From assembly GCA_947631455.1 (NCBI GenBank), contig CANRLH010000006.1, forward strand, positions 1 through 64,000: a stretch of 64,000 bases of DNA. The letters run 5' to 3'. The notes below the pieces were generated by a model. The model was not told the origin of the DNA, did no database searches, and saw only the letters and a program-made list of their open reading frames with translations. The translations under genes were made by a program, and so were the position numbers. Positions 1 through 64,000 of the stretch are shown piece by piece. This DNA is from an uncultured Clostridia bacterium. GTDB lineage: Bacteria; Bacillota; Clostridia; Oscillospirales; Ruminococcaceae. The first letter of the stretch is position 1. Each line of letters starts with the position of its first letter.

Positions 1-153
1 AGACTTTTTGGCATTCTACTATCTATTCTATTATAGCACTTTTCACAACAAAATGCAATAGAAAAAGCGTATTTTCTACAGAATATGGAACGGATTCAGA
101 AAAAGCAATAAACCCAATATGGAAATCGAAGCTATTTCTTGTATAAGGTTATA

Positions 154-201
154 TTAAAAAATCTCAGTAACCAAGCCGATAAACAGCTTAATTACTGAGA
201 T
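154..201 (-). terminator. Intrinsic terminator of the small minus-strand gene
   Basis: Arms ATCTCAGTAA (161-170) and TTACTGAGAT (192-201) form a 10-base-pair stem, with a second short AAGC/GCTT pairing in the loop. Read on the minus strand, the stem is followed by a run of six T. It lies about 70 bases past the stop of the gene at 269-499. The first 150 bases of the window show no other feature. Confidence 0.7.
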
Positions 202-268
202 TAAATTCATCGAAGTATGCAGATAATCAAAATCACAGCTTAAAAGACAAGCTGTTCATTCTTTTGAT

Positions 269-499
269 TTACTCCTGAATCTCTTTCATCAAAGTCACGC
301 CGTCCTTGAAGCCGACTTTGTAGGCAGCTCTCATTTCATCGGCTGCGGTATCGCTCACGCAGTCGAGGATTTTGTGGAATACATCAATCTGCTCCTCGCT
401 CAGCGAATTCTCAAAGGGGATGCAGAGCTTGTTGAACTCGTCAGAGAACTCAGCGGAGTGAATTTCACCCTGGCGGTAGTTGTAAAGTGCATCGATCAT
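269..499 (-). CDS. Small DUF6809-like acidic protein
   Basis: A 76-residue soluble, acidic, mostly helical protein with no signal peptide or membrane segment. The pattern of an N-terminal short segment, a central stretch around SLSEEQIDVFHKIL and a C-terminal YKVGFKDGVTLMKE resembles the small DUF6809-type proteins that recur in conjugative elements of gut Clostridia; this is from memory. Translation probably starts at the ATG at 499, because AAAGGA lies just before it; an upstream in-frame ATG at 517 has no such site. It points away from the conjugation operon and has its own terminator. Function unknown. Confidence 0.55.
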   Translation of the reverse strand: MIDALYNYRQGEIHSAEFSDEFNKLCIPFENSLSEEQIDVFHKILDCVSDTAADEMRAAYKVGFKDGVTLMKEIQE

Positions 500-546
500 A
501 GATATAAGTCCTTTCATTTATCGCTATATCAGCGGTTTTCTGTAAG

Positions 547-3500
547 TTGATAAAGCTGATTTGGACTTTATATCCATTTGTTTGTTCTATCGTGACGACC
601 GCCATTTACAATGCTCTTTCGCAGATGGGCTTTCGTGAGGGCAACCTATTGGAACCTTCCTGCGGTATCGGCAATTTCATCGGTATGCTTCCGCAGTCGA
701 TGGAAAACGCTAAGATTTACGGTGTGGAACTTGACCCTATTTCTGCCGGTATCGCACAGCAGCTTTATCAGAAGTCCTCTATTGCGGCTCGTGGATTTGA
801 GGAAGTAAACATTCCCGACAGCTTCTTTGACGGCGTTGTGGGCAATGTGCCTTTCGGGGATTTTAAGGTTCTCGACAAGAGGTACGACAAGCACAACTTC
901 CTCATTCACGACTATTTCTTCGCCAAAAGCCTTGATAAGCTGCGACCAGGCGGAGTGATGGCGCTTGTGACGAGCAAAGGCACTATGGATAAGACCAACT
1001 CTGCGGTTCGCAGGTATATCGCACAGAGAGCCGACCTTTTGGGAGCAATCCGTCTGCCGAACAACACTTTTAAGGGCAATGCCGGCACGGAGGTCGTATC
1101 GGACATTCTGTTCCTGCAAAAGAGAGACCGACTGATAGACATTGAGCCGGATTGGGTTCATCTTGACACCGATGAAAACGGTATTGAGATGAACTCATAT
1201 TTTGTCAGACACCCCGAAATGGTGCTTGGCGAGATGAAAATGGTGACGGGGCGCTTCGGTTTGGAAAGCACCTGTGAACCGTATGAGAACGCCGACCTTG
1301 AAAGTCAGCTTGCGGAAGCTGTCTCAAATATCCACGGCGAAATCTCCGATTATGAGGTAGACGACGAAATGGAGAGTGAGGACAATTCAATCCCCGCCGA
1401 CCCGTCCGTGAGGAACTTTTCTTACACCGTCGTGGACGATGTGATTTACTTCCGTGAAAACTCAAAAATGACGCCAGTGGAAGTCTCTGCGACTGCGGAA
1501 AACCGCATTAAAGGTATGATTGCCATTCGTGACTGCGTGAGAGAACTTATCGAATGGCAGACCGAGGATTATCCCGACAGCGAGATTAAGCAGGCGCAAG
1601 AGAAGCTGAACACGCTTTACGACAACTTTACGAAGAAATACGGACTGATTAACAGCAGGGCGAATACTTCCGCTTTCAACGCCGACAGTTCCTACGCTCT
1701 GCTTGCCGCCCTTGAAGTGCTTGATGAAAACGGCGAATTGGAACGCAAAGCCGATATGTTTACCAAGCGAACCATTAAGCCGCACATTCCCGTGACCGAG
1801 GTTGATACCGCAAGCGAGGCGCTCGCCGTTTCTATGGGCGAAAAAGCGACCGTGGATATGCCGTATATGCAGCAACTCACCGGCAAGACGGAACAGGAGC
1901 TTTACAGCGACCTAAAAGGCGTTATCTTCCTAAATCCCTTGTATGGCTACGGAAACAGCACGGAGTCGAAATATCTGATGGCGGACGAGTATCTCTCCGG
2001 CAATGTCAGAGAGAAGCTTGCCCTTGCCAGAAGGTCTGCGGAGGTCTACCCCGAAGATTATACGGTCAATGTGGAAGCACTTGAAAAAGTGCAGCCGAAA
2101 GACCTGACAGCAAGTGAAATCTCCGTGCGTCTCGGCGCTACTTGGCTGCCGCCTGAAATAGCACAGCAGTTTATGTATGAGTTCTTGGATACACCCCTCT
2201 GGGCAAGGTATAATATCAAAGTTCACTTTTCTCAATACTCTGGCGAGTGGAATGTCGAGGGCAAATCCTACGACCGAGGCAATGTCAAAGCATACAACAC
2301 CTACGGTACTTCCCGTATCAACGCCTATAAGATTATCGAGGAAACCCTGAACCTGAAAGACGTTCGTATCTTTGACTATATCGAAGATGACGAGGGCAAA
2401 AAGAAAGCGGTACTTAATAAGAAAGAGACCGCAATCGCTCAGTCGAAGCAGGAACTTATCAAGCAGGGCTTTCAGGACTGGATATGGGCAGACCCTACCC
2501 GCCGAGAAAAACTGACGAAGCTGTATAACGAAAAGTTCAACAGCATAAGACCCCGTGAGTATGACGGGAGCCATATCACTTTTAGTGGTATGAACCCCGA
2601 AATCGAACTGAGGGAACATCAGAAAAATGCCGTGGCACACATTCTCTATGGTGGGAATACGCTGCTCGCCCACGCCGTCGGCGCAGGAAAAACTTATGAG
2701 ATGGTAGCGGCGGCGCAGGAGTCGAAAAGGCTTGGGCTTTGCAACAAGTCGCTCTTTGTCGTGCCGAACCACCTGACCGAGCAGTGGGCGGCAGAATACT
2801 TGCAGCTTTATCCGTCCGCCAATATCTTGGTGGCTACGAAAAAGGACTTTGAAACAAAAAACCGCAAGAAGTTCTGCGGGCGCATCGCAACCGGCGACTA
2901 CGACGCCATAATCATCGGACACTCACAGTTTGAAAAAATCCCGATGTCAATCGAAAGGCAGAGGGCAATCTTGGAACAGCAGCTTGAAGAAGTGACCGAA
3001 GGGATAAAGGACTTGAAGCATAATCGTGGAGAGAATTTTTCCATAAAGCAGCTTGAAAAAACCCGAAAATCCATTAAGCAGAAGCTTGAAAAGCTGAACG
3101 ACCAAACACGCAAGGACGATGTGGTGACATTCGAGGAACTCGGCGTCGATAGGCTTTTTATCGATGAGAGCCACTACTACAAAAACCTCTACCTTTACAC
3201 AAAGATGAGGAATGTAGGCGGTATCGCACAGACCGAAGCGCAGAAAAGTTCCGACCTCTTTATGAAGTGCAGATACCTTGACGAAATCACGGGCGGTCGT
3301 GGTACGGTCTTTGCGACCGGAACGCCAATCTCAAACTCTATGGTGGAGCTATATACCATTCAGAGGTACTTGCAGTATGCGACCCTTGAAAGGAACAATC
3401 TGCAACACTTCGACGCTTGGGCTTCCACCTTTGGCGAGACCGTGACAGCTGTGGAATTGACCCCCGAAGGTACGGGATACAGAGCCAAAACAAGGTTCGC

Positions 3501-5079
3501 AAGGTTCTATAACCTGCCGGAACTGATGGCGATGTTCAAAGAGGTGGCGGACATTAAAACCGCAGATATGCTTGACCTTCCCGTGCCGAAAGCAAACTTT
3601 CACAACATCTCCGTGAAGCCGTCTGAAATCCAAAAAGAAATGGTGAAGGCGCTTGCAGAACGAGCCGAAAAGGTACACAGCGGAGCGGTGGACGCAAGCG
3701 TAGACAATATGCTGAAAATCACCAACGACGGGCGCAAACTCGCTCTTGACCAACGCTTACTCAACCCAATGCTGCCTGATTTTGAGGGAAGCAAGCTGAA
3801 CGCCTGCGTAAATGAGATGTTCAATACTTGGGAAAAAGGAAAGGAAAAGCGATTAACGCAGTTGTTCTTTTGCGACCTTTCCACCCCGAAGAACGACGGC
3901 AATTTTTCCGTCTATGATGACATTCGCAAGAAGCTGATTGAGAAAGGAGTGCCGGCTGATGAGATAAAATTCATACACGAAGCGGATACCGAAGCGAAGA
4001 AGTTAGAGCTGTTCAAAAAGGTGCGCCGAGGTGACGTCCGTATCCTGATGGGCAGCACACAAAAGATGGGAGCAGGAACCAATGTGCAGGACAAACTCGC
4101 CGCTTCCTCTGACCTTGACTGCCCGTGGCGACCGTCCGACTTGGAGCAGCGCCTCGGAAGGAGCATTCGTCAGGGCAACTCCAATGCCGAAGTCGATGTG
4201 TTCCGTTTTGTTACGGAAGAAACCTTTGACGCATATCTGTATCAACTTGTGGAGGGAAAACAGAAATTCGCAAGTCAGATTATGACGAGCAAATCGCCTG
4301 TCCGTTCCGCAGAAGATATTGACGAAACGGCGCTGTCCTACGCCGAGATAAAAATGCTCGCTACCGGCAATCCGTATATCAAAGAGAAGATGGACTTGGA
4401 TATTCAGGTTCAGAAATTGAAGCTCTTAAAATCCAATTTCCTGTCTGAAAAGTACAGCTTGGAGGACAAGATAATCAAATACTATCCGCAGCGTATCGCC
4501 TCTCTGCACTCCCGTATCGAGGGATTAAAGGCAGATGTGAAAACGGCGCAGGAACACCCAAAGCCTACCGATGACCGCTTTGCCGGTATGGAGGTCAAGG
4601 GTGTTTTTTATTCCGAAAAAGCAGAAGCAGGCAAAGCAATTATCGACGCCTGCAAGGAAATGAACAGTCCCGACCCCGTACCGCTTGGAGCATACAGAGG
4701 GTTTACGACCGAGCTGCTCTTTGATACCGTGGAGCGTCAATATGTCGTCAGACTCAAAGGCGAGACGAGCCGCAACGTGCCTCTTGGCGAGGATATTCAC
4801 GGCAACATCACCCGTCTTGACAACGGCATTGAACGCTTTGCGGAAATGCTGAAAGGTGCGGAAAACGACCTTGAGAATACCGAGAAACAGTTTGAGACCG
4901 CAAAGGCGGAAGCCGAAAAGCCTTTCTCAAAAGAGGAAGAACTGAAAAGCAAAATGGCTCGACTTGATGAACTCAATATATTGCTCAACCTTGATAAAAA
5001 CGAGAACGAAATTGTAGGCGGTGAACCCGATGAGGGCGAGGCGCAATCGGAAAAAAAGGAGCGAGATTATGAACGATAG
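547..5079 (+). CDS. ICE methylase-helicase giant, 5' truncated
   Basis: Large DNA-modifying and remodelling protein typical of Tn1549/CTn elements. Residues 34-44 carry the adenine methyltransferase motif I (LEPSCGIGNF) and about 99-106 a motif IV variant (GNVPFG). The C-terminal half is an SF2/SNF2-like helicase: Walker A GAGKT near 712, DESH near 873, ATGTPISNS near 923 and motif VI QRLGRSIRQG near 1201. A coiled coil follows. The only start is a TTG with no ribosome site, and recognisable homology begins abruptly near base 590 (TAIYNALSQMG). Relatives I remember exceed 2000 residues and carry further N-terminal domains, so this copy has lost its 5' part and is probably not made normally. 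It heads the conjugation operon. Confidence 0.8.
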   Translation: MIKLIWTLYPFVCSIVTTAIYNALSQMGFREGNLLEPSCGIGNFIGMLPQSMENAKIYGVELDPISAGIAQQLYQKSSIAARGFEEVNIPDSFFDGVVGNVPFGDFKVLDKRYDKHNFLIHDYFFAKSLDKLRPGGVMALVTSKGTMDKTNSAVRRYIAQRADLLGAIRLPNNTFKGNAGTEVVSDILFLQKRDRLIDIEPDWVHLDTDENGIEMNSYFVRHPEMVLGEMKMVTGRFGLESTCEPYENADLESQLAEAVSNIHGEISDYEVDDEMESEDNSIPADPSVRNFSYTVVDDVIYFRENSKMTPVEVSATAENRIKGMIAIRDCVRELIEWQTEDYPDSEIKQAQEKLNTLYDNFTKKYGLINSRANTSAFNADSSYALLAALEVLDENGELERKADMFTKRTIKPHIPVTEVDTASEALAVSMGEKATVDMPYMQQLTGKTEQELYSDLKGVIFLNPLYGYGNSTESKYLMADEYLSGNVREKLALARRSAEVYPEDYTVNVEALEKVQPKDLTASEISVRLGATWLPPEIAQQFMYEFLDTPLWARYNIKVHFSQYSGEWNVEGKSYDRGNVKAYNTYGTSRINAYKIIEETLNLKDVRIFDYIEDDEGKKKAVLNKKETAIAQSKQELIKQGFQDWIWADPTRREKLTKLYNEKFNSIRPREYDGSHITFSGMNPEIELREHQKNAVAHILYGGNTLLAHAVGAGKTYEMVAAAQESKRLGLCNKSLFVVPNHLTEQWAAEYLQLYPSANILVATKKDFETKNRKKFCGRIATGDYDAIIIGHSQFEKIPMSIERQRAILEQQLEEVTEGIKDLKHNRGENFSIKQLEKTRKSIKQKLEKLNDQTRKDDVVTFEELGVDRLFIDESHYYKNLYLYTKMRNVGGIAQTEAQKSSDLFMKCRYLDEITGGRGTVFATGTPISNSMVELYTIQRYLQYATLERNNLQHFDAWASTFGETVTAVELTPEGTGYRAKTRFARFYNLPELMAMFKEVADIKTADMLDLPVPKANFHNISVKPSEIQKEMVKALAERAEKVHSGAVDASVDNMLKITNDGRKLALDQRLLNPMLPDFEGSKLNACVNEMFNTWEKGKEKRLTQLFFCDLSTPKNDGNFSVYDDIRKKLIEKGVPADEIKFIHEADTEAKKLELFKKVRRGDVRILMGSTQKMGAGTNVQDKLAASSDLDCPWRPSDLEQRLGRSIRQGNSNAEVDVFRFVTEETFDAYLYQLVEGKQKFASQIMTSKSPVRSAEDIDETALSYAEIKMLATGNPYIKEKMDLDIQVQKLKLLKSNFLSEKYSLEDKIIKYYPQRIASLHSRIEGLKADVKTAQEHPKPTDDRFAGMEVKGVFYSEKAEAGKAIIDACKEMNSPDPVPLGAYRGFTTELLFDTVERQYVVRLKGETSRNVPLGEDIHGNITRLDNGIERFAEMLKGAENDLENTEKQFETAKAEAEKPFSKEEELKSKMARLDELNILLNLDKNENEIVGGEPDEGEAQSEKKERDYER

Positions 5080-5105
5080 ACCGAAGAAAAGTGAGGTGAA
5101 AGCTT

Positions 5106-6080
5106 ATGCCGTATATAGCGCCGGAGGTGATATTGGAAGCAAAACAGATTGACCTTTTGACTTATCTGCAAGCCCGCGAACCGAGTCAGCTTGTCAGAGT
5201 TTCGGGCAACACCTATTGCACAAAGGAACACGACAGCCTGAAAATATCCAACGGTAAATGGATGTGGTGGAGCCGAGGTATCGGGGGCAAAACTGCTCTC
5301 GACTATCTCATAAAGGTGCAGGGATATAGCTTTCTCGAAGCCGTACAAGCTATTTTGGGAAACGCTGATGTTGCTTATCCTGTTATGAGGAACGTACAAA
5401 AAGAAGAAGCGAGGGCGGTGGAAACGCCGCTCCTGCTTCCCGAAAAAAGCAAGTCGGCGGACAAGGTTACAGAGTATCTGTTTGGTCGTGGGATTGACTA
5501 TGAAATCATCAACTACTGCTTGCGGAAAGGGTTACTTTTTGAGTCTCTCCCGTATCACAACGCCGTCTTTGTCGGGTTCGATGAAAACGGACAAGCGAAG
5601 TACGCCGCATACAGAGCTACCAATTCCGCAAGGATTATGGGCGACTGTTCCGGCAGCAAGAAGCAGTATTCGTTCCGCCTGTCTGATGGAAACGGACGGG
5701 ATTTGCATCTCTTTGAATGTGCCATCGACCTGCTCTCCTATGCCACTTTGATGAAGCTTAACGGCGAGGATTGGCGAAGCGAAAACCTTGTTTCTCTTTC
5801 CGGCGTGTATCAACCGAAGCGAGACATAGCCGAAAGCAAAGTGCCGGTTGCCCTTGAAGTGTTCCTTGAACAGCACCCAAATATCAATCGTGTCGTTCTT
5901 CATTTTGATAACGACACGGCGGGCAGAAGAATAACGGAAGCTCTTAAAACCATTCTGCCCGACCGTTATGAAGTCGTTGACGATCCACCGCCTTGTGGCA
6001 AGGATGTCAACGATTTTTTATGTTCAAAGCTGCATATCAGGCAGCCAAATCACAATCGTGAAAGGAGCGTTGAACGCTAA
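5106..6080 (+). CDS. DUF3991/Toprim primase-like protein
   Basis: A 324-residue protein of the ICE primase-like family. The N-terminal part (NTYCTKEHDSLKI ... WMWWSRGIGGKTALDYLI) resembles the DnaG-type zinc-binding/DUF3991 region but lacks a full CHC2 cysteine set. The C-terminal Toprim fold carries HFDNDTAGR near residue 266, the acidic metal-binding motif. Such proteins probably act on the transferred strand during conjugative replication; that role is inferred. The chosen ATG has GAGGTG upstream. The next gene overlaps it by one base, so the two are translationally coupled. Confidence 0.8.
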   Translation: MPYIAPEVILEAKQIDLLTYLQAREPSQLVRVSGNTYCTKEHDSLKISNGKWMWWSRGIGGKTALDYLIKVQGYSFLEAVQAILGNADVAYPVMRNVQKEEARAVETPLLLPEKSKSADKVTEYLFGRGIDYEIINYCLRKGLLFESLPYHNAVFVGFDENGQAKYAAYRATNSARIMGDCSGSKKQYSFRLSDGNGRDLHLFECAIDLLSYATLMKLNGEDWRSENLVSLSGVYQPKRDIAESKVPVALEVFLEQHPNINRVVLHFDNDTAGRRITEALKTILPDRYEVVDDPPPCGKDVNDFLCSKLHIRQPNHNRERSVER

Positions 6081-7156
6081 TGAAAATCAAAATCTATCAG
6101 GTCAATTTAGAACGAGATGAGCATACCGCAGCCTTCCGTGGCTTATACGATAAGCCTATGACAGAAGCCGGAGCGCCGGTTGTTGACAGCAGCATTTACG
6201 ACTGCGTTTTCGAGGGCGAAGTCAACTGCGAGAGCTTGGAAGATGTGTTCCGAATGTTTAATATCAACCACCCCGAAGGGTATCGAGCAAGGTCTCTTTC
6301 GGTCTCCGATGTGGTGGAAGTAACCGGCTCGGACAAGCTGAAAGACGGTTTCTATTTCTGCGACAACATCGGTTTTAACGAGGTTGTTTTTGACCCGACC
6401 GCAACAAAACAGAGCGAGCTTATACTGAAATTGGAACCGGCAAATAAGATTACCGTCCTCTTGGTTGAGCCGAATAAGTACCCGAAATTCATCGAGATTG
6501 AGGACAGCCTTGAAGCTATGCAAAGGGCGGTTGGCGGCGACATCGAGGAATATATGCCTTTCAGCGATGAGGTCGCTATCATCTGCAACGAGGAAGGAAA
6601 AATTAACGGCGAGCCGTATAACCGAGCCATTTACAGCGAGGCTCCCGAAGAAGAAATGACCTATGAGGAAATGACTTCCAACTTCCGAGAAGCGGAGCGC
6701 AGCGGCGGAAATTCCGTCGTCGGTTTCATCGTTTTTTCTGCGGACAGTTTTGATAAGGAGTACCCCGAAGCAGCGAGAACCTATGCGGTAAGCAGCAACA
6801 ACAAGGCGTTTATGCCGAATATGGGTGGCTACTCGATTTACGGTTCTTCCCTTGACGGGAGCGATAGAAATGTTCGCTTGGAGCGATATATGGCAAAGGA
6901 ACACGGCGGAAAAGACGGTTGGAAAATCGAGAGATGTTATATGAAAGACGACAGCAAAAAGCAAATGCTTGACGTCATCGCCGGCAAATTCTTTGTCTGC
7001 TATGCCCCGATTGAGTCCGAAACATTCCAAAGCCTTCCGAAAGATTTGGCTCAGAAATACGAGAGAATGTTCAAATATCCTGAGACTTTTGTGCGTACCC
7101 AAAACGGAATTACGGCTGTGCCTTTTAAGCCAAAGTCAAAGGAAATGGAGCGATGA
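6080..7156 (+). CDS. YodL / DUF3846 / DUF4316 domain protein
   Basis: A 358-residue cytoplasmic protein made of three domains common in ICE modules. Residues 1-85 (KIKIYQVNLERDEH ... GYRARSLSVSDVV) match the YodL domain. About 115-195 (VLLVEPNKYPKFIEIED ... EEYMPF) matches DUF3846. About 215-300 (ARTYAVSSNNKAFMPNMGGY ... DGWKIERCY) matches DUF4316. None has an established biochemical activity, though YodL-type domains often sit beside antirestriction genes. It overlaps the Toprim gene by one base and lies upstream of the mobilisation genes. Domain assignment is from memory. Confidence 0.72.
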   Translation: MKIKIYQVNLERDEHTAAFRGLYDKPMTEAGAPVVDSSIYDCVFEGEVNCESLEDVFRMFNINHPEGYRARSLSVSDVVEVTGSDKLKDGFYFCDNIGFNEVVFDPTATKQSELILKLEPANKITVLLVEPNKYPKFIEIEDSLEAMQRAVGGDIEEYMPFSDEVAIICNEEGKINGEPYNRAIYSEAPEEEMTYEEMTSNFREAERSGGNSVVGFIVFSADSFDKEYPEAARTYAVSSNNKAFMPNMGGYSIYGSSLDGSDRNVRLERYMAKEHGGKDGWKIERCYMKDDSKKQMLDVIAGKFFVCYAPIESETFQSLPKDLAQKYERMFKYPETFVRTQNGITAVPFKPKSKEMER

Positions 7157-7248
7157 GCGACAGAATTTGGGGCAGCCCGATAGGAGTGCATATTCTTAGC
7201 GAGCAGACCATTTGGATAGCCATAGCTTCCAAACGGTACTCTCGTTAG
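7153..7248 (+). CDS. Possible 31-residue leader-like ORF before oriT region
   Basis: A short open frame that starts at the ATG overlapping the end of the previous gene (GAGCGATGAGC) and encodes MSDRIWGSPIG onward, ending SKRYSR. No family is recognised. Overlap with the upstream stop codon makes translation possible. It may be only part of the origin-of-transfer region rather than a real gene. Confidence 0.3.
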   Translation: MSDRIWGSPIGVHILSEQTIWIAIASKRYSR

Positions 7249-7292
7249 AGGTTGCCCCCCTAATACCCCAAGTCAGAAAGCGAGTGAAAACT
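7230..7292. other. Candidate origin of transfer (oriT)
   Basis: The stretch GGTTGCCCCCCTAATACCCC (7251-7270) lies just upstream of a MobC-like gene and a MobA/VirD2-type relaxase. Its C-rich composition is unlike the flanking coding DNA. In related mobilisable elements oriT normally sits immediately 5' of the relaxosome genes. The call rests on position and composition; no nic site can be named from the sequence alone. Confidence 0.3.
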
Positions 7293-7451
7293 ATGAGTGA
7301 GTTTATCTTTTTTATGATAGGTCTATTGCTCGGTGGTTTTGTAGGTGTCGTGATGATGTGCCTGCTGCAAGTAAACCGCCTGCGCGATGAAATATGTGAA
7401 AGGAACGAAGTCAATGAGAACAAGAAACATTCAGAAGATTATCCGTCTTAA
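7293..7451 (+). CDS. DUF3789-type single-pass membrane peptide
   Basis: A 52-residue protein: a short N-terminus, one hydrophobic segment (FIFFMIGLLLGGFVGVVMMC, residues 4-23) and a charged cytoplasmic tail. It matches the small DUF3789 proteins found between oriT and mobC in Clostridial ICEs. The start was set at the ATG directly before SEFIFF; a longer frame that begins at 7212 would read through the probable oriT. Its end overlaps the start of mobC in another frame. It may be a small conjugation accessory factor, but no function is proven. Confidence 0.6.
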   Translation: MSEFIFFMIGLLLGGFVGVVMMCLLQVNRLRDEICERNEVNENKKHSEDYPS

Positions 7452-7755
7452 CCGCAGTGAAGCACAGGACTTGCAGAAGAAGGCAAAAAAAGCCTGTGTG
7501 TCGGAGGCGGGGTTAATCCGTTTGCTTCTCAAAGGATACGAGCCGAGAGAGAAACCTGACGAGAAGTTTTATGACGCAATGCGTGAGCTGTCCGCCATCG
7601 GTAACAATATCCATCAGCTTTCCGCTAAGGCAAACGCCCTCGGTTTTGTGGATGCTCCTATGCTAAAGCGTGAGGCGCAGCGTTGGCATAAATTTCAGGC
7701 GGAAATTGAAAGAAATTTTCTGCGTCCTGAAAAGAGTGAGATGAAATGGCAGTAA
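7414..7755 (+). CDS. mobC: MobC-like relaxosome accessory protein
   Basis: A 113-residue basic DNA-binding protein. The N-terminus (TRNIQKIIRLNRSEAQDLQKKA) fits a ribbon-helix-helix fold, and the C-terminal half contains the MobC signature around ELSAIGNNIHQLSAKAN. MobC proteins bind oriT and help the relaxase open the nick region. The ATG at 7414 is preferred over one 27 bases upstream because AAAGGAACG lies in front of it. The last ten bases overlap the relaxase start, as usual for this pair. Confidence 0.85.
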   Translation: MRTRNIQKIIRLNRSEAQDLQKKAKKACVSEAGLIRLLLKGYEPREKPDEKFYDAMRELSAIGNNIHQLSAKANALGFVDAPMLKREAQRWHKFQAEIERNFLRPEKSEMKWQ

Positions 7756-9116
7756 GTAAGCTATGGCCTGTTACCACTCGACTCGAACGGGTCATCGACT
7801 ATGTAGCGAACCCTGAGAAAACCGCAGCATCAGTTTATACCGAGGAACAGTATCAGGCACTCCGAGATGTGATTGCCTACGCAAAGGACGAGGAAAAAAC
7901 TGAGCGTGAATTTTTCGTGGAAGGTATCAACTGCAATCCCGATACTGCCCGTGAACAGTTCGTCTCTGTCAAAGAGAAGTTTATCAAGAAGGACGGCATA
8001 CAAGCATATCACGGGTATCTCAGCTTTAAGGAACAGGACATCACGCCGGAGACGGCACAGAAAATCGGAATGGAATTTGCCAATGAGGTCTGGGGCAAGC
8101 GCTTTCAGGTTTTGGTTACAACCCATCTGAATACGAAACATCTGCATTGCCATTTTGTAATCAACTCTGTGTCCTTTGTCGATGGCAAAAGACTATGGGG
8201 AGAAGAAAAAGCTTGGTTCAAGTTCAGGCTCGTTGCCGACCGTATCTGTGAGAAGTACGGACTGTATTATAATCCAAAACCGAACCGCAGCAAACAGTCG
8301 TCCTATTACTACAAAAAAGAGAAAGCAGGTATGCCGACCCGCTACACAATGGCGAGAGAAGCAATCGACAAAGCTATCTCCCACTCCACCAATCTTGCGG
8401 CGATGAAATACGCTCTCAAAGAAATGGGGTGCGAGTTGCAAGTAAGCGAGAGCAGGAAGTATTGGACGATTATCCTCAAAGGCTACGACAAACCGATACG
8501 CCTGAAAAATCTCGGAGAGGAATACACCAATGAAGCTATCAAGCGAAGGCTCATCGAAAATCAGGGGATTAAGATAGAGCCGTTTCAGAGGGAAACCTTT
8601 CGACCGAGACAGTACCGACTGCCAACGAGAGGAAATAAGCTTCGCAAGAAAGGCGGTTTGTACGGACTGTATCTTTACTACTGTTACCGACTTGGTTATC
8701 TGCCCAAGTATAAAAAGCAGAACACGGCACGACTTCACTATCTTCTCAAAGAGGATTTGCTGAAGCTCGATCGCATATCAATGGAGGCAAGGCTTCTTGG
8801 CAGGGAAAACATCTCTACTGACAAGGAGCTTTTCTCATATAAGGTGTCGATTGAAAATCAAATCGAAACCCTGAATGACGAAAGAACGCACCTGCGAAAA
8901 ACACTTAGAAGAAATTTGAATGACGATGAGCTTTCAAAAGTCAGGGAACAGATTTCGACAATAACCGACAGAATACGGACACTCCGAAAGGAGGTCACGC
9001 TTTGCGATGGGATTGCAGAGAGGTCAAAGGTCATAAAACACAACCTCGAACAAGTTCACGCAGATGAAGAAAAATTTAAAGGAAAGGAGCGCAATCGTTA
9101 TGAACAACGGAGGTGA
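7746..9116 (+). CDS. MobA/VirD2-type relaxase
   Basis: A 456-residue mobilisation nuclease that nicks oriT and pilots the transferred strand to the coupling protein. The metal-binding histidine motif is visible as HLNTKHLHCHFVIN, with His127, His132, His134 and His136. A candidate nucleophile Tyr is in VIDYVANPEKT near residue 19. The region after about residue 200 is basic and ends in a coiled coil. It overlaps mobC by ten bases and is overlapped by the PcfB gene, which marks one operon. The length fits full-size relaxases of Tn1549-like ICEs. Confidence 0.9.
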   Translation: MAVSKLWPVTTRLERVIDYVANPEKTAASVYTEEQYQALRDVIAYAKDEEKTEREFFVEGINCNPDTAREQFVSVKEKFIKKDGIQAYHGYLSFKEQDITPETAQKIGMEFANEVWGKRFQVLVTTHLNTKHLHCHFVINSVSFVDGKRLWGEEKAWFKFRLVADRICEKYGLYYNPKPNRSKQSSYYYKKEKAGMPTRYTMAREAIDKAISHSTNLAAMKYALKEMGCELQVSESRKYWTIILKGYDKPIRLKNLGEEYTNEAIKRRLIENQGIKIEPFQRETFRPRQYRLPTRGNKLRKKGGLYGLYLYYCYRLGYLPKYKKQNTARLHYLLKEDLLKLDRISMEARLLGRENISTDKELFSYKVSIENQIETLNDERTHLRKTLRRNLNDDELSKVREQISTITDRIRTLRKEVTLCDGIAERSKVIKHNLEQVHADEEKFKGKERNRYEQRR

Positions 9117-9894
9117 CGCAGCGGAACAGGTCGTCAGGCTTTCGCTTGAAGGCTTTGAAGTCGCCGCTAAACTATCGGGGTCGGCTGCCAAGAATATTGC
9201 CCTTTTGCTCGTTTCGGTCTTGAAGCAGGAGCAAAAGACAAAGGGCAAGGCGAGACTTACTAATATGATTAAGTCCGGCAAGGAGCTGAAAGTGTTTACT
9301 ATCCCCAACAAGGACTTGAAAAAGTTTACGGAGCAGGCAAAGCGTTACGGCGTTTTGTACTGCGTACTCAGGGACAGAAACACCAAAGGCGACAACGTGC
9401 CGATTGACATTATCGCCCGTGCCGAGGACGCTTCCAAAATTCAGCGTATCGTTGAGAGATTTGAACTCAGCTCTGTTGACAAGGCTGCCATTGTTACCGA
9501 GGCGCAGAAAGCTGTCGAGCAGCGTGAAGCGAAGGGACAGGACAAGCCAACCAAGAGCAAGAGCGAAATTATTACGGAGGAAGCAGTCAGGAAACCTATT
9601 CAGAAAGAAATGGGCAGCCACGAAAACCCCACAGTCGCCAAGACAGACAAAAACCCTCTGTCAAGGCAAAACTCAGAACCGGCAGATTTGCAAACTGATA
9701 AGGGTATCTCAAAGCCCGCCGAGAAGAAGCCTTCGGTCAAAGAAAAACTCGACCGATATGCTGCACAGGCGAAACAGAGAAAAGAAGCAGAGCGAACCGT
9801 GCCGGAGACCGAGAAACCCAAATCTCAAACAAAAACGGCTCAAACCGTTCATCAGCAACCCAAATCCAAATCGAAGAAACCGAAAGAGAGGTAA
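9100..9894 (+). CDS. PcfB family conjugation protein
   Basis: A 264-residue protein whose first 130 residues (EEVV-like start, SLEGFEVAAKLSGSAAKNIA, KELKVFTIPNKDLKKF, YCVLRDRNTKG) match the PcfB family, named after the pCF10 relaxosome-associated protein. The remainder is a low-complexity, lysine- and proline-rich tail that is probably unstructured. The chosen ATG has AAAGGAGCG eight bases upstream and overlaps the relaxase end by 17 bases. A relaxosome or coupling-protein contact role is inferred from pCF10. Confidence 0.8.
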   Translation: MNNGGDAAEQVVRLSLEGFEVAAKLSGSAAKNIALLLVSVLKQEQKTKGKARLTNMIKSGKELKVFTIPNKDLKKFTEQAKRYGVLYCVLRDRNTKGDNVPIDIIARAEDASKIQRIVERFELSSVDKAAIVTEAQKAVEQREAKGQDKPTKSKSEIITEEAVRKPIQKEMGSHENPTVAKTDKNPLSRQNSEPADLQTDKGISKPAEKKPSVKEKLDRYAAQAKQRKEAERTVPETEKPKSQTKTAQTVHQQPKSKSKKPKER

Positions 9895-9899
9895 TCATA

Positions 9900-10784
9900 A
9901 TGACAAACAATTTTACGCCGAAAAAGGCTTCCGATAATCGACCGAAGCTTTCCAAAGAGGAGTATGCCGAAAAGAAACGAGCCGAAAAGGAAGCCGTCTA
10001 TCAGATGGCTGACGAGGCGGTAAATGAAATCGTAAACGACCCTGAGAAGTTCACCGCTTTTCTCGATACGCAGAGCCGTATGGACAGATATTCCGCCGTC
10101 AATGCCCTGCTTATCTACAAGCAGCTTCCCACGGCGACGCAGCTCAAAGACTACGACGATTGGAGCAAAGAGAATGTGCGTGTGTCGAAAGGAGCAAAGA
10201 GCATTTCTATCCTTGAACCGGTCGAATACACAAAGAAGGACGGTTCGACCGGCGTTTCCTACAATGTGAAAAAGGTATTTGATGTGTCGCAGACCAACGG
10301 GCGCAAAACACCTGCACCAACGGCGAATAAAGACCCGAAGGCTCTTATCACCACTATGCTTGACTCGTCTCCGGTGGAAGTGGAGGCTTGCGATGAGCTG
10401 CCGTATCCCAATATGGCGGCATTTTACAACAATGACAAGCAGACGCTTTTCGTAAAGAGAAATACGGGCGACAGCGTGGCGGTGGCACAGTGCGTAGCGC
10501 AGGAACTCGGTCACGCTCAGCTTTCCATCAACAGCGAACGATACAGCCGCTCCGAGATGGGATTTCCCGCCGTGTGTATCGGGTATATGCTCTGCAAGAA
10601 GTACGGGGTAGATACACAGAACTTTGCTATCAACCGTATTCCCGACTCACTCAAAGAGATGGAGCCGAAGGGAGTCCGTGCCGAGCTTTCAAAGACAAGA
10701 AACGCAATGTCTGAGGTTCACTCCCGTATCTCGGAAGTGCAGTATAAGCAGAAGCAGGCACGAAGCAAAGACTACGAAAGATAA
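9900..10784 (+). CDS. ArdC-like ssDNA-binding/antirestriction protein
   Basis: A 294-residue protein. The N-terminal two thirds (FLDTQSRMDRYSAVNALLIY, KGAKSISILEP) resembles the ArdC N-terminal domain, which binds single-stranded DNA and may shield incoming DNA. A second domain holds a zincin-like site that reads QELGHAQ (about residues 200-206); the usual HExxH first histidine is Gln here, so metallopeptidase activity is doubtful. It starts five bases after the PcfB stop, preceded by GAGAGG. It is consistently cytoplasmic, with no membrane segment. Confidence 0.7.
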   Translation: MTNNFTPKKASDNRPKLSKEEYAEKKRAEKEAVYQMADEAVNEIVNDPEKFTAFLDTQSRMDRYSAVNALLIYKQLPTATQLKDYDDWSKENVRVSKGAKSISILEPVEYTKKDGSTGVSYNVKKVFDVSQTNGRKTPAPTANKDPKALITTMLDSSPVEVEACDELPYPNMAAFYNNDKQTLFVKRNTGDSVAVAQCVAQELGHAQLSINSERYSRSEMGFPAVCIGYMLCKKYGVDTQNFAINRIPDSLKEMEPKGVRAELSKTRNAMSEVHSRISEVQYKQKQARSKDYER

Positions 10785-10793
10785 GGTGCGATT

Positions 10794-10991
10794 ATGGAAA
10801 GAGAAAAACTGTATCACGTCGCTTTGGACGATTATGAACACGGTATCATCATTCGCACTCTGAATGATAAAAAGACAGACCTTATGAATGAGGGAAAATC
10901 TACCGACGCCATTGACGACCTGATTGTGAAGGTCGGCACAGCCCCGCAGAAAAAGTTCAAAGTGGTTAAGGAGCGAGATGAAGCGAGATAA
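10794..10991 (+). CDS. Small conserved ICE protein, unknown function
   Basis: A 65-residue charged protein (MEREKLYHVALDDYEHGIII ... DDLIVKVGTAP). I recall similar short proteins between the ArdC-like and VirD4 genes in Tn1549-like elements, but cannot name a proven function. It starts nine bases after the preceding stop and overlaps the VirD4 gene by 14 bases, so it is part of the conjugation operon and translationally coupled to the coupling protein. Confidence 0.6.
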   Translation: MEREKLYHVALDDYEHGIIIRTLNDKKTDLMNEGKSTDAIDDLIVKVGTAPQKKFKVVKERDEAR

Positions 10992-12771
10992 CGACCGTCA
11001 GGCTTCGATTATCCTTGCCGTCATCGGTATCCCTTTGGTCATATGGCTTGCGCTGCTCATAGCGCCGTCTGTCAAAGGCGGCTTGCCTGAGATACTGCCA
11101 AAGCTTTTGACCGTTTTCAATGACCCTTTCCATATAGAAGTGTGCGAGGACAGCTTAAAAACTGTCCTCGTTTTGCTTCTTGCCTATACGATGGGCATTG
11201 GAATTTACTTCTCAACACAGAAGAACTACCGAAGGCGTGAGGAACACGGTTCTGCGAAATGGGGCAGCGCAAAAGCCGTGGATAAGAAATACCGACAATC
11301 CCCGCCCTCGGAAAATAAACTGATGACGCAGAATGTGCGTATTGGTCTCAATGCCAAAAAGCACCGACGAAACCTGAACACTCTTGTGTGCGGCGGTTCG
11401 GGCGCAGGCAAGACGAGGTTTTATTGTAAGCCGAACCTTATGCAATGCAACACATCATTCGTCATTCTTGACCCAAAAGGTGAGATATTGCGAGATACGG
11501 GCAGGCTCCTTGAGAAAAAGGGATATGAGGTGCGAGTCCTTGACCTTATCTCTATGGAAAAGAGCCATTGTTACAATCCCTTTGTTTATCTGCAATCGGA
11601 TAACGATGTGCAAAAGCTCGTGACGAACCTCTTTAAGAGTACTACTCCGAAAGGCTCGCAGTCCAACGACCCTTTTTGGGATACGGCGGCTTCAATGCTG
11701 CTTTTGGCGCTTGTGTTTTATCTGCACTATGAAGCGCCGCCGGAAGAACAGAACTTTGCGATGGTTATGGAAATGCTCAGAGCTGCGTCGATTGAGGACG
11801 AGGAAGATACCCGCCCGTCTCCGCTTGACGAACTGTTCTCGGAATTGGAGTTTCAAAATCCGGAGCATATCGCCTTGAAATATTATCATTCCTACCACGC
11901 CGGTTCTGCCAAAACCCTGAAATCCATTCAGATAACCCTTGCGGCGAGGCTTGAAAAGTTCAATCTTGAAAGTCTAGCTTCTCTTACGATTACGGACGAA
12001 CTGGACTTGCCCTCTATGGGTGAGAAAAAGGTTGCTCTGTTTGCCTTGATACCCGATAACGACTCAAGCTTTAACTTCTTGGTGTCTATCCTTTATACGC
12101 AGCTTTTTCAGCAGTTGTTTTTCGCTGCCGACCATATCCACGGCGGGAGCCTGCCAATGCCCGTCCACTTCTTGATGGACGAGTTTGCCAATGTGTCGCT
12201 TCCCGACGATTTCGATAAGATTTTGTCGGTTATGCGCTCCCGTGGCGTTTCTGTGAGTATCATCTTGCAGAACCTGGCGCAGTTAAAGGCGCTGTTCGAG
12301 AAGCAATGGGAAAGCATTGTAGGTAACTGCGATGAGTTCCTTTACCTCGGCGGCAATGAACAGTCCACCCATAAATATGTGTCGGAGCTGCTCGGCAAGG
12401 AAACCATCGACACCAATACCTTCGGCAAGAGTATGGGGCGTAACGGCAATTATTCGACCAACTATCAAATCAGCGGTCGTGAACTGCTCACACCCGATGA
12501 GGTGAGGCTACTCGATAACCAGTACGCTATCCTATTTATCCGAGGGGAGCGACCTGTGATGGATTTCAAATACGATATTTTGAAACATCCAAACGTGGCA
12601 ATGACAGCCGACGGAAAAGAAAAGCCGTACCGACACGGCGAAGTAAATTTGAAATCGTCGTCTATCGCTGTATTGGATATTAACCCGAAAGAGGTATCTG
12701 ATATTCAGACATCCGAAACAACCTATGAGCTTCTGTCCGATGAGGACTTTGAAGATGACAACAACTTTTAA
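10978..12771 (+). CDS. VirD4/TraG-type coupling protein
   Basis: A 597-residue membrane ATPase that connects the relaxosome to the conjugative channel. Two N-terminal membrane segments (about residues 8-27 and 60-80) precede the ATPase. Walker A is GGSGAGKTRFY near 139-146 and Walker B is FLMDEFAN near 398-405; the later SVMRSRGVSVSIILQNLAQL is the conserved helix-strand after Walker B. Length and motif order are those of a complete T4SS coupling protein. It is located directly before the pilin-like gene. Confidence 0.9.
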   Translation: MKRDNDRQASIILAVIGIPLVIWLALLIAPSVKGGLPEILPKLLTVFNDPFHIEVCEDSLKTVLVLLLAYTMGIGIYFSTQKNYRRREEHGSAKWGSAKAVDKKYRQSPPSENKLMTQNVRIGLNAKKHRRNLNTLVCGGSGAGKTRFYCKPNLMQCNTSFVILDPKGEILRDTGRLLEKKGYEVRVLDLISMEKSHCYNPFVYLQSDNDVQKLVTNLFKSTTPKGSQSNDPFWDTAASMLLLALVFYLHYEAPPEEQNFAMVMEMLRAASIEDEEDTRPSPLDELFSELEFQNPEHIALKYYHSYHAGSAKTLKSIQITLAARLEKFNLESLASLTITDELDLPSMGEKKVALFALIPDNDSSFNFLVSILYTQLFQQLFFAADHIHGGSLPMPVHFLMDEFANVSLPDDFDKILSVMRSRGVSVSIILQNLAQLKALFEKQWESIVGNCDEFLYLGGNEQSTHKYVSELLGKETIDTNTFGKSMGRNGNYSTNYQISGRELLTPDEVRLLDNQYAILFIRGERPVMDFKYDILKHPNVAMTADGKEKPYRHGEVNLKSSSIAVLDINPKEVSDIQTSETTYELLSDEDFEDDNNF

Positions 12772-12789
12772 TATTTGGAGGTAAACACA

Positions 12790-13146
12790 ATGTTTATGAA
12801 TAAGAAAAAGAACAACACCACTACTCGGCTGCCTATGACCGGCAAGGTCAAGAAAGGCTTCCGTTTCTACTGCTCTCTTGTCGCTGCGCTGACAATCATT
12901 GCCGGCACTTGCGTACCCGCATTTGCGGCAACTTCTGACCCGATTACGGTGGTAAACAACCTGTCCGATTTCATTTTCGGACTTATCCGTGCAATCGGTC
13001 TTATCCTGCTCGGCTTCGGTATCGTGCAGGTGGGTCTCTCGCTGAAAAGCCACGACCCATCTCAGAGGGCGAACGGCTTTCTGACTCTTGCAGGCGGTAT
13101 CATCATCACTTTCGCAAAGGAAATCCTTACCCTTATCACCGGCTGA
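12790..13146 (+). CDS. Maff2 family pilin-like membrane protein
   Basis: A 118-residue protein. A basic N-terminus (to about residue 24) leads into a hydrophobic segment ending PAFA, which may be a signal-peptidase site, followed by two further hydrophobic stretches (DFIFGLIRAIGLILLGFGIV and LTLAGGIIITFAKEILTLI). Size and topology fit VirB2-like subunits called Maff2 in Clostridial mobile elements. GGAGG sits ten bases before the start. The gene is followed by a strong hairpin, which suits a subunit needed in excess. Confidence 0.8.
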   Translation: MFMNKKKNNTTTRLPMTGKVKKGFRFYCSLVAALTIIAGTCVPAFAATSDPITVVNNLSDFIFGLIRAIGLILLGFGIVQVGLSLKSHDPSQRANGFLTLAGGIIITFAKEILTLITG

Positions 13147-13161
13147 TTGAAAACTGGCACA

Positions 13162-13191
13162 GGGGGCGTATCGGTAAAACGGTACGCCCCC
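13162..13191 (+). other. GC-rich hairpin between pilin-like and VirB6 genes
   Basis: Arms GGGGGCGTA (13162-13170) and TACGCCCCC (13183-13191) make a perfect nine-base-pair stem. There is no U-run after it, so it is more likely an mRNA-stabilising or partial-termination element than a full terminator. Its place after a pilin-like gene would raise that transcript over the downstream channel genes. Confidence 0.6.
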
Positions 13192-13216
13192 AAATTTGTA
13201 TAAGGAGGTGCGAAAG

Positions 13217-14053
13217 ATGAGTGATAACTGGGTAGTTCAAAACCTTGAAAACGCCTTAGAAACTTGGAACGAGAAACTTGCCGAGATATGGCAGCTTATA
13301 ACGACCAGTCCGCAGAACTTCAAAGGCGGCGGTATTTGGAGCGTCATAGTCAATATCAACGGTGCGCTTCAAGCTATCGGCTTGGCTCTGCTCGTGCTGT
13401 TTTTCGTAATCGGCGTAGTCAGAACCTGCGGAAGCTTTACGGAAGTTAAAAAGCCCGAACACGCACTCAAACTGTTCATTCGATTTGCCATTGCCAAAGG
13501 CGTCATCACATATGGAATGGAGTTAATGCTTGCGCTTTTCAATATCGTGCAAGGCACCATTTCTTCGATAATGACGGCGGCAGGCTTCGGAAGTCCGCAG
13601 CAAACCACCCTGCCGGCAGAGATGATAACCACAATCGAGGACTGCGGTTTCTTCGAGAGTATTCCCCTTTGGGCAGTAACCCTCATCGGCGGTCTGTTCA
13701 TTACCGTACTCTCATTCATTATGATAATGACCGTTTACGGTCGTTTCTTCAAACTGTATATGTACACGGCGATGGCTCCGATACCGCTATCGACCTTTGC
13801 GGGAGAACCGACGCAGAATGTTGGCAAGAGTTTTTTGAAAAGCTACTGCGCTGTGCTGCTTGAAGGAGCAATCATTGTCCTTGCCTGTATCATTTTCTCG
13901 CTTTTTGCGTCAAGTCCGCCGGTCGTCAACCCCGACGCTGCGGCAGTTACACAGGTGTGGGCATATATCGGAGAGCTTGTGTTTAATATGCTCGTCCTTG
14001 TCGGCGCAGTGAAGATGTCCGACCGTATCATCAGAGAAATGATGGGACTGTAA
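13217..14053 (+). CDS. VirB6/TrbL-like conjugation channel protein
   Basis: A 278-residue polytopic inner-membrane protein. After an amphipathic N-terminus (residues 1-40) I count about six hydrophobic segments, starting with IGLALLVLFFVIGVVRTCG, then LMLALFNIVQ, WAVTLIGGLFITVLSFIMIM, and two near the C-terminus. This is the arrangement of the VirB6/TrbL-like proteins of Clostridial ICEs (CD1112 type). TAAGGAGGTG is placed ideally before the ATG at 13217. It forms the inner-membrane part of the transfer channel. Confidence 0.82.
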   Translation: MSDNWVVQNLENALETWNEKLAEIWQLITTSPQNFKGGGIWSVIVNINGALQAIGLALLVLFFVIGVVRTCGSFTEVKKPEHALKLFIRFAIAKGVITYGMELMLALFNIVQGTISSIMTAAGFGSPQQTTLPAEMITTIEDCGFFESIPLWAVTLIGGLFITVLSFIMIMTVYGRFFKLYMYTAMAPIPLSTFAGEPTQNVGKSFLKSYCAVLLEGAIIVLACIIFSLFASSPPVVNPDAAAVTQVWAYIGELVFNMLVLVGAVKMSDRIIREMMGL

Positions 14054-14063
14054 GGTGAGCGTT

Positions 14064-14249
14064 ATGAAAAAGGTATTGAACAAATTCAAGGGATATACCC
14101 TTGCCGACTGCGACTGTAAATACTGCCTTTACTATGGCGGTAAACGCAAAGGAAAAATTAACTGCTTGGCTGAAAAATGCGTCTGCGAGGAAGAAATCAA
14201 GCACGCAAAGGAAGCCTACCGCAGAGAAAGGAATAACCGATGGAAGTAA
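14064..14249 (+). CDS. Small cysteine-rich ICE protein
   Basis: A 61-residue protein with six cysteines arranged as CDCKYC near residues 19-24, then Cys38, Cys43 and Cys45 in a basic background, which suggests a small zinc- or disulfide-stabilised fold. It has no membrane segment. AAGGTGAGCG precedes the ATG. The gene overlaps the PrgI start by ten bases. I recall similar proteins in this position in related ICEs, but no function. Confidence 0.6.
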   Translation: MKKVLNKFKGYTLADCDCKYCLYYGGKRKGKINCLAEKCVCEEEIKHAKEAYRRERNNRWK

Positions 14250-14605
14250 AAATCAACCGTGAAATCAGAAATTACACAGAAGCGATGTTTTTCGGACTGT
14301 CACTCAGACAGTTCATTTTTTCGCTCTGCGCCGTTGTGGTGGCGGTGGGGTTATATTTCCTGCTGAAACCCTATCTCGGCACAGAAACCGTGTCGTGGGT
14401 GTGTATCTTGGGAGCCGCTCCGTTTGCGGCTCTCGGCTTTGTCAAATACAACGGTATGACCGCAGAAAAAGCGATTTATGCGTGGATTAAGTCTGAGTTC
14501 CTTATGCCGAAGAAGCTCGTGTTCAATTCCACGAATACCTACTACGAACTGATGAAGCCGAATATCGAACAGAAACAAAAGGAGGCTATGAAAGCAAATG
14601 ATTAA
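14240..14605 (+). CDS. PrgI family T4SS membrane protein
   Basis: A 121-residue protein beginning MEVKINREIRNYTEAMFFGL, the typical PrgI opening, with two membrane segments (LRQFIFSLCAVVVAVGLYFL and VCILGAAPFAALGFV) and a cytoplasmic tail. PrgI proteins are the small VirB3-like partners of VirB4 in Gram-positive T4SS. It overlaps the VirB4 gene by eight bases, which fits the functional pairing. Confidence 0.88.
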   Translation: MEVKINREIRNYTEAMFFGLSLRQFIFSLCAVVVAVGLYFLLKPYLGTETVSWVCILGAAPFAALGFVKYNGMTAEKAIYAWIKSEFLMPKKLVFNSTNTYYELMKPNIEQKQKEAMKAND

Positions 14606-16931
14606 GACACTAACAAGTCTTTTGAAACAGGACAAAGAGAAGTTTGTCGTGCCGAAGGGAGTGCAGGATGTCATTCCGGTAAAGGCAATCTATGATGACG
14701 GCATTTTCAAAGTCGCCAAGGATAAATATTCCAAGACCTATAAGTTTACGGATATTAACTATGCCGTGGCAAGCCGTGAGGACAAAGAGGCGATGTTCCT
14801 CGAATACTCCGAGCTGCTCAATTCCCTCGACAGCGGAGCGACAACGAAGCTGACCATTAACAACAGACGGCTCAACCGCCTTGACTTTGAAAAGGCGTTC
14901 CTGATTGATGAGACCGGCGACCCGCTTGACAAGTACCGCAGAGAATACAACAAGATACTTCTCGACAAGGCGACCGGCGCAAACGCCATCGTTCAGGATA
15001 AGTATGTTACCATTTCCATTAACAAAAAGAGTGTCGAGGACGCCCGCACTTACTTCGCTCGTGTCGGGGCGGATCTCGTCGCTCACTTTTCGAGGCTGGG
15101 CAGCAAGTGCGTGGAGCTTGAAACGGACGAAAGACTGCGTATCATTCACGACTTCTTCCGTGTCGGGGAGGAAACGTCCTTCCGTTTTGACATTAAAGAG
15201 ACCCGAAAGAAAGGACACGATTTCAAAGACTATATCTGCCCCGACACAATGGAGTTTGAAAAGGACTATTTCAAGATGGGAGACCGTTTTGGGAGAGTCC
15301 TTTTTCTTCGTGAATATGCGTCCTATATCAAAGACAGTATGGTGGCGGAGCTTACCGATATGAACCGTAACCTGATGATGTCGATTGACATTGTGCCGGT
15401 TCCCACCGATGAAGCGGTACGAGAGGCGGAAAGCCGTCTGCTCGGCGTTGAGACCAATATCACGAACTGGCAGCGCAGGCAGAACGCCAACAATAACTTT
15501 TCTGCTACCGTTCCCTACGATATGGAGCAGCAGAAAAAGGAAATGAAGGAGTTCCTCGACGACCTGACGACCCGTGACCAGAGAATGATGTTCTCGGTAC
15601 TGACTATGGTTCATACAGCCGACACAAAAGAGCAGCTTGACAACGACACGGAGGCTCTACTGACTACGGCAAGAAAACATCTGTGCCAGTTCGCCGTGCT
15701 GAAATATCAGCAGATGGACGGCTTGAATACCGTTATGCCTTTTGGCACAAGAAAGATTGACGCCTTCCGCACATTGACGACTGAGAGCCTTGCCGTGTTT
15801 ATCCCGTTCCGAGTGCAGGACATCTACCACGAGAACGGCATTTACTACGGGCAGAATGTAATCAGCAAGAATATGATTATCGCTGACCGCAAACAGCTAC
15901 TCAACGGCAACGAGTTTATCCTGGGCGTATCCGGCGGCGGTAAATCCTTCGCAGCGAAGAATGAGATTATCAACCTGATTTTAGCAAGCGACGCCGATGT
16001 TATCATCATCGACCCCGAACGAGAGTATAGTCCGCTTGTCAAGGCTATGGGCGGTCAGATTATCAATATCTCCGCAACCTCGCCCAATCACATTAACGCT
16101 ATGGATATGAACAAGGAATACGGCGACGGAGCGAACCCTGTCATTCTCAAATCGGAGTTCATTATGTCATTGTGCGAACAACTCATCGGCGGAAACAACC
16201 TCGGAGCAAAGCAGAAGTCTATTATCGACCGTTGTACCGCAAGCGTCTACCGTACCTATCAGCAAAATGACTATCAGGGTACGGTTCCCACCTTGCAGGA
16301 TTTCAGAGACGAACTGTTAAAACAGGACGAGCCGGAGGCGAAGGAAATCGCCCTTGCTATCGAGCTGTTCACCCACGGCTCTCTGAATACCTTTGCAAAA
16401 CCGACCAATGTAGACACGAACAGCTATCTGATTTGCTATGACATTCTCGACCTCGGCAAGCAGCTTATGCCTATCGGTATGCTTGTCGTCCTGGACTCTA
16501 TTCTCAACCGTATCACGCAGAACAGGGCGAAGGGAAAGAAAACATTCATCTTCATTGATGAGATTTACCTGTTGTTCCAACACGAGTATTCTGCAAACTT
16601 CCTGTTCACGCTTTGGAAGCGTGTCAGAAAGTACGGCGCTTATGCGTCAGGCATTACGCAGAACGTGGACGACCTTTTGCAGAGCCATACGGCAAGGACA
16701 ATGCTTGCAAACTCCGAGTTCATTATTATGCTCAATCAGGCGGCGACCGACCGAATTGAACTTGCGAAGCTGCTGAATATCTCTGACCTTCAAATGTCGT
16801 ATATCACGAATGTTGAAGCGGGACACGGGCTGATTAAGGTGGGCAGTTTGCTCGTTCCGTTTGTAAACAAGTTCCCGACGAACACGCAGCTTTATAAGCT
16901 GATGACGACCAAACCGGGCGAGGGCGTTTGA
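14598..16931 (+). CDS. VirB4-type conjugation ATPase
   Basis: A 777-residue cytoplasmic ATPase that powers assembly and transport of the T4SS. The N-terminal half (about 1-400) is the VirB4 scaffold. The C-terminal RecA-like domain has Walker A GVSGGGKSFAAKN near 443 and Walker B KTFIFIDEIYLLF near 650, then the NVDDLLQSHTARTMLANSEF helix typical of VirB4/TraE. Length is complete. It lies between PrgI and sortase as in Tn1549-like elements. Confidence 0.9.
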   Translation: MIKTLTSLLKQDKEKFVVPKGVQDVIPVKAIYDDGIFKVAKDKYSKTYKFTDINYAVASREDKEAMFLEYSELLNSLDSGATTKLTINNRRLNRLDFEKAFLIDETGDPLDKYRREYNKILLDKATGANAIVQDKYVTISINKKSVEDARTYFARVGADLVAHFSRLGSKCVELETDERLRIIHDFFRVGEETSFRFDIKETRKKGHDFKDYICPDTMEFEKDYFKMGDRFGRVLFLREYASYIKDSMVAELTDMNRNLMMSIDIVPVPTDEAVREAESRLLGVETNITNWQRRQNANNNFSATVPYDMEQQKKEMKEFLDDLTTRDQRMMFSVLTMVHTADTKEQLDNDTEALLTTARKHLCQFAVLKYQQMDGLNTVMPFGTRKIDAFRTLTTESLAVFIPFRVQDIYHENGIYYGQNVISKNMIIADRKQLLNGNEFILGVSGGGKSFAAKNEIINLILASDADVIIIDPEREYSPLVKAMGGQIINISATSPNHINAMDMNKEYGDGANPVILKSEFIMSLCEQLIGGNNLGAKQKSIIDRCTASVYRTYQQNDYQGTVPTLQDFRDELLKQDEPEAKEIALAIELFTHGSLNTFAKPTNVDTNSYLICYDILDLGKQLMPIGMLVVLDSILNRITQNRAKGKKTFIFIDEIYLLFQHEYSANFLFTLWKRVRKYGAYASGITQNVDDLLQSHTARTMLANSEFIIMLNQAATDRIELAKLLNISDLQMSYITNVEAGHGLIKVGSLLVPFVNKFPTNTQLYKLMTTKPGEGV

Positions 16932-16959
16932 CCCTCGCCTTGCGTAGAAAGGAAAAGCT

Positions 16960-17736
16960 ATGAATAAGAAAATCTTTATTCCGATTTTAACGGCGTTTAT
17001 CCTTGTTTTTGCGGTAAGCGCCGGTTTTATTATTAAGCATTACACCGAGTCGGTAAAGCAGGAGGCGCTCTATGACAGCCTTGCGGAAATCGTAGAAACC
17101 GAACCCGATGAAAATGTTGAGCCTGCCGATCTTATTCAGTACACGGAGACAAAGTTCATTCTGCCGGAATATGCCGAGCTGTTCACACAGAACAGCGATA
17201 TGGTGGGTTGGATTACCGTAGAGGATACGAAAATCAATTATCCCGTAATGCAGTCAAAGAACGAGCCGAACTTCTATCTGAAACACGGCTTTGACAAAGC
17301 CTATACCGACTATGGCTGCCCTTATGTGCAGGAAAACTGCGATGTGCAGGAACCGAGCGACAACCTCATCATTTACGGTCATCATATGAACGACGGCTCT
17401 ATGTTCGCCGGACTGATGAAATTTACCGATAAAGCTTTTTGGGAGCAGCACAAGCGCATTAGCTTTAATACTCTGACCGATATGCAGGAATACGAGGTTA
17501 TCGCTGTTTTCAAAACCTTTGTTTACTCTAATAGTCCCGACAGCTTCAAGTATTATCACTTCGTAGAGGCAGAGAACGAGGACGAGTTCAACGCTTATGT
17601 CGAAAAGTGTCGGGAATTGTCGCTGTATGATACCGGCGTGGACGCAGAGTATGGGGATAAGCTGATTTCTCTTTCCACCTGCGAGTATTCGAGGACTAAC
17701 GGAAGGCTCGTTGTCGTGGCTAAATTAGTGAAGTAA
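16960..17736 (+). CDS. srtB: Class B sortase
   Basis: A 258-residue membrane-anchored transpeptidase. One N-terminal membrane segment (residues 5-26) is followed by the sortase fold: catalytic His in LIIYGHHMNDGSMF near residue 141, catalytic Cys in LSTCEYS near 240, and Arg in SRTNGR a few residues later. Class B sortases attach proteins to the cell wall. It probably serves the conjugative surface. Whether it also handles the wall protein with a SPQTG motif at 27464-31675 is open, since class B enzymes usually prefer NPQTN-like motifs. Confidence 0.88.
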   Translation: MNKKIFIPILTAFILVFAVSAGFIIKHYTESVKQEALYDSLAEIVETEPDENVEPADLIQYTETKFILPEYAELFTQNSDMVGWITVEDTKINYPVMQSKNEPNFYLKHGFDKAYTDYGCPYVQENCDVQEPSDNLIIYGHHMNDGSMFAGLMKFTDKAFWEQHKRISFNTLTDMQEYEVIAVFKTFVYSNSPDSFKYYHFVEAENEDEFNAYVEKCRELSLYDTGVDAEYGDKLISLSTCEYSRTNGRLVVVAKLVK

Positions 17737-17850
17737 TGTAACGCTTTTCGGGTCGAAAAACCGCCATTTTACAAGGCATACAGAGCGTGGAACATCGAGG
17801 GTAAGGGTCTAATACCTTTACCCTCGTTTTTGCGCTTAATAAGCGTTACA
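17737..17850 (+). terminator. Terminator nested inside a 10-base inverted repeat
   Basis: The gap between the sortase and CHAP genes holds an intrinsic terminator, with arms near 17796-17806 and 17815-17826 followed by TTTTT. It is enclosed by a second, perfect inverted repeat: TGTAACGCTT at 17737-17746, directly after the sortase stop, and AAGCGTTACA at 17841-17850, just before the ribosome site of the next gene. The two can fold as one large cruciform or mRNA structure. Confidence 0.7.
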
Positions 17851-17865
17851 GGAAAGGAGGAAGCG

Positions 17866-19644
17866 ATGGCTGATATAAAGACGAGAGATGTTGTCAAAGG
17901 TACGGTCAGGACGATTGACAAGGCTGCGGTTGCCGGTCAGAGAATGAAACACGCCTATATTGCGACAAAAGAAAAGGCGGAACATTCTGTCGAGGCAAGA
18001 GAGACTTCGACCGAAGAATATGCTGCCGACCGTTTTGAGGCGGGGACGGATACCGTCGTACACGAAGGCGCTCACGCTTTGGATAAAGCAGGGCGCAAAG
18101 GCGTTCAGACCACAAAGGAAAATATCGTCAAGGCAAAAGACGGCGTGGAACGCTTTAAGCAGAAGCGATCCGAACAGTCCTTACGACGGCAGACAACTCA
18201 ATCGGTGCAGAGGCAGACTACCTCAACAACCGGCAGACAAGCTGCTCAGACCGGCAAATCTTCTATCAAGACCGTCGAGCAGACGGGAAAGACGGTAAAG
18301 CAGTCCGCCACTTCCGCAGGAAAAAAGACGATTAAGACGGTCGGCAGAGATACCGCTAAAACCGCTCAAAAGACAGTCAAGACTGCGGAACAAACAGCGA
18401 AAGCGACAATTAAGACCGCAAAACAGTCCGCAAAAGCGGCTCAGAAAGCCGCACAGGCAACTGCGAAAGCCGCACAAAAAGCGGCGCAGGCAGCAAAAGC
18501 GGCTGCAAAGGCAGCGGTTCAAGGCGTGAAACTTGCAGTTAAAGCCGTTATTGCCACCGTTAAGGCAATCATAGCGGCGACAAAAGCATTGGTTGCTGCG
18601 ATTGCGGCAGGCGGTTGGGTCGCCGTTGTTGTGATTATCGTTATCTGCCTGATTGCGTTGTTAATGGGTTCCGTTTTCGGTATCTTCTTTTCGGGCGAGG
18701 ACTCAGGGACAGGTCAGACTATGCAGACGGTCGTGCAGGAAATCAATGTTGATTATGATGGCAGGCTGCAAGAGATAAAGAACTCCGTCAGCTATGACAA
18801 ACTTGAAATGAGCGGAAGCCGTGCGGTTTGGAAAGATGTACTTGCTGTCTACTCCGTCAAAGTCAATACCGACCCCGATAATCCGCAGGAAGTCGCCACG
18901 ATGGACGATGAAAAGAAGCAACTGCTCAAAGACATCTTTTGGGAGATGAACGAGATTAGCAGCCGAACTGAGACGAAATCTCACACGGAGATAACCGAGA
19001 CCGACGACGGACACGGGAATATCGTACAGACGGAAACGACAGTAACCGAGACATTTCTGTATATTACGGTCTCGCATAAGACCGTAGACGAAATGGCAGC
19101 GCAGTACGGCTTTAACGAGGAGCAAAAGGAATACCTTGCCGAACTGCTCCAAGAGGAAAACAACTCGCTATGGTCTGCCGTTCTATACGGTATCGGATAC
19201 AGTGATGACCAAATCGTGACGGTTGCTTTGTCTCAGGTCGGGAATGTCGGCGGAGAACCGTACTGGTCTTGGTACGGATTTAGCAGCCGAGTGGAATGGT
19301 GCGCCTGCTTTGTCAGTTGGTGTGCCAATGAGTGCGGCTATATCGACGCCGGTATCATTCCGAAGTACGCCGGCTGCGTAAACGGCGTTCAGTGGTTCAA
19401 AGACCGAGGGCAATGGATAGACGGCTCGCAGGAACCGATGGCGGGTATGATTATCTTCTTTGATTGGGATAACAAAGGCTCGTCAGGTCCGCAAGACGGA
19501 CTATCCGACCATACAGGTATTGTGGAAAAGGTTGAGAATGGCATTGTATATACCGTCGAAGGCAACTCCGGTGATAGCTGCCGCATAAATCAATATGCCG
19601 TAGGGCATTACGAGATACTCGGCTACGGAGCGCCGCAGTATTAA
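17866..19644 (+). CDS. CHAP-domain cell wall hydrolase, CD1108 type
   Basis: A 592-residue protein. Residues 1-235 are low-complexity Lys/Ala/Thr/Gln helical sequence with many TAK, AQK repeats. A membrane segment follows ([20 protein letters not shown], about 245-268), then an extracellular linker and a C-terminal CHAP amidase/endopeptidase domain: Cys in [11 protein letters not shown] near 478 and His in [10 protein letters not shown] near 549. It locally opens peptidoglycan for the conjugation channel, like VirB1 or Tn916 Orf14. GGAAAGGAGG precedes the ATG. An unusual feature is the long alanine-rich intracellular part. Confidence 0.83.
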
Positions 19645-19648
19645 AAAA

Positions 19649-19692
19649 GAGGTGCCGTCCGATTCGGGTGGCACCTCAATTTTTTTTATTTT
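19649..19692. terminator. Bidirectional terminator ending the conjugation operon
   Basis: Arms GAGGTGCC (19649-19656) and GGCACCTC (19670-19677), followed by AATTTTTTTT. On the opposite strand the stem is followed by TTTTTTAAT. It separates the conjugation operon from the convergent XRE gene. Confidence 0.85.
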
Positions 19693-19994
19693 CGCAAACC
19701 TTTTGCTATTGCAATCAAATTATCCAACTGCTCATCAGATAATCCCTTTGCTATGGAATACAATTCATTTGCCTTAGATGGGTTCTTAACATCAATATCG
19801 AAAAAATCTTTAGGAGTAATTCCGAGATATTCGCAAATGTAAAGTATTCCTGAAAGTGACGGCTTTGATTTGCCGCTTTCAATATTATTGATATATCCGG
19901 GATTTTGTCCCATAGATAAACTCATATCACGAGCAGAAACGCCTTTTTCCTCTCTAAGTTTTGCTAAGCGCAAAGAAAAATCCTGTTCGGTCAT
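19686..19994 (-). CDS. XRE family transcription regulator
   Basis: A 102-residue repressor-like protein. The helix-turn-helix spans residues 5-60 (LAKLREEKGVSARDMSLSMG, NPGYINNIESGKSKPSLSGI), followed by a short helical C-terminus ending IAKGLRK. It is divergent from the SLOG gene at 20120 and probably represses it: a perfect palindrome TTGTAAGGTGTTACAA (20081-20096) overlaps the -10 box of that promoter. It has no metallopeptidase partner next to it. Confidence 0.85.
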   Translation of the reverse strand: MTEQDFSLRLAKLREEKGVSARDMSLSMGQNPGYINNIESGKSKPSLSGILYICEYLGITPKDFFDIDVKNPSKANELYSIAKGLSDEQLDNLIAIAKGLRK

Positions 19995-20068
19995 CTTATT
20001 ATCACCGCCTTTGTTATATTTTAACCCATACCCATCTTAATAATATTTGATAACAGGCGGTATTTGTA

Positions 20069-20097
20069 TTGATTTAATGGTTGTAAGGTGTTACAAT
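20069..20097 (+). promoter_or_regulatory. SLOG-gene promoter with palindromic operator
   Basis: TTGATT (20069-20074), a 17-base spacer and TACAAT (20092-20097). The spacer and -10 box are covered by the palindrome TTGTAAGGTGTTACAA (20081-20096), a likely operator for the divergent XRE protein. Confidence 0.6.
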
Positions 20098-20119
20098 ACC
20101 ATAAGGTGGTGGTTTTAAG

Positions 20120-20623
20120 ATGATGTACAACAAGGACAGAACTTGTTGTTTTACCGGGCATAGAGAGTTGACTTTAGGTCAGTATCAAAACATATTTCAT
20201 AAGACCGAAGCAGTGATTGAGGAATTTATCAAAAAAGGATATCTATATTTCGGAACCGGTGGAGCATTAGGTTTTGATACCATTGCGGCACTTGCAGTCC
20301 TGAAATTGAGAGAGCGTTATCCTGATATTCGTCTGTTCCTCGTGTTACCCTGTCTTTCACAGGCAAAAAGTTGGTCGAAAGAGGATGTTGAAATCTATGA
20401 AAGTATAAAACGCCAGGCTGATGAGATTGTATATACCTCTCAGGAATACACAAGAGGGTGTATGCACAAGCGAAATCGTCATCTTGTCGATAATAGTTCT
20501 GTTTGTATTTGTTACCTTACCAAAAAGAGCGGAGGCACATTCTATACAGTGAACTACGCAAAAAAGAGGGGCTTGAGCATCTATAACATAGCAGAAATAC
20601 AGAGAGAAGACACTTTAATATAA
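20120..20623 (+). CDS. SLOG-family (DUF1273-like) nucleotide-binding protein
   Basis: A 167-residue protein with the start CCFTGHRELTLG, the glycine-rich loop FGTGGALGFDTIAA near residues 50-63, and the C-terminal SGGTFYTVNYAKKRGL. These are marks of the YpsA/DUF1273 branch of the SLOG superfamily, Rossmann-like folds that bind nucleotides or nucleotide-derived ligands. It stands alone, under a promoter that appears controlled by the divergent XRE gene, at the border between conjugation module and cargo. A defence or signalling role is a guess. A second copy of the family is at 55615-56145. Confidence 0.78.
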   Translation: MMYNKDRTCCFTGHRELTLGQYQNIFHKTEAVIEEFIKKGYLYFGTGGALGFDTIAALAVLKLRERYPDIRLFLVLPCLSQAKSWSKEDVEIYESIKRQADEIVYTSQEYTRGCMHKRNRHLVDNSSVCICYLTKKSGGTFYTVNYAKKRGLSIYNIAEIQREDTLI

Positions 20624-20626
20624 CAA

Positions 20627-20653
20627 AACTGCCGTCTCAAAAGGACGACAGTT
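20627..20653. terminator. Bidirectional terminator facing the invertible segment
   Basis: Arms AACTGCCGTC (20627-20636) and GACGACAGTT (20644-20653), with one internal mismatch. On the minus strand it is followed by TTTTGTT. It ends the SLOG gene and would also stop a transcript that leaves the invertible segment through its left repeat. Confidence 0.7.
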
Positions 20654-20693
20654 AAAATCACATATTAGATATAATAGATTTGTACGCTGAGGG

Positions 20694-20718
20694 TTCGTAG
20701 AATATCTCGTTCTAAGAA
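20694..20718 (+). repeat. Left inverted repeat of invertible segment (IRL)
   Basis: Twenty-five bases, starting TTCGTAGAATATCTC and ending GTTCTAAGAA, identical to the reverse complement of 22121-22145. Identity stops at both edges. The two repeats enclose a tyrosine recombinase gene and an outward promoter, so they are the predicted crossover sites. Confidence 0.9.
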
Positions 20719-20747
20719 ATCTCGAAACCTACAACAATACACTTATA

Positions 20748-20776
20748 ATTATACTCATTGACACCTTTGTTGTCAA
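20748..20776 (-). promoter_or_regulatory. Consensus promoter pointing out of the segment
   Basis: On the minus strand: TTGACA (20776-20771), a 17-base spacer, TATAAT (20753-20748), a perfect vegetative promoter with a predicted start near 20741. It reads leftward across IRL into the terminator at 20627-20653 and would give a noncoding RNA of about 120 bases. A palindrome, ATTGACA (20757-20763) and TGTCAAT (20771-20777), covers the -35 box and spacer and may be an operator. After inversion the promoter would lie at 22063-22091 and face the XRE gene at 22155. Confidence 0.82.
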
Positions 20777-20877
20777 TACCGAATCCGCATATTTCAGCAA
20801 AAAGCCACATTTATTTTCCGAGCCAATATTAAAATATACATGGTTCACCCCGCACCCATAGAGTTTCTTATCCATTC

Positions 20878-22076
20878 GGGGTCAAAAACTGGGTCGAACT
20901 AATAACATTGAATGGAGGTATTATTATGCCAAGACGAGGAGAAAACATTCGCAAGCGAAAAGACGGCAGATGGGAAGGACGCTTTATTAAATCGCATGAT
21001 TCTGGCGGAAAAGCAAAGTATGGTTCTGTTTACGGAAGCACATATCTCGATGTAAAGAAAAAATTAAATGAAGCAGTTGAACAGGTATCCAAAAATGCAC
21101 TTCCCACAGCAAATCATGATTTGACTTTTCGGGAGGTGCTTTTTCTTTGGCTTCAAAGCAATCGAATCAAATTGAAAGATCAGACATATACAAAATACTC
21201 CTATTTGATTGAGAGCCATATTTTGCCACACCTTGGCCAGATAAAGATTCAAAAACTTGATGTCGCAACAATCAATCACTTTGTTTATGCAAAAGCCAAC
21301 AATGGCAGACTGGACGGAAGCGGCGGACTTTCTCCGAGTTATATCCAAACGATATGTTTCATTATTTCTTCGACACTGGATTTTTCGGTAAAAGAAGGTT
21401 ATCGTTCTTCTAACATTGGTTCGATTACAAGACCAGTGAACAACAAAGGAAAGCAAAAAGTAAAAGTGTTGTCACATAAGGAACAAGATGTACTTGAGCG
21501 ATACTTGATTGACAATATTGATGAAAGAAAACTCGGTGTCTTGATCTCACTTCGTTTGGGGCTTCGTGTCGGAGAAGTTTGCGGATTGCGTTGGGAGGAT
21601 GTCGATTTTAAGGATCAAACTGTTCATGTTCAACACACGGTAGAGCGCATTGCAAATATTGCCCCTTACACGGATGATAACAAAACACGACTTGCACTCT
21701 GCGAAACAAAAACAGTTTTTTCCAATAGAGTTATTCCGATTCCTTCCGGTATTATGCCGTTGTTTACTCAATGCAGAAGAACAAGCGGTTTTATACTACC
21801 GGGAAACACCTATGAATATACCGATCCGAGAACCTTCCAAAACGCCTTTCACAAATATTTGGATGAGTGCAAACTTCGCAGTTTTAACTACCACTGTCTT
21901 AGGCATACTTTTGCTACCCGCTGCATCGAGGCGGGAGTGGATGTCAAATCGCTCAGTGAACTATTGGGGCATTCCAGCGTGAATATTACACTAAACATCT
22001 ATGTTCATTCATCTCTTGAGCATAAACGCAATCAGTTGGAGCTTGTTTCCGGCATTTGGGGTCAAAAATAGGGTCA
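20878..22076 (+). repeat. Direct repeats flanking the recombinase gene
   Basis: Two related 19-base copies with the core GGGGTCAAAAA and a trailing GGGTC, at 20878-20896 (before the recombinase ribosome site) and 22058-22076 (across its stop codon); 16 of 19 bases agree. They could be recombinase accessory sites or marks of an earlier insertion of the recombinase cassette. Confidence 0.5.
20926..22071 (+). CDS. Tyrosine recombinase, predicted DNA invertase
   Basis: A 381-residue site-specific recombinase. The N-terminal arm is basic (MPRRGENIRKRKDGRWEGRF); the SAM-like core-binding domain spans about 65-165; the catalytic domain has Arg in LRVGEVCGLRW near 213, HCLRH near 323-327, GHSS near 348 and the nucleophile Tyr in NIYVHSS near 358. 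All catalytic positions are present. AATGGAGG precedes the ATG; an upstream TTG at 20908 is less likely. The gene lies entirely within the 25-base inverted repeats, as hin does in Salmonella, though Hin is a serine enzyme. No excisionase accompanies it. It differs clearly from the ICE integrase at 51509-52744. Confidence 0.88.
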   Translation: MPRRGENIRKRKDGRWEGRFIKSHDSGGKAKYGSVYGSTYLDVKKKLNEAVEQVSKNALPTANHDLTFREVLFLWLQSNRIKLKDQTYTKYSYLIESHILPHLGQIKIQKLDVATINHFVYAKANNGRLDGSGGLSPSYIQTICFIISSTLDFSVKEGYRSSNIGSITRPVNNKGKQKVKVLSHKEQDVLERYLIDNIDERKLGVLISLRLGLRVGEVCGLRWEDVDFKDQTVHVQHTVERIANIAPYTDDNKTRLALCETKTVFSNRVIPIPSGIMPLFTQCRRTSGFILPGNTYEYTDPRTFQNAFHKYLDECKLRSFNYHCLRHTFATRCIEAGVDVKSLSELLGHSSVNITLNIYVHSSLEHKRNQLELVSGIWGQK

Positions 22077-22095
22077 GTAAAATGCGAAAAGCCTT

Positions 22096-22120
22096 GAAAA
22101 CGATGGACTTTTTCGTTTTC
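22096..22120 (+). terminator. Terminator just inside the right repeat
   Basis: Arms GAAAACGA (22096-22103) and TCGTTTTC (22113-22120), followed by TTCTT at the start of IRR. It sits 25 bases after the recombinase stop and insulates the downstream cargo operon from recombinase transcription in the present orientation. Confidence 0.6.
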
Positions 22121-22145
22121 TTCTTAGAACGAGATATTCTACGAA
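22121..22145 (-). repeat. Right inverted repeat of invertible segment (IRR)
   Basis: Exact reverse complement of 20694-20718 over 25 bases. Its end lies nine bases before the ATG of the XRE regulator that heads the T7SS-like operon, so any transcript entering through it runs straight into that operon. Confidence 0.9.
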
Positions 22146-22154
22146 AGTGTGAAA

Positions 22155-22475
22155 ATGGCTATGGATGAAGTAGTAAAAGTGCAAGTGCCGCAGGATGATA
22201 TACTGCTTGAGATGACGAGAAAACTGCCTGAGTTGCGAAAGGCATTTAATATCAGCCAAACGCAGCTCGGAGAACTTGTCGGTAAAAGTCGGCAGCAAAT
22301 TTCCAAAATTGAAAGAGGCATAGCGCCTTTGAGCTGGGATACTTGTTTGGCTATCATAATGATTACTTGTCAGAAGGATCGAGAATTATTCAACAGTATT
22401 ATCGCCAGCGACATGATTACGGACATCAATATGTTGCTTGAACAAAGGTTTAATAACGATAATGATGGTGATTAA
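22155..22475 (+). CDS. XRE regulator heading the T7SS-like operon
   Basis: A 106-residue protein with a helix-turn-helix at about residues 25-75 (LPELRKAFNISQTQLGELVG, SRQQISKIERGIAPLSWD) and an acidic C-terminus. It starts nine bases after the right inverted repeat; the ribosome site (GAAAGTGTGAAA) is weak and lies partly in the repeat. Only three bases separate its stop from the FHA gene, so it is part of the cargo operon. It may feed back on the promoter inside the invertible segment, whose -35 region is palindromic; that is an inference. Confidence 0.8.
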   Translation: MAMDEVVKVQVPQDDILLEMTRKLPELRKAFNISQTQLGELVGKSRQQISKIERGIAPLSWDTCLAIIMITCQKDRELFNSIIASDMITDINMLLEQRFNNDNDGD

Positions 22476-22478
22476 AGA

Positions 22479-23588
22479 ATGAAAATTAGGGCAACAAGCA
22501 AGAAAGATCAACTGAAAGTAAAAATAAAACTACCTTCTCCTGAAGTGATTGATCGTGGAGAGCTTGATTTAATTTGTAGAGTTTTTGTCCGTGGATTTTT
22601 AAAACCAAGTCTCTACAAAACGAAAATTCTCGAATACAAAGGTATCGGCGGCATCTCATTAAAAAAATATCTCAAGAAACCTCTAAGCAAGTATGAATTC
22701 TTCTTTGCGATATACCAAATCGTTCTGGCCGAATCGACAATACAAAAAAGTGGTTTGCACCCGAATAGACTATGGCTGAACTTCAACTCTGTTTTTATCA
22801 ATGAAGCGACTAAAGAACTTCTATTCATTTATTTACCTGCTAAAGAAATAAATGATAATTCAGACGCTATGACATTCTTGAAATCTGTTGCAAACGCTGC
22901 GAAACCTATATGTGACAATGCGGACTATGATTTTATATCTCGTTTTATGTATTTTATTTCAGCTATGCCTTCTTTTGATGAATTGAAAATAGAAAAATAC
23001 ATAGAGCGAGAAGATAATAGGATTACAAGGTTAATCAAAAGAATTGAACCAATACAGACGCAACATTCATCAGATGAAGGACATCCCAAATCTGAGAAGT
23101 CACAAAATGCGGATGGTCTGAATGGAAAAACGGACTTCATAGGCTCAGATAAAACAGAGTTGCTAGGCCGGTTAAATTCTGATGATAGTGAACAAGATAC
23201 ATCTACTCTTCTTCTTTCTGATGATGTAACAGCATTACTTGGCGATGATGACAGTACAGAGCTTATTGATACAGATGAGCAAACAGAGTTAGTCCACTAT
23301 CCCACTTTAAAGAGGGTATCGACTGACGAGATAATTGTAATCGACAAGCCTGTGTTTCGTTTGGGAAAAGACAAAAGCTGTGTAGATTATGTTGTGACAA
23401 ATAACAATACTATAAGTGGCAACCACGCAGATATTGTTTCACGCAATGAACAATATTATGTAGTGGATTTAAACTCAAAAAATAAAACTTATATAAATAA
23501 GCGAGTGCTACCTTCTCAATATGAGGTTGAGATATTTAATGGCGATACCTTAAGGTTGGCAAATGAGGAATTCATTTTTGGGCTTTAA
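22479..23588 (+). CDS. FHA-domain protein 1 of the T7SS-like locus
   Basis: A 369-residue cytoplasmic protein. Residues 1-190 form a domain resembling DUF6382 (YEFFFAIYQIVLAES, LLFIYLPAKE), shared with the protein at 32025-32939. About 195-280 is an acidic, Thr-rich linker with repeated TELL, TALL, TELI and TELV units. The C-terminal FHA domain (about 290-369) keeps the phosphothreonine-binding elements FRLGKDKSCVDYVV, ISGNHADI and LNSKNKTYINKR. It likely binds phosphorylated partners of the kinase encoded at 24607. The linker units look like kinase target sites. Confidence 0.8.
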   Translation: MKIRATSKKDQLKVKIKLPSPEVIDRGELDLICRVFVRGFLKPSLYKTKILEYKGIGGISLKKYLKKPLSKYEFFFAIYQIVLAESTIQKSGLHPNRLWLNFNSVFINEATKELLFIYLPAKEINDNSDAMTFLKSVANAAKPICDNADYDFISRFMYFISAMPSFDELKIEKYIEREDNRITRLIKRIEPIQTQHSSDEGHPKSEKSQNADGLNGKTDFIGSDKTELLGRLNSDDSEQDTSTLLLSDDVTALLGDDDSTELIDTDEQTELVHYPTLKRVSTDEIIVIDKPVFRLGKDKSCVDYVVTNNNTISGNHADIVSRNEQYYVVDLNSKNKTYINKRVLPSQYEVEIFNGDTLRLANEEFIFGL

Positions 23589-23624
23589 CTAACAAAGGCT
23601 TGGTGAACAATTGGATGTGAGATT

Positions 23625-24398
23625 ATGCGATTTTCTGCTGTTGCTGACACGGATATAGGAATTAACAAGACAACAAATCAAGATAGCCTGCTAATAAAGC
23701 ACGCAATCTATGAAAACATTGAAGTCCTAATGGCTGTCGTTTGCGATGGAATGGGAGGATTATCTAAAGGCGAGCTTGCCAGTGCTACCGTAATTCGCAC
23801 CTTTTCCGACTGGTTTGCGAAAGTATTGCCTTTTGAATTACAGTGTCTTGATTTTCAAATACTCAGCAGCAAATTAACATTACTTTTGAAAGATATAAAT
23901 GCTCGAATTAATGATTACGGGCAAAAGAATGGTGTAAATCTTGGAACAACAGTTTCCGAGATACTATTTATAGGAGACAAATATTTGATTCATCATATTG
24001 GTGATAGCAGGATATATCATATAAACTCTGCGGTTAAACAGCTTACCATAGATCAAACACTTGTAGAAAGAGAAGTTGTCAAAGGTCGATTAACTCCAGA
24101 GCAAGCAAAAAACGATAAGCGAAGAAATCTTCTGCTCCAATGTGTGGGAGCATCAAAAACAATAGAGCCGCAAGTTGTCTTTGGAACAATCGAACCGGGT
24201 TCTTATGTACTTTGTTCAGATGGTTTTCGTCATACCATCACGGAGAATGAGATGTTGCACACTTTTGGAGAAAACGAAAATAACAGAACTTTAAAAATAG
24301 GGGTAAGAACGCTGATTGACGCAGCAAAGAATCGTGGAGAAAAAGACAACATTTCTGTAATTGTAGTTAAAATAGATTCCAAAGCGGAGGAAAGATAA
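23625..24398 (+). CDS. PP2C-family Ser/Thr protein phosphatase
   Basis: A 257-residue metal-dependent phosphatase. Metal-binding and core motifs are visible: ADTDIGINKTTNQDS (residues 5-19), VVCDGMGGLSKGE near 38-50, IHHIGDSRIYHI near 122-133, SDGFRH near 193 and GEKDNISVIVVK near the end. It should reverse the action of the membrane kinase two genes downstream. The stop overlaps the next start by one base, and the gene is in the same operon as the FHA protein. Confidence 0.9.
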   Translation: MRFSAVADTDIGINKTTNQDSLLIKHAIYENIEVLMAVVCDGMGGLSKGELASATVIRTFSDWFAKVLPFELQCLDFQILSSKLTLLLKDINARINDYGQKNGVNLGTTVSEILFIGDKYLIHHIGDSRIYHINSAVKQLTIDQTLVEREVVKGRLTPEQAKNDKRRNLLLQCVGASKTIEPQVVFGTIEPGSYVLCSDGFRHTITENEMLHTFGENENNRTLKIGVRTLIDAAKNRGEKDNISVIVVKIDSKAEER

Positions 24399-24589
24399 TG
24401 GATTGGCTTACAAACGATATGATATTTTATGGAGGAATAATCATTTCTGCGATTGCGTTGCTGGTAGCTTTAACTTCCATATTTGTATTTACAATTAAGA
24501 AAATAAATCTGACCGCTCGCTTGGACACTGAATACGGGAAACAGATTAAACGAACAGAAAGAGCGAAAAAGGCAATGACCGATAAGTAG
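24398..24589 (+). CDS. Small single-pass membrane protein
   Basis: A 63-residue protein with one membrane segment (IIISAIALLVALTSIFVFTI, about residues 13-32) and a basic cytoplasmic tail. It is coupled to the phosphatase by a one-base overlap (AATGG) and lies 17 bases before the kinase gene. In size and topology it could stand in for EssA-like small T7SS membrane proteins, but no sequence signature supports that. Confidence 0.6.
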   Translation: MDWLTNDMIFYGGIIISAIALLVALTSIFVFTIKKINLTARLDTEYGKQIKRTERAKKAMTDK

Positions 24590-24606
24590 TAAAGAGGAAC
24601 AATGTT

Positions 24607-27477
24607 ATGGCTGAGATAATCGCATCAACATATGAAATAATTGAAAAAATCGGTTCGGGTGGCGGCGGAAATGTGTTCTTGGCAAATCATTTGCGTCTTG
24701 GAAAAAAAGTTGTTTTAAAAGCTGACAAACGAAAAATAACCACCCGCCCTGATTTACTTCGCCGTGAGGTAGATATATTAAAGAATTTAAGCCATTCATA
24801 TATCCCTCAAGTCTATGATTTCTTTACCGATGGCGAAACGGTGTATACCGTTATGGATTATATAGAGGGAGAAAGCCTTGATAAACCATTAAAAAGAGGC
24901 GAACGATTTTCGCAGCCGCAGGTTATCCAGTGGGCGGTGCAACTCCTTGAAGCTCTTTGTTACTTGCATAGTCCGATACACGGCGATCCGCCAAAAGGTT
25001 TTGTCCATAGCGATATAAAACCCGCAAATCTTATGCGGACACCGCACAATAATATTAGTTTAATAGATTTCAACATAGCACTGGCTTTGGGCGAAGAAAA
25101 TGTCGTTGGATGCAGTGCGGGATATGCTTCTCCAGAGCATTACGGTTTGGATTTTTCAACTCGTAGTGGGACTGCCAGTGTTGACGATTCTACAGAAACA
25201 ATAGACGACAAGACGGCTACAGTTACATTATTAGAAGCGAATTCGAGTTCGATGAATACAGAATCAAAAAAACGTATTCGTCCTGATGTTCGATCCGATA
25301 TTTATAGTGTTGGGGCTACTTTGTATCATCTTTTAAGTGGAACACGACCCGCAAAGGATGCTACGGAGGTTATCCCCTTATCAAATAAAGAGTTCAGCCC
25401 GCAAATTGTAGATATAATCACAAAGGCAATGAACCCCAACCCTGATCTGCGTTTCCAAACCGCAGAGGAAATGTTAGTTTCATTTTTGCAACTGCGGAAA
25501 AATGATCCACGGGTAAAAAGGCTGAAGCGAAGTCGCATCATTGTAAGTAGCCTGATAGCTATCGTGTTTGTTTTTGGCATTTCAATGACATTCGTAGGGT
25601 TAAAGAGGATGCAATTAACTGAGAGCTGGCTAAAACTGGCAGAGTATTCTCAAAATGCTCTTTCCGAGGGTGACACAGCCAAAGCTATACGTTATGCACT
25701 GGAAGCCTTGCCACAAAGCAGTAATCTATTCGTTCCAAATCAAATCGCAGAGGCCCAGAAGGCACTTGCGGACGCATTGGGAGTTTACGACCTGTCGGAT
25801 GGATTCAAGACGCATGAAACCATCGAACTTCCATCTGCCCCTTTGTTTCTTTCTTTATCTCCTGATGGGAAAACCGCAGCCTGCATCTATTCGGGAGCGT
25901 TAGCGATTGTTGACACAGGCAGTTCAGATATTATTGCAACACTGAATACGGATAAATCGGCATTATCCGAAGTCGAATTTATAGACAATAATCTGATTGT
26001 TTATGCGGGAATTGATGGGATCTCTGCATACGATGTCACTACTTCATCTGAGATTTGGAACGGGAAACCAGCAACAGCAATTGCCGTATCAGGTGATAAA
26101 AAGACCGTTATTGGTGTTTATAAAGATGAGCAGTACGCAACATTGTATAATGCAGAAACCGGTAACGAAATTGCCACAGTAGATTTTCACGGAAGAAAAC
26201 AGCAAGTTACCGTTAATGATGTTTTCGCTAATCCAAACAACAATCTTCTTTCCCTTAATGAAGGCGGTACACTGCTTGGAGTTAGTTTTGAAGACGGTTC
26301 GTTGGAAATTCTGAACTTAAAGAATCCAGATAACGACATTGTTCTGTATGACAAGTCTTCCGGCTATAGCCATTTTGAGGGAGGCTTTTACAAACAATAT
26401 TTTGCTTATTCTGCATCAAACTCAAAGGAGTCAGTCTTTGCTGTTATTGATACAGAAAGTAAGTCGCAAACAGGAGGTTTTAATTCTGACAAGGCCTTTA
26501 GTGTCTATACAGATGAAAATGGCATTTGTGTTCAAACGGAAAATCTGTTGGTGAGAATTGATCCAGTTACCGGCGATCAAACTCCACTTATTAAAACAGC
26601 CGAAAATGTTCTGCGCTATGCGGTAAGCAACTCGCATACAATCGTAACGTATAAAGACGGATATATGTTTTTTGATGAAAGAGCTGTCCTGACATCGAAG
26701 CATAAGAATGATTACAGTAGTGATTTTGTACAAATTGCAGAAGGGATTGCGCTGATAGGAAGCATGGATTCTCCTGTCATACGAATTATGAAATATGAAA
26801 ACCATCCCGAAAGCGAAGTCTTTACCTACGATCCTTCTTATACACACGATGAGGCGAGAATCAGTGATGATGGAAAGACAATTATGCTGTTCTCTTATAA
26901 GCAGTTTCGTGTATATTCTGTTGACGGTGATTTACTTAAAGAGGTCAACATACCGGAACCGGAACAAATTTACGATCAACAATATGTCCGAGATGATACC
27001 GGATCCCGTCTCGAAGTGATTTATAACGATGGCAGGGTTATTATTTATAATGCAAGAGACGGAACTTTGATCGGAGAAGAAAAGCGGGATGCTCCTGATC
27101 CTTCGCTATACGAAGAATTCGTTACCGATAACTTAAGAATTGAGTCACCTTTACATGGGACACCAAAAGCCTATGATTTAAAAAGCGGCAAACTGGTTCG
27201 TGAATTATCGGAGGACGCATACCTGACATATGTAACGCAATCGGGCGAGTATATCATCACGCAGTTTGTTACTGGAGATGGCTATTGTTACGGATTGCTT
27301 CTAAATAGTCGCTGTGAAACAATAGCAACTCTGCCGTATTTGAGTGATGTAATAGGAGAAACACTGATATTCGATTACCCAACCGGAAATATGCGGCAAA
27401 CGCATATTTATAATACAAGAGAACTAATATCTATAGCTCAAAAATATACAGGAGGAATTCAAAATGAAAAGAATTAA
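24607..27477 (+). CDS. Membrane Ser/Thr kinase with extracellular repeat half
   Basis: A 956-residue transmembrane kinase. The N-terminal kinase domain has the loop IGSGGGGNVFLA (12-23), Lys in VVLKADKR near 38, catalytic Asp in VHSDIKPANLM near 136 and DFN in place of DFG near 154. After YASPEHYG it carries an insert of about 40 residues rich in Thr and Asp (DDSTETIDDKTATV), before RPDVRSDIYSVG. A membrane segment (about 311-332) leads to about 600 extracellular residues of repeated beta strands (LSLSPDGKTAA, ISDDGKTIMLF), which look like a WD40/PQQ-type propeller. It may sense the envelope or act at the place of EssB, a pseudokinase with similar topology. The last 14 bases overlap the next gene. 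Confidence 0.85.
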   Translation: MAEIIASTYEIIEKIGSGGGGNVFLANHLRLGKKVVLKADKRKITTRPDLLRREVDILKNLSHSYIPQVYDFFTDGETVYTVMDYIEGESLDKPLKRGERFSQPQVIQWAVQLLEALCYLHSPIHGDPPKGFVHSDIKPANLMRTPHNNISLIDFNIALALGEENVVGCSAGYASPEHYGLDFSTRSGTASVDDSTETIDDKTATVTLLEANSSSMNTESKKRIRPDVRSDIYSVGATLYHLLSGTRPAKDATEVIPLSNKEFSPQIVDIITKAMNPNPDLRFQTAEEMLVSFLQLRKNDPRVKRLKRSRIIVSSLIAIVFVFGISMTFVGLKRMQLTESWLKLAEYSQNALSEGDTAKAIRYALEALPQSSNLFVPNQIAEAQKALADALGVYDLSDGFKTHETIELPSAPLFLSLSPDGKTAACIYSGALAIVDTGSSDIIATLNTDKSALSEVEFIDNNLIVYAGIDGISAYDVTTSSEIWNGKPATAIAVSGDKKTVIGVYKDEQYATLYNAETGNEIATVDFHGRKQQVTVNDVFANPNNNLLSLNEGGTLLGVSFEDGSLEILNLKNPDNDIVLYDKSSGYSHFEGGFYKQYFAYSASNSKESVFAVIDTESKSQTGGFNSDKAFSVYTDENGICVQTENLLVRIDPVTGDQTPLIKTAENVLRYAVSNSHTIVTYKDGYMFFDERAVLTSKHKNDYSSDFVQIAEGIALIGSMDSPVIRIMKYENHPESEVFTYDPSYTHDEARISDDGKTIMLFSYKQFRVYSVDGDLLKEVNIPEPEQIYDQQYVRDDTGSRLEVIYNDGRVIIYNARDGTLIGEEKRDAPDPSLYEEFVTDNLRIESPLHGTPKAYDLKSGKLVRELSEDAYLTYVTQSGEYIITQFVTGDGYCYGLLLNSRCETIATLPYLSDVIGETLIFDYPTGNMRQTHIYNTRELISIAQKYTGGIQNEKN

Positions 27478-30400
27478 AAGAGCGCTGTCCCTTTTGTTGT
27501 CACTTATAATGTTAGGAACAGCAATCGCATCTACTGGCATGATTTCATATGCATCATCGAATATATCACCTATGTCATTGCTACCATTAGAAGAAAAGAC
27601 GGTCTACTTGATTTTAAACAATGAGTCTAACGAACAACTTAAAGAGATGACGATAAGTACGGTTCTCGGCAAATTGCAGGAATCAAATGGAAATTTGGTT
27701 TCTATTGATAAAAACGCTACCACCGTATGGCATTGCTATAAGGATTCTGAAAGTGGATTGGAGTCTTATGAAGCATACCTTATAGACGATAGTGATGGTA
27801 AGAAGATTGATCTATCACAGCCATTGGACGCAAATATGCAAACAATCGAACTAATTGTAGGTAGAGATGGTCAGCTTAATAATAAAAACATTAGATACAT
27901 TGTAAAAGTATATTACACAGGATATAACAACAATGTATCATACGAATTATATTCGCAATCAGTAGACGGATCTAAAAGGACAAAAATAGAGCCATTAAAG
28001 AAGACATATTCTAATGGATCGTATGATGAGATCGTTGATATTAATGGTAATCCAGTCCCAATGTATAACGCTGTTTACTCTGTACCAGAAGGACAAATTC
28101 TCAATCCCTATTTAGGTATCAGGTGTTCCATAGAAGAACGGCCTGATGTTAGTGTCGATTTTTACGAATTGACAGATAACCAGCTTACAAATCCGATAAC
28201 GGATCAGTTGTTAAACCAAGACATGACTAAACCTAATTCTGGATATAAGATGACAGGGACGGGAGCATCATTTATTTTAAAATTTAATATTGATGGCATA
28301 GATGCAGGCATACAGGTATTTACTTTTACGATAGCTGGGTCGTTCCCATATGTTTCTTCTGAATTGTTTGAAATATCTTCTGGTTCTAAAACAAGTGTAA
28401 CATATGCATCAACAGAAGATATTGATTTTGATGATGACATATATACTATTCAGCATGAATTGAAAAATGGGAAAAAAGATGCCGGAGAGTATTATTTAAA
28501 TTTTTATGCCAACAATGGAGAAAACGATATTTCCGACAAGGTTGTTAAAGCTGTAGTTGGACACTATAATTCTTTGTCCGAAGCCTCAAATGCTCCGGAC
28601 ATTAAGGCGGATCTTTTTTCAACAAGTACCGGGTACAAAGCTAATTATAGCGGAAATGGTGTAAACTTTACTTTGTTTTTTGAGGACGGTGTAATATACG
28701 ATAACATTCCTTATAAATTAACAGTTAAAGCGGTAGAATATGCTACCAATATGCGTGAATATACAGATAAACCTATTATCGGTGAAGCAGATCCTTGGTT
28801 TAGAGTTACAGGTGCAACAGATAATCAGGGCAAATCTTATGATACATATGTAATAGAAAATGGTAAGTCCATCAATATGGACACCTATTACGGCTATGGT
28901 TATCAGACGCTATTTATCAATGACGCCAACGCAGATTTAACTCAGCTAAAACCAAATTTCTGGTATGCTAACACAGATCGAGTATATGCTGTTTCAAAGG
29001 ATACCGGTGCGAAAGTTGAAGAAAATCATGTCAGAGATTTCAGCAATGAAAACCAGCAGTATACCGGCGTCATCATCGACAATGGCAAAGAAAATAATAG
29101 GAACTATTGGGTAACATTCAAAAAGCTGAACAACAACGGTCCAGAACTCTATGTATTTGGCCCGAATGAGCGGGAGGTAATTCTCGACGAATACTTTGAG
29201 TACAAACACGATGTTCTCATTGCTAATATTGGTAATGCACCGCTTGAAGGCTTAAGCGTTGAACTTAAAGATGCGGAAAATGTCAAACTTGATCCTTACT
29301 GGACTGTGGGTGGTACAAACAATGATACCCTTGCTCCCTTTACGGCCACTTTGTCCAACACAAAATACGGAGAGATAGCAAACATCGCAAAAGTTCGCTT
29401 GCTTCCGGATGGAGATGGAGAAGTTAAAGGCACCTTGATTATCAAGGCGAAAGGTCAAGAACCTGTCTTGATTGAGCTGAATGGTACTGCACAACAGCCC
29501 AAAATCGTCACTGAAACTCTAAGTGATGCCGTTAAATATGTTCCCTACTCTCATATTGTTGCGACCGATAATATTCATGATTGGAATGAGGTGACTTTTG
29601 AGCTGTATTCCGGTACGCTTCCGGATGGGGTTGAATTAAACACTCAAACCGGTGAAATTTATGGTACTCCACAAGAAGCAGGAGAATACCATTTCACCGT
29701 GGAGGCAAAGTACACTTATTTTGAACCGTCTTTTGTCGAACTAACTTTGAATGTAAAAGACAACACCAATGAAAATGTCTTCCAAGCATCCGATGAAGGC
29801 TATGCCATTCTTGATTCAATCGGTGAAGATGCAAATGGCGACCATAATTATGTGCTGAAAGAAACCGGCGATCAAGTATTCCGCTCCAACGGCGCTTTCG
29901 TAGACTTCGTTGATTTTTGGTTGAACGGTGAAAAGCTGGTTAAGGGTGTTGATTATGATGTTTCCGAGGGAAGCACAAGAATCACGGTCAGAAGTCAGAC
30001 TTTTGAAGACAAAGCCAACCAAGATGGTTCTAATACGATAGCTGCCGAGTTCCGTACTAATGGAGGTGATCCGGACGGCACCCATGAAGGTGAACTGAAA
30101 CGCACAGCGCAAAACTTCACGATGGATGTTAAAAAATCCGATCCGGCTGTTGATAATGTGATAGCCTTAATCAACGCAATCCCTGATACCGTTAGATTAA
30201 GTGATAAGGCTACAGTTGAAAAGGCAAGAGCTGCGTATAATGCCTTGACAGGTGCTCAAAAAAATCAAGTCACGAATTATGACAGGCTGATTGCAGCCGA
30301 AAAGGCCATAGCGACACTTGAGGAAAATGAACGCAGGGATAAGGCCGCTGCAAATGCTGTGATTGCAATGATTGATTCCTTGCCTTCTAATATCACATTA

Positions 30401-31675
30401 AATGATAGAACGGCAGTAAACAATGCAAGAAATGCCTATGAGAATCTGACAGCGCAACAAAAGGTCTATGTTACCAATTTGAACAAATTGGTAAACGCCG
30501 AAAATAGACTAAAAGAACTGGAAACAGAGGAAAAAGAAAAAGCACCTATCAACGAAGTCATATCTCTTATCAATGGGATACCTGACCCTGTGACATTGAA
30601 AGACAAAGGTGCTGTTGAGACTGCCAGAAAAGCCTATGATGCTCTAACAAATGCTCAAAAGCAAGGAGTGGTCAATTACAACAAATTGACTGATGCCGAA
30701 AGAACAATTGCTGCATTGGAGGCGCTTGAAAATGCCAATGCGAAAGATAAAGCGGCAGCAAAAGCGGTGGAAGACCTTATCAACAAGCTGCCAGATGCTC
30801 CCGTTCTCTCTGACAAAGCTGATGTCAATGCTGCCAGAAAAGCCTATGATGCTCTTACCAACACGCAAAAGAGTTTAGTAACAAATTATGCTGAATTGGA
30901 AAAAGCAGAAAACACGATTGCTGCTTTAGAGGCGTATGAAAAAGCGTCTGAAGCTGACAAAAAGGCTGCCGATAAAGTAATGAGCATGATAGATGGGTTG
31001 CCCGACAATTTAACCTTAACTGATAAAGAAAAGGTTGAGGCAGCAAGAAAAGCATATGATGCTCTCACTGAGGCACAAAAACAGATTGTCACAAACTATT
31101 CAGATTTGATCGAGGCCGAAGTAGCTATCGCAGAACTGGAGAATGAAGATTATCAAAGCAATCAATATGTTACTTTCATTGGCCGTATTGTTGATTCAAA
31201 CGGGAAGCCAATGGCAAATGTGGCAGTTGAACTTCATTCCAAAGTTCAAACTGCTCGAACTGACAGCAACGGATTCTTCAGATTCAATATGGTTGAAATG
31301 GGCAAACACTCTCTTATTGTGAAAGACGCAAATGGCAAAGTGATCGCCTCTAAAGACTTTAGTATTGTTGAAGGGACACCGTTATCTGTTACTGAGGACA
31401 TCATTACTGCCGAAAACCGTTCCACATTCACTGTAACTGTGGAAGCAAAAGGAAGCGACTTGACCTTTAAAGATTTGCAAGAAGGCGATCATACAGTTGC
31501 CGGTGGTGGTTTGCCCGATGAGCCTGGTATAAATATTAACGACTTACAGGGTTCTGTATCTTCACCTCAAACGGGTGACTCTACGAATCTTGCTCTGTGG
31601 TATGCGCTGTTGATACTATCCCTTTCAGGTTTGGTCGTAATGACTGTGCTTGGAAGAAGGAGAAGAAGTTATTGA
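27464..31675 (+). CDS. Large wall-anchored multi-domain surface protein
   Basis: A 1403-residue secreted protein. Residues 1-30 are a signal peptide. A long beta-rich region of unknown family follows (to about 675). Then come a putative Ig domain (TLPDGVELNTQTGEIYGTP, about 680-765), an X2-like module (about 770-890), five tandem helical repeats of 65-70 residues (895-1230), and a carboxypeptidase-regulatory-like beta module (GRIVDSNGKPMANVAVELHS). The end has a sorting signal: SPQTGDS near 1366, a membrane segment and RRRR. SPQTG departs from LPxTG. GGAGG precedes the start, within the kinase gene. It may replace the extracellular part of EsaA, or act as an adhesin. Confidence 0.82.
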   Translation: MKRIKRALSLLLSLIMLGTAIASTGMISYASSNISPMSLLPLEEKTVYLILNNESNEQLKEMTISTVLGKLQESNGNLVSIDKNATTVWHCYKDSESGLESYEAYLIDDSDGKKIDLSQPLDANMQTIELIVGRDGQLNNKNIRYIVKVYYTGYNNNVSYELYSQSVDGSKRTKIEPLKKTYSNGSYDEIVDINGNPVPMYNAVYSVPEGQILNPYLGIRCSIEERPDVSVDFYELTDNQLTNPITDQLLNQDMTKPNSGYKMTGTGASFILKFNIDGIDAGIQVFTFTIAGSFPYVSSELFEISSGSKTSVTYASTEDIDFDDDIYTIQHELKNGKKDAGEYYLNFYANNGENDISDKVVKAVVGHYNSLSEASNAPDIKADLFSTSTGYKANYSGNGVNFTLFFEDGVIYDNIPYKLTVKAVEYATNMREYTDKPIIGEADPWFRVTGATDNQGKSYDTYVIENGKSINMDTYYGYGYQTLFINDANADLTQLKPNFWYANTDRVYAVSKDTGAKVEENHVRDFSNENQQYTGVIIDNGKENNRNYWVTFKKLNNNGPELYVFGPNEREVILDEYFEYKHDVLIANIGNAPLEGLSVELKDAENVKLDPYWTVGGTNNDTLAPFTATLSNTKYGEIANIAKVRLLPDGDGEVKGTLIIKAKGQEPVLIELNGTAQQPKIVTETLSDAVKYVPYSHIVATDNIHDWNEVTFELYSGTLPDGVELNTQTGEIYGTPQEAGEYHFTVEAKYTYFEPSFVELTLNVKDNTNENVFQASDEGYAILDSIGEDANGDHNYVLKETGDQVFRSNGAFVDFVDFWLNGEKLVKGVDYDVSEGSTRITVRSQTFEDKANQDGSNTIAAEFRTNGGDPDGTHEGELKRTAQNFTMDVKKSDPAVDNVIALINAIPDTVRLSDKATVEKARAAYNALTGAQKNQVTNYDRLIAAEKAIATLEENERRDKAAANAVIAMIDSLPSNITLNDRTAVNNARNAYENLTAQQKVYVTNLNKLVNAENRLKELETEEKEKAPINEVISLINGIPDPVTLKDKGAVETARKAYDALTNAQKQGVVNYNKLTDAERTIAALEALENANAKDKAAAKAVEDLINKLPDAPVLSDKADVNAARKAYDALTNTQKSLVTNYAELEKAENTIAALEAYEKASEADKKAADKVMSMIDGLPDNLTLTDKEKVEAARKAYDALTEAQKQIVTNYSDLIEAEVAIAELENEDYQSNQYVTFIGRIVDSNGKPMANVAVELHSKVQTARTDSNGFFRFNMVEMGKHSLIVKDANGKVIASKDFSIVEGTPLSVTEDIITAENRSTFTVTVEAKGSDLTFKDLQEGDHTVAGGGLPDEPGININDLQGSVSSPQTGDSTNLALWYALLILSLSGLVVMTVLGRRRRSY

Positions 31676-31676
31676 C

Positions 31677-31880
31677 ATGATTCAAAATGATGCTTCTTGT
31701 GAATCGGCAGACTTCCAAACCCGATACAAAAAACAAGAGTGTTCTTCAGTCAAAAGATTCACGCAAAACATTAGAGAGCAGAGAATTCGTAGAAAGCAAC
31801 TTAGACAAATGAAACGCCTGGCCCAAAAATTCAAAATCATAGATGAAGTAATGATTGTCCATACAAACGAGTCAATCTAA
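31677..31880 (+). CDS. Small basic protein, unknown function
   Basis: A 67-residue protein with a strongly basic middle (QNIREQRIRRKQLRQMKRLA) and no membrane segment. It starts two bases after the stop of the surface-protein gene, with AGGAGAAGAAG as ribosome site. No family recognised. It closes the first half of the cargo locus, before two large hairpins. Confidence 0.5.
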   Translation: MIQNDASCESADFQTRYKKQECSSVKRFTQNIREQRIRRKQLRQMKRLAQKFKIIDEVMIVHTNESI

Positions 31881-31896
31881 AATAACAATTTCCGTG

Positions 31897-31996
31897 CTTC
31901 CCGTGCGGTTCACTAACCCGCACGGGAAGACGGGAAGGTTATTTATTAGAAGCTGGTATATGAAATAGGTACATAAATCAGCTTGTAGTAAATAAC
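31897..31996 (+). other. Two consecutive hairpins between the cargo halves
   Basis: First hairpin: perfect 12-base arms CTTCCCGTGCGG (31897-31908) and CCGCACGGGAAG (31918-31929), with no T-run. Second hairpin: 18-base arms at 31938-31955 (GTTATTTATTAGAAGCTG) and 31979-31996, matching at 16 of 18 positions. They lie just before the ribosome site of the second FHA gene, and probably reduce or process the transcript between the signalling half and the secretion half. Confidence 0.65.
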
Positions 31997-32024
31997 ATGA
32001 TCAGAACAATAGGAAGTGGAGCAT

Positions 32025-32939
32025 ATGAATCTACTTGAACGAAAAGATTTAATAACAGAAATGCCTTTGGGAAATAATTTAGCATATATTTTAAATGATA
32101 ACGCACTTTTTCTGACTACTGAATATAAAGTGATGCACAGTCAGAAAGACGATGCGCTCATTAAATGTATGAAAATGATTTTCAATGATAAGATTCAGTT
32201 GTTTTACCTTACAAAGCAGCTAAGGACATTATCATCGATGATGCCTGTTGCCGATGTAGATAGTATGCGATTGCTTATTAACAATCTTATTTTAGGAATT
32301 TTAAGTATTAAATCGAATGGGTTCTTAACCTGCGAAAATATAGACATCGAATTGGAACATATCTTTGTAGATCCGGCAACATACAAAGTATATTTAATCT
32401 ACTTGCCAATAAACAAAAGATGGTTTGATAACTATTCTTTTTTTGAAAATGAATTACGTAGTACCTTGATAAAAGCAATTTCAAATCTCCCCTCTATTGT
32501 GGATATGCCGCAAATGAAACAGTTAAAATTAGACTTAGAGGATGGAAGACTTACATTGGAAGATGTGCATTCTCGCATGAGGATTGGAGAAGATAATCCT
32601 TCATACTTAAAAGAACAATGTTCTTCCTCATCTAATTCTGTTTTACACATAGTAGCAATCAATGCGATAGAACAGTTAGATCTTGTAGTCGAAAAAGATG
32701 AGTATGTTATCGGGAAGAATGCTACTATTGCGGACGGAGTTGTTTCGTTTAATAAAGCCATCAGCCGACAGCATTGCATGATCAGGCAAAACAACGGGCA
32801 GTTCACAATATCTGATTTGGGGAGCGCAAACGGAACATTTGTTAATGGACAAAGGATAGCGCCAAATCAACAGCAACCTATTCAAAATGGCGACATTGTG
32901 CGACTGGCAAATAGTGACTTTAAGATTGAGATTCGATAA
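32025..32939 (+). CDS. FHA-domain protein 2 of the T7SS-like locus
   Basis: A 304-residue cytoplasmic protein built like the one at 22479-23588: a DUF6382-like N-terminal domain (about 1-180, with VYLIYLPINKRW) and a C-terminal FHA domain (about 222-304) with YVIGKNATIADGVV, ISRQHCMI and GSANGTFVNGQR. It lacks the Thr-rich linker of its paralogue. AGGAAGTGGAG is the ribosome site for the ATG at 32025. It starts the secretion half of the locus and may couple kinase signalling to EssC, whose own N-terminus is FHA-like. Confidence 0.8.
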   Translation: MNLLERKDLITEMPLGNNLAYILNDNALFLTTEYKVMHSQKDDALIKCMKMIFNDKIQLFYLTKQLRTLSSMMPVADVDSMRLLINNLILGILSIKSNGFLTCENIDIELEHIFVDPATYKVYLIYLPINKRWFDNYSFFENELRSTLIKAISNLPSIVDMPQMKQLKLDLEDGRLTLEDVHSRMRIGEDNPSYLKEQCSSSSNSVLHIVAINAIEQLDLVVEKDEYVIGKNATIADGVVSFNKAISRQHCMIRQNNGQFTISDLGSANGTFVNGQRIAPNQQQPIQNGDIVRLANSDFKIEIR

Positions 32940-32952
32940 GGAGGGATGATGT

Positions 32953-34008
32953 ATGGCAAAACCACGAGTTATGATTGTTGATACAGATTTGAATTACATT
33001 ATCCCTCTACAATTGAAATTTGTTGAGGAATATTTTGAAAGCGTTGACTTAGAGATAATAACCGATGTCAATGTGTTTCAACAGAAGTTTTCAACACCCC
33101 AAAGAGCAAATGTTCTTGTTATAGCTGATAGTTTATACGATTCTTCACTGCAACGGCATAATATAACGAGCGTCTTTCTCATGACCGAACAAGAAGATAA
33201 TGAGCAGCCGGATAGCCTGAATGTGACCAGAATCTATAAGTACACAAATATTAAATCAATATTTTCTCAAATTACAAGAAGTAATCTTGGAAGCACAGAA
33301 CCCTCTATGCACAAAGATTCCTCACAGCTTATTATGGTAACATCGGCTTGTGGTGGTGTCGGAAAAACAACAATAGCTCTTTCACTATGCCAATGCTTGG
33401 CTACGATTGGAAAGAAAGTGCTTTATATCAATGCGGATTATTTGCAGTCATTTCAATATAGACTAGCAAATAAATCTCCAATTTGCGATTCAAATGTCTA
33501 TGCTCAGCTTGCGGAATTTAATGATAGCACATATGGCAATATTCGTTCGGTAATACGCAAGGAAGAATATTATTATGTGCCGCCATTTAAAACAACAATT
33601 ATGTCAGTAGGATTAGAATATTCGGTATATGGGAAATTGGCTATGGCTGCAAAGAATTCAAACGAATATGATTATGTAGTAGTTGATGCTATCCATTCAT
33701 TTGATGAAGAAAACGCCAAGCTAATGAAAATGTCCGATAAGGTGATTATCATTACACTACAAAGCGAACAGGAAGCATTTGCAACAGGACTTTTTGTTTC
33801 CAATATCAACGGTGTTTCTACTGAGAAATATATAATTCTATGTAATGATTTTGAGCAAGCAAAAGATAATGCTCTACTTTCATCAGAATTCACATCAAAA
33901 TTTGGAGTCAATGAGTATATTGAGCATATTACGAACTGCGAACGGATGACGATTGGTGAAATTGCAAAGTGCGGCGGCATTAAAAAGGTTGCATTTTTAA
34001 TCATGTGA
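32953..34008 (+). CDS. MinD/CpaE-like ATPase
   Basis: A 351-residue protein. Residues 1-115 resemble a response-regulator-like fold that opens PRVMIVDTDLNYIIPL, as in CpaE. The ATPase domain has a MinD/ParA-type P-loop, TSACGGVGKTTIALSL, near 130-145, and Asp in YDYVVVDAIHSF near 245. Such ATPases place or order membrane complexes (for example CpaE in pilus assembly, and MinD-like partners in some T7SS). It lies between FHA protein 2 and EsaB/YukD. Confidence 0.78.
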   Translation: MAKPRVMIVDTDLNYIIPLQLKFVEEYFESVDLEIITDVNVFQQKFSTPQRANVLVIADSLYDSSLQRHNITSVFLMTEQEDNEQPDSLNVTRIYKYTNIKSIFSQITRSNLGSTEPSMHKDSSQLIMVTSACGGVGKTTIALSLCQCLATIGKKVLYINADYLQSFQYRLANKSPICDSNVYAQLAEFNDSTYGNIRSVIRKEEYYYVPPFKTTIMSVGLEYSVYGKLAMAAKNSNEYDYVVVDAIHSFDEENAKLMKMSDKVIIITLQSEQEAFATGLFVSNINGVSTEKYIILCNDFEQAKDNALLSSEFTSKFGVNEYIEHITNCERMTIGEIAKCGGIKKVAFLIM

Positions 34009-34019
34009 GGGATTAGGAT

Positions 34020-34274
34020 ATGGCAAAGGAATCTGCAATTATTATTTTTAAAGATAAACATCAAGATATTGAAGTCGATGTTGAAACGCCTTTGGATATT
34101 ACTGCAAATGAATTTGTGATTGGAATCAATGCTGCTTATGGTTTGGGAATTGACATTACAGATATTAAACAATGCTACTTGAAAGCGGAAAACCCGATCG
34201 CTTTATTGAAAGGGAATCGAAAGCTATCCGATTTCGGCGTCCGTAACGGTACAATTGTGTATTATACAGAATAG
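34020..34274 (+). CDS. esaB: EsaB/YukD-type ubiquitin-like T7SS protein
   Basis: An 84-residue protein with a ubiquitin-like pattern: ESAIIIFKDKHQDIEVDVETP, a helix, then LLKGNRKLSDFGVRNGTIVYY. EsaB/YukD is a small cytoplasmic part of T7SSb that contacts the EssC machine. It starts 11 bases after the ATPase gene and directly precedes essC, the same order as in Bacillus and Staphylococcus loci. Confidence 0.8.
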   Translation: MAKESAIIIFKDKHQDIEVDVETPLDITANEFVIGINAAYGLGIDITDIKQCYLKAENPIALLKGNRKLSDFGVRNGTIVYYTE

Positions 34275-34284
34275 AGGAATACAT

Positions 34285-37200
34285 ATGATGAATAGGTACA
34301 GAATCAATATTTCTGGGAAAAATATATATCGAGAAGTTGAACTGCCAATAGATGCGCAGCAGATTAAGGTCGGCACGGGTTCAGATTGCCATATTCGTAT
34401 TCATAAAGATTTATTTTTTGAACCCGTGACATTGAACTTCGTGAAAAAAGACGACTCCTGGACTGTTACCTGTTCAGATAATTTATACATTGACACCGGA
34501 GATGTGCGCAAGCTTTTGACACTATCCTTAGTAAATGGAACTACTTTTTCAGTAAAATATCAAGAATCGGAAAATCAGGTCTTCACCGTAGAATACCTGT
34601 TGGATTTTGAGCATGAAAAACGCCGATATGAAAGAGCAATTGATATTACATCTATTAAATCCCTTCGGATTGGAACGGAGCCATCCGACCAGATTATATT
34701 GAAAAGCAAGTTTGTTTGTTCAGACAGTGTTATTCTGACTCAAGCAAACAATGATTTATCTCTTATCGTTGAAAAAACAACTTATGGAGTCTATCGCAAC
34801 GGAACAAAGGTGGGTCAAAAATGTTTGATTCAAAATGGTGACTTCTTCTCCATCTCTGACTTTGCTTTCTTCTATAAGGAGCATATTCTGTGGACGGAAA
34901 TTCGGGATGATATTTCAATTAGCAGTCTGCCTTATAAAGATATGCCTATGCCGTCTCATTATCCGGCATTTACACGCAATACACGGCTAAAACTGGAACT
35001 CAATAAGGATGAGATTGAAATTCTCGATCCGCCAAGCAAGCCGGTTAAACCGAAAAACAATATTTTAACGGCGCTTCTACCCTCAATCAGTATGCTTCTC
35101 ATATCTGGGCTTATGGCATTTATGGGTGGGACAAGCATGATTATATTTAGTGCTCTTTCCGGAGTAACGGCCATTTTAACAACAATTCTCGGCATCACAC
35201 AAGGGAAAAAAGATTTTAAAATCGAAAGCAAACAAAGGATTGAAAAATATCAGAAATATGTAGAGTCAAAACGGACAGAAATCACCGAATATAGAAATCA
35301 GGAGCGGTCGGATCTGGAATCAATCTATCCGAACCAAGACACTGAAAAAAAGATGATTTTCGGCTTTTCTTCCGACTTGTTTGATCGTTTGCCGTGTGAT
35401 GAGGACTTTTTGACGGTACGACTTGGTCTTGGAGATACAGAGGCAGAACGGAAAATCAATTACAAAAAGCAAGAACGATTGGAGGTTGAGGACGATCTCC
35501 AACTGATACCTAGTCAAATTTATGAAGAAGAAAAAATACTACGGAACGCCCCTGTTGTTTGCGCTCTGAAAGAAGCAAATGCGGTAGGAATTGTCGGCTC
35601 TGAAGATTTGCGCTTTGCCATGATGAAAAATATGGTTCTTGATCTTTGCGCAAGGCAATATCAGACGGATGTAAAACTGTTTTTTATAGCTGAGGCAGAA
35701 CATAAGAATCGTATTTCTTGGTTGCGCTTTTTACCTCACGCTTACGAAGAAACATCAGGATCAAGATACATTGTTTGTGACGATGACAGTAAAGCACGAA
35801 TTTTTGATTACCTCTACAAAGAACTGTCTCAGCGCACCGAGGAAACAAACACGCCGCACTTCGTGGTTTTCTTTTATGATGACTGTGGGATTCAAAGCCA
35901 TCCGTTATCAAAATTTATTGATAGCGGTCATAAACTCGGTATTACATTTGTCTTCATGGCTTCGGTTAAAGCGGATATTCCTCTTGGGTGTAGCCAATTG
36001 ATTAAACTGACCTCCGAAACAAAAGGTACTTTAATTCAAGCCACAAACATAGAGAAATCTATTGATTTCACATATCAACCCATTGGAGATAATGATGCTA
36101 AAAAAATCGTTCAATTCCTTGCACCGGTTTTTACAGAGGAAATTTCTTTGGAAGGTACACTGACCAAAAATATCTCTCTGTTTGAAATGCTTAATATTTT
36201 GGATGTGGAAGATCTTGATTTGAACGCTCGTTGGAGCAATACGGATGTCACAAAATCAATGGCTGCGCCTATCGGCGTATCCAAAACAGGAATGATTGCA
36301 CTTGATTTGCACGATAAAGCGCATGGCCCGCATGGACTTGTAGCCGGCACGACCGGTTCTGGTAAGTCGGAAGCGCTGCAAACCTATATCTTATCTATCG
36401 CTACCCTATTTCATCCGTATGAGGTATCTTTTGTCATCATCGACTTTAAAGGCGGCGGTATGGTAAACCAATTCAGAGACTTGCCCCATCTACTGGGCGC
36501 TATCACGAATATTGACGGAAAAGAAATTGACCGTTCTCTGCGTTCCATTAAAGCAGAACTGCAAAAAAGGCAGCGCCTATTTGCCGAAGCAGATGTCAAT
36601 CATATTGACAAATACATACGAAAATACAAAGAAGGGTCAGTCAAAACCCCTATTCCTCATTTAGTGCTGATTGTTGATGAATTTGCCGAATTAAAAGCAG
36701 AGCAGCCCGATTTTATGAAGGAATTGATTTCCGCTGCAAGAATCGGGCGAAGTCTTGGCGTTCACTTAATCCTTGCTACGCAAAAACCGTCTGGACAGGT
36801 GGATGACCAGATATGGAGCAACTCTCGGTTCAAGCTCTGTTTGAAGGTTCAGAGCCAAGAAGACAGTAATGAGGTATTAAAATCTCCCCTTGCTGCGGAG
36901 ATTAAGGAACCCGGACGAGCTTATCTGCAAGTGGGAAACAACGAAATATTCGAGTTGTTTCAATCGGCGTACAGTGGCGCTCCATCAAAAATACTTGATA
37001 GCACAGTAAAAGAATTTGCGCTTTATAGTGTCAACGAATTCGGGCGGAGAACACCCGTGTATTCGAGAAAGAAGCGCAAAGCCTCCGGTAATGTTGAAAC
37101 ACAGTTGGATGCAGTTGTGCAGTATGTGGACGCCTATTGTAAAGAACGAAACATTGTAAGGCTCGAAAACATTTGTCTTCCGTCTCTTGGCGATAAAATT

Positions 37201-38784
37201 ATGTATTCTGATTCTATGCCCGAGGATTCGTCCCTCACTGCGATTGGGATTTATGATGATCCGGACAACCAGTATCAGGGTGCTGCAGTAATTGATATTG
37301 CCAAAAAGAATACATTTGTTATCGGTTCCTCTCAATATGGAAAAACGAATTTACTGCAAAGTCTAATTCGTAGTATTGTTACCTCAAAAACATCTGCGCA
37401 GGCAAATATCTATATCATTGATTTCGGTTCAATGGTTTTGAAAAACTTTGAACCGTTGCAACACGTTGGAGGTGTTGTCTGCTCCTCGGAAGACGAAAAG
37501 CTCAAAAACCTCTTTAAGCTACTGTTTGATGAGATTAGCATACGAAAAGAGAAATTGGTGTCGGTCGGTGTAAGCTCATTTTCGTCTTATTTGGATGCGG
37601 GCTATGAAGATTTGCCTCAAATCTATCTGTTTATAGATAATCTTACCGCATTGATTGAATTGTATTTACAGGATGATGACAGTTTATTAACGCTTATCCG
37701 AGAGGGTATATCTGTAGGCATTTCAACTATTGTTGCCAATGCACAGACATCCGGTATCGGATACCGTTACCTTGCCAATTTCTCAAACAAAATCGCTCTG
37801 TTTTGTAACGATACAAATGAATTTAACAACTTCTTTGATCACATCACTCTGATGCCGGATGAAAAGCCGGGACGATGTGTGCTTGAAATTGACAAACGTA
37901 TGATGGAATGTCAGACTTATCTTGCTTTTGCCGGGGAAAAGGAAATTGAACGGGTCGCTGAAATGCAGCAGTTGATTGAGAAAGTCAATCGGAAGAACAA
38001 AGACAACGCAAAGGCAAAAACAATTCCATCTATTCCGACGGTTCTTGATGAAAAAGCACTGTATGGCGATTACAATGCAAAGTCGAAATCATATACACTT
38101 GCTGTTGGCCTTACCTATAACGAGGTGGAACCCTTCTACATCGACGTTGCAAGTCTTGGACTGATGGGCTTATGCGGCAAAGAGAATACAGGACATAAGA
38201 ATTTTATCAAAAATATTCTTATGTCTCTGGAATCCGTAAAAGACGAGTACCCATCTCGTGTTGTCATATTTGACGACGTTTCCCGCAAATATGCCGAGTT
38301 TAAGAACTTGAGCGTTGTATCAAATTACATACTCGGCACCGATGGGATTGGTTCTGTCGTAAACGAGTGGCATACCATTCTTGCAAACCGGTATAACAGT
38401 TTAATGGAAGACGGTACAATGGGAGATTCCAGCGAATTGCTCTTACTTGTGATACAGAACAATGATGTTGCCAAAGTGATTGGCGACGATATGGAGCTGA
38501 CGGAGCAATTTACGGATATTGTGAACCGTTTTAAAGGGATGAATGTTGCCATTATATTCGCAAACTATGCTAATGCATCAGTATCCTATGATGCACCGGA
38601 GCCGATCCGTATGATAAAACAGGATCAACACCTGATTTGCTTTGAAGACCTGGACAACTTGAAGCCGTTTGAGGTGTCATACGATGATATAAAGGCAAAT
38701 CGCAAGAAACTGGGTACCGGAGATGCCTATTACATTCAGGATAGCAGTGTGATCAAGCTAAAGCTGGTCAAAGCTACGGAGTAA
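34285..38784 (+). CDS. essC: EssC-type T7SS motor ATPase
   Basis: A 1499-residue membrane ATPase, the hallmark of type VII secretion. Two FHA-like modules fill residues 1-190. Two membrane segments follow (about 262-305: LPSISMLLISGLMAFMGG, MIIFSALSGVTAILTTI). Then come three FtsK/SpoIIIE domains: the first with GTTGSGKSEALQTY near 689 and Walker B HLVLIVDEFAEL near 797, the second with GSSQYGKTNLLQS near 1014, the third with a degenerate loop GKENTGHKNF near 1298. Full length for EssC. The ATG at 34285 follows AGAGGAA. A hairpin and the WXG100 gene come next. Confidence 0.93.
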   Translation: MMNRYRINISGKNIYREVELPIDAQQIKVGTGSDCHIRIHKDLFFEPVTLNFVKKDDSWTVTCSDNLYIDTGDVRKLLTLSLVNGTTFSVKYQESENQVFTVEYLLDFEHEKRRYERAIDITSIKSLRIGTEPSDQIILKSKFVCSDSVILTQANNDLSLIVEKTTYGVYRNGTKVGQKCLIQNGDFFSISDFAFFYKEHILWTEIRDDISISSLPYKDMPMPSHYPAFTRNTRLKLELNKDEIEILDPPSKPVKPKNNILTALLPSISMLLISGLMAFMGGTSMIIFSALSGVTAILTTILGITQGKKDFKIESKQRIEKYQKYVESKRTEITEYRNQERSDLESIYPNQDTEKKMIFGFSSDLFDRLPCDEDFLTVRLGLGDTEAERKINYKKQERLEVEDDLQLIPSQIYEEEKILRNAPVVCALKEANAVGIVGSEDLRFAMMKNMVLDLCARQYQTDVKLFFIAEAEHKNRISWLRFLPHAYEETSGSRYIVCDDDSKARIFDYLYKELSQRTEETNTPHFVVFFYDDCGIQSHPLSKFIDSGHKLGITFVFMASVKADIPLGCSQLIKLTSETKGTLIQATNIEKSIDFTYQPIGDNDAKKIVQFLAPVFTEEISLEGTLTKNISLFEMLNILDVEDLDLNARWSNTDVTKSMAAPIGVSKTGMIALDLHDKAHGPHGLVAGTTGSGKSEALQTYILSIATLFHPYEVSFVIIDFKGGGMVNQFRDLPHLLGAITNIDGKEIDRSLRSIKAELQKRQRLFAEADVNHIDKYIRKYKEGSVKTPIPHLVLIVDEFAELKAEQPDFMKELISAARIGRSLGVHLILATQKPSGQVDDQIWSNSRFKLCLKVQSQEDSNEVLKSPLAAEIKEPGRAYLQVGNNEIFELFQSAYSGAPSKILDSTVKEFALYSVNEFGRRTPVYSRKKRKASGNVETQLDAVVQYVDAYCKERNIVRLENICLPSLGDKIMYSDSMPEDSSLTAIGIYDDPDNQYQGAAVIDIAKKNTFVIGSSQYGKTNLLQSLIRSIVTSKTSAQANIYIIDFGSMVLKNFEPLQHVGGVVCSSEDEKLKNLFKLLFDEISIRKEKLVSVGVSSFSSYLDAGYEDLPQIYLFIDNLTALIELYLQDDDSLLTLIREGISVGISTIVANAQTSGIGYRYLANFSNKIALFCNDTNEFNNFFDHITLMPDEKPGRCVLEIDKRMMECQTYLAFAGEKEIERVAEMQQLIEKVNRKNKDNAKAKTIPSIPTVLDEKALYGDYNAKSKSYTLAVGLTYNEVEPFYIDVASLGLMGLCGKENTGHKNFIKNILMSLESVKDEYPSRVVIFDDVSRKYAEFKNLSVVSNYILGTDGIGSVVNEWHTILANRYNSLMEDGTMGDSSELLLLVIQNNDVAKVIGDDMELTEQFTDIVNRFKGMNVAIIFANYANASVSYDAPEPIRMIKQDQHLICFEDLDNLKPFEVSYDDIKANRKKLGTGDAYYIQDSSVIKLKLVKATE

Positions 38785-38851
38785 TTTCTTGGTAGTAAAT
38801 CGGCCAACGCTGATTTTACTATAAAATACATTAAGGAAAGGAGGAATTAGA

Positions 38852-39145
38852 ATGGCTGGACAAATCAGAATGACCCCTGAAACCATGAGACAGAGAGCAA
38901 GTCAGACCGACAAAAATGCGCAGTCTATGCAGGAACTCATTAATGCAATGGACAAGCTGCTCACAACTCTTAAGGGTGAATGGGAAGGCGATGCGATGAG
39001 AGGCTATGAAGACAGGTACAATAAAATCAAGCCCTCCTTCAAAAACGCCAAGGAGCTTCTCGACGAGATTGCCAACAACCTCAGAGCAACGGCAAAAATT
39101 GTCGAAGAAACCGACAAAAACATCGCAAACCAGTTCAGAAAGTAA
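38852..39145 (+). CDS. esxA: WXG100 family secreted protein
   Basis: A 97-residue helical hairpin protein with the central turn GEWEGDAMRGYEDRY; Trp44 and Gly46 form the WXG motif. It has no signal peptide, as usual for T7SS substrates that leave as dimers. Length is typical. GGAAAGGAGG stands before the ATG. A strong hairpin follows, which fits high expression of this gene relative to the genes after it. The 66 bases upstream hold an imperfect hairpin (TAGTAAATC ... GATTTTACTA). Confidence 0.92.
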   Translation: MAGQIRMTPETMRQRASQTDKNAQSMQELINAMDKLLTTLKGEWEGDAMRGYEDRYNKIKPSFKNAKELLDEIANNLRATAKIVEETDKNIANQFRK

Positions 39146-39160
39146 TTTCTGGCACATGGA

Positions 39161-39206
39161 GACAGTCGGCAGAATGCCGAATAATGCTCAGCATTCTGCC
39201 ACTGTC
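39161..39206 (+). terminator. Strong hairpin/terminator after the WXG100 gene
   Basis: Arms GACAGT plus GGCAGAATGC (39161-39166, 39168-39177) pair with GCATTCTGCC plus ACTGTC (39191-39206), leaving one bulged base. A TTTTTT run comes 15 bases later. Likely a partial terminator or 3' stabiliser for the WXG100 transcript. Confidence 0.7.
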
Positions 39207-39286
39207 AAAATGTGTAAAATATTTTTTATCTGATTATGCCGTACTATGGCTTAATATATAAACGCTTTAATATAGGAGGTATTTCC

Positions 39287-39874
39287 ATGACGAGGGCGGA
39301 AGTGCAAAATAATATACAATACAATGAGCGATTAGTTGCGCAGTATCAAAATCAAGTGAACGACCTTCAACGGAAAATCAGCAGTTTGGAGTCTCAAATA
39401 AGGTCATTGAGTTCGCAAAAAATAGACTATACAGCTCAAGCGAGCAAGCTAAAAAAACAGATTGATGAACTGAATCAGCTGAAGAAAAAATTTCAATCTC
39501 TACAGACGAATTTTTCAAATCGTCAATCAAAACGGATTAGTAAGCTTAATGCTAATTTTTCGCATAGCTTAAATGTTAAATTCATCAAGTCCTATGTTTC
39601 TGGAATGAAAACGCTTTTGTCCGGAAGTGAATATAAAAAAGCCAATAATGGTTTGACTACGGCAATCAACAAAATATCCAAGCAGATTAGTTCCATTCAA
39701 AAGCAGGTTGATGAGGCTCAGAAAAAGGCTTCAAATGCGCAGAAAGAAATTGATACAAAGCAACGGAACATAAATTCGTATCGAAGCCAGAAGAATACAG
39801 CAAACAGCAATCTTTCATACCGGAGACAGAGAATTACTTATTGGAAGAATCAGTTGCGATATGCAACTAACTGA
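39287..39874 (+). CDS. Coiled-coil T7SS partner protein
   Basis: A 195-residue, almost wholly helical protein. Two coiled-coil stretches (about 15-75 and 130-185) flank a basic middle (NRQSKRISKLNANFSHSLN). It has no cysteine, signal peptide or membrane segment. It resembles the small coiled-coil proteins placed before LXG-type substrates (DUF5082/YwqH-like), although the match is only by architecture. ATAGGAGG supports the ATG at 39287. Confidence 0.62.
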   Translation: MTRAEVQNNIQYNERLVAQYQNQVNDLQRKISSLESQIRSLSSQKIDYTAQASKLKKQIDELNQLKKKFQSLQTNFSNRQSKRISKLNANFSHSLNVKFIKSYVSGMKTLLSGSEYKKANNGLTTAINKISKQISSIQKQVDEAQKKASNAQKEIDTKQRNINSYRSQKNTANSNLSYRRQRITYWKNQLRYATN

Positions 39875-39886
39875 GGAGGTATATTT

Positions 39887-40174
39887 ATGGCAAGCAATGA
39901 ATTGATTATTGACGACGAGTATTGCAGAGCAATGGGGAGCTTTTTTGTATCTCAAGGACAGCAAATCGATCAAATTATTTCTGAGTATGTTTCTATTTTA
40001 CAAGACCTAAGAAACAGAGCAATTATTAGTGGAGATGTTGCCAAAGCACTGACTGCCTATATTAGCTATGCAAATAAGCTCAACAAGCAAATCGGCAATA
40101 TCTCGACAACGGCAAAAAAACAGGTAGATGCTTTTCTATCAAAAGTTGATGCTGCGGATCAGTATCTCTTTTAA
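39887..40174 (+). CDS. ESAT-6-like helical partner, no WXG motif
   Basis: A 95-residue, all-helical protein (DEYCRAMGSFFVSQGQQIDQ ... VDAADQYLF). Length and lack of signal peptide are those of WXG100-like proteins, but the central turn has no WXG. It probably pairs with its downstream neighbour or with the N-terminus of the large substrates as a targeting factor, as small helical partners do for LXG toxins. GGAGG precedes the start. Confidence 0.65.
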   Translation: MASNELIIDDEYCRAMGSFFVSQGQQIDQIISEYVSILQDLRNRAIISGDVAKALTAYISYANKLNKQIGNISTTAKKQVDAFLSKVDAADQYLF

Positions 40175-40188
40175 CGGAGGGAATTACA

Positions 40189-40500
40189 ATGGCAGAAATT
40201 AAAATAAATATTGCAGAATTAAATAACTCTATCAGTAAAATGCAATCATTAAAATCAAAATGTTCCTCAAATCAAAAAACGGCCCCTAAAACAGTTGGTG
40301 GCGGAAAAACAGTTAATGAATTGGAATCAATAGCCGCACTGTATCGAACAATTGATTCTAACTTGGAAACTATGATTTTAAATACCATTTCTTTTCTAAC
40401 TAACCTTAGAGACAGCTTTGTTGCAAGCGATCAAAAAGCAGCTAATGGTGTAAATGGCGGAGGAAGTTCAGGCGGCGCAGGAACATCAAGGAAGTTTTAG
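40189..40500 (+). CDS. ESAT-6-like helical partner with Gly-rich tail
   Basis: A 103-residue protein: a helix, a glycine-containing turn (TVGGGKTVNELESIAALY), a second helix (NTISFLTNLRDSF), then a disordered tail (NGGGSSGGAGTSRKF). It resembles the SACOL2603-type (TIGR04197) small T7SS proteins. It is paired with the gene 14 bases upstream and followed by the first large substrate. Confidence 0.65.
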   Translation: MAEIKINIAELNNSISKMQSLKSKCSSNQKTAPKTVGGGKTVNELESIAALYRTIDSNLETMILNTISFLTNLRDSFVASDQKAANGVNGGGSSGGAGTSRKF

Positions 40501-40517
40501 AAAAGGGGTGTTCGTAT

Positions 40518-42227
40518 ATGTATAGAGATTTTTCCGCAAAATCCAAACAAAATATGCTCAATCTTGTTTCACAAGTTGAAAACGAAAAATGGAGCGATTT
40601 CACAGATTGGGTTGGAGATAGATGGCTCGATTTTCAAGATTGGATAGGAAAACTGAATATTAAAAATTATATTAACAATGTAAACAAATATCATAAACTG
40701 GTATTTGATAAAAATAATACTTCCAAAAAAACCATAAACGATATTTTTTCTACGGTTAACTCAATTGATGCAAAATACCAAAGCAACTTTTCGTGCATAA
40801 GAGAATCTTTAGAAATGTTAAGAAGAATTATTGAAGAAATGTCGATAATTGTCAACCCCCAAAACGGTCAATTCACAACCGATTATATGAAGGGTTCATT
40901 ATCAGGATTACTAGATGAGTACTTCAATTTTTTGGATTCACATGAGTACCTATATTATGAACTGAACCAGAAATCAACCAAACAGCCTCAAGAAAAAATA
41001 GAACTGCCATCAGAAAAAATAATATCCGATGTTGATTATACAAGGGATTTTCTCGATGGAAGAAGTCAGGGCTTTGATATCTTTTCAATTGCGTGGGGAT
41101 CGAATTGGCTTAAAAATTTTTTATCACTATTTGGAATTGGAGAAAACTCGAATGAAGCGGCTGTTAGAAAGAGTATAGAATCTTTGATTCGAGAAACCAT
41201 TGAGAATAAGCACAAAGGATCTGATTTTTACGATGATTACACAACAAAACTGACGCCGGATGAATTCAATAAATTCAAAGCACTTCTTAATTTTATTGCA
41301 AGTACTGGAGAGAAGCTTTCCGAAATGGAAATTGCAGAGTACCTTGGAATCAGCGAAAAGGAAGTAGCTGATTCGCCTTTGCTCAAATATCTTTCTAAAG
41401 AATATACATTCCCCCTTGAATTTTATTCAAAAATGGGAGACATTTTGGACTCAACACTCAATGCGTGGGGGGATGCAGTAGAGACCATTGATGTTTTATC
41501 GCAATGGATCGGAAGATTGGTGAATGATTACTCTGAAGACTTAAAATTGTTAGAGAATATACGAACTGCAATGATTGATAGTGGGTATGATCAGAAGGTC
41601 GTGATGGAAACCATCGATAGGATTATGGATAGATATAACAATCAATTACTGTCGGTATTGGAAGATGGAAAAAATATGCTTATTGAAAAAGGAGTTGAAG
41701 AAATTAGCAAAGACGCATTACCTCTCCTTTCATTATTTTTATCCGTAAAAGATTTTGGGGTTGAGATTTCCGGGCTAAGTGGCAAAGTTGAAAACTTGGA
41801 AATGATATACACTACACAGCAGTACTCATATGCCCTTATTGATAAGTATGAGTTCTATGCAGAGAAAATCCGATCTGGAAGCTACACACAAGAGGATATT
41901 AATCAATGCAAAACATATTTCAATCTGGCACGAAATGCCAAAATCCAAGAATATGAGGCGATAATCAATTTATATGAAAGTGCGCTTCAAGCCGCTGATT
42001 CTAACAATATAATGAATATGGACACCGGTGAAATTAGATATACAGGCGGTCTAATGAGTAATGGTATCTATTCATTTGTAAGTGAAGAAGATAAACAAGC
42101 TGTGCGTAGTATGATAGAAAAACTAAATAATGAAATATGTCGATTGAAGAAAATGTCATTTACACCCAATGACTCGGAGAGCTATTCAAACATCCAGTCT
42201 TTTGGGGGAGTAATGGGAGCAAGATAA
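40518..42227 (+). CDS. Large candidate T7SS substrate A
   Basis: A 569-residue protein without signal peptide. Residues 1-125 (MYRDFSAKSKQNML, FTDWVGDRWLDFQDWIGKL, YHKLVF, SCIRESLEMLRRI) are clearly related to the start of its neighbour at 42257, while the rest differs. The remainder is helical and charged, with no catalytic motif I can name. Position after two ESAT-6-like partners and the shared N-terminus suggest a secreted effector with an N-terminal delivery domain, in the manner of LXG proteins. GGGG in AAAAGGGGTG is the ribosome site. Confidence 0.6.
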   Translation: MYRDFSAKSKQNMLNLVSQVENEKWSDFTDWVGDRWLDFQDWIGKLNIKNYINNVNKYHKLVFDKNNTSKKTINDIFSTVNSIDAKYQSNFSCIRESLEMLRRIIEEMSIIVNPQNGQFTTDYMKGSLSGLLDEYFNFLDSHEYLYYELNQKSTKQPQEKIELPSEKIISDVDYTRDFLDGRSQGFDIFSIAWGSNWLKNFLSLFGIGENSNEAAVRKSIESLIRETIENKHKGSDFYDDYTTKLTPDEFNKFKALLNFIASTGEKLSEMEIAEYLGISEKEVADSPLLKYLSKEYTFPLEFYSKMGDILDSTLNAWGDAVETIDVLSQWIGRLVNDYSEDLKLLENIRTAMIDSGYDQKVVMETIDRIMDRYNNQLLSVLEDGKNMLIEKGVEEISKDALPLLSLFLSVKDFGVEISGLSGKVENLEMIYTTQQYSYALIDKYEFYAEKIRSGSYTQEDINQCKTYFNLARNAKIQEYEAIINLYESALQAADSNNIMNMDTGEIRYTGGLMSNGIYSFVSEEDKQAVRSMIEKLNNEICRLKKMSFTPNDSESYSNIQSFGGVMGAR

Positions 42228-42256
42228 AATGGTCAAGGTGAATGGAGGTGTGATGA

Positions 42257-43861
42257 ATGTATAGAGATTTTTCCGCAAAATATAAACAGGAAATTCTTCG
42301 CTTGATCTCTGAAGTTGAAGCGGACAAAAGTTCTAAGTTTACTGATTATGTCAGGGACCATTGGTCGGATTTTGATAAATGGATCAGTAAACTTGGAATC
42401 AAATCGTCGCTAAACGATGTAAATTCATATCATAAAAAAGTTATTTCTAAAAACAATGATGCGAAGACAAAAACAGATAAGATATTTTCTTCTGTATCCT
42501 CTATTGATAGGTCTTATTGCACCAAATTTGCAACAATTAGGAATTCTTTAAAACAATCGACGGACTTCATAAAACTAATGTCGAGTACCATCAGTCCAAA
42601 TAAAGGACGGTATAATTCACAGTATGAAGGGCGGAACATTGGAGATGCAATAGATGCAAGAACAAAGAGTATAAACAATGGATCAAATTGCTGGTTCACT
42701 ATTGAACACGTTAGAGGTATTTTGGAACCCGCCTTGAAATTGTTGACACCAATTGTGATTGAAGATGATTTCGATATAGATTACTCGATCATCTATACAT
42801 TGCCTATATACAATGATGCGGTTAATAGTAATGAACATAAGTATAGTATTCAAGGAGAAAGGTTTTGGCCTGCACTTTTGAAGTTGTTTTCCAAAATGAC
42901 AAAGGATAACGACAACAAAGCTGGATTTAAGCTCTCTGCTTCTTCTCTATCATATTTAACTGGCCTTTGCACGTTTTTGAATGCCGATTATGGCAGCCCG
43001 GAAGAAATGGCGACCGGGGGATTAAAACTTACTAAATCCACTATGTCAGCTTGGGGAGGTCTTTATAAGTATTATGATTCAACGCTAAAACCTTTAGAAG
43101 CATCAAGACTAAGCAAGAGATTTGGGAAAATCAATAACTGTGTTTCGATTGTCGGAAGTTTATGTGGATTTTCTGCTGACAGTATTAGTATGTTCAGGAC
43201 TTTGTTTGACGAAAACGCTGATGCATACCAAAAGGCCGATCAGGTATTAAACGAAGTTAGTTCAGGATTTGATCTTGGCAACTCCGTTATAAATGTAAAA
43301 TTGGGTCAGAAGCATTTGGTACGCTCCGTTACTGCAAAATACGAATGGAGAACTTCATATGCAAACGAATCAATTTTGAAAAAGGCAGGAACTGTTGTCT
43401 CTCTTGCAGATGTTAGCGTAGATACTGTCCGTGGATTTACATCCAGATATGGTCAAGTTACTGCTGATGGAAATTTCAGTTCCAGAGACATTGGAGAGGT
43501 CGGAATTTATGGTTCGGTACGAGGCTTAACATCTATCGTCAGCAAAGCAACCTTTGGACTTAGTGATGCTGTAGGACTGTCCGATAAAGCCGATGATATT
43601 TCAGCCGGAATTGTTAATTTTGCAGACACTACAGGTGCGGATTACGTTCGGAAACACGAATTTTCTTCGGCTTATGTTAGAGGTGCGCAAGGCATGATGG
43701 ATTACGCAAATGACGAAAGCAATAATATAGTTGGCCGAGTGGCTGTATCGGCATTTGCAGGAGCCGGCATGATTACTGCTGTCGCCATTGACGGAATTGG
43801 TGATGCTTGTAGCGCTATAGGCAAAGGTATTTCGGAAGGCTGGAAACATATATTTGGTTAA
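42257..43861 (+). CDS. Large candidate T7SS substrate B
   Basis: A 534-residue protein with no signal peptide. The first 125 residues match those of substrate A; the first 25 bases of the two genes are identical. The middle is unrelated. The C-terminal 130 residues are rich in Gly, Ala and Ser, with mildly hydrophobic stretches (AVSAFAGAGMITAVAIDGIGDACSAIG) that could insert in membranes. No nuclease, ADP-ribosylase or lipase motif is seen. A DUF4176 gene follows, as at many LXG toxin loci. Confidence 0.6.
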   Translation: MYRDFSAKYKQEILRLISEVEADKSSKFTDYVRDHWSDFDKWISKLGIKSSLNDVNSYHKKVISKNNDAKTKTDKIFSSVSSIDRSYCTKFATIRNSLKQSTDFIKLMSSTISPNKGRYNSQYEGRNIGDAIDARTKSINNGSNCWFTIEHVRGILEPALKLLTPIVIEDDFDIDYSIIYTLPIYNDAVNSNEHKYSIQGERFWPALLKLFSKMTKDNDNKAGFKLSASSLSYLTGLCTFLNADYGSPEEMATGGLKLTKSTMSAWGGLYKYYDSTLKPLEASRLSKRFGKINNCVSIVGSLCGFSADSISMFRTLFDENADAYQKADQVLNEVSSGFDLGNSVINVKLGQKHLVRSVTAKYEWRTSYANESILKKAGTVVSLADVSVDTVRGFTSRYGQVTADGNFSSRDIGEVGIYGSVRGLTSIVSKATFGLSDAVGLSDKADDISAGIVNFADTTGADYVRKHEFSSAYVRGAQGMMDYANDESNNIVGRVAVSAFAGAGMITAVAIDGIGDACSAIGKGISEGWKHIFG

Positions 43862-43907
43862 TATCATCATGATATTATATAAATCAAAATTAAAGGAGAG
43901 AATTAAA

Positions 43908-44216
43908 ATGTTTAAAGATTTGCTACCAATCGGAACTGTTGTAACCTTACAGGGTGGGGTCAGAAAGATTATGATTATCGGCGTAAAGACAACGATGAAG
44001 GATAATCCTGAGGTTATTTACGATTACATAGGCGTCTTATATCCTGAAGGTTTTTTAGGAGATGAAGGAAATTTTATGTTTAATCATTCTGATATTAACG
44101 ACATAATCTTCAGAGGATATAACAACCCCGAACGGGAAAATTTCCTTAACTATCTGGATCAATCATATACGGAGGATGGACAACCAAAGGAAGAACAGAT
44201 TTCCGTTGACGAATAG
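43908..44216 (+). CDS. DUF4176 protein of T7SS loci
   Basis: A 102-residue acidic protein. The start LLPIGTVVTLQGGVRKIMIIG, then YDYIGVLYPEGFLGD and FNHSDINDIIFRGY are the pattern of DUF4176. That family occurs beside LXG-type substrates; it has been suggested to be an accessory or immunity factor, but this is not settled. AAAGGAGAG precedes the ATG. It closes the T7SS-like cargo. Confidence 0.78.
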   Translation: MFKDLLPIGTVVTLQGGVRKIMIIGVKTTMKDNPEVIYDYIGVLYPEGFLGDEGNFMFNHSDINDIIFRGYNNPERENFLNYLDQSYTEDGQPKEEQISVDE

Positions 44217-44361
44217 TTCAAAGGGATACTAATAAGCTACGGCACCCTTTATATTATTGAAGTCGATTTTTTAGCAAAAAAGCTATTATCAAACTGATGA
44301 TTCATCGCTTCCTAAGCCTTTAGAAGCGACCGATTTTATTGAAGATAAGCCGTTAAAACAA

Positions 44362-44408
44362 CTCCACCGAAACACACTTTGTGTGCAGAGACGGTGGAGC
44401 TGTTTTTA
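44362..44408. terminator. Bidirectional terminator ending the T7SS-like cargo
   Basis: Arms CTCCACCG (44362-44369) and CGGTGGAG (44392-44399), with CACAC/GTGTG in the loop region, followed by CTGTTTTTATTTTTT. It separates the cargo from the convergent RhuM gene. The stretch 44217-44361 shows nothing else that I can interpret. Confidence 0.85.
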
Positions 44409-45467
44409 TTTTTTGCCTTTAATGTTCTTTGCCCGTTCTTCAAGCTCTAGCAAATACCTGTCAAAATCAGACATAAAGAGCCTGTCCTGAATGATACGGT
44501 ATTTTTCAAATTCCGTCTCGGCGTGGAGCTTGGCTTGCTCGGCGCTGATTTTACCGGCTCCGGTTAAAATCTCCGTGCCGTTAAATTCGAGAAATCCGTC
44601 AAGGCGTTTTGCCCAATCTTCCATACTCATTGGAATATGGCGCTCCGCCTGTAATTCAGCGTAATCAAGATAGAGTGAAACAATCCTTTCCAAAAAAGAC
44701 AGTTCGCTTTCCGTCAGATAGTTCTTGGCTATTGACACATCGCTCTTAACGATTTTACCGTCCGGCGCATTTTCCCAAGAGGTAAGGCCCATATGTTCTT
44801 TCCCAGCGTCGGCTCTTTCTACAATGAGTTCAGCTGCCGTATGTCTGTGTGTGGCGTAGTGCAGCTTGTTTTGAACGGTTTGAAAAAAGAGTTTGGTGGT
44901 GCTTGCATCCTTGTCGTAGTCAAATGCCGTAGCGTATAAGTCCGTGACCTTCTGATAGAATTTACGCTCGGAAAGACGGATTTCACGGATATTCTCTAAC
45001 TGGCGGTCAAAATATTCGTCAGTGAACAGAGTGCCTTTTTTCAGGCGTTCTACATCCATTGTCCAACCTTGTATCGTATAATCCTTGACAATCTGCCCCG
45101 CCCATTTGCGGAACTGCACAGCACGTTCATTGTTGACCTTAAAACCGACAGCGATAATCATTTGCAGATTATAATGGATTACATCTCGGCTGACTTGTCT
45201 TGAACCTTCGTCCTGAACTATTCGGAATTTCCGAATAGTTGAAGCTTCGGTCAATTCGCCGTCATCATATATTCTTTTGATATGTTCATTGATGGTGGAA
45301 ATCCCAACATCATATAAGACAGCCATCATCTTTTGCGTCAGCCAAATATTTTCATTTTCATATCGCATTTCAACGCTACTTTCCTCGCCGCCAACAGAGG
45401 CAACATAGGTCAGATACTCAGCAGCACTTGAACGGATTGTTATTTCGTTCTTCTTCTTTTTCGGCAT
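44406..45467 (-). CDS. rhuM: RhuM family protein
   Basis: A 353-residue protein. The N-terminal domain with VEMRYENENIWLTQKMMAVLYDVGISTINEHI, VIHYNLQMIIAVGFKVNNERAVQFRKWA is the RhuM signature, named after a Salmonella SPI-3 gene. A conserved C-terminal helical region follows (YRIIQDRLFMSDFDRYL). Such proteins are frequent on mobile elements and often stand near restriction or defence genes; the biochemical role is unknown. It is the last gene of the XRE-ImmA-RhuM operon, 15 bases after immA. Confidence 0.88.
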   Translation of the reverse strand: MPKKKKNEITIRSSAAEYLTYVASVGGEESSVEMRYENENIWLTQKMMAVLYDVGISTINEHIKRIYDDGELTEASTIRKFRIVQDEGSRQVSRDVIHYNLQMIIAVGFKVNNERAVQFRKWAGQIVKDYTIQGWTMDVERLKKGTLFTDEYFDRQLENIREIRLSERKFYQKVTDLYATAFDYDKDASTTKLFFQTVQNKLHYATHRHTAAELIVERADAGKEHMGLTSWENAPDGKIVKSDVSIAKNYLTESELSFLERIVSLYLDYAELQAERHIPMSMEDWAKRLDGFLEFNGTEILTGAGKISAEQAKLHAETEFEKYRIIQDRLFMSDFDRYLLELEERAKNIKGKK

Positions 45468-45482
45468 AGGTGGTTCCTTCCT

Positions 45483-46007
45483 TTATGCTTTTATATTCTT
45501 AAAGAAATCGCTTTTCGGCTCAAACGGAACCCGAATGTGATAACCGAGTCTGCTCAATTCTTGTAGCTTTATCAGCATAAGATTGATTTCAGAGTTCATC
45601 GCCTTTGCGAGCTGCACTACATCGTATCCCTCACGGGCATATTCGAGGCATTCATCGGTATCAATCAGAACGTGTGCTGCAAAGGCATTGGCTTCGTATT
45701 CCGTGGAGCTTTGCATTCTGAAAAGCTCAAACTCTTTCATACCGTTGCCTTTGGCAAGTTCTCTATGGTAAACATCGTGACCGAGTTCGTGTCCGGCTAC
45801 CATCTGCGTAAGGTATTCGTCCATTCTGTTGTTGAGAAACATTGCACGGTGTTTCCAACGGTACACATACATTCCGAGAAGGTTATTGAAACAATCGACC
45901 GGAACAACCTCAACACCGGACGTTTCCGCTAATTTAATTGTATCTCTCGTTCCGTTCAGTTGAACGAGGCTATTTGCCTTTCTGTATATTCCAACAGAGT
46001 CAATCAT
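45483..46007 (-). CDS. immA: ImmA/IrrE-type metallopeptidase (anti-repressor)
   Basis: A 174-residue zinc peptidase with HELGH in MVAGHELGHDVYHREL near residue 70 and the third ligand region STEYEANAFAAHVLI near 108-122. ImmA of ICEBs1 cleaves its partner repressor ImmR after DNA damage. The gene lies directly after an XRE gene on the same strand, which is the ImmR-ImmA arrangement. A hairpin (CAGGGC ... GCCCTG) and AAAGGGGGTG precede the start on the message. Confidence 0.87.
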   Translation of the reverse strand: MIDSVGIYRKANSLVQLNGTRDTIKLAETSGVEVVPVDCFNNLLGMYVYRWKHRAMFLNNRMDEYLTQMVAGHELGHDVYHRELAKGNGMKEFELFRMQSSTEYEANAFAAHVLIDTDECLEYAREGYDVVQLAKAMNSEINLMLIKLQELSRLGYHIRVPFEPKSDFFKNIKA

Positions 46008-46088
46008 TTCATTTACACCCCCTTTTTTTCAGGGCGTTCTTATGCCCTGATACAAAGTATAGCAAAGTATTTGTCCCATAAAAAGGAC

Positions 46089-46493
46089 TTACTTCCTATA
46101 CTTTTTGGGGGTGTATTTTTTATTGTCCTCTTTGGCTTTCCAGTATAAGTCCTGCAAAGCCTTCATCACACCGTCAATATCTTCTTCGCTCATCTCGCCG
46201 CCGGCAAACATACCGCCCATCTGCTCAACAAGCTCCATAGCCTGCTTCTTGCCACGATACCCATATTTCTGTTGAGCTACTTCAACAAAATCATCGTTCT
46301 CGTTATGTAGATGGTCGGGGTCAACACCGAGTATCTCCGCAAGCGTCTTATATACTTCTCTATTCTGCGGATAAGTCTTTCCGCTTTCATAGTTGCTGAT
46401 TGTGTTGACGCCTAATCCGGCAAGCTTTGCAAGTTCAGCCTGTGAGAGCCTTTTTTCAGTTCTGTATTTGCGAAGCTTCTCTCCGAATGTCAT
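46089..46493 (-). CDS. immR: ImmR-like XRE repressor
   Basis: A 134-residue repressor with its helix-turn-helix at residues 5-60 (GEKLRKYRTEKRLSQAELAK, LGVNTISNYESGKTYPQNRE) and a helical C-terminal part rich in Glu and Lys. It is followed by the metallopeptidase gene. It very likely binds the four CAAACGGTTTG-like operators in the divergent promoter region, and so represses both its own operon and the Y-family polymerase operon. AAAGGGGGA serves as ribosome site. Confidence 0.85.
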   Translation of the reverse strand: MTFGEKLRKYRTEKRLSQAELAKLAGLGVNTISNYESGKTYPQNREVYKTLAEILGVDPDHLHNENDDFVEVAQQKYGYRGKKQAMELVEQMGGMFAGGEMSEEDIDGVMKALQDLYWKAKEDNKKYTPKKYRK

Positions 46494-46518
46494 ATCGTTA
46501 TCCCCCTTTTGGAATTGT

Positions 46519-46629
46519 CACAAACAGTTTGGGAAATTTTCTGCACTAACCTCTTGACATTCACAAACGGTTTGTGTATAATAAGAACTACCCAATCGGT
46601 TTGTGATTACATTATAAAACGGTTTGGGA
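46519..46629. promoter_or_regulatory. Four-operator promoter of the polymerase operon
   Basis: A perfect promoter, TTGACA (46554-46559), 17-base spacer and TATAAT (46577-46582). Its spacer contains the full palindrome CACAAACGGTTTGTG (46562-46576). Three more copies are CACAAACAGTTTGGG (46519-46533), CCCAATCGGTTTGTG (46591-46605) and TAAAACGGTTTGGGA (46615-46629). This is a textbook repressor array; no LexA-type box is seen. Confidence 0.88.
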
Positions 46630-46653
46630 AGTTTGTCAAGGGGGTCAAGAGAA

Positions 46654-47889
46654 TTGTTGCGAAATATTTTACATTGCGATATGAACAACTTCTACGCAAG
46701 TGTCGAGTGTATGCTTGACCCTGCCCTGAGAGAATATCCGGTTGCTGTTTGCGGCTCAGTGGAAGAAAGACACGGCATTGTCCTCGCCAAGAACTACAAA
46801 GCAAAAGCCTTTAATGTGCAGACCGGCGACGCAGTATGGCAGGCGAAGCAGAAGTGCAAAGACCTTGTTACTGTTCCGCCTCATTTTGAGGAATACATCA
46901 AATACTCAAAGCTTGCCCGCAGCGTCTATGAACGATATACAGACCAAGTGGAACCGTATGGAATGGACGAGTGTTGGTTGGATATTTCCGGCACAAGCGG
47001 GATTTTCGGATCGCCTGAAAAAGTTGCCAATGAAATCCGTAAGACGATTAAGTTTGAACTGGGTCTGACTATCTCCGTGGGTGTTTCATTCAATAAGATA
47101 TTCGCCAAGCTTGGCTCGGATATGAAAAAGCCGGACGCTGTTACGGTGATTGAAAAGGACACCTTCAAGGATAAAATATGGAGACTCCCTGCTTCCGACT
47201 TGCTCGGCGTAGGTCGTGCAACGAGGAAAGTTTTAGATAGATATGCCATCAGGACAATCGGTGATTTAGCCAATACCGACCCCGACCTGTTAAAGCGATG
47301 GCTTGGAAAGAACGGGGTTGCTCTTTGGCAATTCGCCAACGGCTTGGACTGCTCCGCCGTTGCAAAGACCGACTTCGTTTCGCCGGTTAAAAGCGTAGGT
47401 CACGGTATCACGACAGTTGCCGATTTAGAGAATGGCGAGCAGGTGTGGCCCGTCATTCTCGAATTAACCCAAGACATCGGGCATAAGCTTCGAGTCCACG
47501 GATTAAGCGCCGAGGGAGTGGCGTTGCATATCCGAGACAACACACTCTATTCAAAGCAATGGCAGACGAAGATTGATTATCCCACGCAATCTCCGATGAT
47601 TATTGCGAAAACGGCGTACAGACTGTTTGAGCAAAAGTACCCGTGGCAAAATCACATCCGTTCCGTGACCGTACAGGCTATCAATCTTGTCCCACAGGAT
47701 ACGCCCCGACAGATTGGTTTGTTTATGGATTGCGAGAAGATGGATAAGCTTGAAAAATTGGATAGATGTGTTGAGGCAATTCGTCAGCGTTTCGGGAAGA
47801 ACAGTATCAGGAACGGGGTTCTTTGTCAGAACCTTAAAATGCCGCCCGAAAAAGCTGAAATCACTATACCGACCGGTATGGTTGGGTAA
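46654..47889 (+). CDS. dinB: Y-family DNA polymerase (DinB/UmuC type)
   Basis: A 411-residue translesion DNA polymerase. Catalytic acidic motifs are visible: HCDMNNFYASVE at the N-terminus and YGMDECWLDIS near 105, and the little-finger part ends with PPEKAEITIP. It extends damaged templates with low fidelity. The start is probably TTG at 46654 or 46657, behind AAGGGGGT; no ATG lies upstream of the catalytic Asp. Expression appears to depend on the ImmR-like repressor, so it should rise on DNA damage. Confidence 0.87.
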   Translation: MLRNILHCDMNNFYASVECMLDPALREYPVAVCGSVEERHGIVLAKNYKAKAFNVQTGDAVWQAKQKCKDLVTVPPHFEEYIKYSKLARSVYERYTDQVEPYGMDECWLDISGTSGIFGSPEKVANEIRKTIKFELGLTISVGVSFNKIFAKLGSDMKKPDAVTVIEKDTFKDKIWRLPASDLLGVGRATRKVLDRYAIRTIGDLANTDPDLLKRWLGKNGVALWQFANGLDCSAVAKTDFVSPVKSVGHGITTVADLENGEQVWPVILELTQDIGHKLRVHGLSAEGVALHIRDNTLYSKQWQTKIDYPTQSPMIIAKTAYRLFEQKYPWQNHIRSVTVQAINLVPQDTPRQIGLFMDCEKMDKLEKLDRCVEAIRQRFGKNSIRNGVLCQNLKMPPEKAEITIPTGMVG

Positions 47890-47901
47890 GGAGGGTTTTA
47901 A

Positions 47902-48156
47902 GTGGAAACGAAAAGAAGAAAAGTTTACGTTGAGGTCGAGGTGACACACAGGACGGACGGCACTGCGAGACCGAATTTAATAAGATTTGAAAATGGTGAA
48001 AGGTATGAGGTTGACCGTGTAATACAACGGTGCCGTGCAGCTTCCACGAAGGTGGGCGGAACGGGTATTCGCTATACGGTTCAGATTTGCGGTCATCCGA
48101 CATTCCTGTTCGATGAGGAAAACGGCAAGTGGTTTGTCGAAGCGAAAACGGATTAA
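47902..48156 (+). CDS. Small YolD-like companion of the polymerase
   Basis: An 84-residue beta-rich protein starting at GTG behind an excellent AAGGAGGG site: VETKRRKVYVEVEV, then LIRFENGERYEVDRVI and YTVQICGHPTFLFDEENGKWFVE. Small proteins of this sort accompany UmuC-type genes on Firmicute mobile elements; YolD is the named analogue, but I cannot confirm homology. Second gene of the damage-inducible operon. Confidence 0.6.
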   Translation: METKRRKVYVEVEVTHRTDGTARPNLIRFENGERYEVDRVIQRCRAASTKVGGTGIRYTVQICGHPTFLFDEENGKWFVEAKTD

Positions 48157-48170
48157 AGGGGGTCGCATAA

Positions 48171-48890
48171 TTGAAGCACTTATCACGCTTGGATATTGAA
48201 GCGATTGCGGAAAAGTACATCACCGCATATATGGAACTGCCCGAAGTGCAGGATATGCCGGTTTATCGAATAGAGCCGGAGTTGTTCTTGGAAAGAGTGC
48301 TTGGGTTGAAAATAGATTACGCTCATCTTTCCTACGACGGCTCGCTCTTGGGAATGACATCGTTTGTCGAGGTTATGGTTGATGTAATGACCGCCGACTT
48401 TGAGGAAGAACATATCCTTTTGGACGGCAGCACGGTATTGGTAGAGTCAGACCTGAAAGACGACAACAAGCGGAAAGGCAGGAGAAACTTTACTCTTATG
48501 CACGAAGGCAGTCATCAGATTTTCAAAAGGTTGTTTCCCGATGAGTACGGTACAGCCAAAGGCAGGGGCGCACCTGTTCGCTGCTATAAAGTCAGCAGCG
48601 AAAACAGCGGACGCATAAAAGATTGGGAGGAATGGCAGGCAAACGCTCTTGCTTCCGCCATGCTGCTTCCTGCTAACCTTATTTCAAAAGGAATGTATCT
48701 GTTTGGTCTCGGAGAGAAAATCGACTGCCTTAACAAGATATACCGACCGCAGGAATATGAGAGGTTCTCGGCGTTGGCAGACTTTTTAGGCTCGTCCAGG
48801 AAGGCTCTCGCTATTCGTATGAAGCAGCTCGGCTTGGTCAAGAAAGAGTATCTCGATAATCCGTTCGATATGATTACGATTTACAAATGA
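48171..48890 (+). CDS. ImmA/IrrE-like metallopeptidase domain protein
   Basis: A 239-residue protein with a zinc motif HEGSH in NFTLMHEGSHQIFKRL near 107-111 and a downstream WQANALASAMLLPANL near 155, the COG2856 pattern. The C-terminal part is a winged-helix-like segment (SSRKALAIRMKQLGLV). TTG start, behind AAAGGGGGT. It is on the opposite strand to immA and belongs to the polymerase operon, so its target may be another regulator or the same ImmR-like repressor, giving feedback. Confidence 0.75.
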   Translation: MKHLSRLDIEAIAEKYITAYMELPEVQDMPVYRIEPELFLERVLGLKIDYAHLSYDGSLLGMTSFVEVMVDVMTADFEEEHILLDGSTVLVESDLKDDNKRKGRRNFTLMHEGSHQIFKRLFPDEYGTAKGRGAPVRCYKVSSENSGRIKDWEEWQANALASAMLLPANLISKGMYLFGLGEKIDCLNKIYRPQEYERFSALADFLGSSRKALAIRMKQLGLVKKEYLDNPFDMITIYK

Positions 48891-48894
48891 GGCG

Positions 48895-49137
48895 ATGAAA
48901 ATGGCTAAGTTCAATATACGAGAGCAAGACCCGCAGAAATACAGTGCTGTCAAGGCTGAACAGGACAAGCTGAGCGCCATCTGCGGTGTTCAGATGAAAA
49001 TAGCGAGGATTTGTCCGTACTGCGGGCATACGGTTTCCATCGTCTATAAGGGAAACCATTCCTACACACAGGAAAAATGCAGCAAATGCGGCGAGACAGT
49101 CACATTCCCGCCGATTTCATTCAGGCGCAGCAAGTAG
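48895..49137 (+). CDS. Small zinc-ribbon protein
   Basis: An 80-residue protein with two CxxC pairs, CPYCGH near 40 and CSKCGE near 62, forming a zinc ribbon. The start overlaps nothing but follows the previous stop by four bases (GAGGCGATG). It is the last gene of the polymerase operon. Function unknown; zinc ribbons of this size often bind nucleic acid. Confidence 0.65.
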   Translation: MKMAKFNIREQDPQKYSAVKAEQDKLSAICGVQMKIARICPYCGHTVSIVYKGNHSYTQEKCSKCGETVTFPPISFRRSK

Positions 49138-49184
49138 CCTGAGCGTTCTACAACTGAATAATCAATAAAAGCAAGCTTAGTGCT

Positions 49185-49347
49185 TTGGAGCCGCTTGGTG
49201 CGAGACTTCCTCAATGCCACTTGATTTTATAGACTACTTTATCCCAATGGGATAGGTCTATATTCTCGTGGCAGCAGTCCGCATCAAGTGGCTTTTATTC
49301 TATTCGCTCATCGGCTCCGAGAAAGGAAATCGATGAGCATTTTTTAT
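49185..49347 (+). ncRNA. Structured leader RNA with terminator/antiterminator pairings
   Basis: A nested set of pairings. GGAGCCG (49187-49193) pairs with CGGCTCC (49312-49318). Inside, GCCACTTGAT (49216-49225) pairs with ATCAAGTGGC (49283-49292). Inside that, ATAGAC (49229-49234) pairs with GTCTAT (49256-49261), enclosing TATCCC/GGGATA (49240-49245, 49249-49254). A terminator stem, GCTCATCG (49306-49313) with CGATGAGC (49331-49338) followed by TTTTTTATT, shares bases with the outermost pairing, so the two compete. This is the layout of an attenuator or riboswitch-like control RNA. It matches no class that I recognise. Confidence 0.65.
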
Positions 49348-49371
49348 TGGCAGAGCCAAATAGCGAGGTAT

Positions 49372-49435
49372 CCGTAATCTCCGAATTTTTGATTTCAACC
49401 CCACATCAAAAATTCAAATTTCAAGGAGATTACGG
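49372..49435 (+). promoter_or_regulatory. Hairpin that hides the ribosome site of the sigma-like gene
   Basis: CCGTAATCTCC (49372-49382) pairs with GGAGATTACGG (49425-49435), and GAATTTTTGAT (49383-49393) pairs with ATCAAAAATTC (49405-49415): 22 perfect base pairs with one nine-base bulge. The GGAG of the Shine-Dalgarno sequence is inside the stem, and the ATG follows two bases after it. Translation should need the stem to open. Confidence 0.8.
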
Positions 49436-49437
49436 AA

Positions 49438-50025
49438 ATGACAAAACAACTGAATATTACCGAACAGGAAGAACTGTTCTCAAGCGAGTGCAAACTCATC
49501 AACCTCAAATACGAGTATCAGGGATATAACGGCATGGAAAAATGGGCTATTGTCAGTGAACTGTCCGAAAAGGAACTGTTTGAGAAGTACCCCGATGTTA
49601 TCAGCCGGTACACACCTTTTGTGCTGCTCTCGGTCGAGCAGGGTGAAGTGATAGCCGAAGCCAAGCGGAACGACGATAAATACGAAAAGAGAAGTTTTCG
49701 TACCTTAGATGTTTACGGTTATGAAGATGACATTACAGAGAGCTTTCACAAGGAACTGATTACAGATTTTGAAGGACAGTTTGAACTTGAGGAAAAAGCA
49801 CGTTTGGAACGGGAGGCAGAGCAAAAGCGCACTTGCGATATTCTCAAAGTAAGGAAAGCTCTTTCTATGCTTCAGCCCATCCAAAGGCAACGTCTGTTGA
49901 AGTTCATACTTGAAGGAAAGTGTTACAGACAAATAGCTGCCGAGGAAGGCACTTATCACAGCTCAGTGAGCAAATCCATAGAAGCTGCGATAAAAAATTT
50001 CAAAAAATTTTTTGAAAACCTCTGA
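49438..50025 (+). CDS. Sigma-70 region-4-like regulator of the ICE
   Basis: A 195-residue protein. The last 60 residues (LSMLQPIQRQRLLKFILEGK, CYRQIAAEEGTYHSSVSKSIEAAIKNFKKF) are a sigma region 4-like helix-turn-helix. The N-terminal 130 residues lack a clear region 2, so it may act as a sigma-like activator rather than a full sigma factor. Similar proteins stand upstream of xis and int in Tn916- and Tn1549-type elements, where they control excision and transfer. Its ribosome site is inside a 22-base-pair hairpin, and a leader RNA precedes it, so expression looks tightly limited. Confidence 0.75.
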   Translation: MTKQLNITEQEELFSSECKLINLKYEYQGYNGMEKWAIVSELSEKELFEKYPDVISRYTPFVLLSVEQGEVIAEAKRNDDKYEKRSFRTLDVYGYEDDITESFHKELITDFEGQFELEEKARLEREAEQKRTCDILKVRKALSMLQPIQRQRLLKFILEGKCYRQIAAEEGTYHSSVSKSIEAAIKNFKKFFENL

Positions 50026-50129
50026 TTTTGGGTGTCCAAAACGCACCCCTTTGGCCAAATAAGTGAAGGGACTGTTTCAATTCCGGATACGGAACAACCT
50101 TTCAGAAACTATTTTAGAGAGGTTTTCAA
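50012..50129 (+). promoter_or_regulatory. Long-range pairing that covers the toxin ribosome site
   Basis: TTGAAAACCTCT (50012-50023), across the stop of the sigma-like gene, is the exact reverse complement of AGAGGTTTTCAA (50118-50129), which contains the Shine-Dalgarno of the MazF-like gene. Ribosomes finishing the upstream gene would open it, which gives translational coupling. A perfect 20-base palindrome, TTTCAAAAAATTTTTTGAAA (49998-50017), and a short GGGTG/CACCC hairpin lie in the same stretch. Confidence 0.65.
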
Positions 50130-50131
50130 AT

Positions 50132-50689
50132 ATGCAGAGAAAAGAAATTAAACGAGGCGACTTGTTTTACTATGATTTTGGTACAAGAGAGGGTTCTATC
50201 CAAAGTGGCGTCAGACCGGTATTAGTAGTGCAGGATGATGATTATAACCGTAACGCACCGACAATTATTGTTGCTTGCCTGACTGCGGTAATAAAGAAAA
50301 GATACCTGCCGTCTCATATCATTTTAGGCGAGGACTTTGGTCTCAAAAAGCCGTCTATGGTTCTCTTGGAACAAATACAGACGGTGAATAAAGAACACCT
50401 GAAGGACTACATCGGCTCTGTTGACGATGAGCATTTGTGGCGACAGATAAATGCTGCTCTGAAAAAGACGTTGGGATTATGGTTCTACAAAAAAGAAAAG
50501 GGCGGAGATGTTCGCTGTTTGTGTCCGAAATGCTTGAACGACTATATCCACGACCCGAACTATATCGTCAGGCGTGTTGATCCATTTGCCAAGAAAAAAG
50601 ACAAGTGCGATAAGTGCGGCAACAGCGGTTGGGATTATATCCTCTATGACAGGCGCAATCCCTCTGAGGAAGGAGGGGTGCAGCGATGA
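50132..50689 (+). CDS. MazF/PemK-type toxin with C-terminal zinc ribbon
   Basis: A 185-residue protein. Residues 1-120 are the PemK/MazF fold: IKRGDLFYYDFGTREGS, SGVRPVLVVQDDDYNRNAPTIIVACLT, LPSHIIL, SMVLLEQIQTVNKEHL. This family cleaves mRNA. Residues 130-180 add a zinc ribbon, with CLCPKC and CDKCGNSG, unusual for MazF. No antitoxin-like gene lies directly upstream, where MazE would be expected. It overlaps the first excisionase-like gene by four bases, so its role may be regulation of the excision operon rather than a plain toxin-antitoxin pair. Confidence 0.78.
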   Translation: MQRKEIKRGDLFYYDFGTREGSIQSGVRPVLVVQDDDYNRNAPTIIVACLTAVIKKRYLPSHIILGEDFGLKKPSMVLLEQIQTVNKEHLKDYIGSVDDEHLWRQINAALKKTLGLWFYKKEKGGDVRCLCPKCLNDYIHDPNYIVRRVDPFAKKKDKCDKCGNSGWDYILYDRRNPSEEGGVQR

Positions 50690-50913
50690 GCCTTAGTGCG
50701 AATAATGCGAAAGCCCCAAAATTCGATATTCCTGTATGGCACAAACTTAATCTTACTATTGATGAAGCGGCTGCTTATTCCAACATCGGTATTCATAAGC
50801 TGTACGATATGACTGAACGGGAGGATTGCCCTTTCGTACTGTGGATAGGTTCACGACGATTGATAAAGAGAAAGGTCTTTGACGAGTATATAGCGAAGAT
50901 GTACTCGGTATAA
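50686..50913 (+). CDS. xis: Excisionase-like protein 1
   Basis: A 75-residue winged-helix protein of the Tn916 Xis type: LNLTIDEAAAYSNIGIHKLY, then CPFVLWIGSRRLIKRKVFDEY. Excisionases bind the element ends and direct the integrase toward excision. It overlaps the MazF-like stop by four bases. About 70% identical by eye to the second copy, which follows after a strong hairpin. Confidence 0.82.
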   Translation: MSLSANNAKAPKFDIPVWHKLNLTIDEAAAYSNIGIHKLYDMTEREDCPFVLWIGSRRLIKRKVFDEYIAKMYSV

Positions 50914-50927
50914 GCGGAAAGTCAAAT

Positions 50928-50964
50928 GTGCGATGAGCCAATTCGCATAATTGGCTTGTCGCAC
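50928..50964 (+). terminator. Strong hairpin between excisionase-like genes 1 and 2
   Basis: GTGCGA (50928-50933) plus AGCCAATT (50936-50943) pair with AATTGGCT (50949-50956) plus TCGCAC (50959-50964); the only interruption is a symmetric TG/TG internal loop. GATTTT follows. It probably reduces transcription into the next genes. Confidence 0.65.
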
Positions 50965-51009
50965 GATTTTCGCTATCATAGCACCACCAAGTAAAGGGAG
51001 GTGCGGTAG

Positions 51010-51237
51010 ATGAGTCGTTGTGCGGAAAATATGAAGGGAGCGAAATACGATGTTCCTATCTGGAATAAGCTGAACCTGACAATCGAAGAAGCAGCAGCGT
51101 ATTCCGGTATTGGCGTCCGAAAGCTATATGATATGACAGGGAGCGAGGATTGCCCTTTCGTATTGTGGATAGGTTCACGCAGGCTGATAAAGCGAAAGAT
51201 ATTTGATGAGTATATCGGAAAGATGTATTCCATCTGA
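51010..51237 (+). CDS. xis: Excisionase-like protein 2
   Basis: A 75-residue Tn916 Xis-type protein (LNLTIEEAAAYSGIGVRKLY, CPFVLWIGSRRLIKRKIFDEYIG), a close paralogue of the preceding gene in tandem. AAAGGGAGGTG precedes the start. Being separated from copy 1 by a strong hairpin, it may be expressed at a different level. Confidence 0.82.
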   Translation: MSRCAENMKGAKYDVPIWNKLNLTIEEAAAYSGIGVRKLYDMTGSEDCPFVLWIGSRRLIKRKIFDEYIGKMYSI

Positions 51238-51254
51238 ATTTTGGAGGTGTTCAA

Positions 51255-51494
51255 ATGGACGATGAAATTATGAGATATAGGGACAAGTTAATCAGACAGG
51301 CTCAAGATTTACCCATATGGGAGCGAAAATGCCTGACGGTTGATGAAGCGGCGGAGTATTCCGGCATTGGGCGAAAGAAGCTTCGCAGTCTCTTGAAAAA
51401 GAAGAAATGCCCGTTTGCTCTCTCTGACGGGTTTCAGCTTCTCATAATTCGAGAGAAATTAGATGAGTATTGCAAAAAACACAAGCGCATTTAA
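51255..51494 (+). CDS. xis: Excisionase-like protein 3
   Basis: A 79-residue protein of the same winged-helix family but more diverged (LPIWERKCLTVDEAAEYSGI, KCPFALSDGFQLLIIREKLDEY), with a highly basic recognition segment RKKLRSLLKKKK. It lies 17 bases after copy 2 and 14 bases before the integrase, the position held by the single xis in Tn916, so it is the likeliest functional excisionase. Confidence 0.82.
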   Translation: MDDEIMRYRDKLIRQAQDLPIWERKCLTVDEAAEYSGIGRKKLRSLLKKKKCPFALSDGFQLLIIREKLDEYCKKHKRI

Positions 51495-51508
51495 GGAGGC
51501 GATGACAA

Positions 51509-52744
51509 GTGGCAAGACCGAAAAGGAAAGATAAAACGAGGGTTGTACTTAAAACCGGTGAAGGACAGCGCACTAATGGGACTTACTTTTTCCGATGGAC
51601 GGATAGAAAAGGCGAGCGACATTCCGTTTATGCCAAGACACTTGATGAACTGCGATATAAAGAGGAACAAATCGCAAAAGACAAGAGCGATGGCATTAAG
51701 GCAGAAGCTCGATACACAACGGTCAATGACATTTATGAGCTTTGGAAGGATTTGAAGCGAGGTCTAAAAAACAACACCTTTGAAAACTATAAGTATATGT
51801 ATGAGACCTTTGTCCGTCATCAGATAGGTTCAAAGACTGTATCGTCTCTGAGAAAAACAGATATAAAGAGGTTCTATAATTACCTTGCAGACGAACGCCA
51901 TCTGAAGCCGGCGACCATTGATAATATTCATACGGTTCTCCATCAGATTTTGGATATGGCGGTCGATGATGACTACATCAGGAATAACCCGTCAAACAAT
52001 GTGCTTAAAGAGTTGAAACAGTCCCATTGTTTTCAGACCGAGAAGCGTAGAGCCTTAACAAAGCCGGAGCAAGAATTGTTTCTTGACTATCTGAAAAACT
52101 CTCCGACATCAAAGTATTGGTATCCGGTGTTTGCGGTTATGATTGGGACGGGACTTCGTGTTGGCGAAGTGACAGGTCTCAGGTGGTGCGATATAGATTT
52201 AGACGAGGGCGTTATAGATGTTAATCATACTTTGGTCTACTATGAACACAGGTCAGATGAGGGCAAAAGAGGCTGCTATTTCAATGTCAATACACCCAAG
52301 ACTCCGACGAGCAACAGACAGGTTCCAATGCTCGACTTTGTGAAAGAAGCGTTCCTGATGGAAAAGAAGAACCAAGAGCTTTTGGATTTACATTGTCAAG
52401 TCACGATTGACGGGTATAGCGATTTCATCTTTATCAACCGTTTCGGACAGGCGCAACATCAGGGAACGCTAAACAAGGCGCTCCGCCGCATAATTCGAGA
52501 TTGTAACGACGAACAGTTACTAAAAGATGAAAACACAGACCTTTTGCTTCCGCATTTCAGTTGCCACTCCCTTCGCCATACTTTCACAACGAGAATGTGT
52601 GAAGCGGGGGTCAATGTCAAGGTAATTCAGGATACCCTCGGTCATAAGGACATCTCTACCACACTCAACATTTATACCGATGTGACAAAAGAATTGAAGC
52701 GTTCTGAGTTCGAGGGACTTGACTTATACTTCAAAGCTGAGTAA
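51509..52744 (+). CDS. int: Tn916-type tyrosine integrase of the ICE
   Basis: A 411-residue integrase. The N-terminal arm-binding domain (KTGEGQRTNGTYFFRWTDRKGER) is the AP2-like three-stranded sheet of Tn916 Int. The core-binding domain covers about 70-165. Catalytic residues: Arg in TGLRVGEVTGLRW near 213, HSLRHTF near 354, GHKD near 379 and the nucleophile Tyr in LNIYTDVT near 389. GTG start behind AAGGAGGCG. It is the last ICE gene before the terminator and should catalyse integration and excision of the whole element. Confidence 0.92.
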   Translation: MARPKRKDKTRVVLKTGEGQRTNGTYFFRWTDRKGERHSVYAKTLDELRYKEEQIAKDKSDGIKAEARYTTVNDIYELWKDLKRGLKNNTFENYKYMYETFVRHQIGSKTVSSLRKTDIKRFYNYLADERHLKPATIDNIHTVLHQILDMAVDDDYIRNNPSNNVLKELKQSHCFQTEKRRALTKPEQELFLDYLKNSPTSKYWYPVFAVMIGTGLRVGEVTGLRWCDIDLDEGVIDVNHTLVYYEHRSDEGKRGCYFNVNTPKTPTSNRQVPMLDFVKEAFLMEKKNQELLDLHCQVTIDGYSDFIFINRFGQAQHQGTLNKALRRIIRDCNDEQLLKDENTDLLLPHFSCHSLRHTFTTRMCEAGVNVKVIQDTLGHKDISTTLNIYTDVTKELKRSEFEGLDLYFKAE

Positions 52745-52753
52745 AATATATAT

Positions 52754-52790
52754 GTCCTGATGTTTCCGCATAGGGAACATCAGGACTTCT
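52754..52790 (+). terminator. Terminator after the integrase
   Basis: GTCCTGATGTT (52754-52764) pairs with AACATCAGGAC (52776-52786), followed by TTCTT. Ten bases after the integrase stop. Confidence 0.75.
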
Positions 52791-52815
52791 TAAAATGCGA
52801 GGGGAGTCTATAAGG

Positions 52816-53060
52816 CTTACACCACTTACACCAATATTTACGCCAAGCAGTACCCAAAAAACACTTTTTTACACGGAATTATATCTTTTGGAAATTCGCA
52901 AAATGCGAAAATGATGGAGGATACAGTAATATGGAAAACTACGCAAAATCACTCGCTTTCGTCCCGACGATGAAATCTTTAGATTGATCGGGGTGTCAAA
53001 AGACCGTAAAATCAGGGATTTCGGACACGGAGAGAGTTAAAAACCTTACGCCTTACACCA
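52816..53060 (+). repeat. CTTACACCA repeats at the likely ICE right end
   Basis: Between the integrase and the first chromosomal-looking gene (52791-53193) there is no convincing gene. CTTACACCA occurs in tandem at 52816-52824 and 52825-52833, with TTTACGCCA at 52837-52845, and again as CTTACGCC plus CTTACACCA at 53045-53060. Repeats of this kind next to an integrase could be arm-type binding sites for Int or Xis. The exact attachment core cannot be fixed without the other ICE end or an empty site. Confidence 0.45.
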
Positions 53061-53193
53061 ATTGATGTAGAAATAAGTGCAGAGGCAAAAAAATCGCAGA
53101 TTTTCAAAGTGTTAATGGGCTATTCCCTTTCGGGGTCGCCCAATTTTCAGAAAAGGAAAAATATATTATTCTGTTTTATAGGAGGTAGCAGAG

Positions 53194-53382
53194 ATGAGAA
53201 AGTGCATTCGTTGTGGAGAGGAAATGGAGGAAGACTTCAAGTTCACCGGCGGTTACGGCAATGTGATTCGCAAAAAAGGCTTAACCGGTAAAGCCGTTTA
53301 TCCAAAAGCGGCAGTGTGCCCGAAGTGCGGCGAGGTCTCCATTTATGTAGACGATGAGCAGCTCGAAAAACTGATGAAGTAA
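53194..53382 (+). CDS. Small zinc-ribbon protein
   Basis: A 62-residue protein with CIRCGE at residues 4-9 and CPKCGEVS near 42-49, a four-cysteine zinc ribbon, and a short acidic tail (DDEQLEKLMK). ATAGGAGG precedes the ATG. Probably the first chromosomal gene past the ICE. No function known; size and motif occur in many Clostridial genomes. Confidence 0.7.
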   Translation: MRKCIRCGEEMEEDFKFTGGYGNVIRKKGLTGKAVYPKAAVCPKCGEVSIYVDDEQLEKLMK

Positions 53383-53394
53383 TTCCGGTTTTAC

Positions 53395-53431
53395 CCCCTT
53401 AGAGAGAAAAGCTTTCTCAGGGGACTTTTTT
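53395..53431 (+). terminator. Terminator of the zinc-ribbon gene
   Basis: CCCC plus GAGAAA stem against TTTCTC plus GGGG, followed by ACTTTTTT. A second hairpin with CAAGC/GCTTG and flanking A/T runs lies at about 53491-53519 and may terminate the convergent gene at 53562. The rest of 53432-53561 shows no gene. Confidence 0.75.
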
Positions 53432-53561
53432 GTGTTCTGGGGGCAAATCGCAAACCTCATCGAACAGCTCATTCTCTGAATAATGAGCGCAGAAAAAGCC
53501 AAGCGTTTGCTTGACTTTTTCAACAGGCTGAACAGATTCACGAAAAGGTGTGTCTGCTTTT

Positions 53562-54329
53562 TTATTTTGAGTTCTTGACGGCATTCAGCTCTTTATCAAA
53601 TTCGCCCTGACTTAACTTTGAATATGTCACGGCGTCTCCGATTAGTCCTAAAGCATCATATGTGCACCACTCGGAGCCGATTTTAAGCACCGTCAGGGTT
53701 TTGGTTTCGTCGGGGATATTGTCTTTTGAAAACGACTGTGTCACCTTTACAAAATACCCCGAAGTCGCATTGATAGCATAGCCCTGTCCATATGAATCCG
53801 ACTTTGAGCGTTTATATGCGAGCAGGTCTATTTCATCAAGCTCCGTTATATCTTCTACCGTAACTTTAAAATCCCTTGACTGCTTTGACGCAGCGCTTAT
53901 GCTGACAAGGCGGTCTATGCCCGTCTTTACTTTTGAAAGATCAGAATTGTAATATTCCTTTACCGCGCTGCTTAAAAGGTCTTCGCCAACGGCGTTTCTT
54001 AAATCCTTATAGCTGCCATCGCCGTTTAAAATATTCAGATACGAAGTGATAGCCGCCTGATAAGTGTTGCTTTTTATGTAATTTACTGTGATGAAAGTTA
54101 CGAAAACAGCCATTATTGCTATCGCAACTACTCCTATCGCGGCGTCGCGGAAGCGTGATACCTTGAATTTTCCGACACGTTTTCCGAAAAGGGCGAAGGC
54201 TTTTTTTCTTTCTGATGATTCAGGAGGATTTTCAAAGGCGGAAAAGTCGTATATTTGCTCTCCGCACCAGGGGCAGAATTGCTCATCGATTGATAGCTTT
54301 TTTCCGCATTTATGACAAAATTCCTGCAA
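53562..54329 (-). CDS. Zinc-ribbon membrane protein with extracellular domain
   Basis: A 255-residue protein. The N-terminus has two CxxC pairs (FCHKCGKKL, FCPWCGEQI), a zinc ribbon. A membrane segment lies at about 63-86 (IGVVAIAIMAVFVTFITVNY). The outer part of 170 residues has two SNTYQA / KEYYNSD helical units and ends in a beta region, with no catalytic motif. Such proteins, zinc ribbon plus membrane anchor plus extracellular domain, are common in Clostridia and unassigned. The start lies 40 bases before the end of alr on the same strand, so the two may share a message. Confidence 0.72.
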   Translation of the reverse strand: MQEFCHKCGKKLSIDEQFCPWCGEQIYDFSAFENPPESSERKKAFALFGKRVGKFKVSRFRDAAIGVVAIAIMAVFVTFITVNYIKSNTYQAAITSYLNILNGDGSYKDLRNAVGEDLLSSAVKEYYNSDLSKVKTGIDRLVSISAASKQSRDFKVTVEDITELDEIDLLAYKRSKSDSYGQGYAINATSGYFVKVTQSFSKDNIPDETKTLTVLKIGSEWCTYDALGLIGDAVTYSKLSQGEFDKELNAVKNSK

Positions 54330-54369
54330 AACCGAATATCCCCCTTTATCCTCTTTGATCTAAGTTAAT

Positions 54370-55524
54370 CTACTCCACGTCGATTTCTTTTCCGTTTTTC
54401 AGTATGACCCTCGGCACGCGTTTTGTTATGCCGCAGGTTATCTCGTATCCGATGGTATGGCACAAGTCGGCAATATCGTCTGCCGTTATTTCCTCGCTTC
54501 CGCTTTGTCCGATGAGCGTTACGCTGTCGCCCGGTTTTACTTCTATCCCGGTAACGTCCACCATAAGCTGGTCCATACATACGTTACCGACAATTCTGCA
54601 CCGCCTGCCGTTTATAAGCGCCTCTCCTCTGTTTGACAGAAGCCTCGGAATGCCGTCGGCATATCCGGCCGCAACTGTGGCTATGACCATATCCTCATTC
54701 GCCGTAAATGTACGCCCGTATCCTATGTCAGCGCCCTTTTTTACGGTTTTTACCATGGAAACTGTGGATATAAGCTCCATGACCGGCTTCATTTTCACGG
54801 GCACCGCAAGAGAGTGGTTGGGATAAAGACCGTAAAGAATGATTCCAAGCCGTGCAAGCGCAGAGCCATCTGATTTTGTATAAACACCTCCGGCTGAATT
54901 GAGCCAGTGGCATACGCCCGGATCATAGCCCTGAGCTTTCAGAGCGGCACAGACAGACTTTATTTTTTTTATCTGGGAATCGGTAAAGCTTATATTGTCG
55001 TCGTTGTCGGAATCGGCAACGCAAAGATGCGTAAACACACCCTCTGCCACAATATTGTCAAGGGCGTATATTTTTTTGGCTTCACAAACCGCTGAGTCTG
55101 TATCATCGCACGGGATACCTATTCTCGACATTCCCGTATCAAGCTTTATGTGAACCCTGACCTTGCCCGAGGCGGATTTATTAAGTGCTTCGGCATAATC
55201 AAGATCAAGGCACGCCTGAATGATATCATATTCTGTAAGGCGATCCGCCTGAGATGGAGGGGTGTATCCAAGAATAAGTATTTCGCCGGATATCCCGTTT
55301 TCGCGAAGCTCAATAGCCTCATCGATGTTTGACACGCCGAACCATTTAACTCCAAGATCGTTTTGTAGACACTCGGTAACAGCTTTTACTCCGTGACCAT
55401 ATGCATTTGCCTTCACCACACACATAAGCTGTGTTTCTTTGGGCAGAGCCGATTTGTAGCTTTTGGCGTTAAATATCAGGTTGTCAAGGTTTACTTTTGC
55501 AAAGGTTCTCTTTAAATAGTACAT
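54370..55524 (-). CDS. alr: Alanine racemase
   Basis: A 384-residue PLP enzyme that converts L- to D-alanine for peptidoglycan. The PLP lysine is Lys38 in VVKANAYGHG; IGYGRTF carries the catalytic Tyr of the second half, and AAGYADGIPRLLSNRG and GNVCMDQLMVDVTG are conserved. Length is normal. The gene is divergent from the SLOG gene at 55615 across a short promoter region. It looks like a housekeeping gene. Confidence 0.93.
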   Translation of the reverse strand: MYYLKRTFAKVNLDNLIFNAKSYKSALPKETQLMCVVKANAYGHGVKAVTECLQNDLGVKWFGVSNIDEAIELRENGISGEILILGYTPPSQADRLTEYDIIQACLDLDYAEALNKSASGKVRVHIKLDTGMSRIGIPCDDTDSAVCEAKKIYALDNIVAEGVFTHLCVADSDNDDNISFTDSQIKKIKSVCAALKAQGYDPGVCHWLNSAGGVYTKSDGSALARLGIILYGLYPNHSLAVPVKMKPVMELISTVSMVKTVKKGADIGYGRTFTANEDMVIATVAAGYADGIPRLLSNRGEALINGRRCRIVGNVCMDQLMVDVTGIEVKPGDSVTLIGQSGSEEITADDIADLCHTIGYEITCGITKRVPRVILKNGKEIDVE

Positions 55525-55542
55525 AAAATCATCCCTAAGCTA

Positions 55543-55571
55543 TTGAAAAATTTTAAGAATTGTGGTATTCT
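55543..55571 (+). promoter_or_regulatory. Promoter of the chromosomal SLOG gene
   Basis: TTGAAA (55543-55548), 17-base spacer, TATTCT (55566-55571). The SLOG gene starts 44 bases downstream behind AAAGGAGTG. Confidence 0.6.
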
Positions 55572-55614
55572 TAACATATATCAGTTTAAATTCAGGAAAA
55601 AGGAGTGTTAATAA

Positions 55615-56145
55615 ATGGCCGGGTCTTTGCAGAGACCGCTTTGTGTGTGCTTTTCTGGGCACAGACCTGAAAAGCTTCCCGGAAAAGGGAATTTTTCAGA
55701 TATCGGATTTCGGCATCTTTTGAGCATTCTTTATCTTGAAATTGAGGATACCATAAATGCAGGCTACACTGTATTCTACACCGGAATGGCAAGAGGAATA
55801 GATATGTGGGCCGCGAAAATAGTGCTTGAAAAGCGCATACATCACCCGAACATAAAGCTTGTCTGCGTAATTCCGTATAAAAGGCAAAGCGAAAGCCTTA
55901 CGGGTGCTGATAAGTGGGATTACTCCTACATAACTGATCTTGCAGACGAGGTTATCTGTTTGAGCGATGAATACCGTCCGGACTGTATGAGAAAACGCAA
56001 TATGTATATGGTGAATCACTCAGACAAGTTGATTGCGGTCATGGGTAACCCCAAAAGCGGCACCGGCATGACCGTAAATCTTGCAAAGAAAAGGGGAATC
56101 GTCGCAAGGGTAATTGACTTAAACGGTCTAAAGCCTCTTTTATAA
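55615..56145 (+). CDS. SLOG-family (DUF1273-like) protein, chromosomal copy
   Basis: A 176-residue protein with CVCFSGHRPEKLPG at the start, the loop FYTGMARGIDMWAAKI near 50-65 and KSGTGMTVNLAKKRGI near the end, the YpsA/DUF1273 pattern. Ligand and role are unproven; the family is thought to bind nucleotide-like molecules. It is monocistronic and divergent from alr. It differs clearly from the ICE-borne member at 20120-20623. Confidence 0.78.
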   Translation: MAGSLQRPLCVCFSGHRPEKLPGKGNFSDIGFRHLLSILYLEIEDTINAGYTVFYTGMARGIDMWAAKIVLEKRIHHPNIKLVCVIPYKRQSESLTGADKWDYSYITDLADEVICLSDEYRPDCMRKRNMYMVNHSDKLIAVMGNPKSGTGMTVNLAKKRGIVARVIDLNGLKPLL

Positions 56146-56209
56146 CTCCTATAATAGTTTACACCGAAATGGCAAAAGATTCAAGTGGTTTTTTACTTAT
56201 TTGAGTATT

Positions 56210-56263
56210 AAGACGATTTTGCCGGGCTTCAATCGGCAAAAGGTGTCGGGTAAAAGGCGTCTT
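56210..56263 (+). other. Two-layer stem-loop upstream of the LCP-like gene
   Basis: AAGACG (56210-56215) pairs with CGTCTT (56258-56263) around an inner stem TTTTGCCG (56217-56224) with CGGCAAAA (56234-56241). It sits about 90 bases before the next start, within the leader. No T-run follows. It may be a regulatory leader, or the terminator remains of the upstream gene. Confidence 0.45.
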
Positions 56264-56355
56264 TGAAAAGGAGGACGCAGGCGGCTGCTAAAAACAGCGC
56301 GCGCAACGTAACTCTATAATGCGGTATCATAACTGATTTGAAAGGACAGTAAAAT

Positions 56356-57276
56356 ATGGAGAACGAAAACAACATAAAAAAACAAAATAAAAGGAAAAAT
56401 CACGCAAGTGTTGCGCTTGTATATTTTATTACGTTGATCGTGGTATTGCTGGTGATTGGCGGTATTTCGCTTTTTGTAATGGAAAAATACGTTATCACAG
56501 AGGATAGCTCATCGGCGTCATCAGAGAAAGATCTCACCCCTAAAAAACGCGATAACGCTACCCGCCTTTATATGATGGTTGACGACAAAAATAATCTTGA
56601 GACGGTTTTGGTGGAAAGATTTTTGCCCCGATCCGCAAAGATAGTTTTGCTTCCGCTGTCTGAAAAAACCGTGGCGGCTGAATCAAATCAAACGCTTGCT
56701 CAGGCTTATGCCTCCGGCGGCTCATCAGCCATAACCGAGAATGTTGAGTCGCTGCTTGACGTTAAGATCGATAACTTTATAGTGCTCAATCACACCAACT
56801 TTGAAAATGTGATAGATAATCTTGCAACTATAAACTACACCGTTCCCGAAACGGTTTATTACATCGACGATGACTCGGACGATGTGCTCAATTACGAGCA
56901 GGGAGAGGAGCTCACGCTTTTTGGCTCGGAGATGAGGCTGTTTTTGACATATCCCAATTACGACGATGGTCCGGGGCATAACCAGAAGGTATGCGGAGAG
57001 CTTTTGTCAAGGGTGATAAATCAGGGCCTTTCAACATCTCTAACCGTGCAGAATTTAGGATCAACATTCAGTACACTGGTAAAGGGGTCTGATGACAAGA
57101 ACTTTTCTTTAAACGATTTCAATGATAATGCGATGAACAACATAAACTATATAATCGATAATTCAAACGAACCTGCACAATATATTACTGCGACAGGTGC
57201 CTGGAATGCAGACAGCACGCAGTTCACCGTAGACGAAGGCTTTAAAACTCAGCTGAAGGATATTTTTGAGCTTTAA
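56356..57276 (+). CDS. LCP-like (LytR-CpsA-Psr) membrane protein
   Basis: A 306-residue protein with a basic cytoplasmic N-terminus, a membrane segment (about 20-45: VALVYFITLIVVLLVIGGIS) and an extracellular domain. The stretch LAQAYASGGSSAITENVESLLDVKIDNFIVLNH (written in part: LAQAYASGGSSAITENVESL) matches the core of LCP phosphotransferases, which attach glycopolymers to the wall. The catalytic Arg/Asp pattern is weak, so this may be a diverged, regulatory member. Confidence 0.6.
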   Translation: MENENNIKKQNKRKNHASVALVYFITLIVVLLVIGGISLFVMEKYVITEDSSSASSEKDLTPKKRDNATRLYMMVDDKNNLETVLVERFLPRSAKIVLLPLSEKTVAAESNQTLAQAYASGGSSAITENVESLLDVKIDNFIVLNHTNFENVIDNLATINYTVPETVYYIDDDSDDVLNYEQGEELTLFGSEMRLFLTYPNYDDGPGHNQKVCGELLSRVINQGLSTSLTVQNLGSTFSTLVKGSDDKNFSLNDFNDNAMNNINYIIDNSNEPAQYITATGAWNADSTQFTVDEGFKTQLKDIFEL

Positions 57277-57327
57277 GGCGTATGAACGTCAGGCCGGCAC
57301 ACAAACACAAAAAGGATGTTTAAATTT

Positions 57328-57669
57328 ATGAAGCTCATGGTACTTATACTTAATAGAACGGAAAAGCTTGACAGTCTGCTTGAAGGGTTTTCAGCCGCCG
57401 GAATAGGTGGAGCGACGATAATTGAATCGTCCGGTCTGGCTCAGACTCTTAACCGAATCGGCTCTTCTATTTTGACAGCGGCTATAAAGGATATTATCGG
57501 CGCTGCTGATGATGACAACCGCACGGTGCTTTCGGTAATAAAGGACGATCAGCTTGAAACGGTAAGAAAGGTTATATACGCAACGGTAGGGGATCTTTCT
57601 CTTCCTAATACCGGGATCCTGTTTACCGTTCCGATAGATTTTGCGGAGGGTATTCCTGAAGGAAAGTAA
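57328..57669 (+). CDS. P-II-like regulatory protein
   Basis: A 113-residue protein of ferredoxin-like fold (MKLMVLILNRTEKLDSLLEG, IGGATIIESSGLAQ, LETVRKVIYATVGDL, GILFTVPIDFAEGI), resembling diverged P-II/CutA-type proteins that bind nucleotides and control partners. The classical uridylylated T-loop Tyr is not recognisable. AAAAAGGA supports the ATG at 57328; one 12 bases upstream is possible. It lies 42 bases before glyS. Confidence 0.6.
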   Translation: MKLMVLILNRTEKLDSLLEGFSAAGIGGATIIESSGLAQTLNRIGSSILTAAIKDIIGAADDDNRTVLSVIKDDQLETVRKVIYATVGDLSLPNTGILFTVPIDFAEGIPEGK

Positions 57670-57710
57670 AGGATTTAATGGGGTAAACCCCTTATGAAAG
57701 GAGAAGCTTT

Positions 57711-59090
57711 ATGCTTAAAAACACAGAAAAAAGTATGGACACGATCGTAAATCTCTGCAAGCACAGGGGATTTATTTTTCCGGGAAGCGAGATTTACGGC
57801 GGCCTTGCAAACACATGGGATTATGGTCCGCTTGGAGCAAGACTGAAAAATAATGTAAAGGATACCTGGAGAAAAAGATTTATTCAGGAACGCCCCAACA
57901 GCTATGAGGTCGATGCCGATATTCTTATGAACCCCAGAGTTTGGGAGGCCAGCGGTCACGTTGCAAGCTTTTCTGACCCTCTGCTTGACTGCAAGGAGTG
58001 CAAGATGCGCCACCGTGCCGACAACCTTATCGACGATTTTGATCCTGATGCGCACGCAGACGGTATGACCAAGGAGGAGATGTTTGAATACATAAAGGCT
58101 CATTCTATCCCCTGCCCTAACTGCGGAAAGCATAACTTTACCGATATTCGTGAGTTTAACCTGATGTTTCAGACATTCAGGGGAGTTACCAATGATTCTA
58201 AGAGCATCATATACCTGCGTCCCGAAAACGCGCAGGGAGAGTATGTGAACTTCTTGAATGTACAGCGTACGATGAGGGCAAAGCTTCCGTTTTCGATAGG
58301 TCAGATAGGCAAGGCATTCAGAAACGAAATAACACCGGGAAACTTTACATTCAGAACAATTGAATTTGAGCAGATGGAGTTTCAGACCTTCTGCAAGGAG
58401 GGAGACGACTCTGACCTTTACGAATACTTCAAAGAATACGGTATGAAGTATTACACCGACCTTGGCATCGATCCTTCTCATCTGCGCTATCACGATCATG
58501 AAAAGCTTGCGCATTATGCAAAGGCTGCCTGTGATATTGAATTTTTGTTCCCGTTTGGCTGGGGAGAGATAAACGGAACACACAACCGCACGAATTTTGA
58601 CCTTACAAGGCATCAGGAATACAGCGGAACAAAGCAGGAGTATCTTGATCCTGATACCAATGAAAAGTTTATCCCGTATATCATTGAGTCTACTTATGGA
58701 CTTGACAGAACTGTGCTTGCGCTTATTTGCGATGCCTATGACGAGGAAAAGATAAACGACACGGATGAAACGAGAGTTGTCCTGCATTTAAGCCCCGCGA
58801 TCGCACCGTATAAAGCGGCCGTTCTTCCGCTTTCTAAAAAGCTTTCCGAAAACGCGGTCGAGCTTCAGGAGCAGCTTTCAAAGGCGTTTATGACCGACTA
58901 TGACGCGGCGGGCTCTATCGGAAAGAGATACCGTCGTCAGGACGAGATAGGAACTCCGTTTTGCATAACCTATGATTTTGATTCTCTTGAGGACGGCTGT
59001 GTTACCGTGAGGGACAGAGACACTATGAGTCAGGAGAGAGTAAATACTCAGGATCTTATAAGCTATATTGAAAGCAAAATCAAGTTTTAA
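57711..59090 (+). CDS. glyS: Glycyl-tRNA synthetase, dimeric type
   Basis: A 459-residue class II synthetase that charges tRNA-Gly. Motifs seen: NPRVWEASGHVASFSDP (motif 1 area), FRNEITPGNFTFRTIEFEQM (motif 2 area) and ESTYGLDRTVLALI (motif 3), followed by the anticodon-binding domain. Two cysteine pairs (CKECKMRH, CPNCGKHN) suggest a zinc site in the insert. This is the alpha-2 form common in Clostridia and unlike the alpha-2-beta-2 GlyQ/GlyS enzyme. No T-box leader lies in the 41-base upstream gap. Confidence 0.94.
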   Translation: MLKNTEKSMDTIVNLCKHRGFIFPGSEIYGGLANTWDYGPLGARLKNNVKDTWRKRFIQERPNSYEVDADILMNPRVWEASGHVASFSDPLLDCKECKMRHRADNLIDDFDPDAHADGMTKEEMFEYIKAHSIPCPNCGKHNFTDIREFNLMFQTFRGVTNDSKSIIYLRPENAQGEYVNFLNVQRTMRAKLPFSIGQIGKAFRNEITPGNFTFRTIEFEQMEFQTFCKEGDDSDLYEYFKEYGMKYYTDLGIDPSHLRYHDHEKLAHYAKAACDIEFLFPFGWGEINGTHNRTNFDLTRHQEYSGTKQEYLDPDTNEKFIPYIIESTYGLDRTVLALICDAYDEEKINDTDETRVVLHLSPAIAPYKAAVLPLSKKLSENAVELQEQLSKAFMTDYDAAGSIGKRYRRQDEIGTPFCITYDFDSLEDGCVTVRDRDTMSQERVNTQDLISYIESKIKF

Positions 59091-59092
59091 AA

Positions 59093-59117
59093 AAAAGCCC
59101 CGATCATGGGGCTTTTA
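59093..59117 (+). terminator. Terminator of glyS
   Basis: AAAAGCCCC (59093-59101) pairs with GGGGCTTTT (59108-59116), three bases after the stop. Confidence 0.85.
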
Positions 59118-59229
59118 CTATGACTGACCATAGGCTGTTTTGGTCAGGTGCTTGCAGGAAAATCTATTAAACAAAGCTGATGCGAGATCAAAACCGATTT
59201 GCAGCAGCTTATTTTATATTTATGCAGTT

Positions 59230-59652
59230 TTACGCCGCGGTCGTCTCTTCCACAGATTCCTTGGTTGGTTCTTCGCCGCTTTCAAGCGCGCGGTTGAGCG
59301 CCTGCTCCAAGCCGTCGGTCTTAAACTCATAGGTCATCCTGTCAAGCTCTCCGCCGTTATCTCACAAAAAGCAGGGAACCGAAATCTGTTTGCACAAACA
59401 AGTGAGCATTTATGAGAAGAACACCTTGCGTGCCGGTTCGTTTACGCCGCCCGTGCCGTATTCTTTGATCATTACCGAAATATTTTTGTCGGCAAATGTG
59501 GTTAAGCCTGTCTATCTTGGTTCGCATTTCTCTTATTTCTCTCTTGTTGCCGCATATTGCCGCAAGCGCTTAACAATACCGGCGTGGATACCGCTAAAGT
59601 GAAAGCAAGAATTTTCTTTGCGCGAATATTTTGATTCCTTACTTTCTGACAT
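59230..59652 (-). pseudogene. Decayed lipoprotein gene
   Basis: On the minus strand, different frames carry parts of one secreted lipoprotein. The 5' part reads KKILAFTLAVSTPVLLSACG, a lipoprotein signal with lipobox LSAC; it lacks a start codon in frame and soon meets a stop. A second frame reads ISVMIKEYGTGGVNEPARKVF, and a third ends RMTYEFKTDGLEQALNRALE and EESVEE-like acidic residues to a TAA at 59230. At least two frameshifts separate the pieces. The remaining bases 59118-59229 hold nothing clear. Confidence 0.65.
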
Positions 59653-59771
59653 AAAGCTCAGGGCTTAAGTTTAATCTATGTATATCATTTTTAAGTATAA
59701 ATATATAAGAGAATTTGTCTTTTTTGTAAAATGTTTGCGTCATATGCTTAAAGCTTAAGCCCATATGAATA

Positions 59772-59800
59772 TTGACATAGCCCAAAGGGTGTAGTATAAT
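59772..59800 (+). promoter_or_regulatory. Promoter of the LysR gene
   Basis: TTGACA (59772-59777), 17-base spacer, TATAAT (59795-59800), a perfect consensus; four ATA/AAT repeats follow. The start codon is 35 bases downstream. Confidence 0.8.
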
Positions 59801-59835
59801 AATAATAATAATCTACGTCCGAAAGGAAACAGCCT

Positions 59836-60792
59836 ATGAATTTACAGCATCTTAAATATATTGTCGAGGTGGAACATACCGGTTCTATCACCAAGGCGGC
59901 TGAAAACCTTTTTATGGGTCAGCCCAATCTCAGCAAGGATATTAAGGATATGGAAAACGAGATAGGCTTTAAGATATTTAAGCGCAGCGCTAAGGGCGTG
60001 GTTCCGACCGACAGAGGTCTTGAGTTTTTGCAGTACGCAAAAAGTATTCTCGTTCAGATAAATAAGATAGAATCGCTTTATAAGGATAAGCGCAGGGACA
60101 GTGTAAACTTCAGCATTCTGATTCCGAGAGCGACATATATTTCCTTTGCCATTACAGAGTTTTTGAAAAAAATAAACACGGAGCTAATGCTGAATATCAA
60201 CATAAAGGAAACAAATTCCATTGAAGTGATAAATTCAATAACTATCGGCGAATATAATCTGGGTGTAATAAGATTTGAAAACAACTATGACCAGTTTTAC
60301 ATGTCGCTTGTGAATGAAAAAAATCTCAAAAGCGAGGTTTTGTGGGATTACGAGTATAGTATAATACTTTCGGTGGATAACAGGTTAAGCGATAGGGAAA
60401 CGGTCACACAGAAAGAGCTTGATCAGATGACCGAGATAGTACACGGAGATACTTCTGTGCCGTATCTTTCTTCCGCCTATTATAACAAGTCGGGCAAGCG
60501 CTCTTTAAGACAGATATCCGTTTACGAGAGGGGAAGTCAGTTTGATATTCTCACCCGCGTTCCGGATACTTATATGTGGGTGTCGGCTATCCCGGATGAA
60601 ATATTGCGAAAAACCGGGTGCAAACAGGTAAGGTGCTCAGACGCAAGGAGAAAGGTAAAGGACGTTTTGATATACAGAAGAGATTATAAGCTCACTCAGT
60701 ACGACAGGGAGTTTATCTCAGACTTAAACGGACTTATTGCAAATTTACAAGCGTCCTCATGCCTGCATGAGGCAGACAATACACAGATATGA
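59836..60792 (+). CDS. LysR family transcription regulator
   Basis: A 318-residue regulator. The winged helix-turn-helix fills residues 1-60 (HTGSITKAAENLFMGQPNLS, DIKDMENEIGFKIFKR), and the effector domain from about 90 has the periplasmic-binding-like fold. LysR proteins usually control neighbouring genes in response to a metabolite; the NfnA/NfnB-like genes 25 bases downstream are the natural candidates. CGAAAGGAAAC is the ribosome site. Confidence 0.88.
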   Translation: MNLQHLKYIVEVEHTGSITKAAENLFMGQPNLSKDIKDMENEIGFKIFKRSAKGVVPTDRGLEFLQYAKSILVQINKIESLYKDKRRDSVNFSILIPRATYISFAITEFLKKINTELMLNINIKETNSIEVINSITIGEYNLGVIRFENNYDQFYMSLVNEKNLKSEVLWDYEYSIILSVDNRLSDRETVTQKELDQMTEIVHGDTSVPYLSSAYYNKSGKRSLRQISVYERGSQFDILTRVPDTYMWVSAIPDEILRKTGCKQVRCSDARRKVKDVLIYRRDYKLTQYDREFISDLNGLIANLQASSCLHEADNTQI

Positions 60793-60817
60793 TCACAATA
60801 AGGGAGGAAATCTTTGA

Positions 60818-61660
60818 ATGTATAAAATAGTTATGAAAAAAATTCTCAATCCGACCGTCACGATGATGAAAATAGACGCTGCGGACATTGCCGCAAAAGC
60901 AGAGCCGGGGCAGTTTATAATACTTCGTGTGGACGAAAAAGGCGAGAGGATCCCGCTGACGGTTGCAGACTTTGACAGAGAAGCCGGAACGGTTACTATA
61001 ATTTTTCAGATAGTGGGTGCGGCAACGCAAAAGCTCAATCAGAAAAAAGAGGGAGAGTACATATGCGATTTTGTCGGTCCGTTAGGTGTGGCTTCGCACA
61101 CGGAAGGTCTTAAAAAGGTTGCCGTTGTCAGCGGCGGAGTGGGCTGTGCTATTGCGTATCCTATTGCGAAAAAGCTTCATCTTCAGGGCTGCGAGGTACA
61201 TTCGGTAGTGGGCTTCAGGAACAAGGATCTGGTGATTTTGGAAGACGAATTCAAGGGCGTTTCAGACAAACTTAAGATGATGACCGACGACGGAAGCTAT
61301 GGCGAAAAGGGACTTGTTACAAACGCTTTGAAGGAGCTTATAGACTCAGGAGAAAAATACGACGAGGTCATTGCAATCGGCCCGCTGATCATGATGAAAT
61401 TCGTGTGCGCTTTGACAAAAGAGTACGGCATAAAAACGGTAGTTTCCATGAACCCTATAATGATCGACGGAACGGGAATGTGCGGCGGTTGCCGTCTTAC
61501 CGTAGGAGGACAGACAAAGTTTGCCTGTGTTGACGGTCCCGATTTTGACGGGCATCAGGTCGATTTTGACGAGGCGATGGAAAGATCCAATATGTATAAG
61601 GACTTTGAGAGAAAAAGACATGAGGAAATATGCAATCTTTTAAACAAGGAGGTAAACTGA
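60818..61660 (+). CDS. nfnA: NfnA-type FAD/NAD-binding iron-sulfur subunit
   Basis: A 280-residue protein of the ferredoxin-NADP reductase superfamily (sulfide/dihydroorotate dehydrogenase-like subunit). FAD-binding RIPLTVADFDREAGTVTIIFQ, nucleotide-binding VVSGGVGCAIAYPIAKKL, and a [2Fe-2S] motif near 225-240 (MCGGCRLTVGG, FACVDGPDFDG). With the next gene it forms the electron-bifurcating NADH-dependent ferredoxin:NADP oxidoreductase known from Clostridia. Two bases separate the two genes, which supports a complex. Confidence 0.85.
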   Translation: MYKIVMKKILNPTVTMMKIDAADIAAKAEPGQFIILRVDEKGERIPLTVADFDREAGTVTIIFQIVGAATQKLNQKKEGEYICDFVGPLGVASHTEGLKKVAVVSGGVGCAIAYPIAKKLHLQGCEVHSVVGFRNKDLVILEDEFKGVSDKLKMMTDDGSYGEKGLVTNALKELIDSGEKYDEVIAIGPLIMMKFVCALTKEYGIKTVVSMNPIMIDGTGMCGGCRLTVGGQTKFACVDGPDFDGHQVDFDEAMERSNMYKDFERKRHEEICNLLNKEVN

Positions 61661-61662
61661 TA

Positions 61663-63054
61663 ATGGCAAATATGAGCCTTTTGAAAAATCCTATGCCCGT
61701 TCAGGAGCCTCTTGTAAGAAACGGGAATTTTAAAGAAGTAGCTCTGGGATACACCGAGGATCAGGCTATCGACGAGGCTAACAGGTGCCTTGGCTGCAAA
61801 AACCGTCCCTGCGTAGGCGGCTGTCCGGTAGCCGTGGATATTCCTGACTTTATAGCAAAGGTAAAGGAAGGCGACTTTGAAAGCGCGTATCAGATCATAT
61901 CAAAATCCTCGGCTTTGCCGGCGGTTTGCGGAAGAGTCTGTCCTCAGGAAACGCAGTGCGAGAGCAGGTGCGTAAGAGGCATAAAGGGTGAGCCTGTTGC
62001 AATAGGCAGGCTTGAGAGATTTGTTGCAGACTGGCATATGGCGCACGCTGAAGGAGCGCCCGAAATGCCCGAGCAAAATGGACATAAGGCGGCTGTTATC
62101 GGCGCGGGGCCCTCGGGACTTACCTGTGCGGGCGATCTTGCGAGAATGGGATATAAGGTCACGGTGTTTGAGGCTTTGCACCTTGCGGGCGGAGTGTTGG
62201 TTTACGGAATCCCGGAATTTCGTCTTCCCAAGGCTATCGTCCAAAAGGAAATAGAAAACCTAAAAGCTCTTGGAGTTGAGATAAATACAAATATCGTTAT
62301 CGGAAAGACAATAACGGTCGACGAGCTTTTTGCTAAGGGATATGAGGCAATATTTATCGGTTCGGGAGCGGGACTGCCGAGGTTTATGAACATTCCGGGA
62401 GAAAACCTGAAAGGAGTTTATTCCGCAAATGAGTATCTTACCAGGACCAATCTGATGAAAGCGTATCTTCCTGATAGTGATACGCCAATAATGAGCGCAA
62501 AAAATGTTGCGGTCGTGGGCGGCGGAAATGTCGCCATGGACGCGGCAAGGTGCGCCAAGAGATTGGGAGCAGAAAACGTATACATAGTTTATCGCAGGGG
62601 CAAGGAGGAAATGCCTGCGAGAAATGAGGAGATCGAGCACGCAGAGGAAGAGGAGATAATCTTCAAGACTCTGAACAACCCCGTAGAGATACTTGGCGAT
62701 GAGCATAAGTGCGTAAAGGGCATAAAATGCGTTGAGATGGAGCTTGGCGAGCCGGACGAGTCGGGAAGACGCCGCCCTGTCGTAAAAGACGGAAGCGAGT
62801 TCGTTCTTGATGTTGACTGTGTTATAATGTCGATCGGAACATCTCCCAATCCGCTTATAAGAAATACCACAGAAGGGCTTGACACCCAGAAGTGGGGCGG
62901 AATCATCGCGGACGAGAACGGTCAGACCTCAAGAGAGGGCGTTTTTGCCGGAGGCGATGCGGTGACCGGCGCTGCGACGGTAATTCTCGCAATGGGCGCA
63001 GGAAAGACCGCCGCCAAGGCGATGGACGAGTATATAAGATCAAAGAATGCATAA
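61663..63054 (+). CDS. nfnB: NfnB-type / glutamate synthase small-subunit-like flavoprotein
   Basis: A 463-residue flavoprotein. The N-terminus binds two [4Fe-4S] clusters through CLGCKNRPCVGGCPV (about 43-57) and CGRVCPQETQCESRC (about 93-107). Two dinucleotide-binding motifs follow: AAVIGAGPSGLTCAGDLARM near 145 and VAVVGGGNVAMDAARCAKRL near 285. The subunit is homologous to GltD; adjacency to an NfnA-type gene and absence of a glutamate synthase large subunit favour NfnB. It reduces NADP with electrons from NADH and ferredoxin. GGAGG precedes the ATG. Confidence 0.85.
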   Translation: MANMSLLKNPMPVQEPLVRNGNFKEVALGYTEDQAIDEANRCLGCKNRPCVGGCPVAVDIPDFIAKVKEGDFESAYQIISKSSALPAVCGRVCPQETQCESRCVRGIKGEPVAIGRLERFVADWHMAHAEGAPEMPEQNGHKAAVIGAGPSGLTCAGDLARMGYKVTVFEALHLAGGVLVYGIPEFRLPKAIVQKEIENLKALGVEINTNIVIGKTITVDELFAKGYEAIFIGSGAGLPRFMNIPGENLKGVYSANEYLTRTNLMKAYLPDSDTPIMSAKNVAVVGGGNVAMDAARCAKRLGAENVYIVYRRGKEEMPARNEEIEHAEEEEIIFKTLNNPVEILGDEHKCVKGIKCVEMELGEPDESGRRRPVVKDGSEFVLDVDCVIMSIGTSPNPLIRNTTEGLDTQKWGGIIADENGQTSREGVFAGGDAVTGAATVILAMGAGKTAAKAMDEYIRSKNA

Positions 63055-63069
63055 ACAGTAATATAACAA

Positions 63070-63104
63070 AAAGGGGCGGTTTGATCATCGCCCCTTTAGT
63101 TTTC
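63070..63104 (+). terminator. Terminator of the nfn operon
   Basis: AAAGGGGCG (63070-63078) pairs with CGCCCCTTT (63089-63097), followed by AGTTTT. Confidence 0.85.
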
Positions 63105-63176
63105 AGCGAGATTTTTCTTAGCGCACAAACAAAGACTTAACCATATGAATAAACTTTAAACATTGTAAATAATTTA

Positions 63177-63383
63177 TTGACAAATATAAGATATTTTATT
63201 TATAATGCACGTTTGCGTGCAATTTTTGGCCGAAAACCGCCTATTAGTAGAGGCAGGTTTAAAAAACAAAAAACCAGCCGTATCGCGTTGAGAACTTGTA
63301 TAACGTATTCCTTAAGTTAAAAAACCATTTTTTAACGAATATTTACATTTATTCTTGACTTTGGCTTAATTAAATGATAAAAT
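63177..63383 (+). promoter_or_regulatory. Two promoters and a folded leader before serC
   Basis: Upstream promoter: TTGACA (63177-63182), 18-base spacer, TATAAT (63201-63206). Immediately after it is a small hairpin, TGCACG (63206-63211) with CGTGCA (63216-63221), followed by ATTTTT. Another stem, GTTAAAAAA (63316-63324) with TTTTTTAAC (63328-63336), follows. A second promoter, TTGACT (about 63355), 17-base spacer and TAAAAT, lies close to the gene. The first message would have a leader of some 210 bases, possibly regulatory; no T-box or known riboswitch is recognised. Confidence 0.55.
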
Positions 63384-63418
63384 TATTTTATGTTATTATT
63401 TATAAGGAGGATGCTGTT

Positions 63419-64000
63419 ATGGCAAGGGTTTACAATTTTTCGGCAGGACCTGCTGTTTTGCCGGAAGAGGTACTAAAGGAAGCCGCTGACGAAATGCTCG
63501 ATTACAGGGGCTGCGGAATGAGCGTAATGGAGATGAGCCACCGCTCAAAGGTGTATGATACAATAATCAAGGAGGCGGAGGCTGATCTTCGCACTCTTAT
63601 GAAAATACCGGATAATTACAAGGTTATGTTTTTACAGGGAGGAGCTTCGCTTCAGTTTGCGGCAGTGCCGATGAATCTTATGAAAAACCGAAAGGCGGGC
63701 TACATACTCACAGGTCAGTGGGCGAAAAAAGCTTTTGCAGAGGCTAAGATATTCGGAGAGGCAGTTGAGCTTGCTTCAAGCGCCGATAAGACGTTTTCTT
63801 ACATTCCCGATTGTAGCAATCTGCCGATAACCGACGACATGGATTATGTTTATATCTGTGAGAACAATACCATTTACGGAACTAAGTTTAAAGAGCTTCC
63901 TAATACAAAGGGCAAGCTTTTGGTTGCTGACCAGTCGTCATGCTTTTTGTCAGAGCCGGTTGATGTTACAAAGTACGGCGTTATCTATGCGGGAGTTCAG
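63419..64000 (+). CDS. serC: Phosphoserine aminotransferase, 3' end beyond the window
   Basis: The first 194 residues of a PLP aminotransferase of serine biosynthesis, which makes 3-phosphoserine from 3-phosphohydroxypyruvate and glutamate. MARVYNFSAGPAVLPEEVLK at the start, SVMEMSHRSK, LQGGASLQFAAVPMN and VADQSSCFLSEPVDV are typical of SerC. The window ends at AGVQ, directly before the PLP-binding lysine. TAAGGAGGATG is the ribosome site. Confidence 0.93.
   Translation, partial: MARVYNFSAGPAVLPEEVLKEAADEMLDYRGCGMSVMEMSHRSKVYDTIIKEAEADLRTLMKIPDNYKVMFLQGGASLQFAAVPMNLMKNRKAGYILTGQWAKKAFAEAKIFGEAVELASSADKTFSYIPDCSNLPITDDMDYVYICENNTIYGTKFKELPNTKGKLLVADQSSCFLSEPVDVTKYGVIYAGVQ

Follow-up and report, generated by a model that had tools for sequence, protein, structure and literature searches.

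A predicted self-contained invertible promoter ahead of a type VII secretion operon, and a family of related recombinase-bearing cassettes in Clostridia

The 64,000-nucleotide stretch of uncultured Clostridia DNA that we analyzed (hereafter the window) carries, to the left of the segment at 20694-22145 that is our subject here, the conjugation genes of an ICE—a relaxase (7746), a coupling protein (10978) and a VirB4-like ATPase (14598)—with sortase and CHAP proteins likewise among the genes on that side, while a Tn916-type integrase at 51509-52744 is the ICE's own. To the right, on the plus strand, a gene with a Pfam HTH_3 (Xre-type) domain (22149-22475, starting at GTG 22149 or ATG 22155) is followed by a type VII secretion operon at 22479-43861, also on the plus strand, encoding FHA, PP2C, kinase, Ig, FHA/DUF6382, MinD-like, YukD, EssC, WXG100 and small proteins. 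The EssC protein scored 1128 bits with model TIGR03928 (cut-off 778.4) and the WXG100 protein 76.1 with model TIGR03930 (cut-off 44.85), and an EssC above its curated cut-off accompanied by a WXG100 protein is the combination that characterizes T7SSb-like EssC. Kinase, PPM phosphatase, YukD-like and DUF6382-FHA genes stand beside EssC in the operon, with one DUF6382 match (at 32016) passing its cut-off and another (at 22479) failing it. The first-pass annotation of this DNA had described a T7SS-like cargo on an ICE, and both parts of that description are borne out, the former by the EssC and WXG100 scores and the latter by the relaxase, coupling protein, VirB4-like ATPase and Tn916-type integrase. 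A plasmid search with the cargo DNA of the window returned zero matches; when we looked for relatives close to the window, phage records yielded only sequences of <60% identity, and none was confirmed among viral contigs.

Between these two regions lies a 1452-bp cassette (20694-22145) bounded by a perfect (25/25) 25-bp inverted repeat, with a left site at 20694-20718 (plus strand) and a right site at 22121-22145 (minus strand) that is its exact inverted copy. Internally, each copy is a 9-7-9 dyad, TTCGTAGAA TATCTCG TTCTAAGAA, an arrangement typical of the core sites of tyrosine recombinases, which had been missed in the first pass. No further copies of the repeat pair, allowing up to 3 mismatches, were found in the whole 1.92-Mb assembly. 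Inside the repeats, an intact tyrosine recombinase gene on the plus strand (ATG 20926 to stop 22071; 381 aa) matches Pfam Phage_integrase (4.4e-25) as well as Phage_int_SAM_3. Across 46 recombinases, both Pfam matches were found in every protein, and R214, H323, R326, H349 and Y359, which we take to be the catalytic residues, are invariant (46/46). The R, H-x-x-R, H and Y residues together with the core-binding SAM-like domain place the enzyme in the tyrosine recombinase superfamily, and not among serine invertases of the Hin/Gin kind. Heterobivalent integrases of the lambda/Tn916 type combine arm-type direct repeats with an arm-binding domain at the N terminus; direct repeats are present in this family, as described below, and the N-terminal 60 residues gave no reliable Pfam arm domain (one of the 46 members matches AP2, at 0.03).

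The best PDB match of the family profile is to chains 6emy, 6emz and 6en0-6en2, labelled 'Int protein', which we take to be Tn1549 Int from a conjugative transposon. These closest solved relatives, along with a profile-level match to the integrase that the ICE itself carries, are what one would also see if the recombinase were the integrase of a nested integrative element with the repeats as its attachment sites; we find this hardly credible, however, in view of the inverted arrangement of the repeats and of a segment that contains nothing but the recombinase. Attachment sites around an integrated element are direct repeats, whereas the 1.5 kb to each side of the recombinase gene yielded no direct repeats of at least 13 bases, and the ICE is already served by its Tn916-type integrase.

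An outward promoter matching the consensus at 12/12 positions (TTGACA-17-TATAAT) occupies 20748-20776 on the minus strand, one of five perfect promoter sites (spacer 16-18) in the 64-kb window, and at present fires left. Beyond the left repeat, a terminator at 20627-20653 on the minus strand (10-bp stem, U-rich tail; -14.3 kcal/mol and z -4.9 when read leftward) is placed to catch the leftward transcript in this orientation, which we call OFF. Inverting the segment in silico brings the promoter to 22063-22091 on the plus strand, 57 bp ahead of GTG 22149 and 63 bp ahead of ATG 22155. The cassette thus has the makeup of an inverton, with inverted repeats flanking a short segment and an outward promoter inside that faces the downstream operon once inverted. 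The first pass had already called the repeats, the complete recombinase gene, the minus-strand consensus promoter, its new position after inversion and the terminator that it faces, all of which withstood our checks, and its view that the sequenced molecule is OFF fits the anatomy, with the promoter pointing away from the operon and into a terminator. Its distance of about 57 bases to the first ATG holds for the GTG start instead, the ATG being 63 bp away.

Less remains of a terminator that it had placed at 22096-22120 (plus strand) as insulation of the cargo from the recombinase transcript: a hairpin does exist there, with an A/T-rich 8-bp stem and a 9-nt loop, but it is weak (-8.1 kcal/mol, z -2.2) and went unreported in two terminator scans, one of which also found none in the equivalent region of the closest homologue, L033. 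Because of this weakness, some read-through from the recombinase gene into the cargo may occur while the cassette is OFF. A possible weak promoter for the recombinase itself (TCGAAA-16-TATAAT, 10/12; 20722-20749, plus strand) has a -10 that overlaps the -10 of the outward promoter. Assigning it this role is speculative, since plus-strand promoters show no clear enrichment in the wider family described below (13 of 74 cassettes at >=10/12, and 4 of 74 at >=11/12); a conserved plus-strand recombinase promoter is unsupported across these 74 cassettes.

Direct repeats with a 12-bp period, another feature missed in the first pass, lie on both sides of the recombinase gene on the plus strand, with GGGGTCAAAAACTGGGTCGAAC to its left at 20878-20899 and GGGGTCAAAAATAGGGTCAGTA at 22058-22079 over the gene's end. 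We counted such repeats strictly, as GTCA-N8-GTCA (period 11 or 12), in the 71 of 74 family cassettes whose match starts near residue 1. On the recombinase strand, they occur in the interval from left repeat to gene in 47/71 cassettes and around the gene end in 34/71, compared with 0.22 expected per side and 0 found on the opposite strand. The window is included in the right-side count, and falls outside the left-side count because its second repeat unit there is GTCG. These direct repeats resemble integrase arm-type sites, and probably serve as such.

Taken together, these features lead us to read 20694-22145 as a self-contained invertible promoter that switches the type VII operon, a reading to which we assign a probability of roughly 0.86, and in which the cassette very probably flips to turn the operon on and off. 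The recombinase would bind the two 25-bp repeats as core sites, each with 9-bp arms and a 7-bp crossover region, and probably also the 12-bp-period direct repeats flanking its gene as arm sites, and strand exchange inside the 7-bp core would invert 20694-22145. With the segment as sequenced, the strong outward promoter would read left through the repeat into the terminator (OFF), and once the segment has flipped, transcription from it would run rightward into the HTH gene and the type VII operon (ON). From sequence, we infer that flipping takes place in this organism, that this recombinase carries it out, and that operon transcription follows the orientation.

The closest homologous cassette (L033, genome G717), from a MAG named Ruminiclostridium, shares with the window the type VII operon, the same position of the outward promoter and the OFF orientation, and its recombinase and first cargo HTH protein are 74% and 75% identical to their window counterparts. 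DNA similarity between the two loci is confined to the right flanks, the left flanks being dissimilar, and the L033 terminator beyond the left repeat is stronger than that of the window (-26.6 kcal/mol). The L033 repeat is also perfect over 25 bp and differs from that of the window at one base, which lies within the 7-bp core and is changed alike in both copies. Finding both loci only in the OFF orientation would suit a former switch that is now locked, leaving the operon silent or expressed from elsewhere. We consider this quite unlikely given that the recombinase is intact with all its catalytic residues, that the promoter stands at 12/12 in both loci, and that the repeats are perfect in both, with a paired core difference, even though the recombinases have drifted apart to 74% identity.

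We then compared the window with a wider family of 82 recombinases, consisting of the window, L033 (74%) and 80 others (35-54%) that were the better-scoring among the matches listed. One further match, L135, was dropped before counting as it lies on the same contig as L033, and L185, whose repeat is oddly placed, was kept among the 82, in the repeat count and in the tree, but excluded from the set of 74 cassettes. A flanking inverted repeat scoring >=15 was found for 75 of the 82 recombinases (window included), with 57 of these 75 perfect, compared with a best score of 14 in 1000 shuffles. When left and right flanks were swapped between cassettes, some pairings scored up to 25, since relatives share sites. 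A smaller first sample had shown an exact repeat of >=15 around 13 of 14 recombinases, that of the window among them, and around none of six that were more distant. A tree of 93 rows—L143-L145 being omitted as identical to L142—grouped all 72 repeat-bearing rows into a single clade of 79 rows (support 98/98); the tool flagged several long outgroup branches. On this evidence, the cassette of the window is a member of a large clade of predicted self-contained inverters in Clostridia built on an ICE-type integrase.

The repeats of this family vary from cassette to cassette, yet match within each. Dyad analysis of 73 of the 74 cassettes found a clear dyad in 57, and in all of these (57/57) both copies have the same 7-bp core, with 48 different cores represented and with 26.6% identity in the sequence immediately outside the sites. 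This complete agreement is inflated by the repeat-finding method, since L175 (G163 C121), one of the 7/82 recombinases below the repeat threshold, has different cores in its two sites. Mismatches within detected repeats show a modest bias away from the core (1/17, compared with about 4.7 expected).

This within-cassette matching also bears on whether the cassettes could be small transposons or IS-like elements, whose repeats would be the ends acted on by a transposase-like enzyme and whose outward promoter would be incidental. Such an element could account for a single recombinase gene enclosed by terminal inverted repeats beside many unrelated genes, for the several near-copies seen in genome G163 and some others, and for the promoter, as outward promoters occur in IS elements too. 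Fixed transposon ends, however, would not differ among cassettes as these repeats do, and target-site duplications are absent among the 73 cassettes, with direct repeats of 4-6 bp at the edges of 3/73, below the figure for mismatched flanks (about 7/73). On these two grounds we reject the transposon explanation as very unlikely. It is further at odds with the occurrence of cassettes at similar short distances before homologous operons in either orientation, and with the one copy of the repeat pair in the assembly of the window.

Our analysis also revealed that the outward promoter is widely retained, with a site of >=11/12 over the left repeat in 40/74 cassettes compared with 0.9% of dinucleotide shuffles. 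Downstream of the recombinase, 18/74 cassettes have a terminator, compared with 2.6% in shuffles, a frequency that rules out an insulating terminator as a rule of the family.

The operons that these cassettes precede include type VII, Tad, agr and SipW/camelysin operons and some for surface proteins. Defining OFF as an away-pointing gene close by on the right side only, and ON as one on the left side only, we classified the 74 cassettes as 31 OFF, 11 ON, 17 with away-pointing genes on both sides and 15 with neither. Homologous away-pointing cargo lay on opposite cassette sides in 43 pairs, as against 85 pairs sharing a side, with the 43 opposite-side pairs stemming from about four cargo types and hence not independent. 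One such cargo is an agr operon (LytTR regulator, kinase and AgrB, identified by Pfam in L068 and L065), which is ON in L065, L072 and L080 and OFF in L068, L152, L177, L178, L180, L181, L190, L191 and L194, although only part of the operon was matched in some of these cassettes. Another is a SipW-like peptidase/camelysin cargo (Pfam in L139 and L163), found on the ON side in L139, L141, L082 and L147 and on the OFF side in L163, L188, L151 and L174.

For type VII cargo, an EssC match is present in 55 of 396 family genomes (40 over the cut-off), and a cassette stands ahead of the EssC operon in >=5 of these 55, as judged by coordinates with the repeats checked. The first pass had suggested comparing closely related ICEs for both orientations. 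Among type VII loci with EssC, both are represented: six are OFF—the window, G717 (L033), G684 (L196), G333 (L219), G342 (L220) and G421 (L221)—and one, G069 (L217/L218), with a perfect 28-bp repeat, is ON, although the closest relative, L033, is OFF like the window. A further locus, G748 (L195), has the ON arrangement, with genes for FHA, PP2C and kinase proteins, on a contig that ends with no EssC seen.

Terminators were distributed according to these orientations. An outward terminator beyond the left repeat was found in 23/29 OFF but 3/11 ON cassettes (Fisher p 0.007), and one beyond the right repeat in 2/31 OFF but 5/11 ON cassettes (Fisher p 0.0085), with similar proportions after collapsing ten near-copy groups (left, 19/23 OFF vs. 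3/8 ON; right, 2/23 vs. 4/8). A promoter pointing away from the cargo is therefore usually met by a terminator; in the same test, the three agr ON cassettes had no terminator on either side. That terminators stand mostly at the end opposite the cargo weighs against the idea that inversion mainly affects the recombinase or the left side, for example through an antisense or regulatory transcript, while the cargo is run by regulators of its own such as the HTH protein. An HTH gene does come first in the cargo of the window and of L033, and first on one side of several other cassettes, and the possible leakage of the recombinase transcript in the OFF state would add to such independence. The cargo, however, starts near the repeat, as expected were the outward promoter its promoter, and we regard this alternative as unlikely. 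The invertible promoter cassette that the first pass had proposed is thus supported by cassette-specific repeats, promoter enrichment, the presence of both orientations and the terminators of OFF cassettes.

We also looked for traces of both orientations at single loci. The identical cassettes L142-L145 are all in one orientation; relatives of L142 on viral contigs include some with repeats (L203, L204 and L209) but no near-identical pair in opposite orientations, and a plasmid search with L142 returned zero matches. One contig, G163:C44 (L177), ends in 55 bases in which the right outer flank and site are joined to the left inner end, and also holds the forward junction, with the right inner end joined to the same flank; in its kin L068, L152 and L178, the left inner end adjoins another flank. 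Reads with the reverse junction probably existed for this contig, because assemblers leave an overlap of this kind, here of 55 bases, where a contig stops at a fork. In genome G163, however, the cassette exists as three near-copies (C44, C104 and C121), with C121 sharing the 55 bases, so the fork may mix different copies in different states and not represent one flipping locus. Such a junction was found in 1/30 contigs, each of which was checked at one or two retrieved ends that were not in every case true contig ends; another contig, G442:C17, merely ends inside its repeat. G163 aside, the two orientations are seen only between species.

Extending our reading of the window to the family, we think it likely, with somewhat less assurance than for the window itself, that these cassettes form an undescribed, order-wide class of portable elements in which an ICE-type integrase has been turned into a self-contained inverter of about 1.4 kb (core sites, arm sites, outward promoter and enzyme). 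It would have been placed repeatedly before unrelated operons for type VII secretion, Tad pili, agr quorum sensing, SipW/camelysin and LRR surface proteins, making each phase-variable and including the first type VII system under promoter inversion known to us. If so, type VII secretion in these Clostridia would be a bet-hedged, all-or-none trait on a mobile element, and assays on OFF clones would therefore miss it, while in many species the same cassette would render pili, quorum sensing, matrix and surface proteins phase-variable. With enzyme, sites and promoter in one short piece and a core specific to each cassette, the family would offer a directly testable set of inversion switches, whose orientation could be read from existing metagenome reads.

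Several known systems share parts of this design. Conjugative-transposon integrases integrate and excise elements; the recombinase of the window, which has the same catalytic and core-binding domains as those in the PDB chains matched above, appears instead to be dedicated to inversion. Fim-type and RecV-type recombinases lie outside their invertible segments and are not known to have an arm-binding domain. As far as the available portions of the papers on these invertases describe them (PMC9993118, PMC7446863), there too a tyrosine recombinase inverts the switch of a surface-structure operon, with fimS measuring 314 bp compared with 1452 bp for the segment in the window. Recombinases are occasionally found inside the segment that they invert, with Hin as the example given in the part of PMC5903667 available to us, and Hin and fljBA of Salmonella (PMC5903667, PMC8987985, in part) resemble the cassette in that inversion of a segment holding its own recombinase controls expression. 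The first pass had likewise offered hin as its example, which stands as a functional analogy only, and not as homology, because Hin is a serine recombinase and the window enzyme a tyrosine integrase with a different site structure. Among Gram-positive bacteria, a promoter inversion at SZO08560 of S. zooepidemicus, for which five reversed reads were seen, has an adjacent recombinase gene; unlike the cassette, according to the accessible text (PMC2654543), it involves a segment of about 115 bp with 10-bp repeats, a recombinase outside and a single surface protein as cargo.

Inverton group 139, tied to an invertase group of tyrosine recombinases (group 35) and to the class Clostridia in 32/33 cases, is similar in its short inverted repeats and nearby tyrosine-type recombinase (PMC11892184, as excerpted). 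The two examples quoted there for this group are about 200 bp long, compared with about 1.4 kb and arm-like repeats in the window, and an invertase was counted there when it intersected the segment or lay no more than 5 kb from it, whereas the recombinase of the window lies inside the inverted segment. As to cargo, the operon of the window resembles, in gene content only, the T7SSe/T7SSj types, which comprise an EssC-like ATPase, WXG100, YukD-like, kinase, PPM phosphatase and DUF6382-FHA proteins; the portion of the source available (PMC11217815) makes no mention of DNA inversion, whereas the operon in the window has a cassette upstream. The available part of PMC6778178 mentions type VII genes solely in connection with a large rearrangement in S. 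aureus, in which they were down-regulated. Among open-licence papers, searched through titles and the starts of abstracts, we found neither a type VII system under promoter inversion nor a tyrosine recombinase enclosed together with its promoter and arm sites. As far as this search extends, promoter inversion is a known kind of switch, of which the self-contained variant and the type VII cargo described here are new.

Tad pilus operons were found behind five cassettes of the recombinase clade (L066, L136, L149, L155, and L161), an assignment made by Pfam for L149 (TadZ and a T2SSE-type ATPase) and by DNA similarity for the other four. The cassettes concerned are closely related to the window's recombinase, and the arrangement suggests that the Tad pili encoded by these operons are phase-variable.

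One cassette was recovered with 100% identity from four genomes (L142-L145), belonging to three families according to the labels given by the tool, with an HTH gene as its left neighbor and, in L142, a right-hand gene that looks like an erm-type rRNA methylase, a name based solely on the initial residues. A fecal record labeled as phage (L216, MT836186.1) carries this repeat and promoter too, next to the same left neighbors. Genome G421 (L221) also shares approximately 97% of this left flank but differs on the right side, where an EssC locus is found.

The genome containing the window carries two additional cassettes of the clade, one in the ON orientation with an agr operon as cargo (L065, G000:C7:89000-106000) and one without clear cargo that adjoins a split YpsA-like gene pair (L064, G000:C1:306000-323000). 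An agr-linked cassette also occurs in genome G163, in three near-copies (L152, L175, and L177), with a reverse junction at the end of one contig and different cores (the central 7 bp of each repeat) in the two sites of one copy, as if the copies had recombined with one another or been mixed by assembly.

In the region 20741-20780 of the window, the spacer of the outward promoter contains TTGACA-N7-TGTCAA, and TTGACAAATCCGACAACA-like spacers are common to several other cassettes; a conserved regulator may use this as its operator. Close to the window start (547-5079) lies a gene whose 1510-aa product has both Eco57I-like methylase and helicase domains.

The cassette L075, for which a right repeat was not found, has a left end near-identical to that of L079 (G011:C12), and its site combines in one the arm variants of both L079 copies. 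L079 itself lies on the same ICE backbone as the window's cassette (VirB4 81% identical), with a different cassette past the CHAP gene (recombinase 37%), whose cargo is a glycosyl hydrolase family 5 protein. It looks as if the ICE had a cargo slot behind a cassette.
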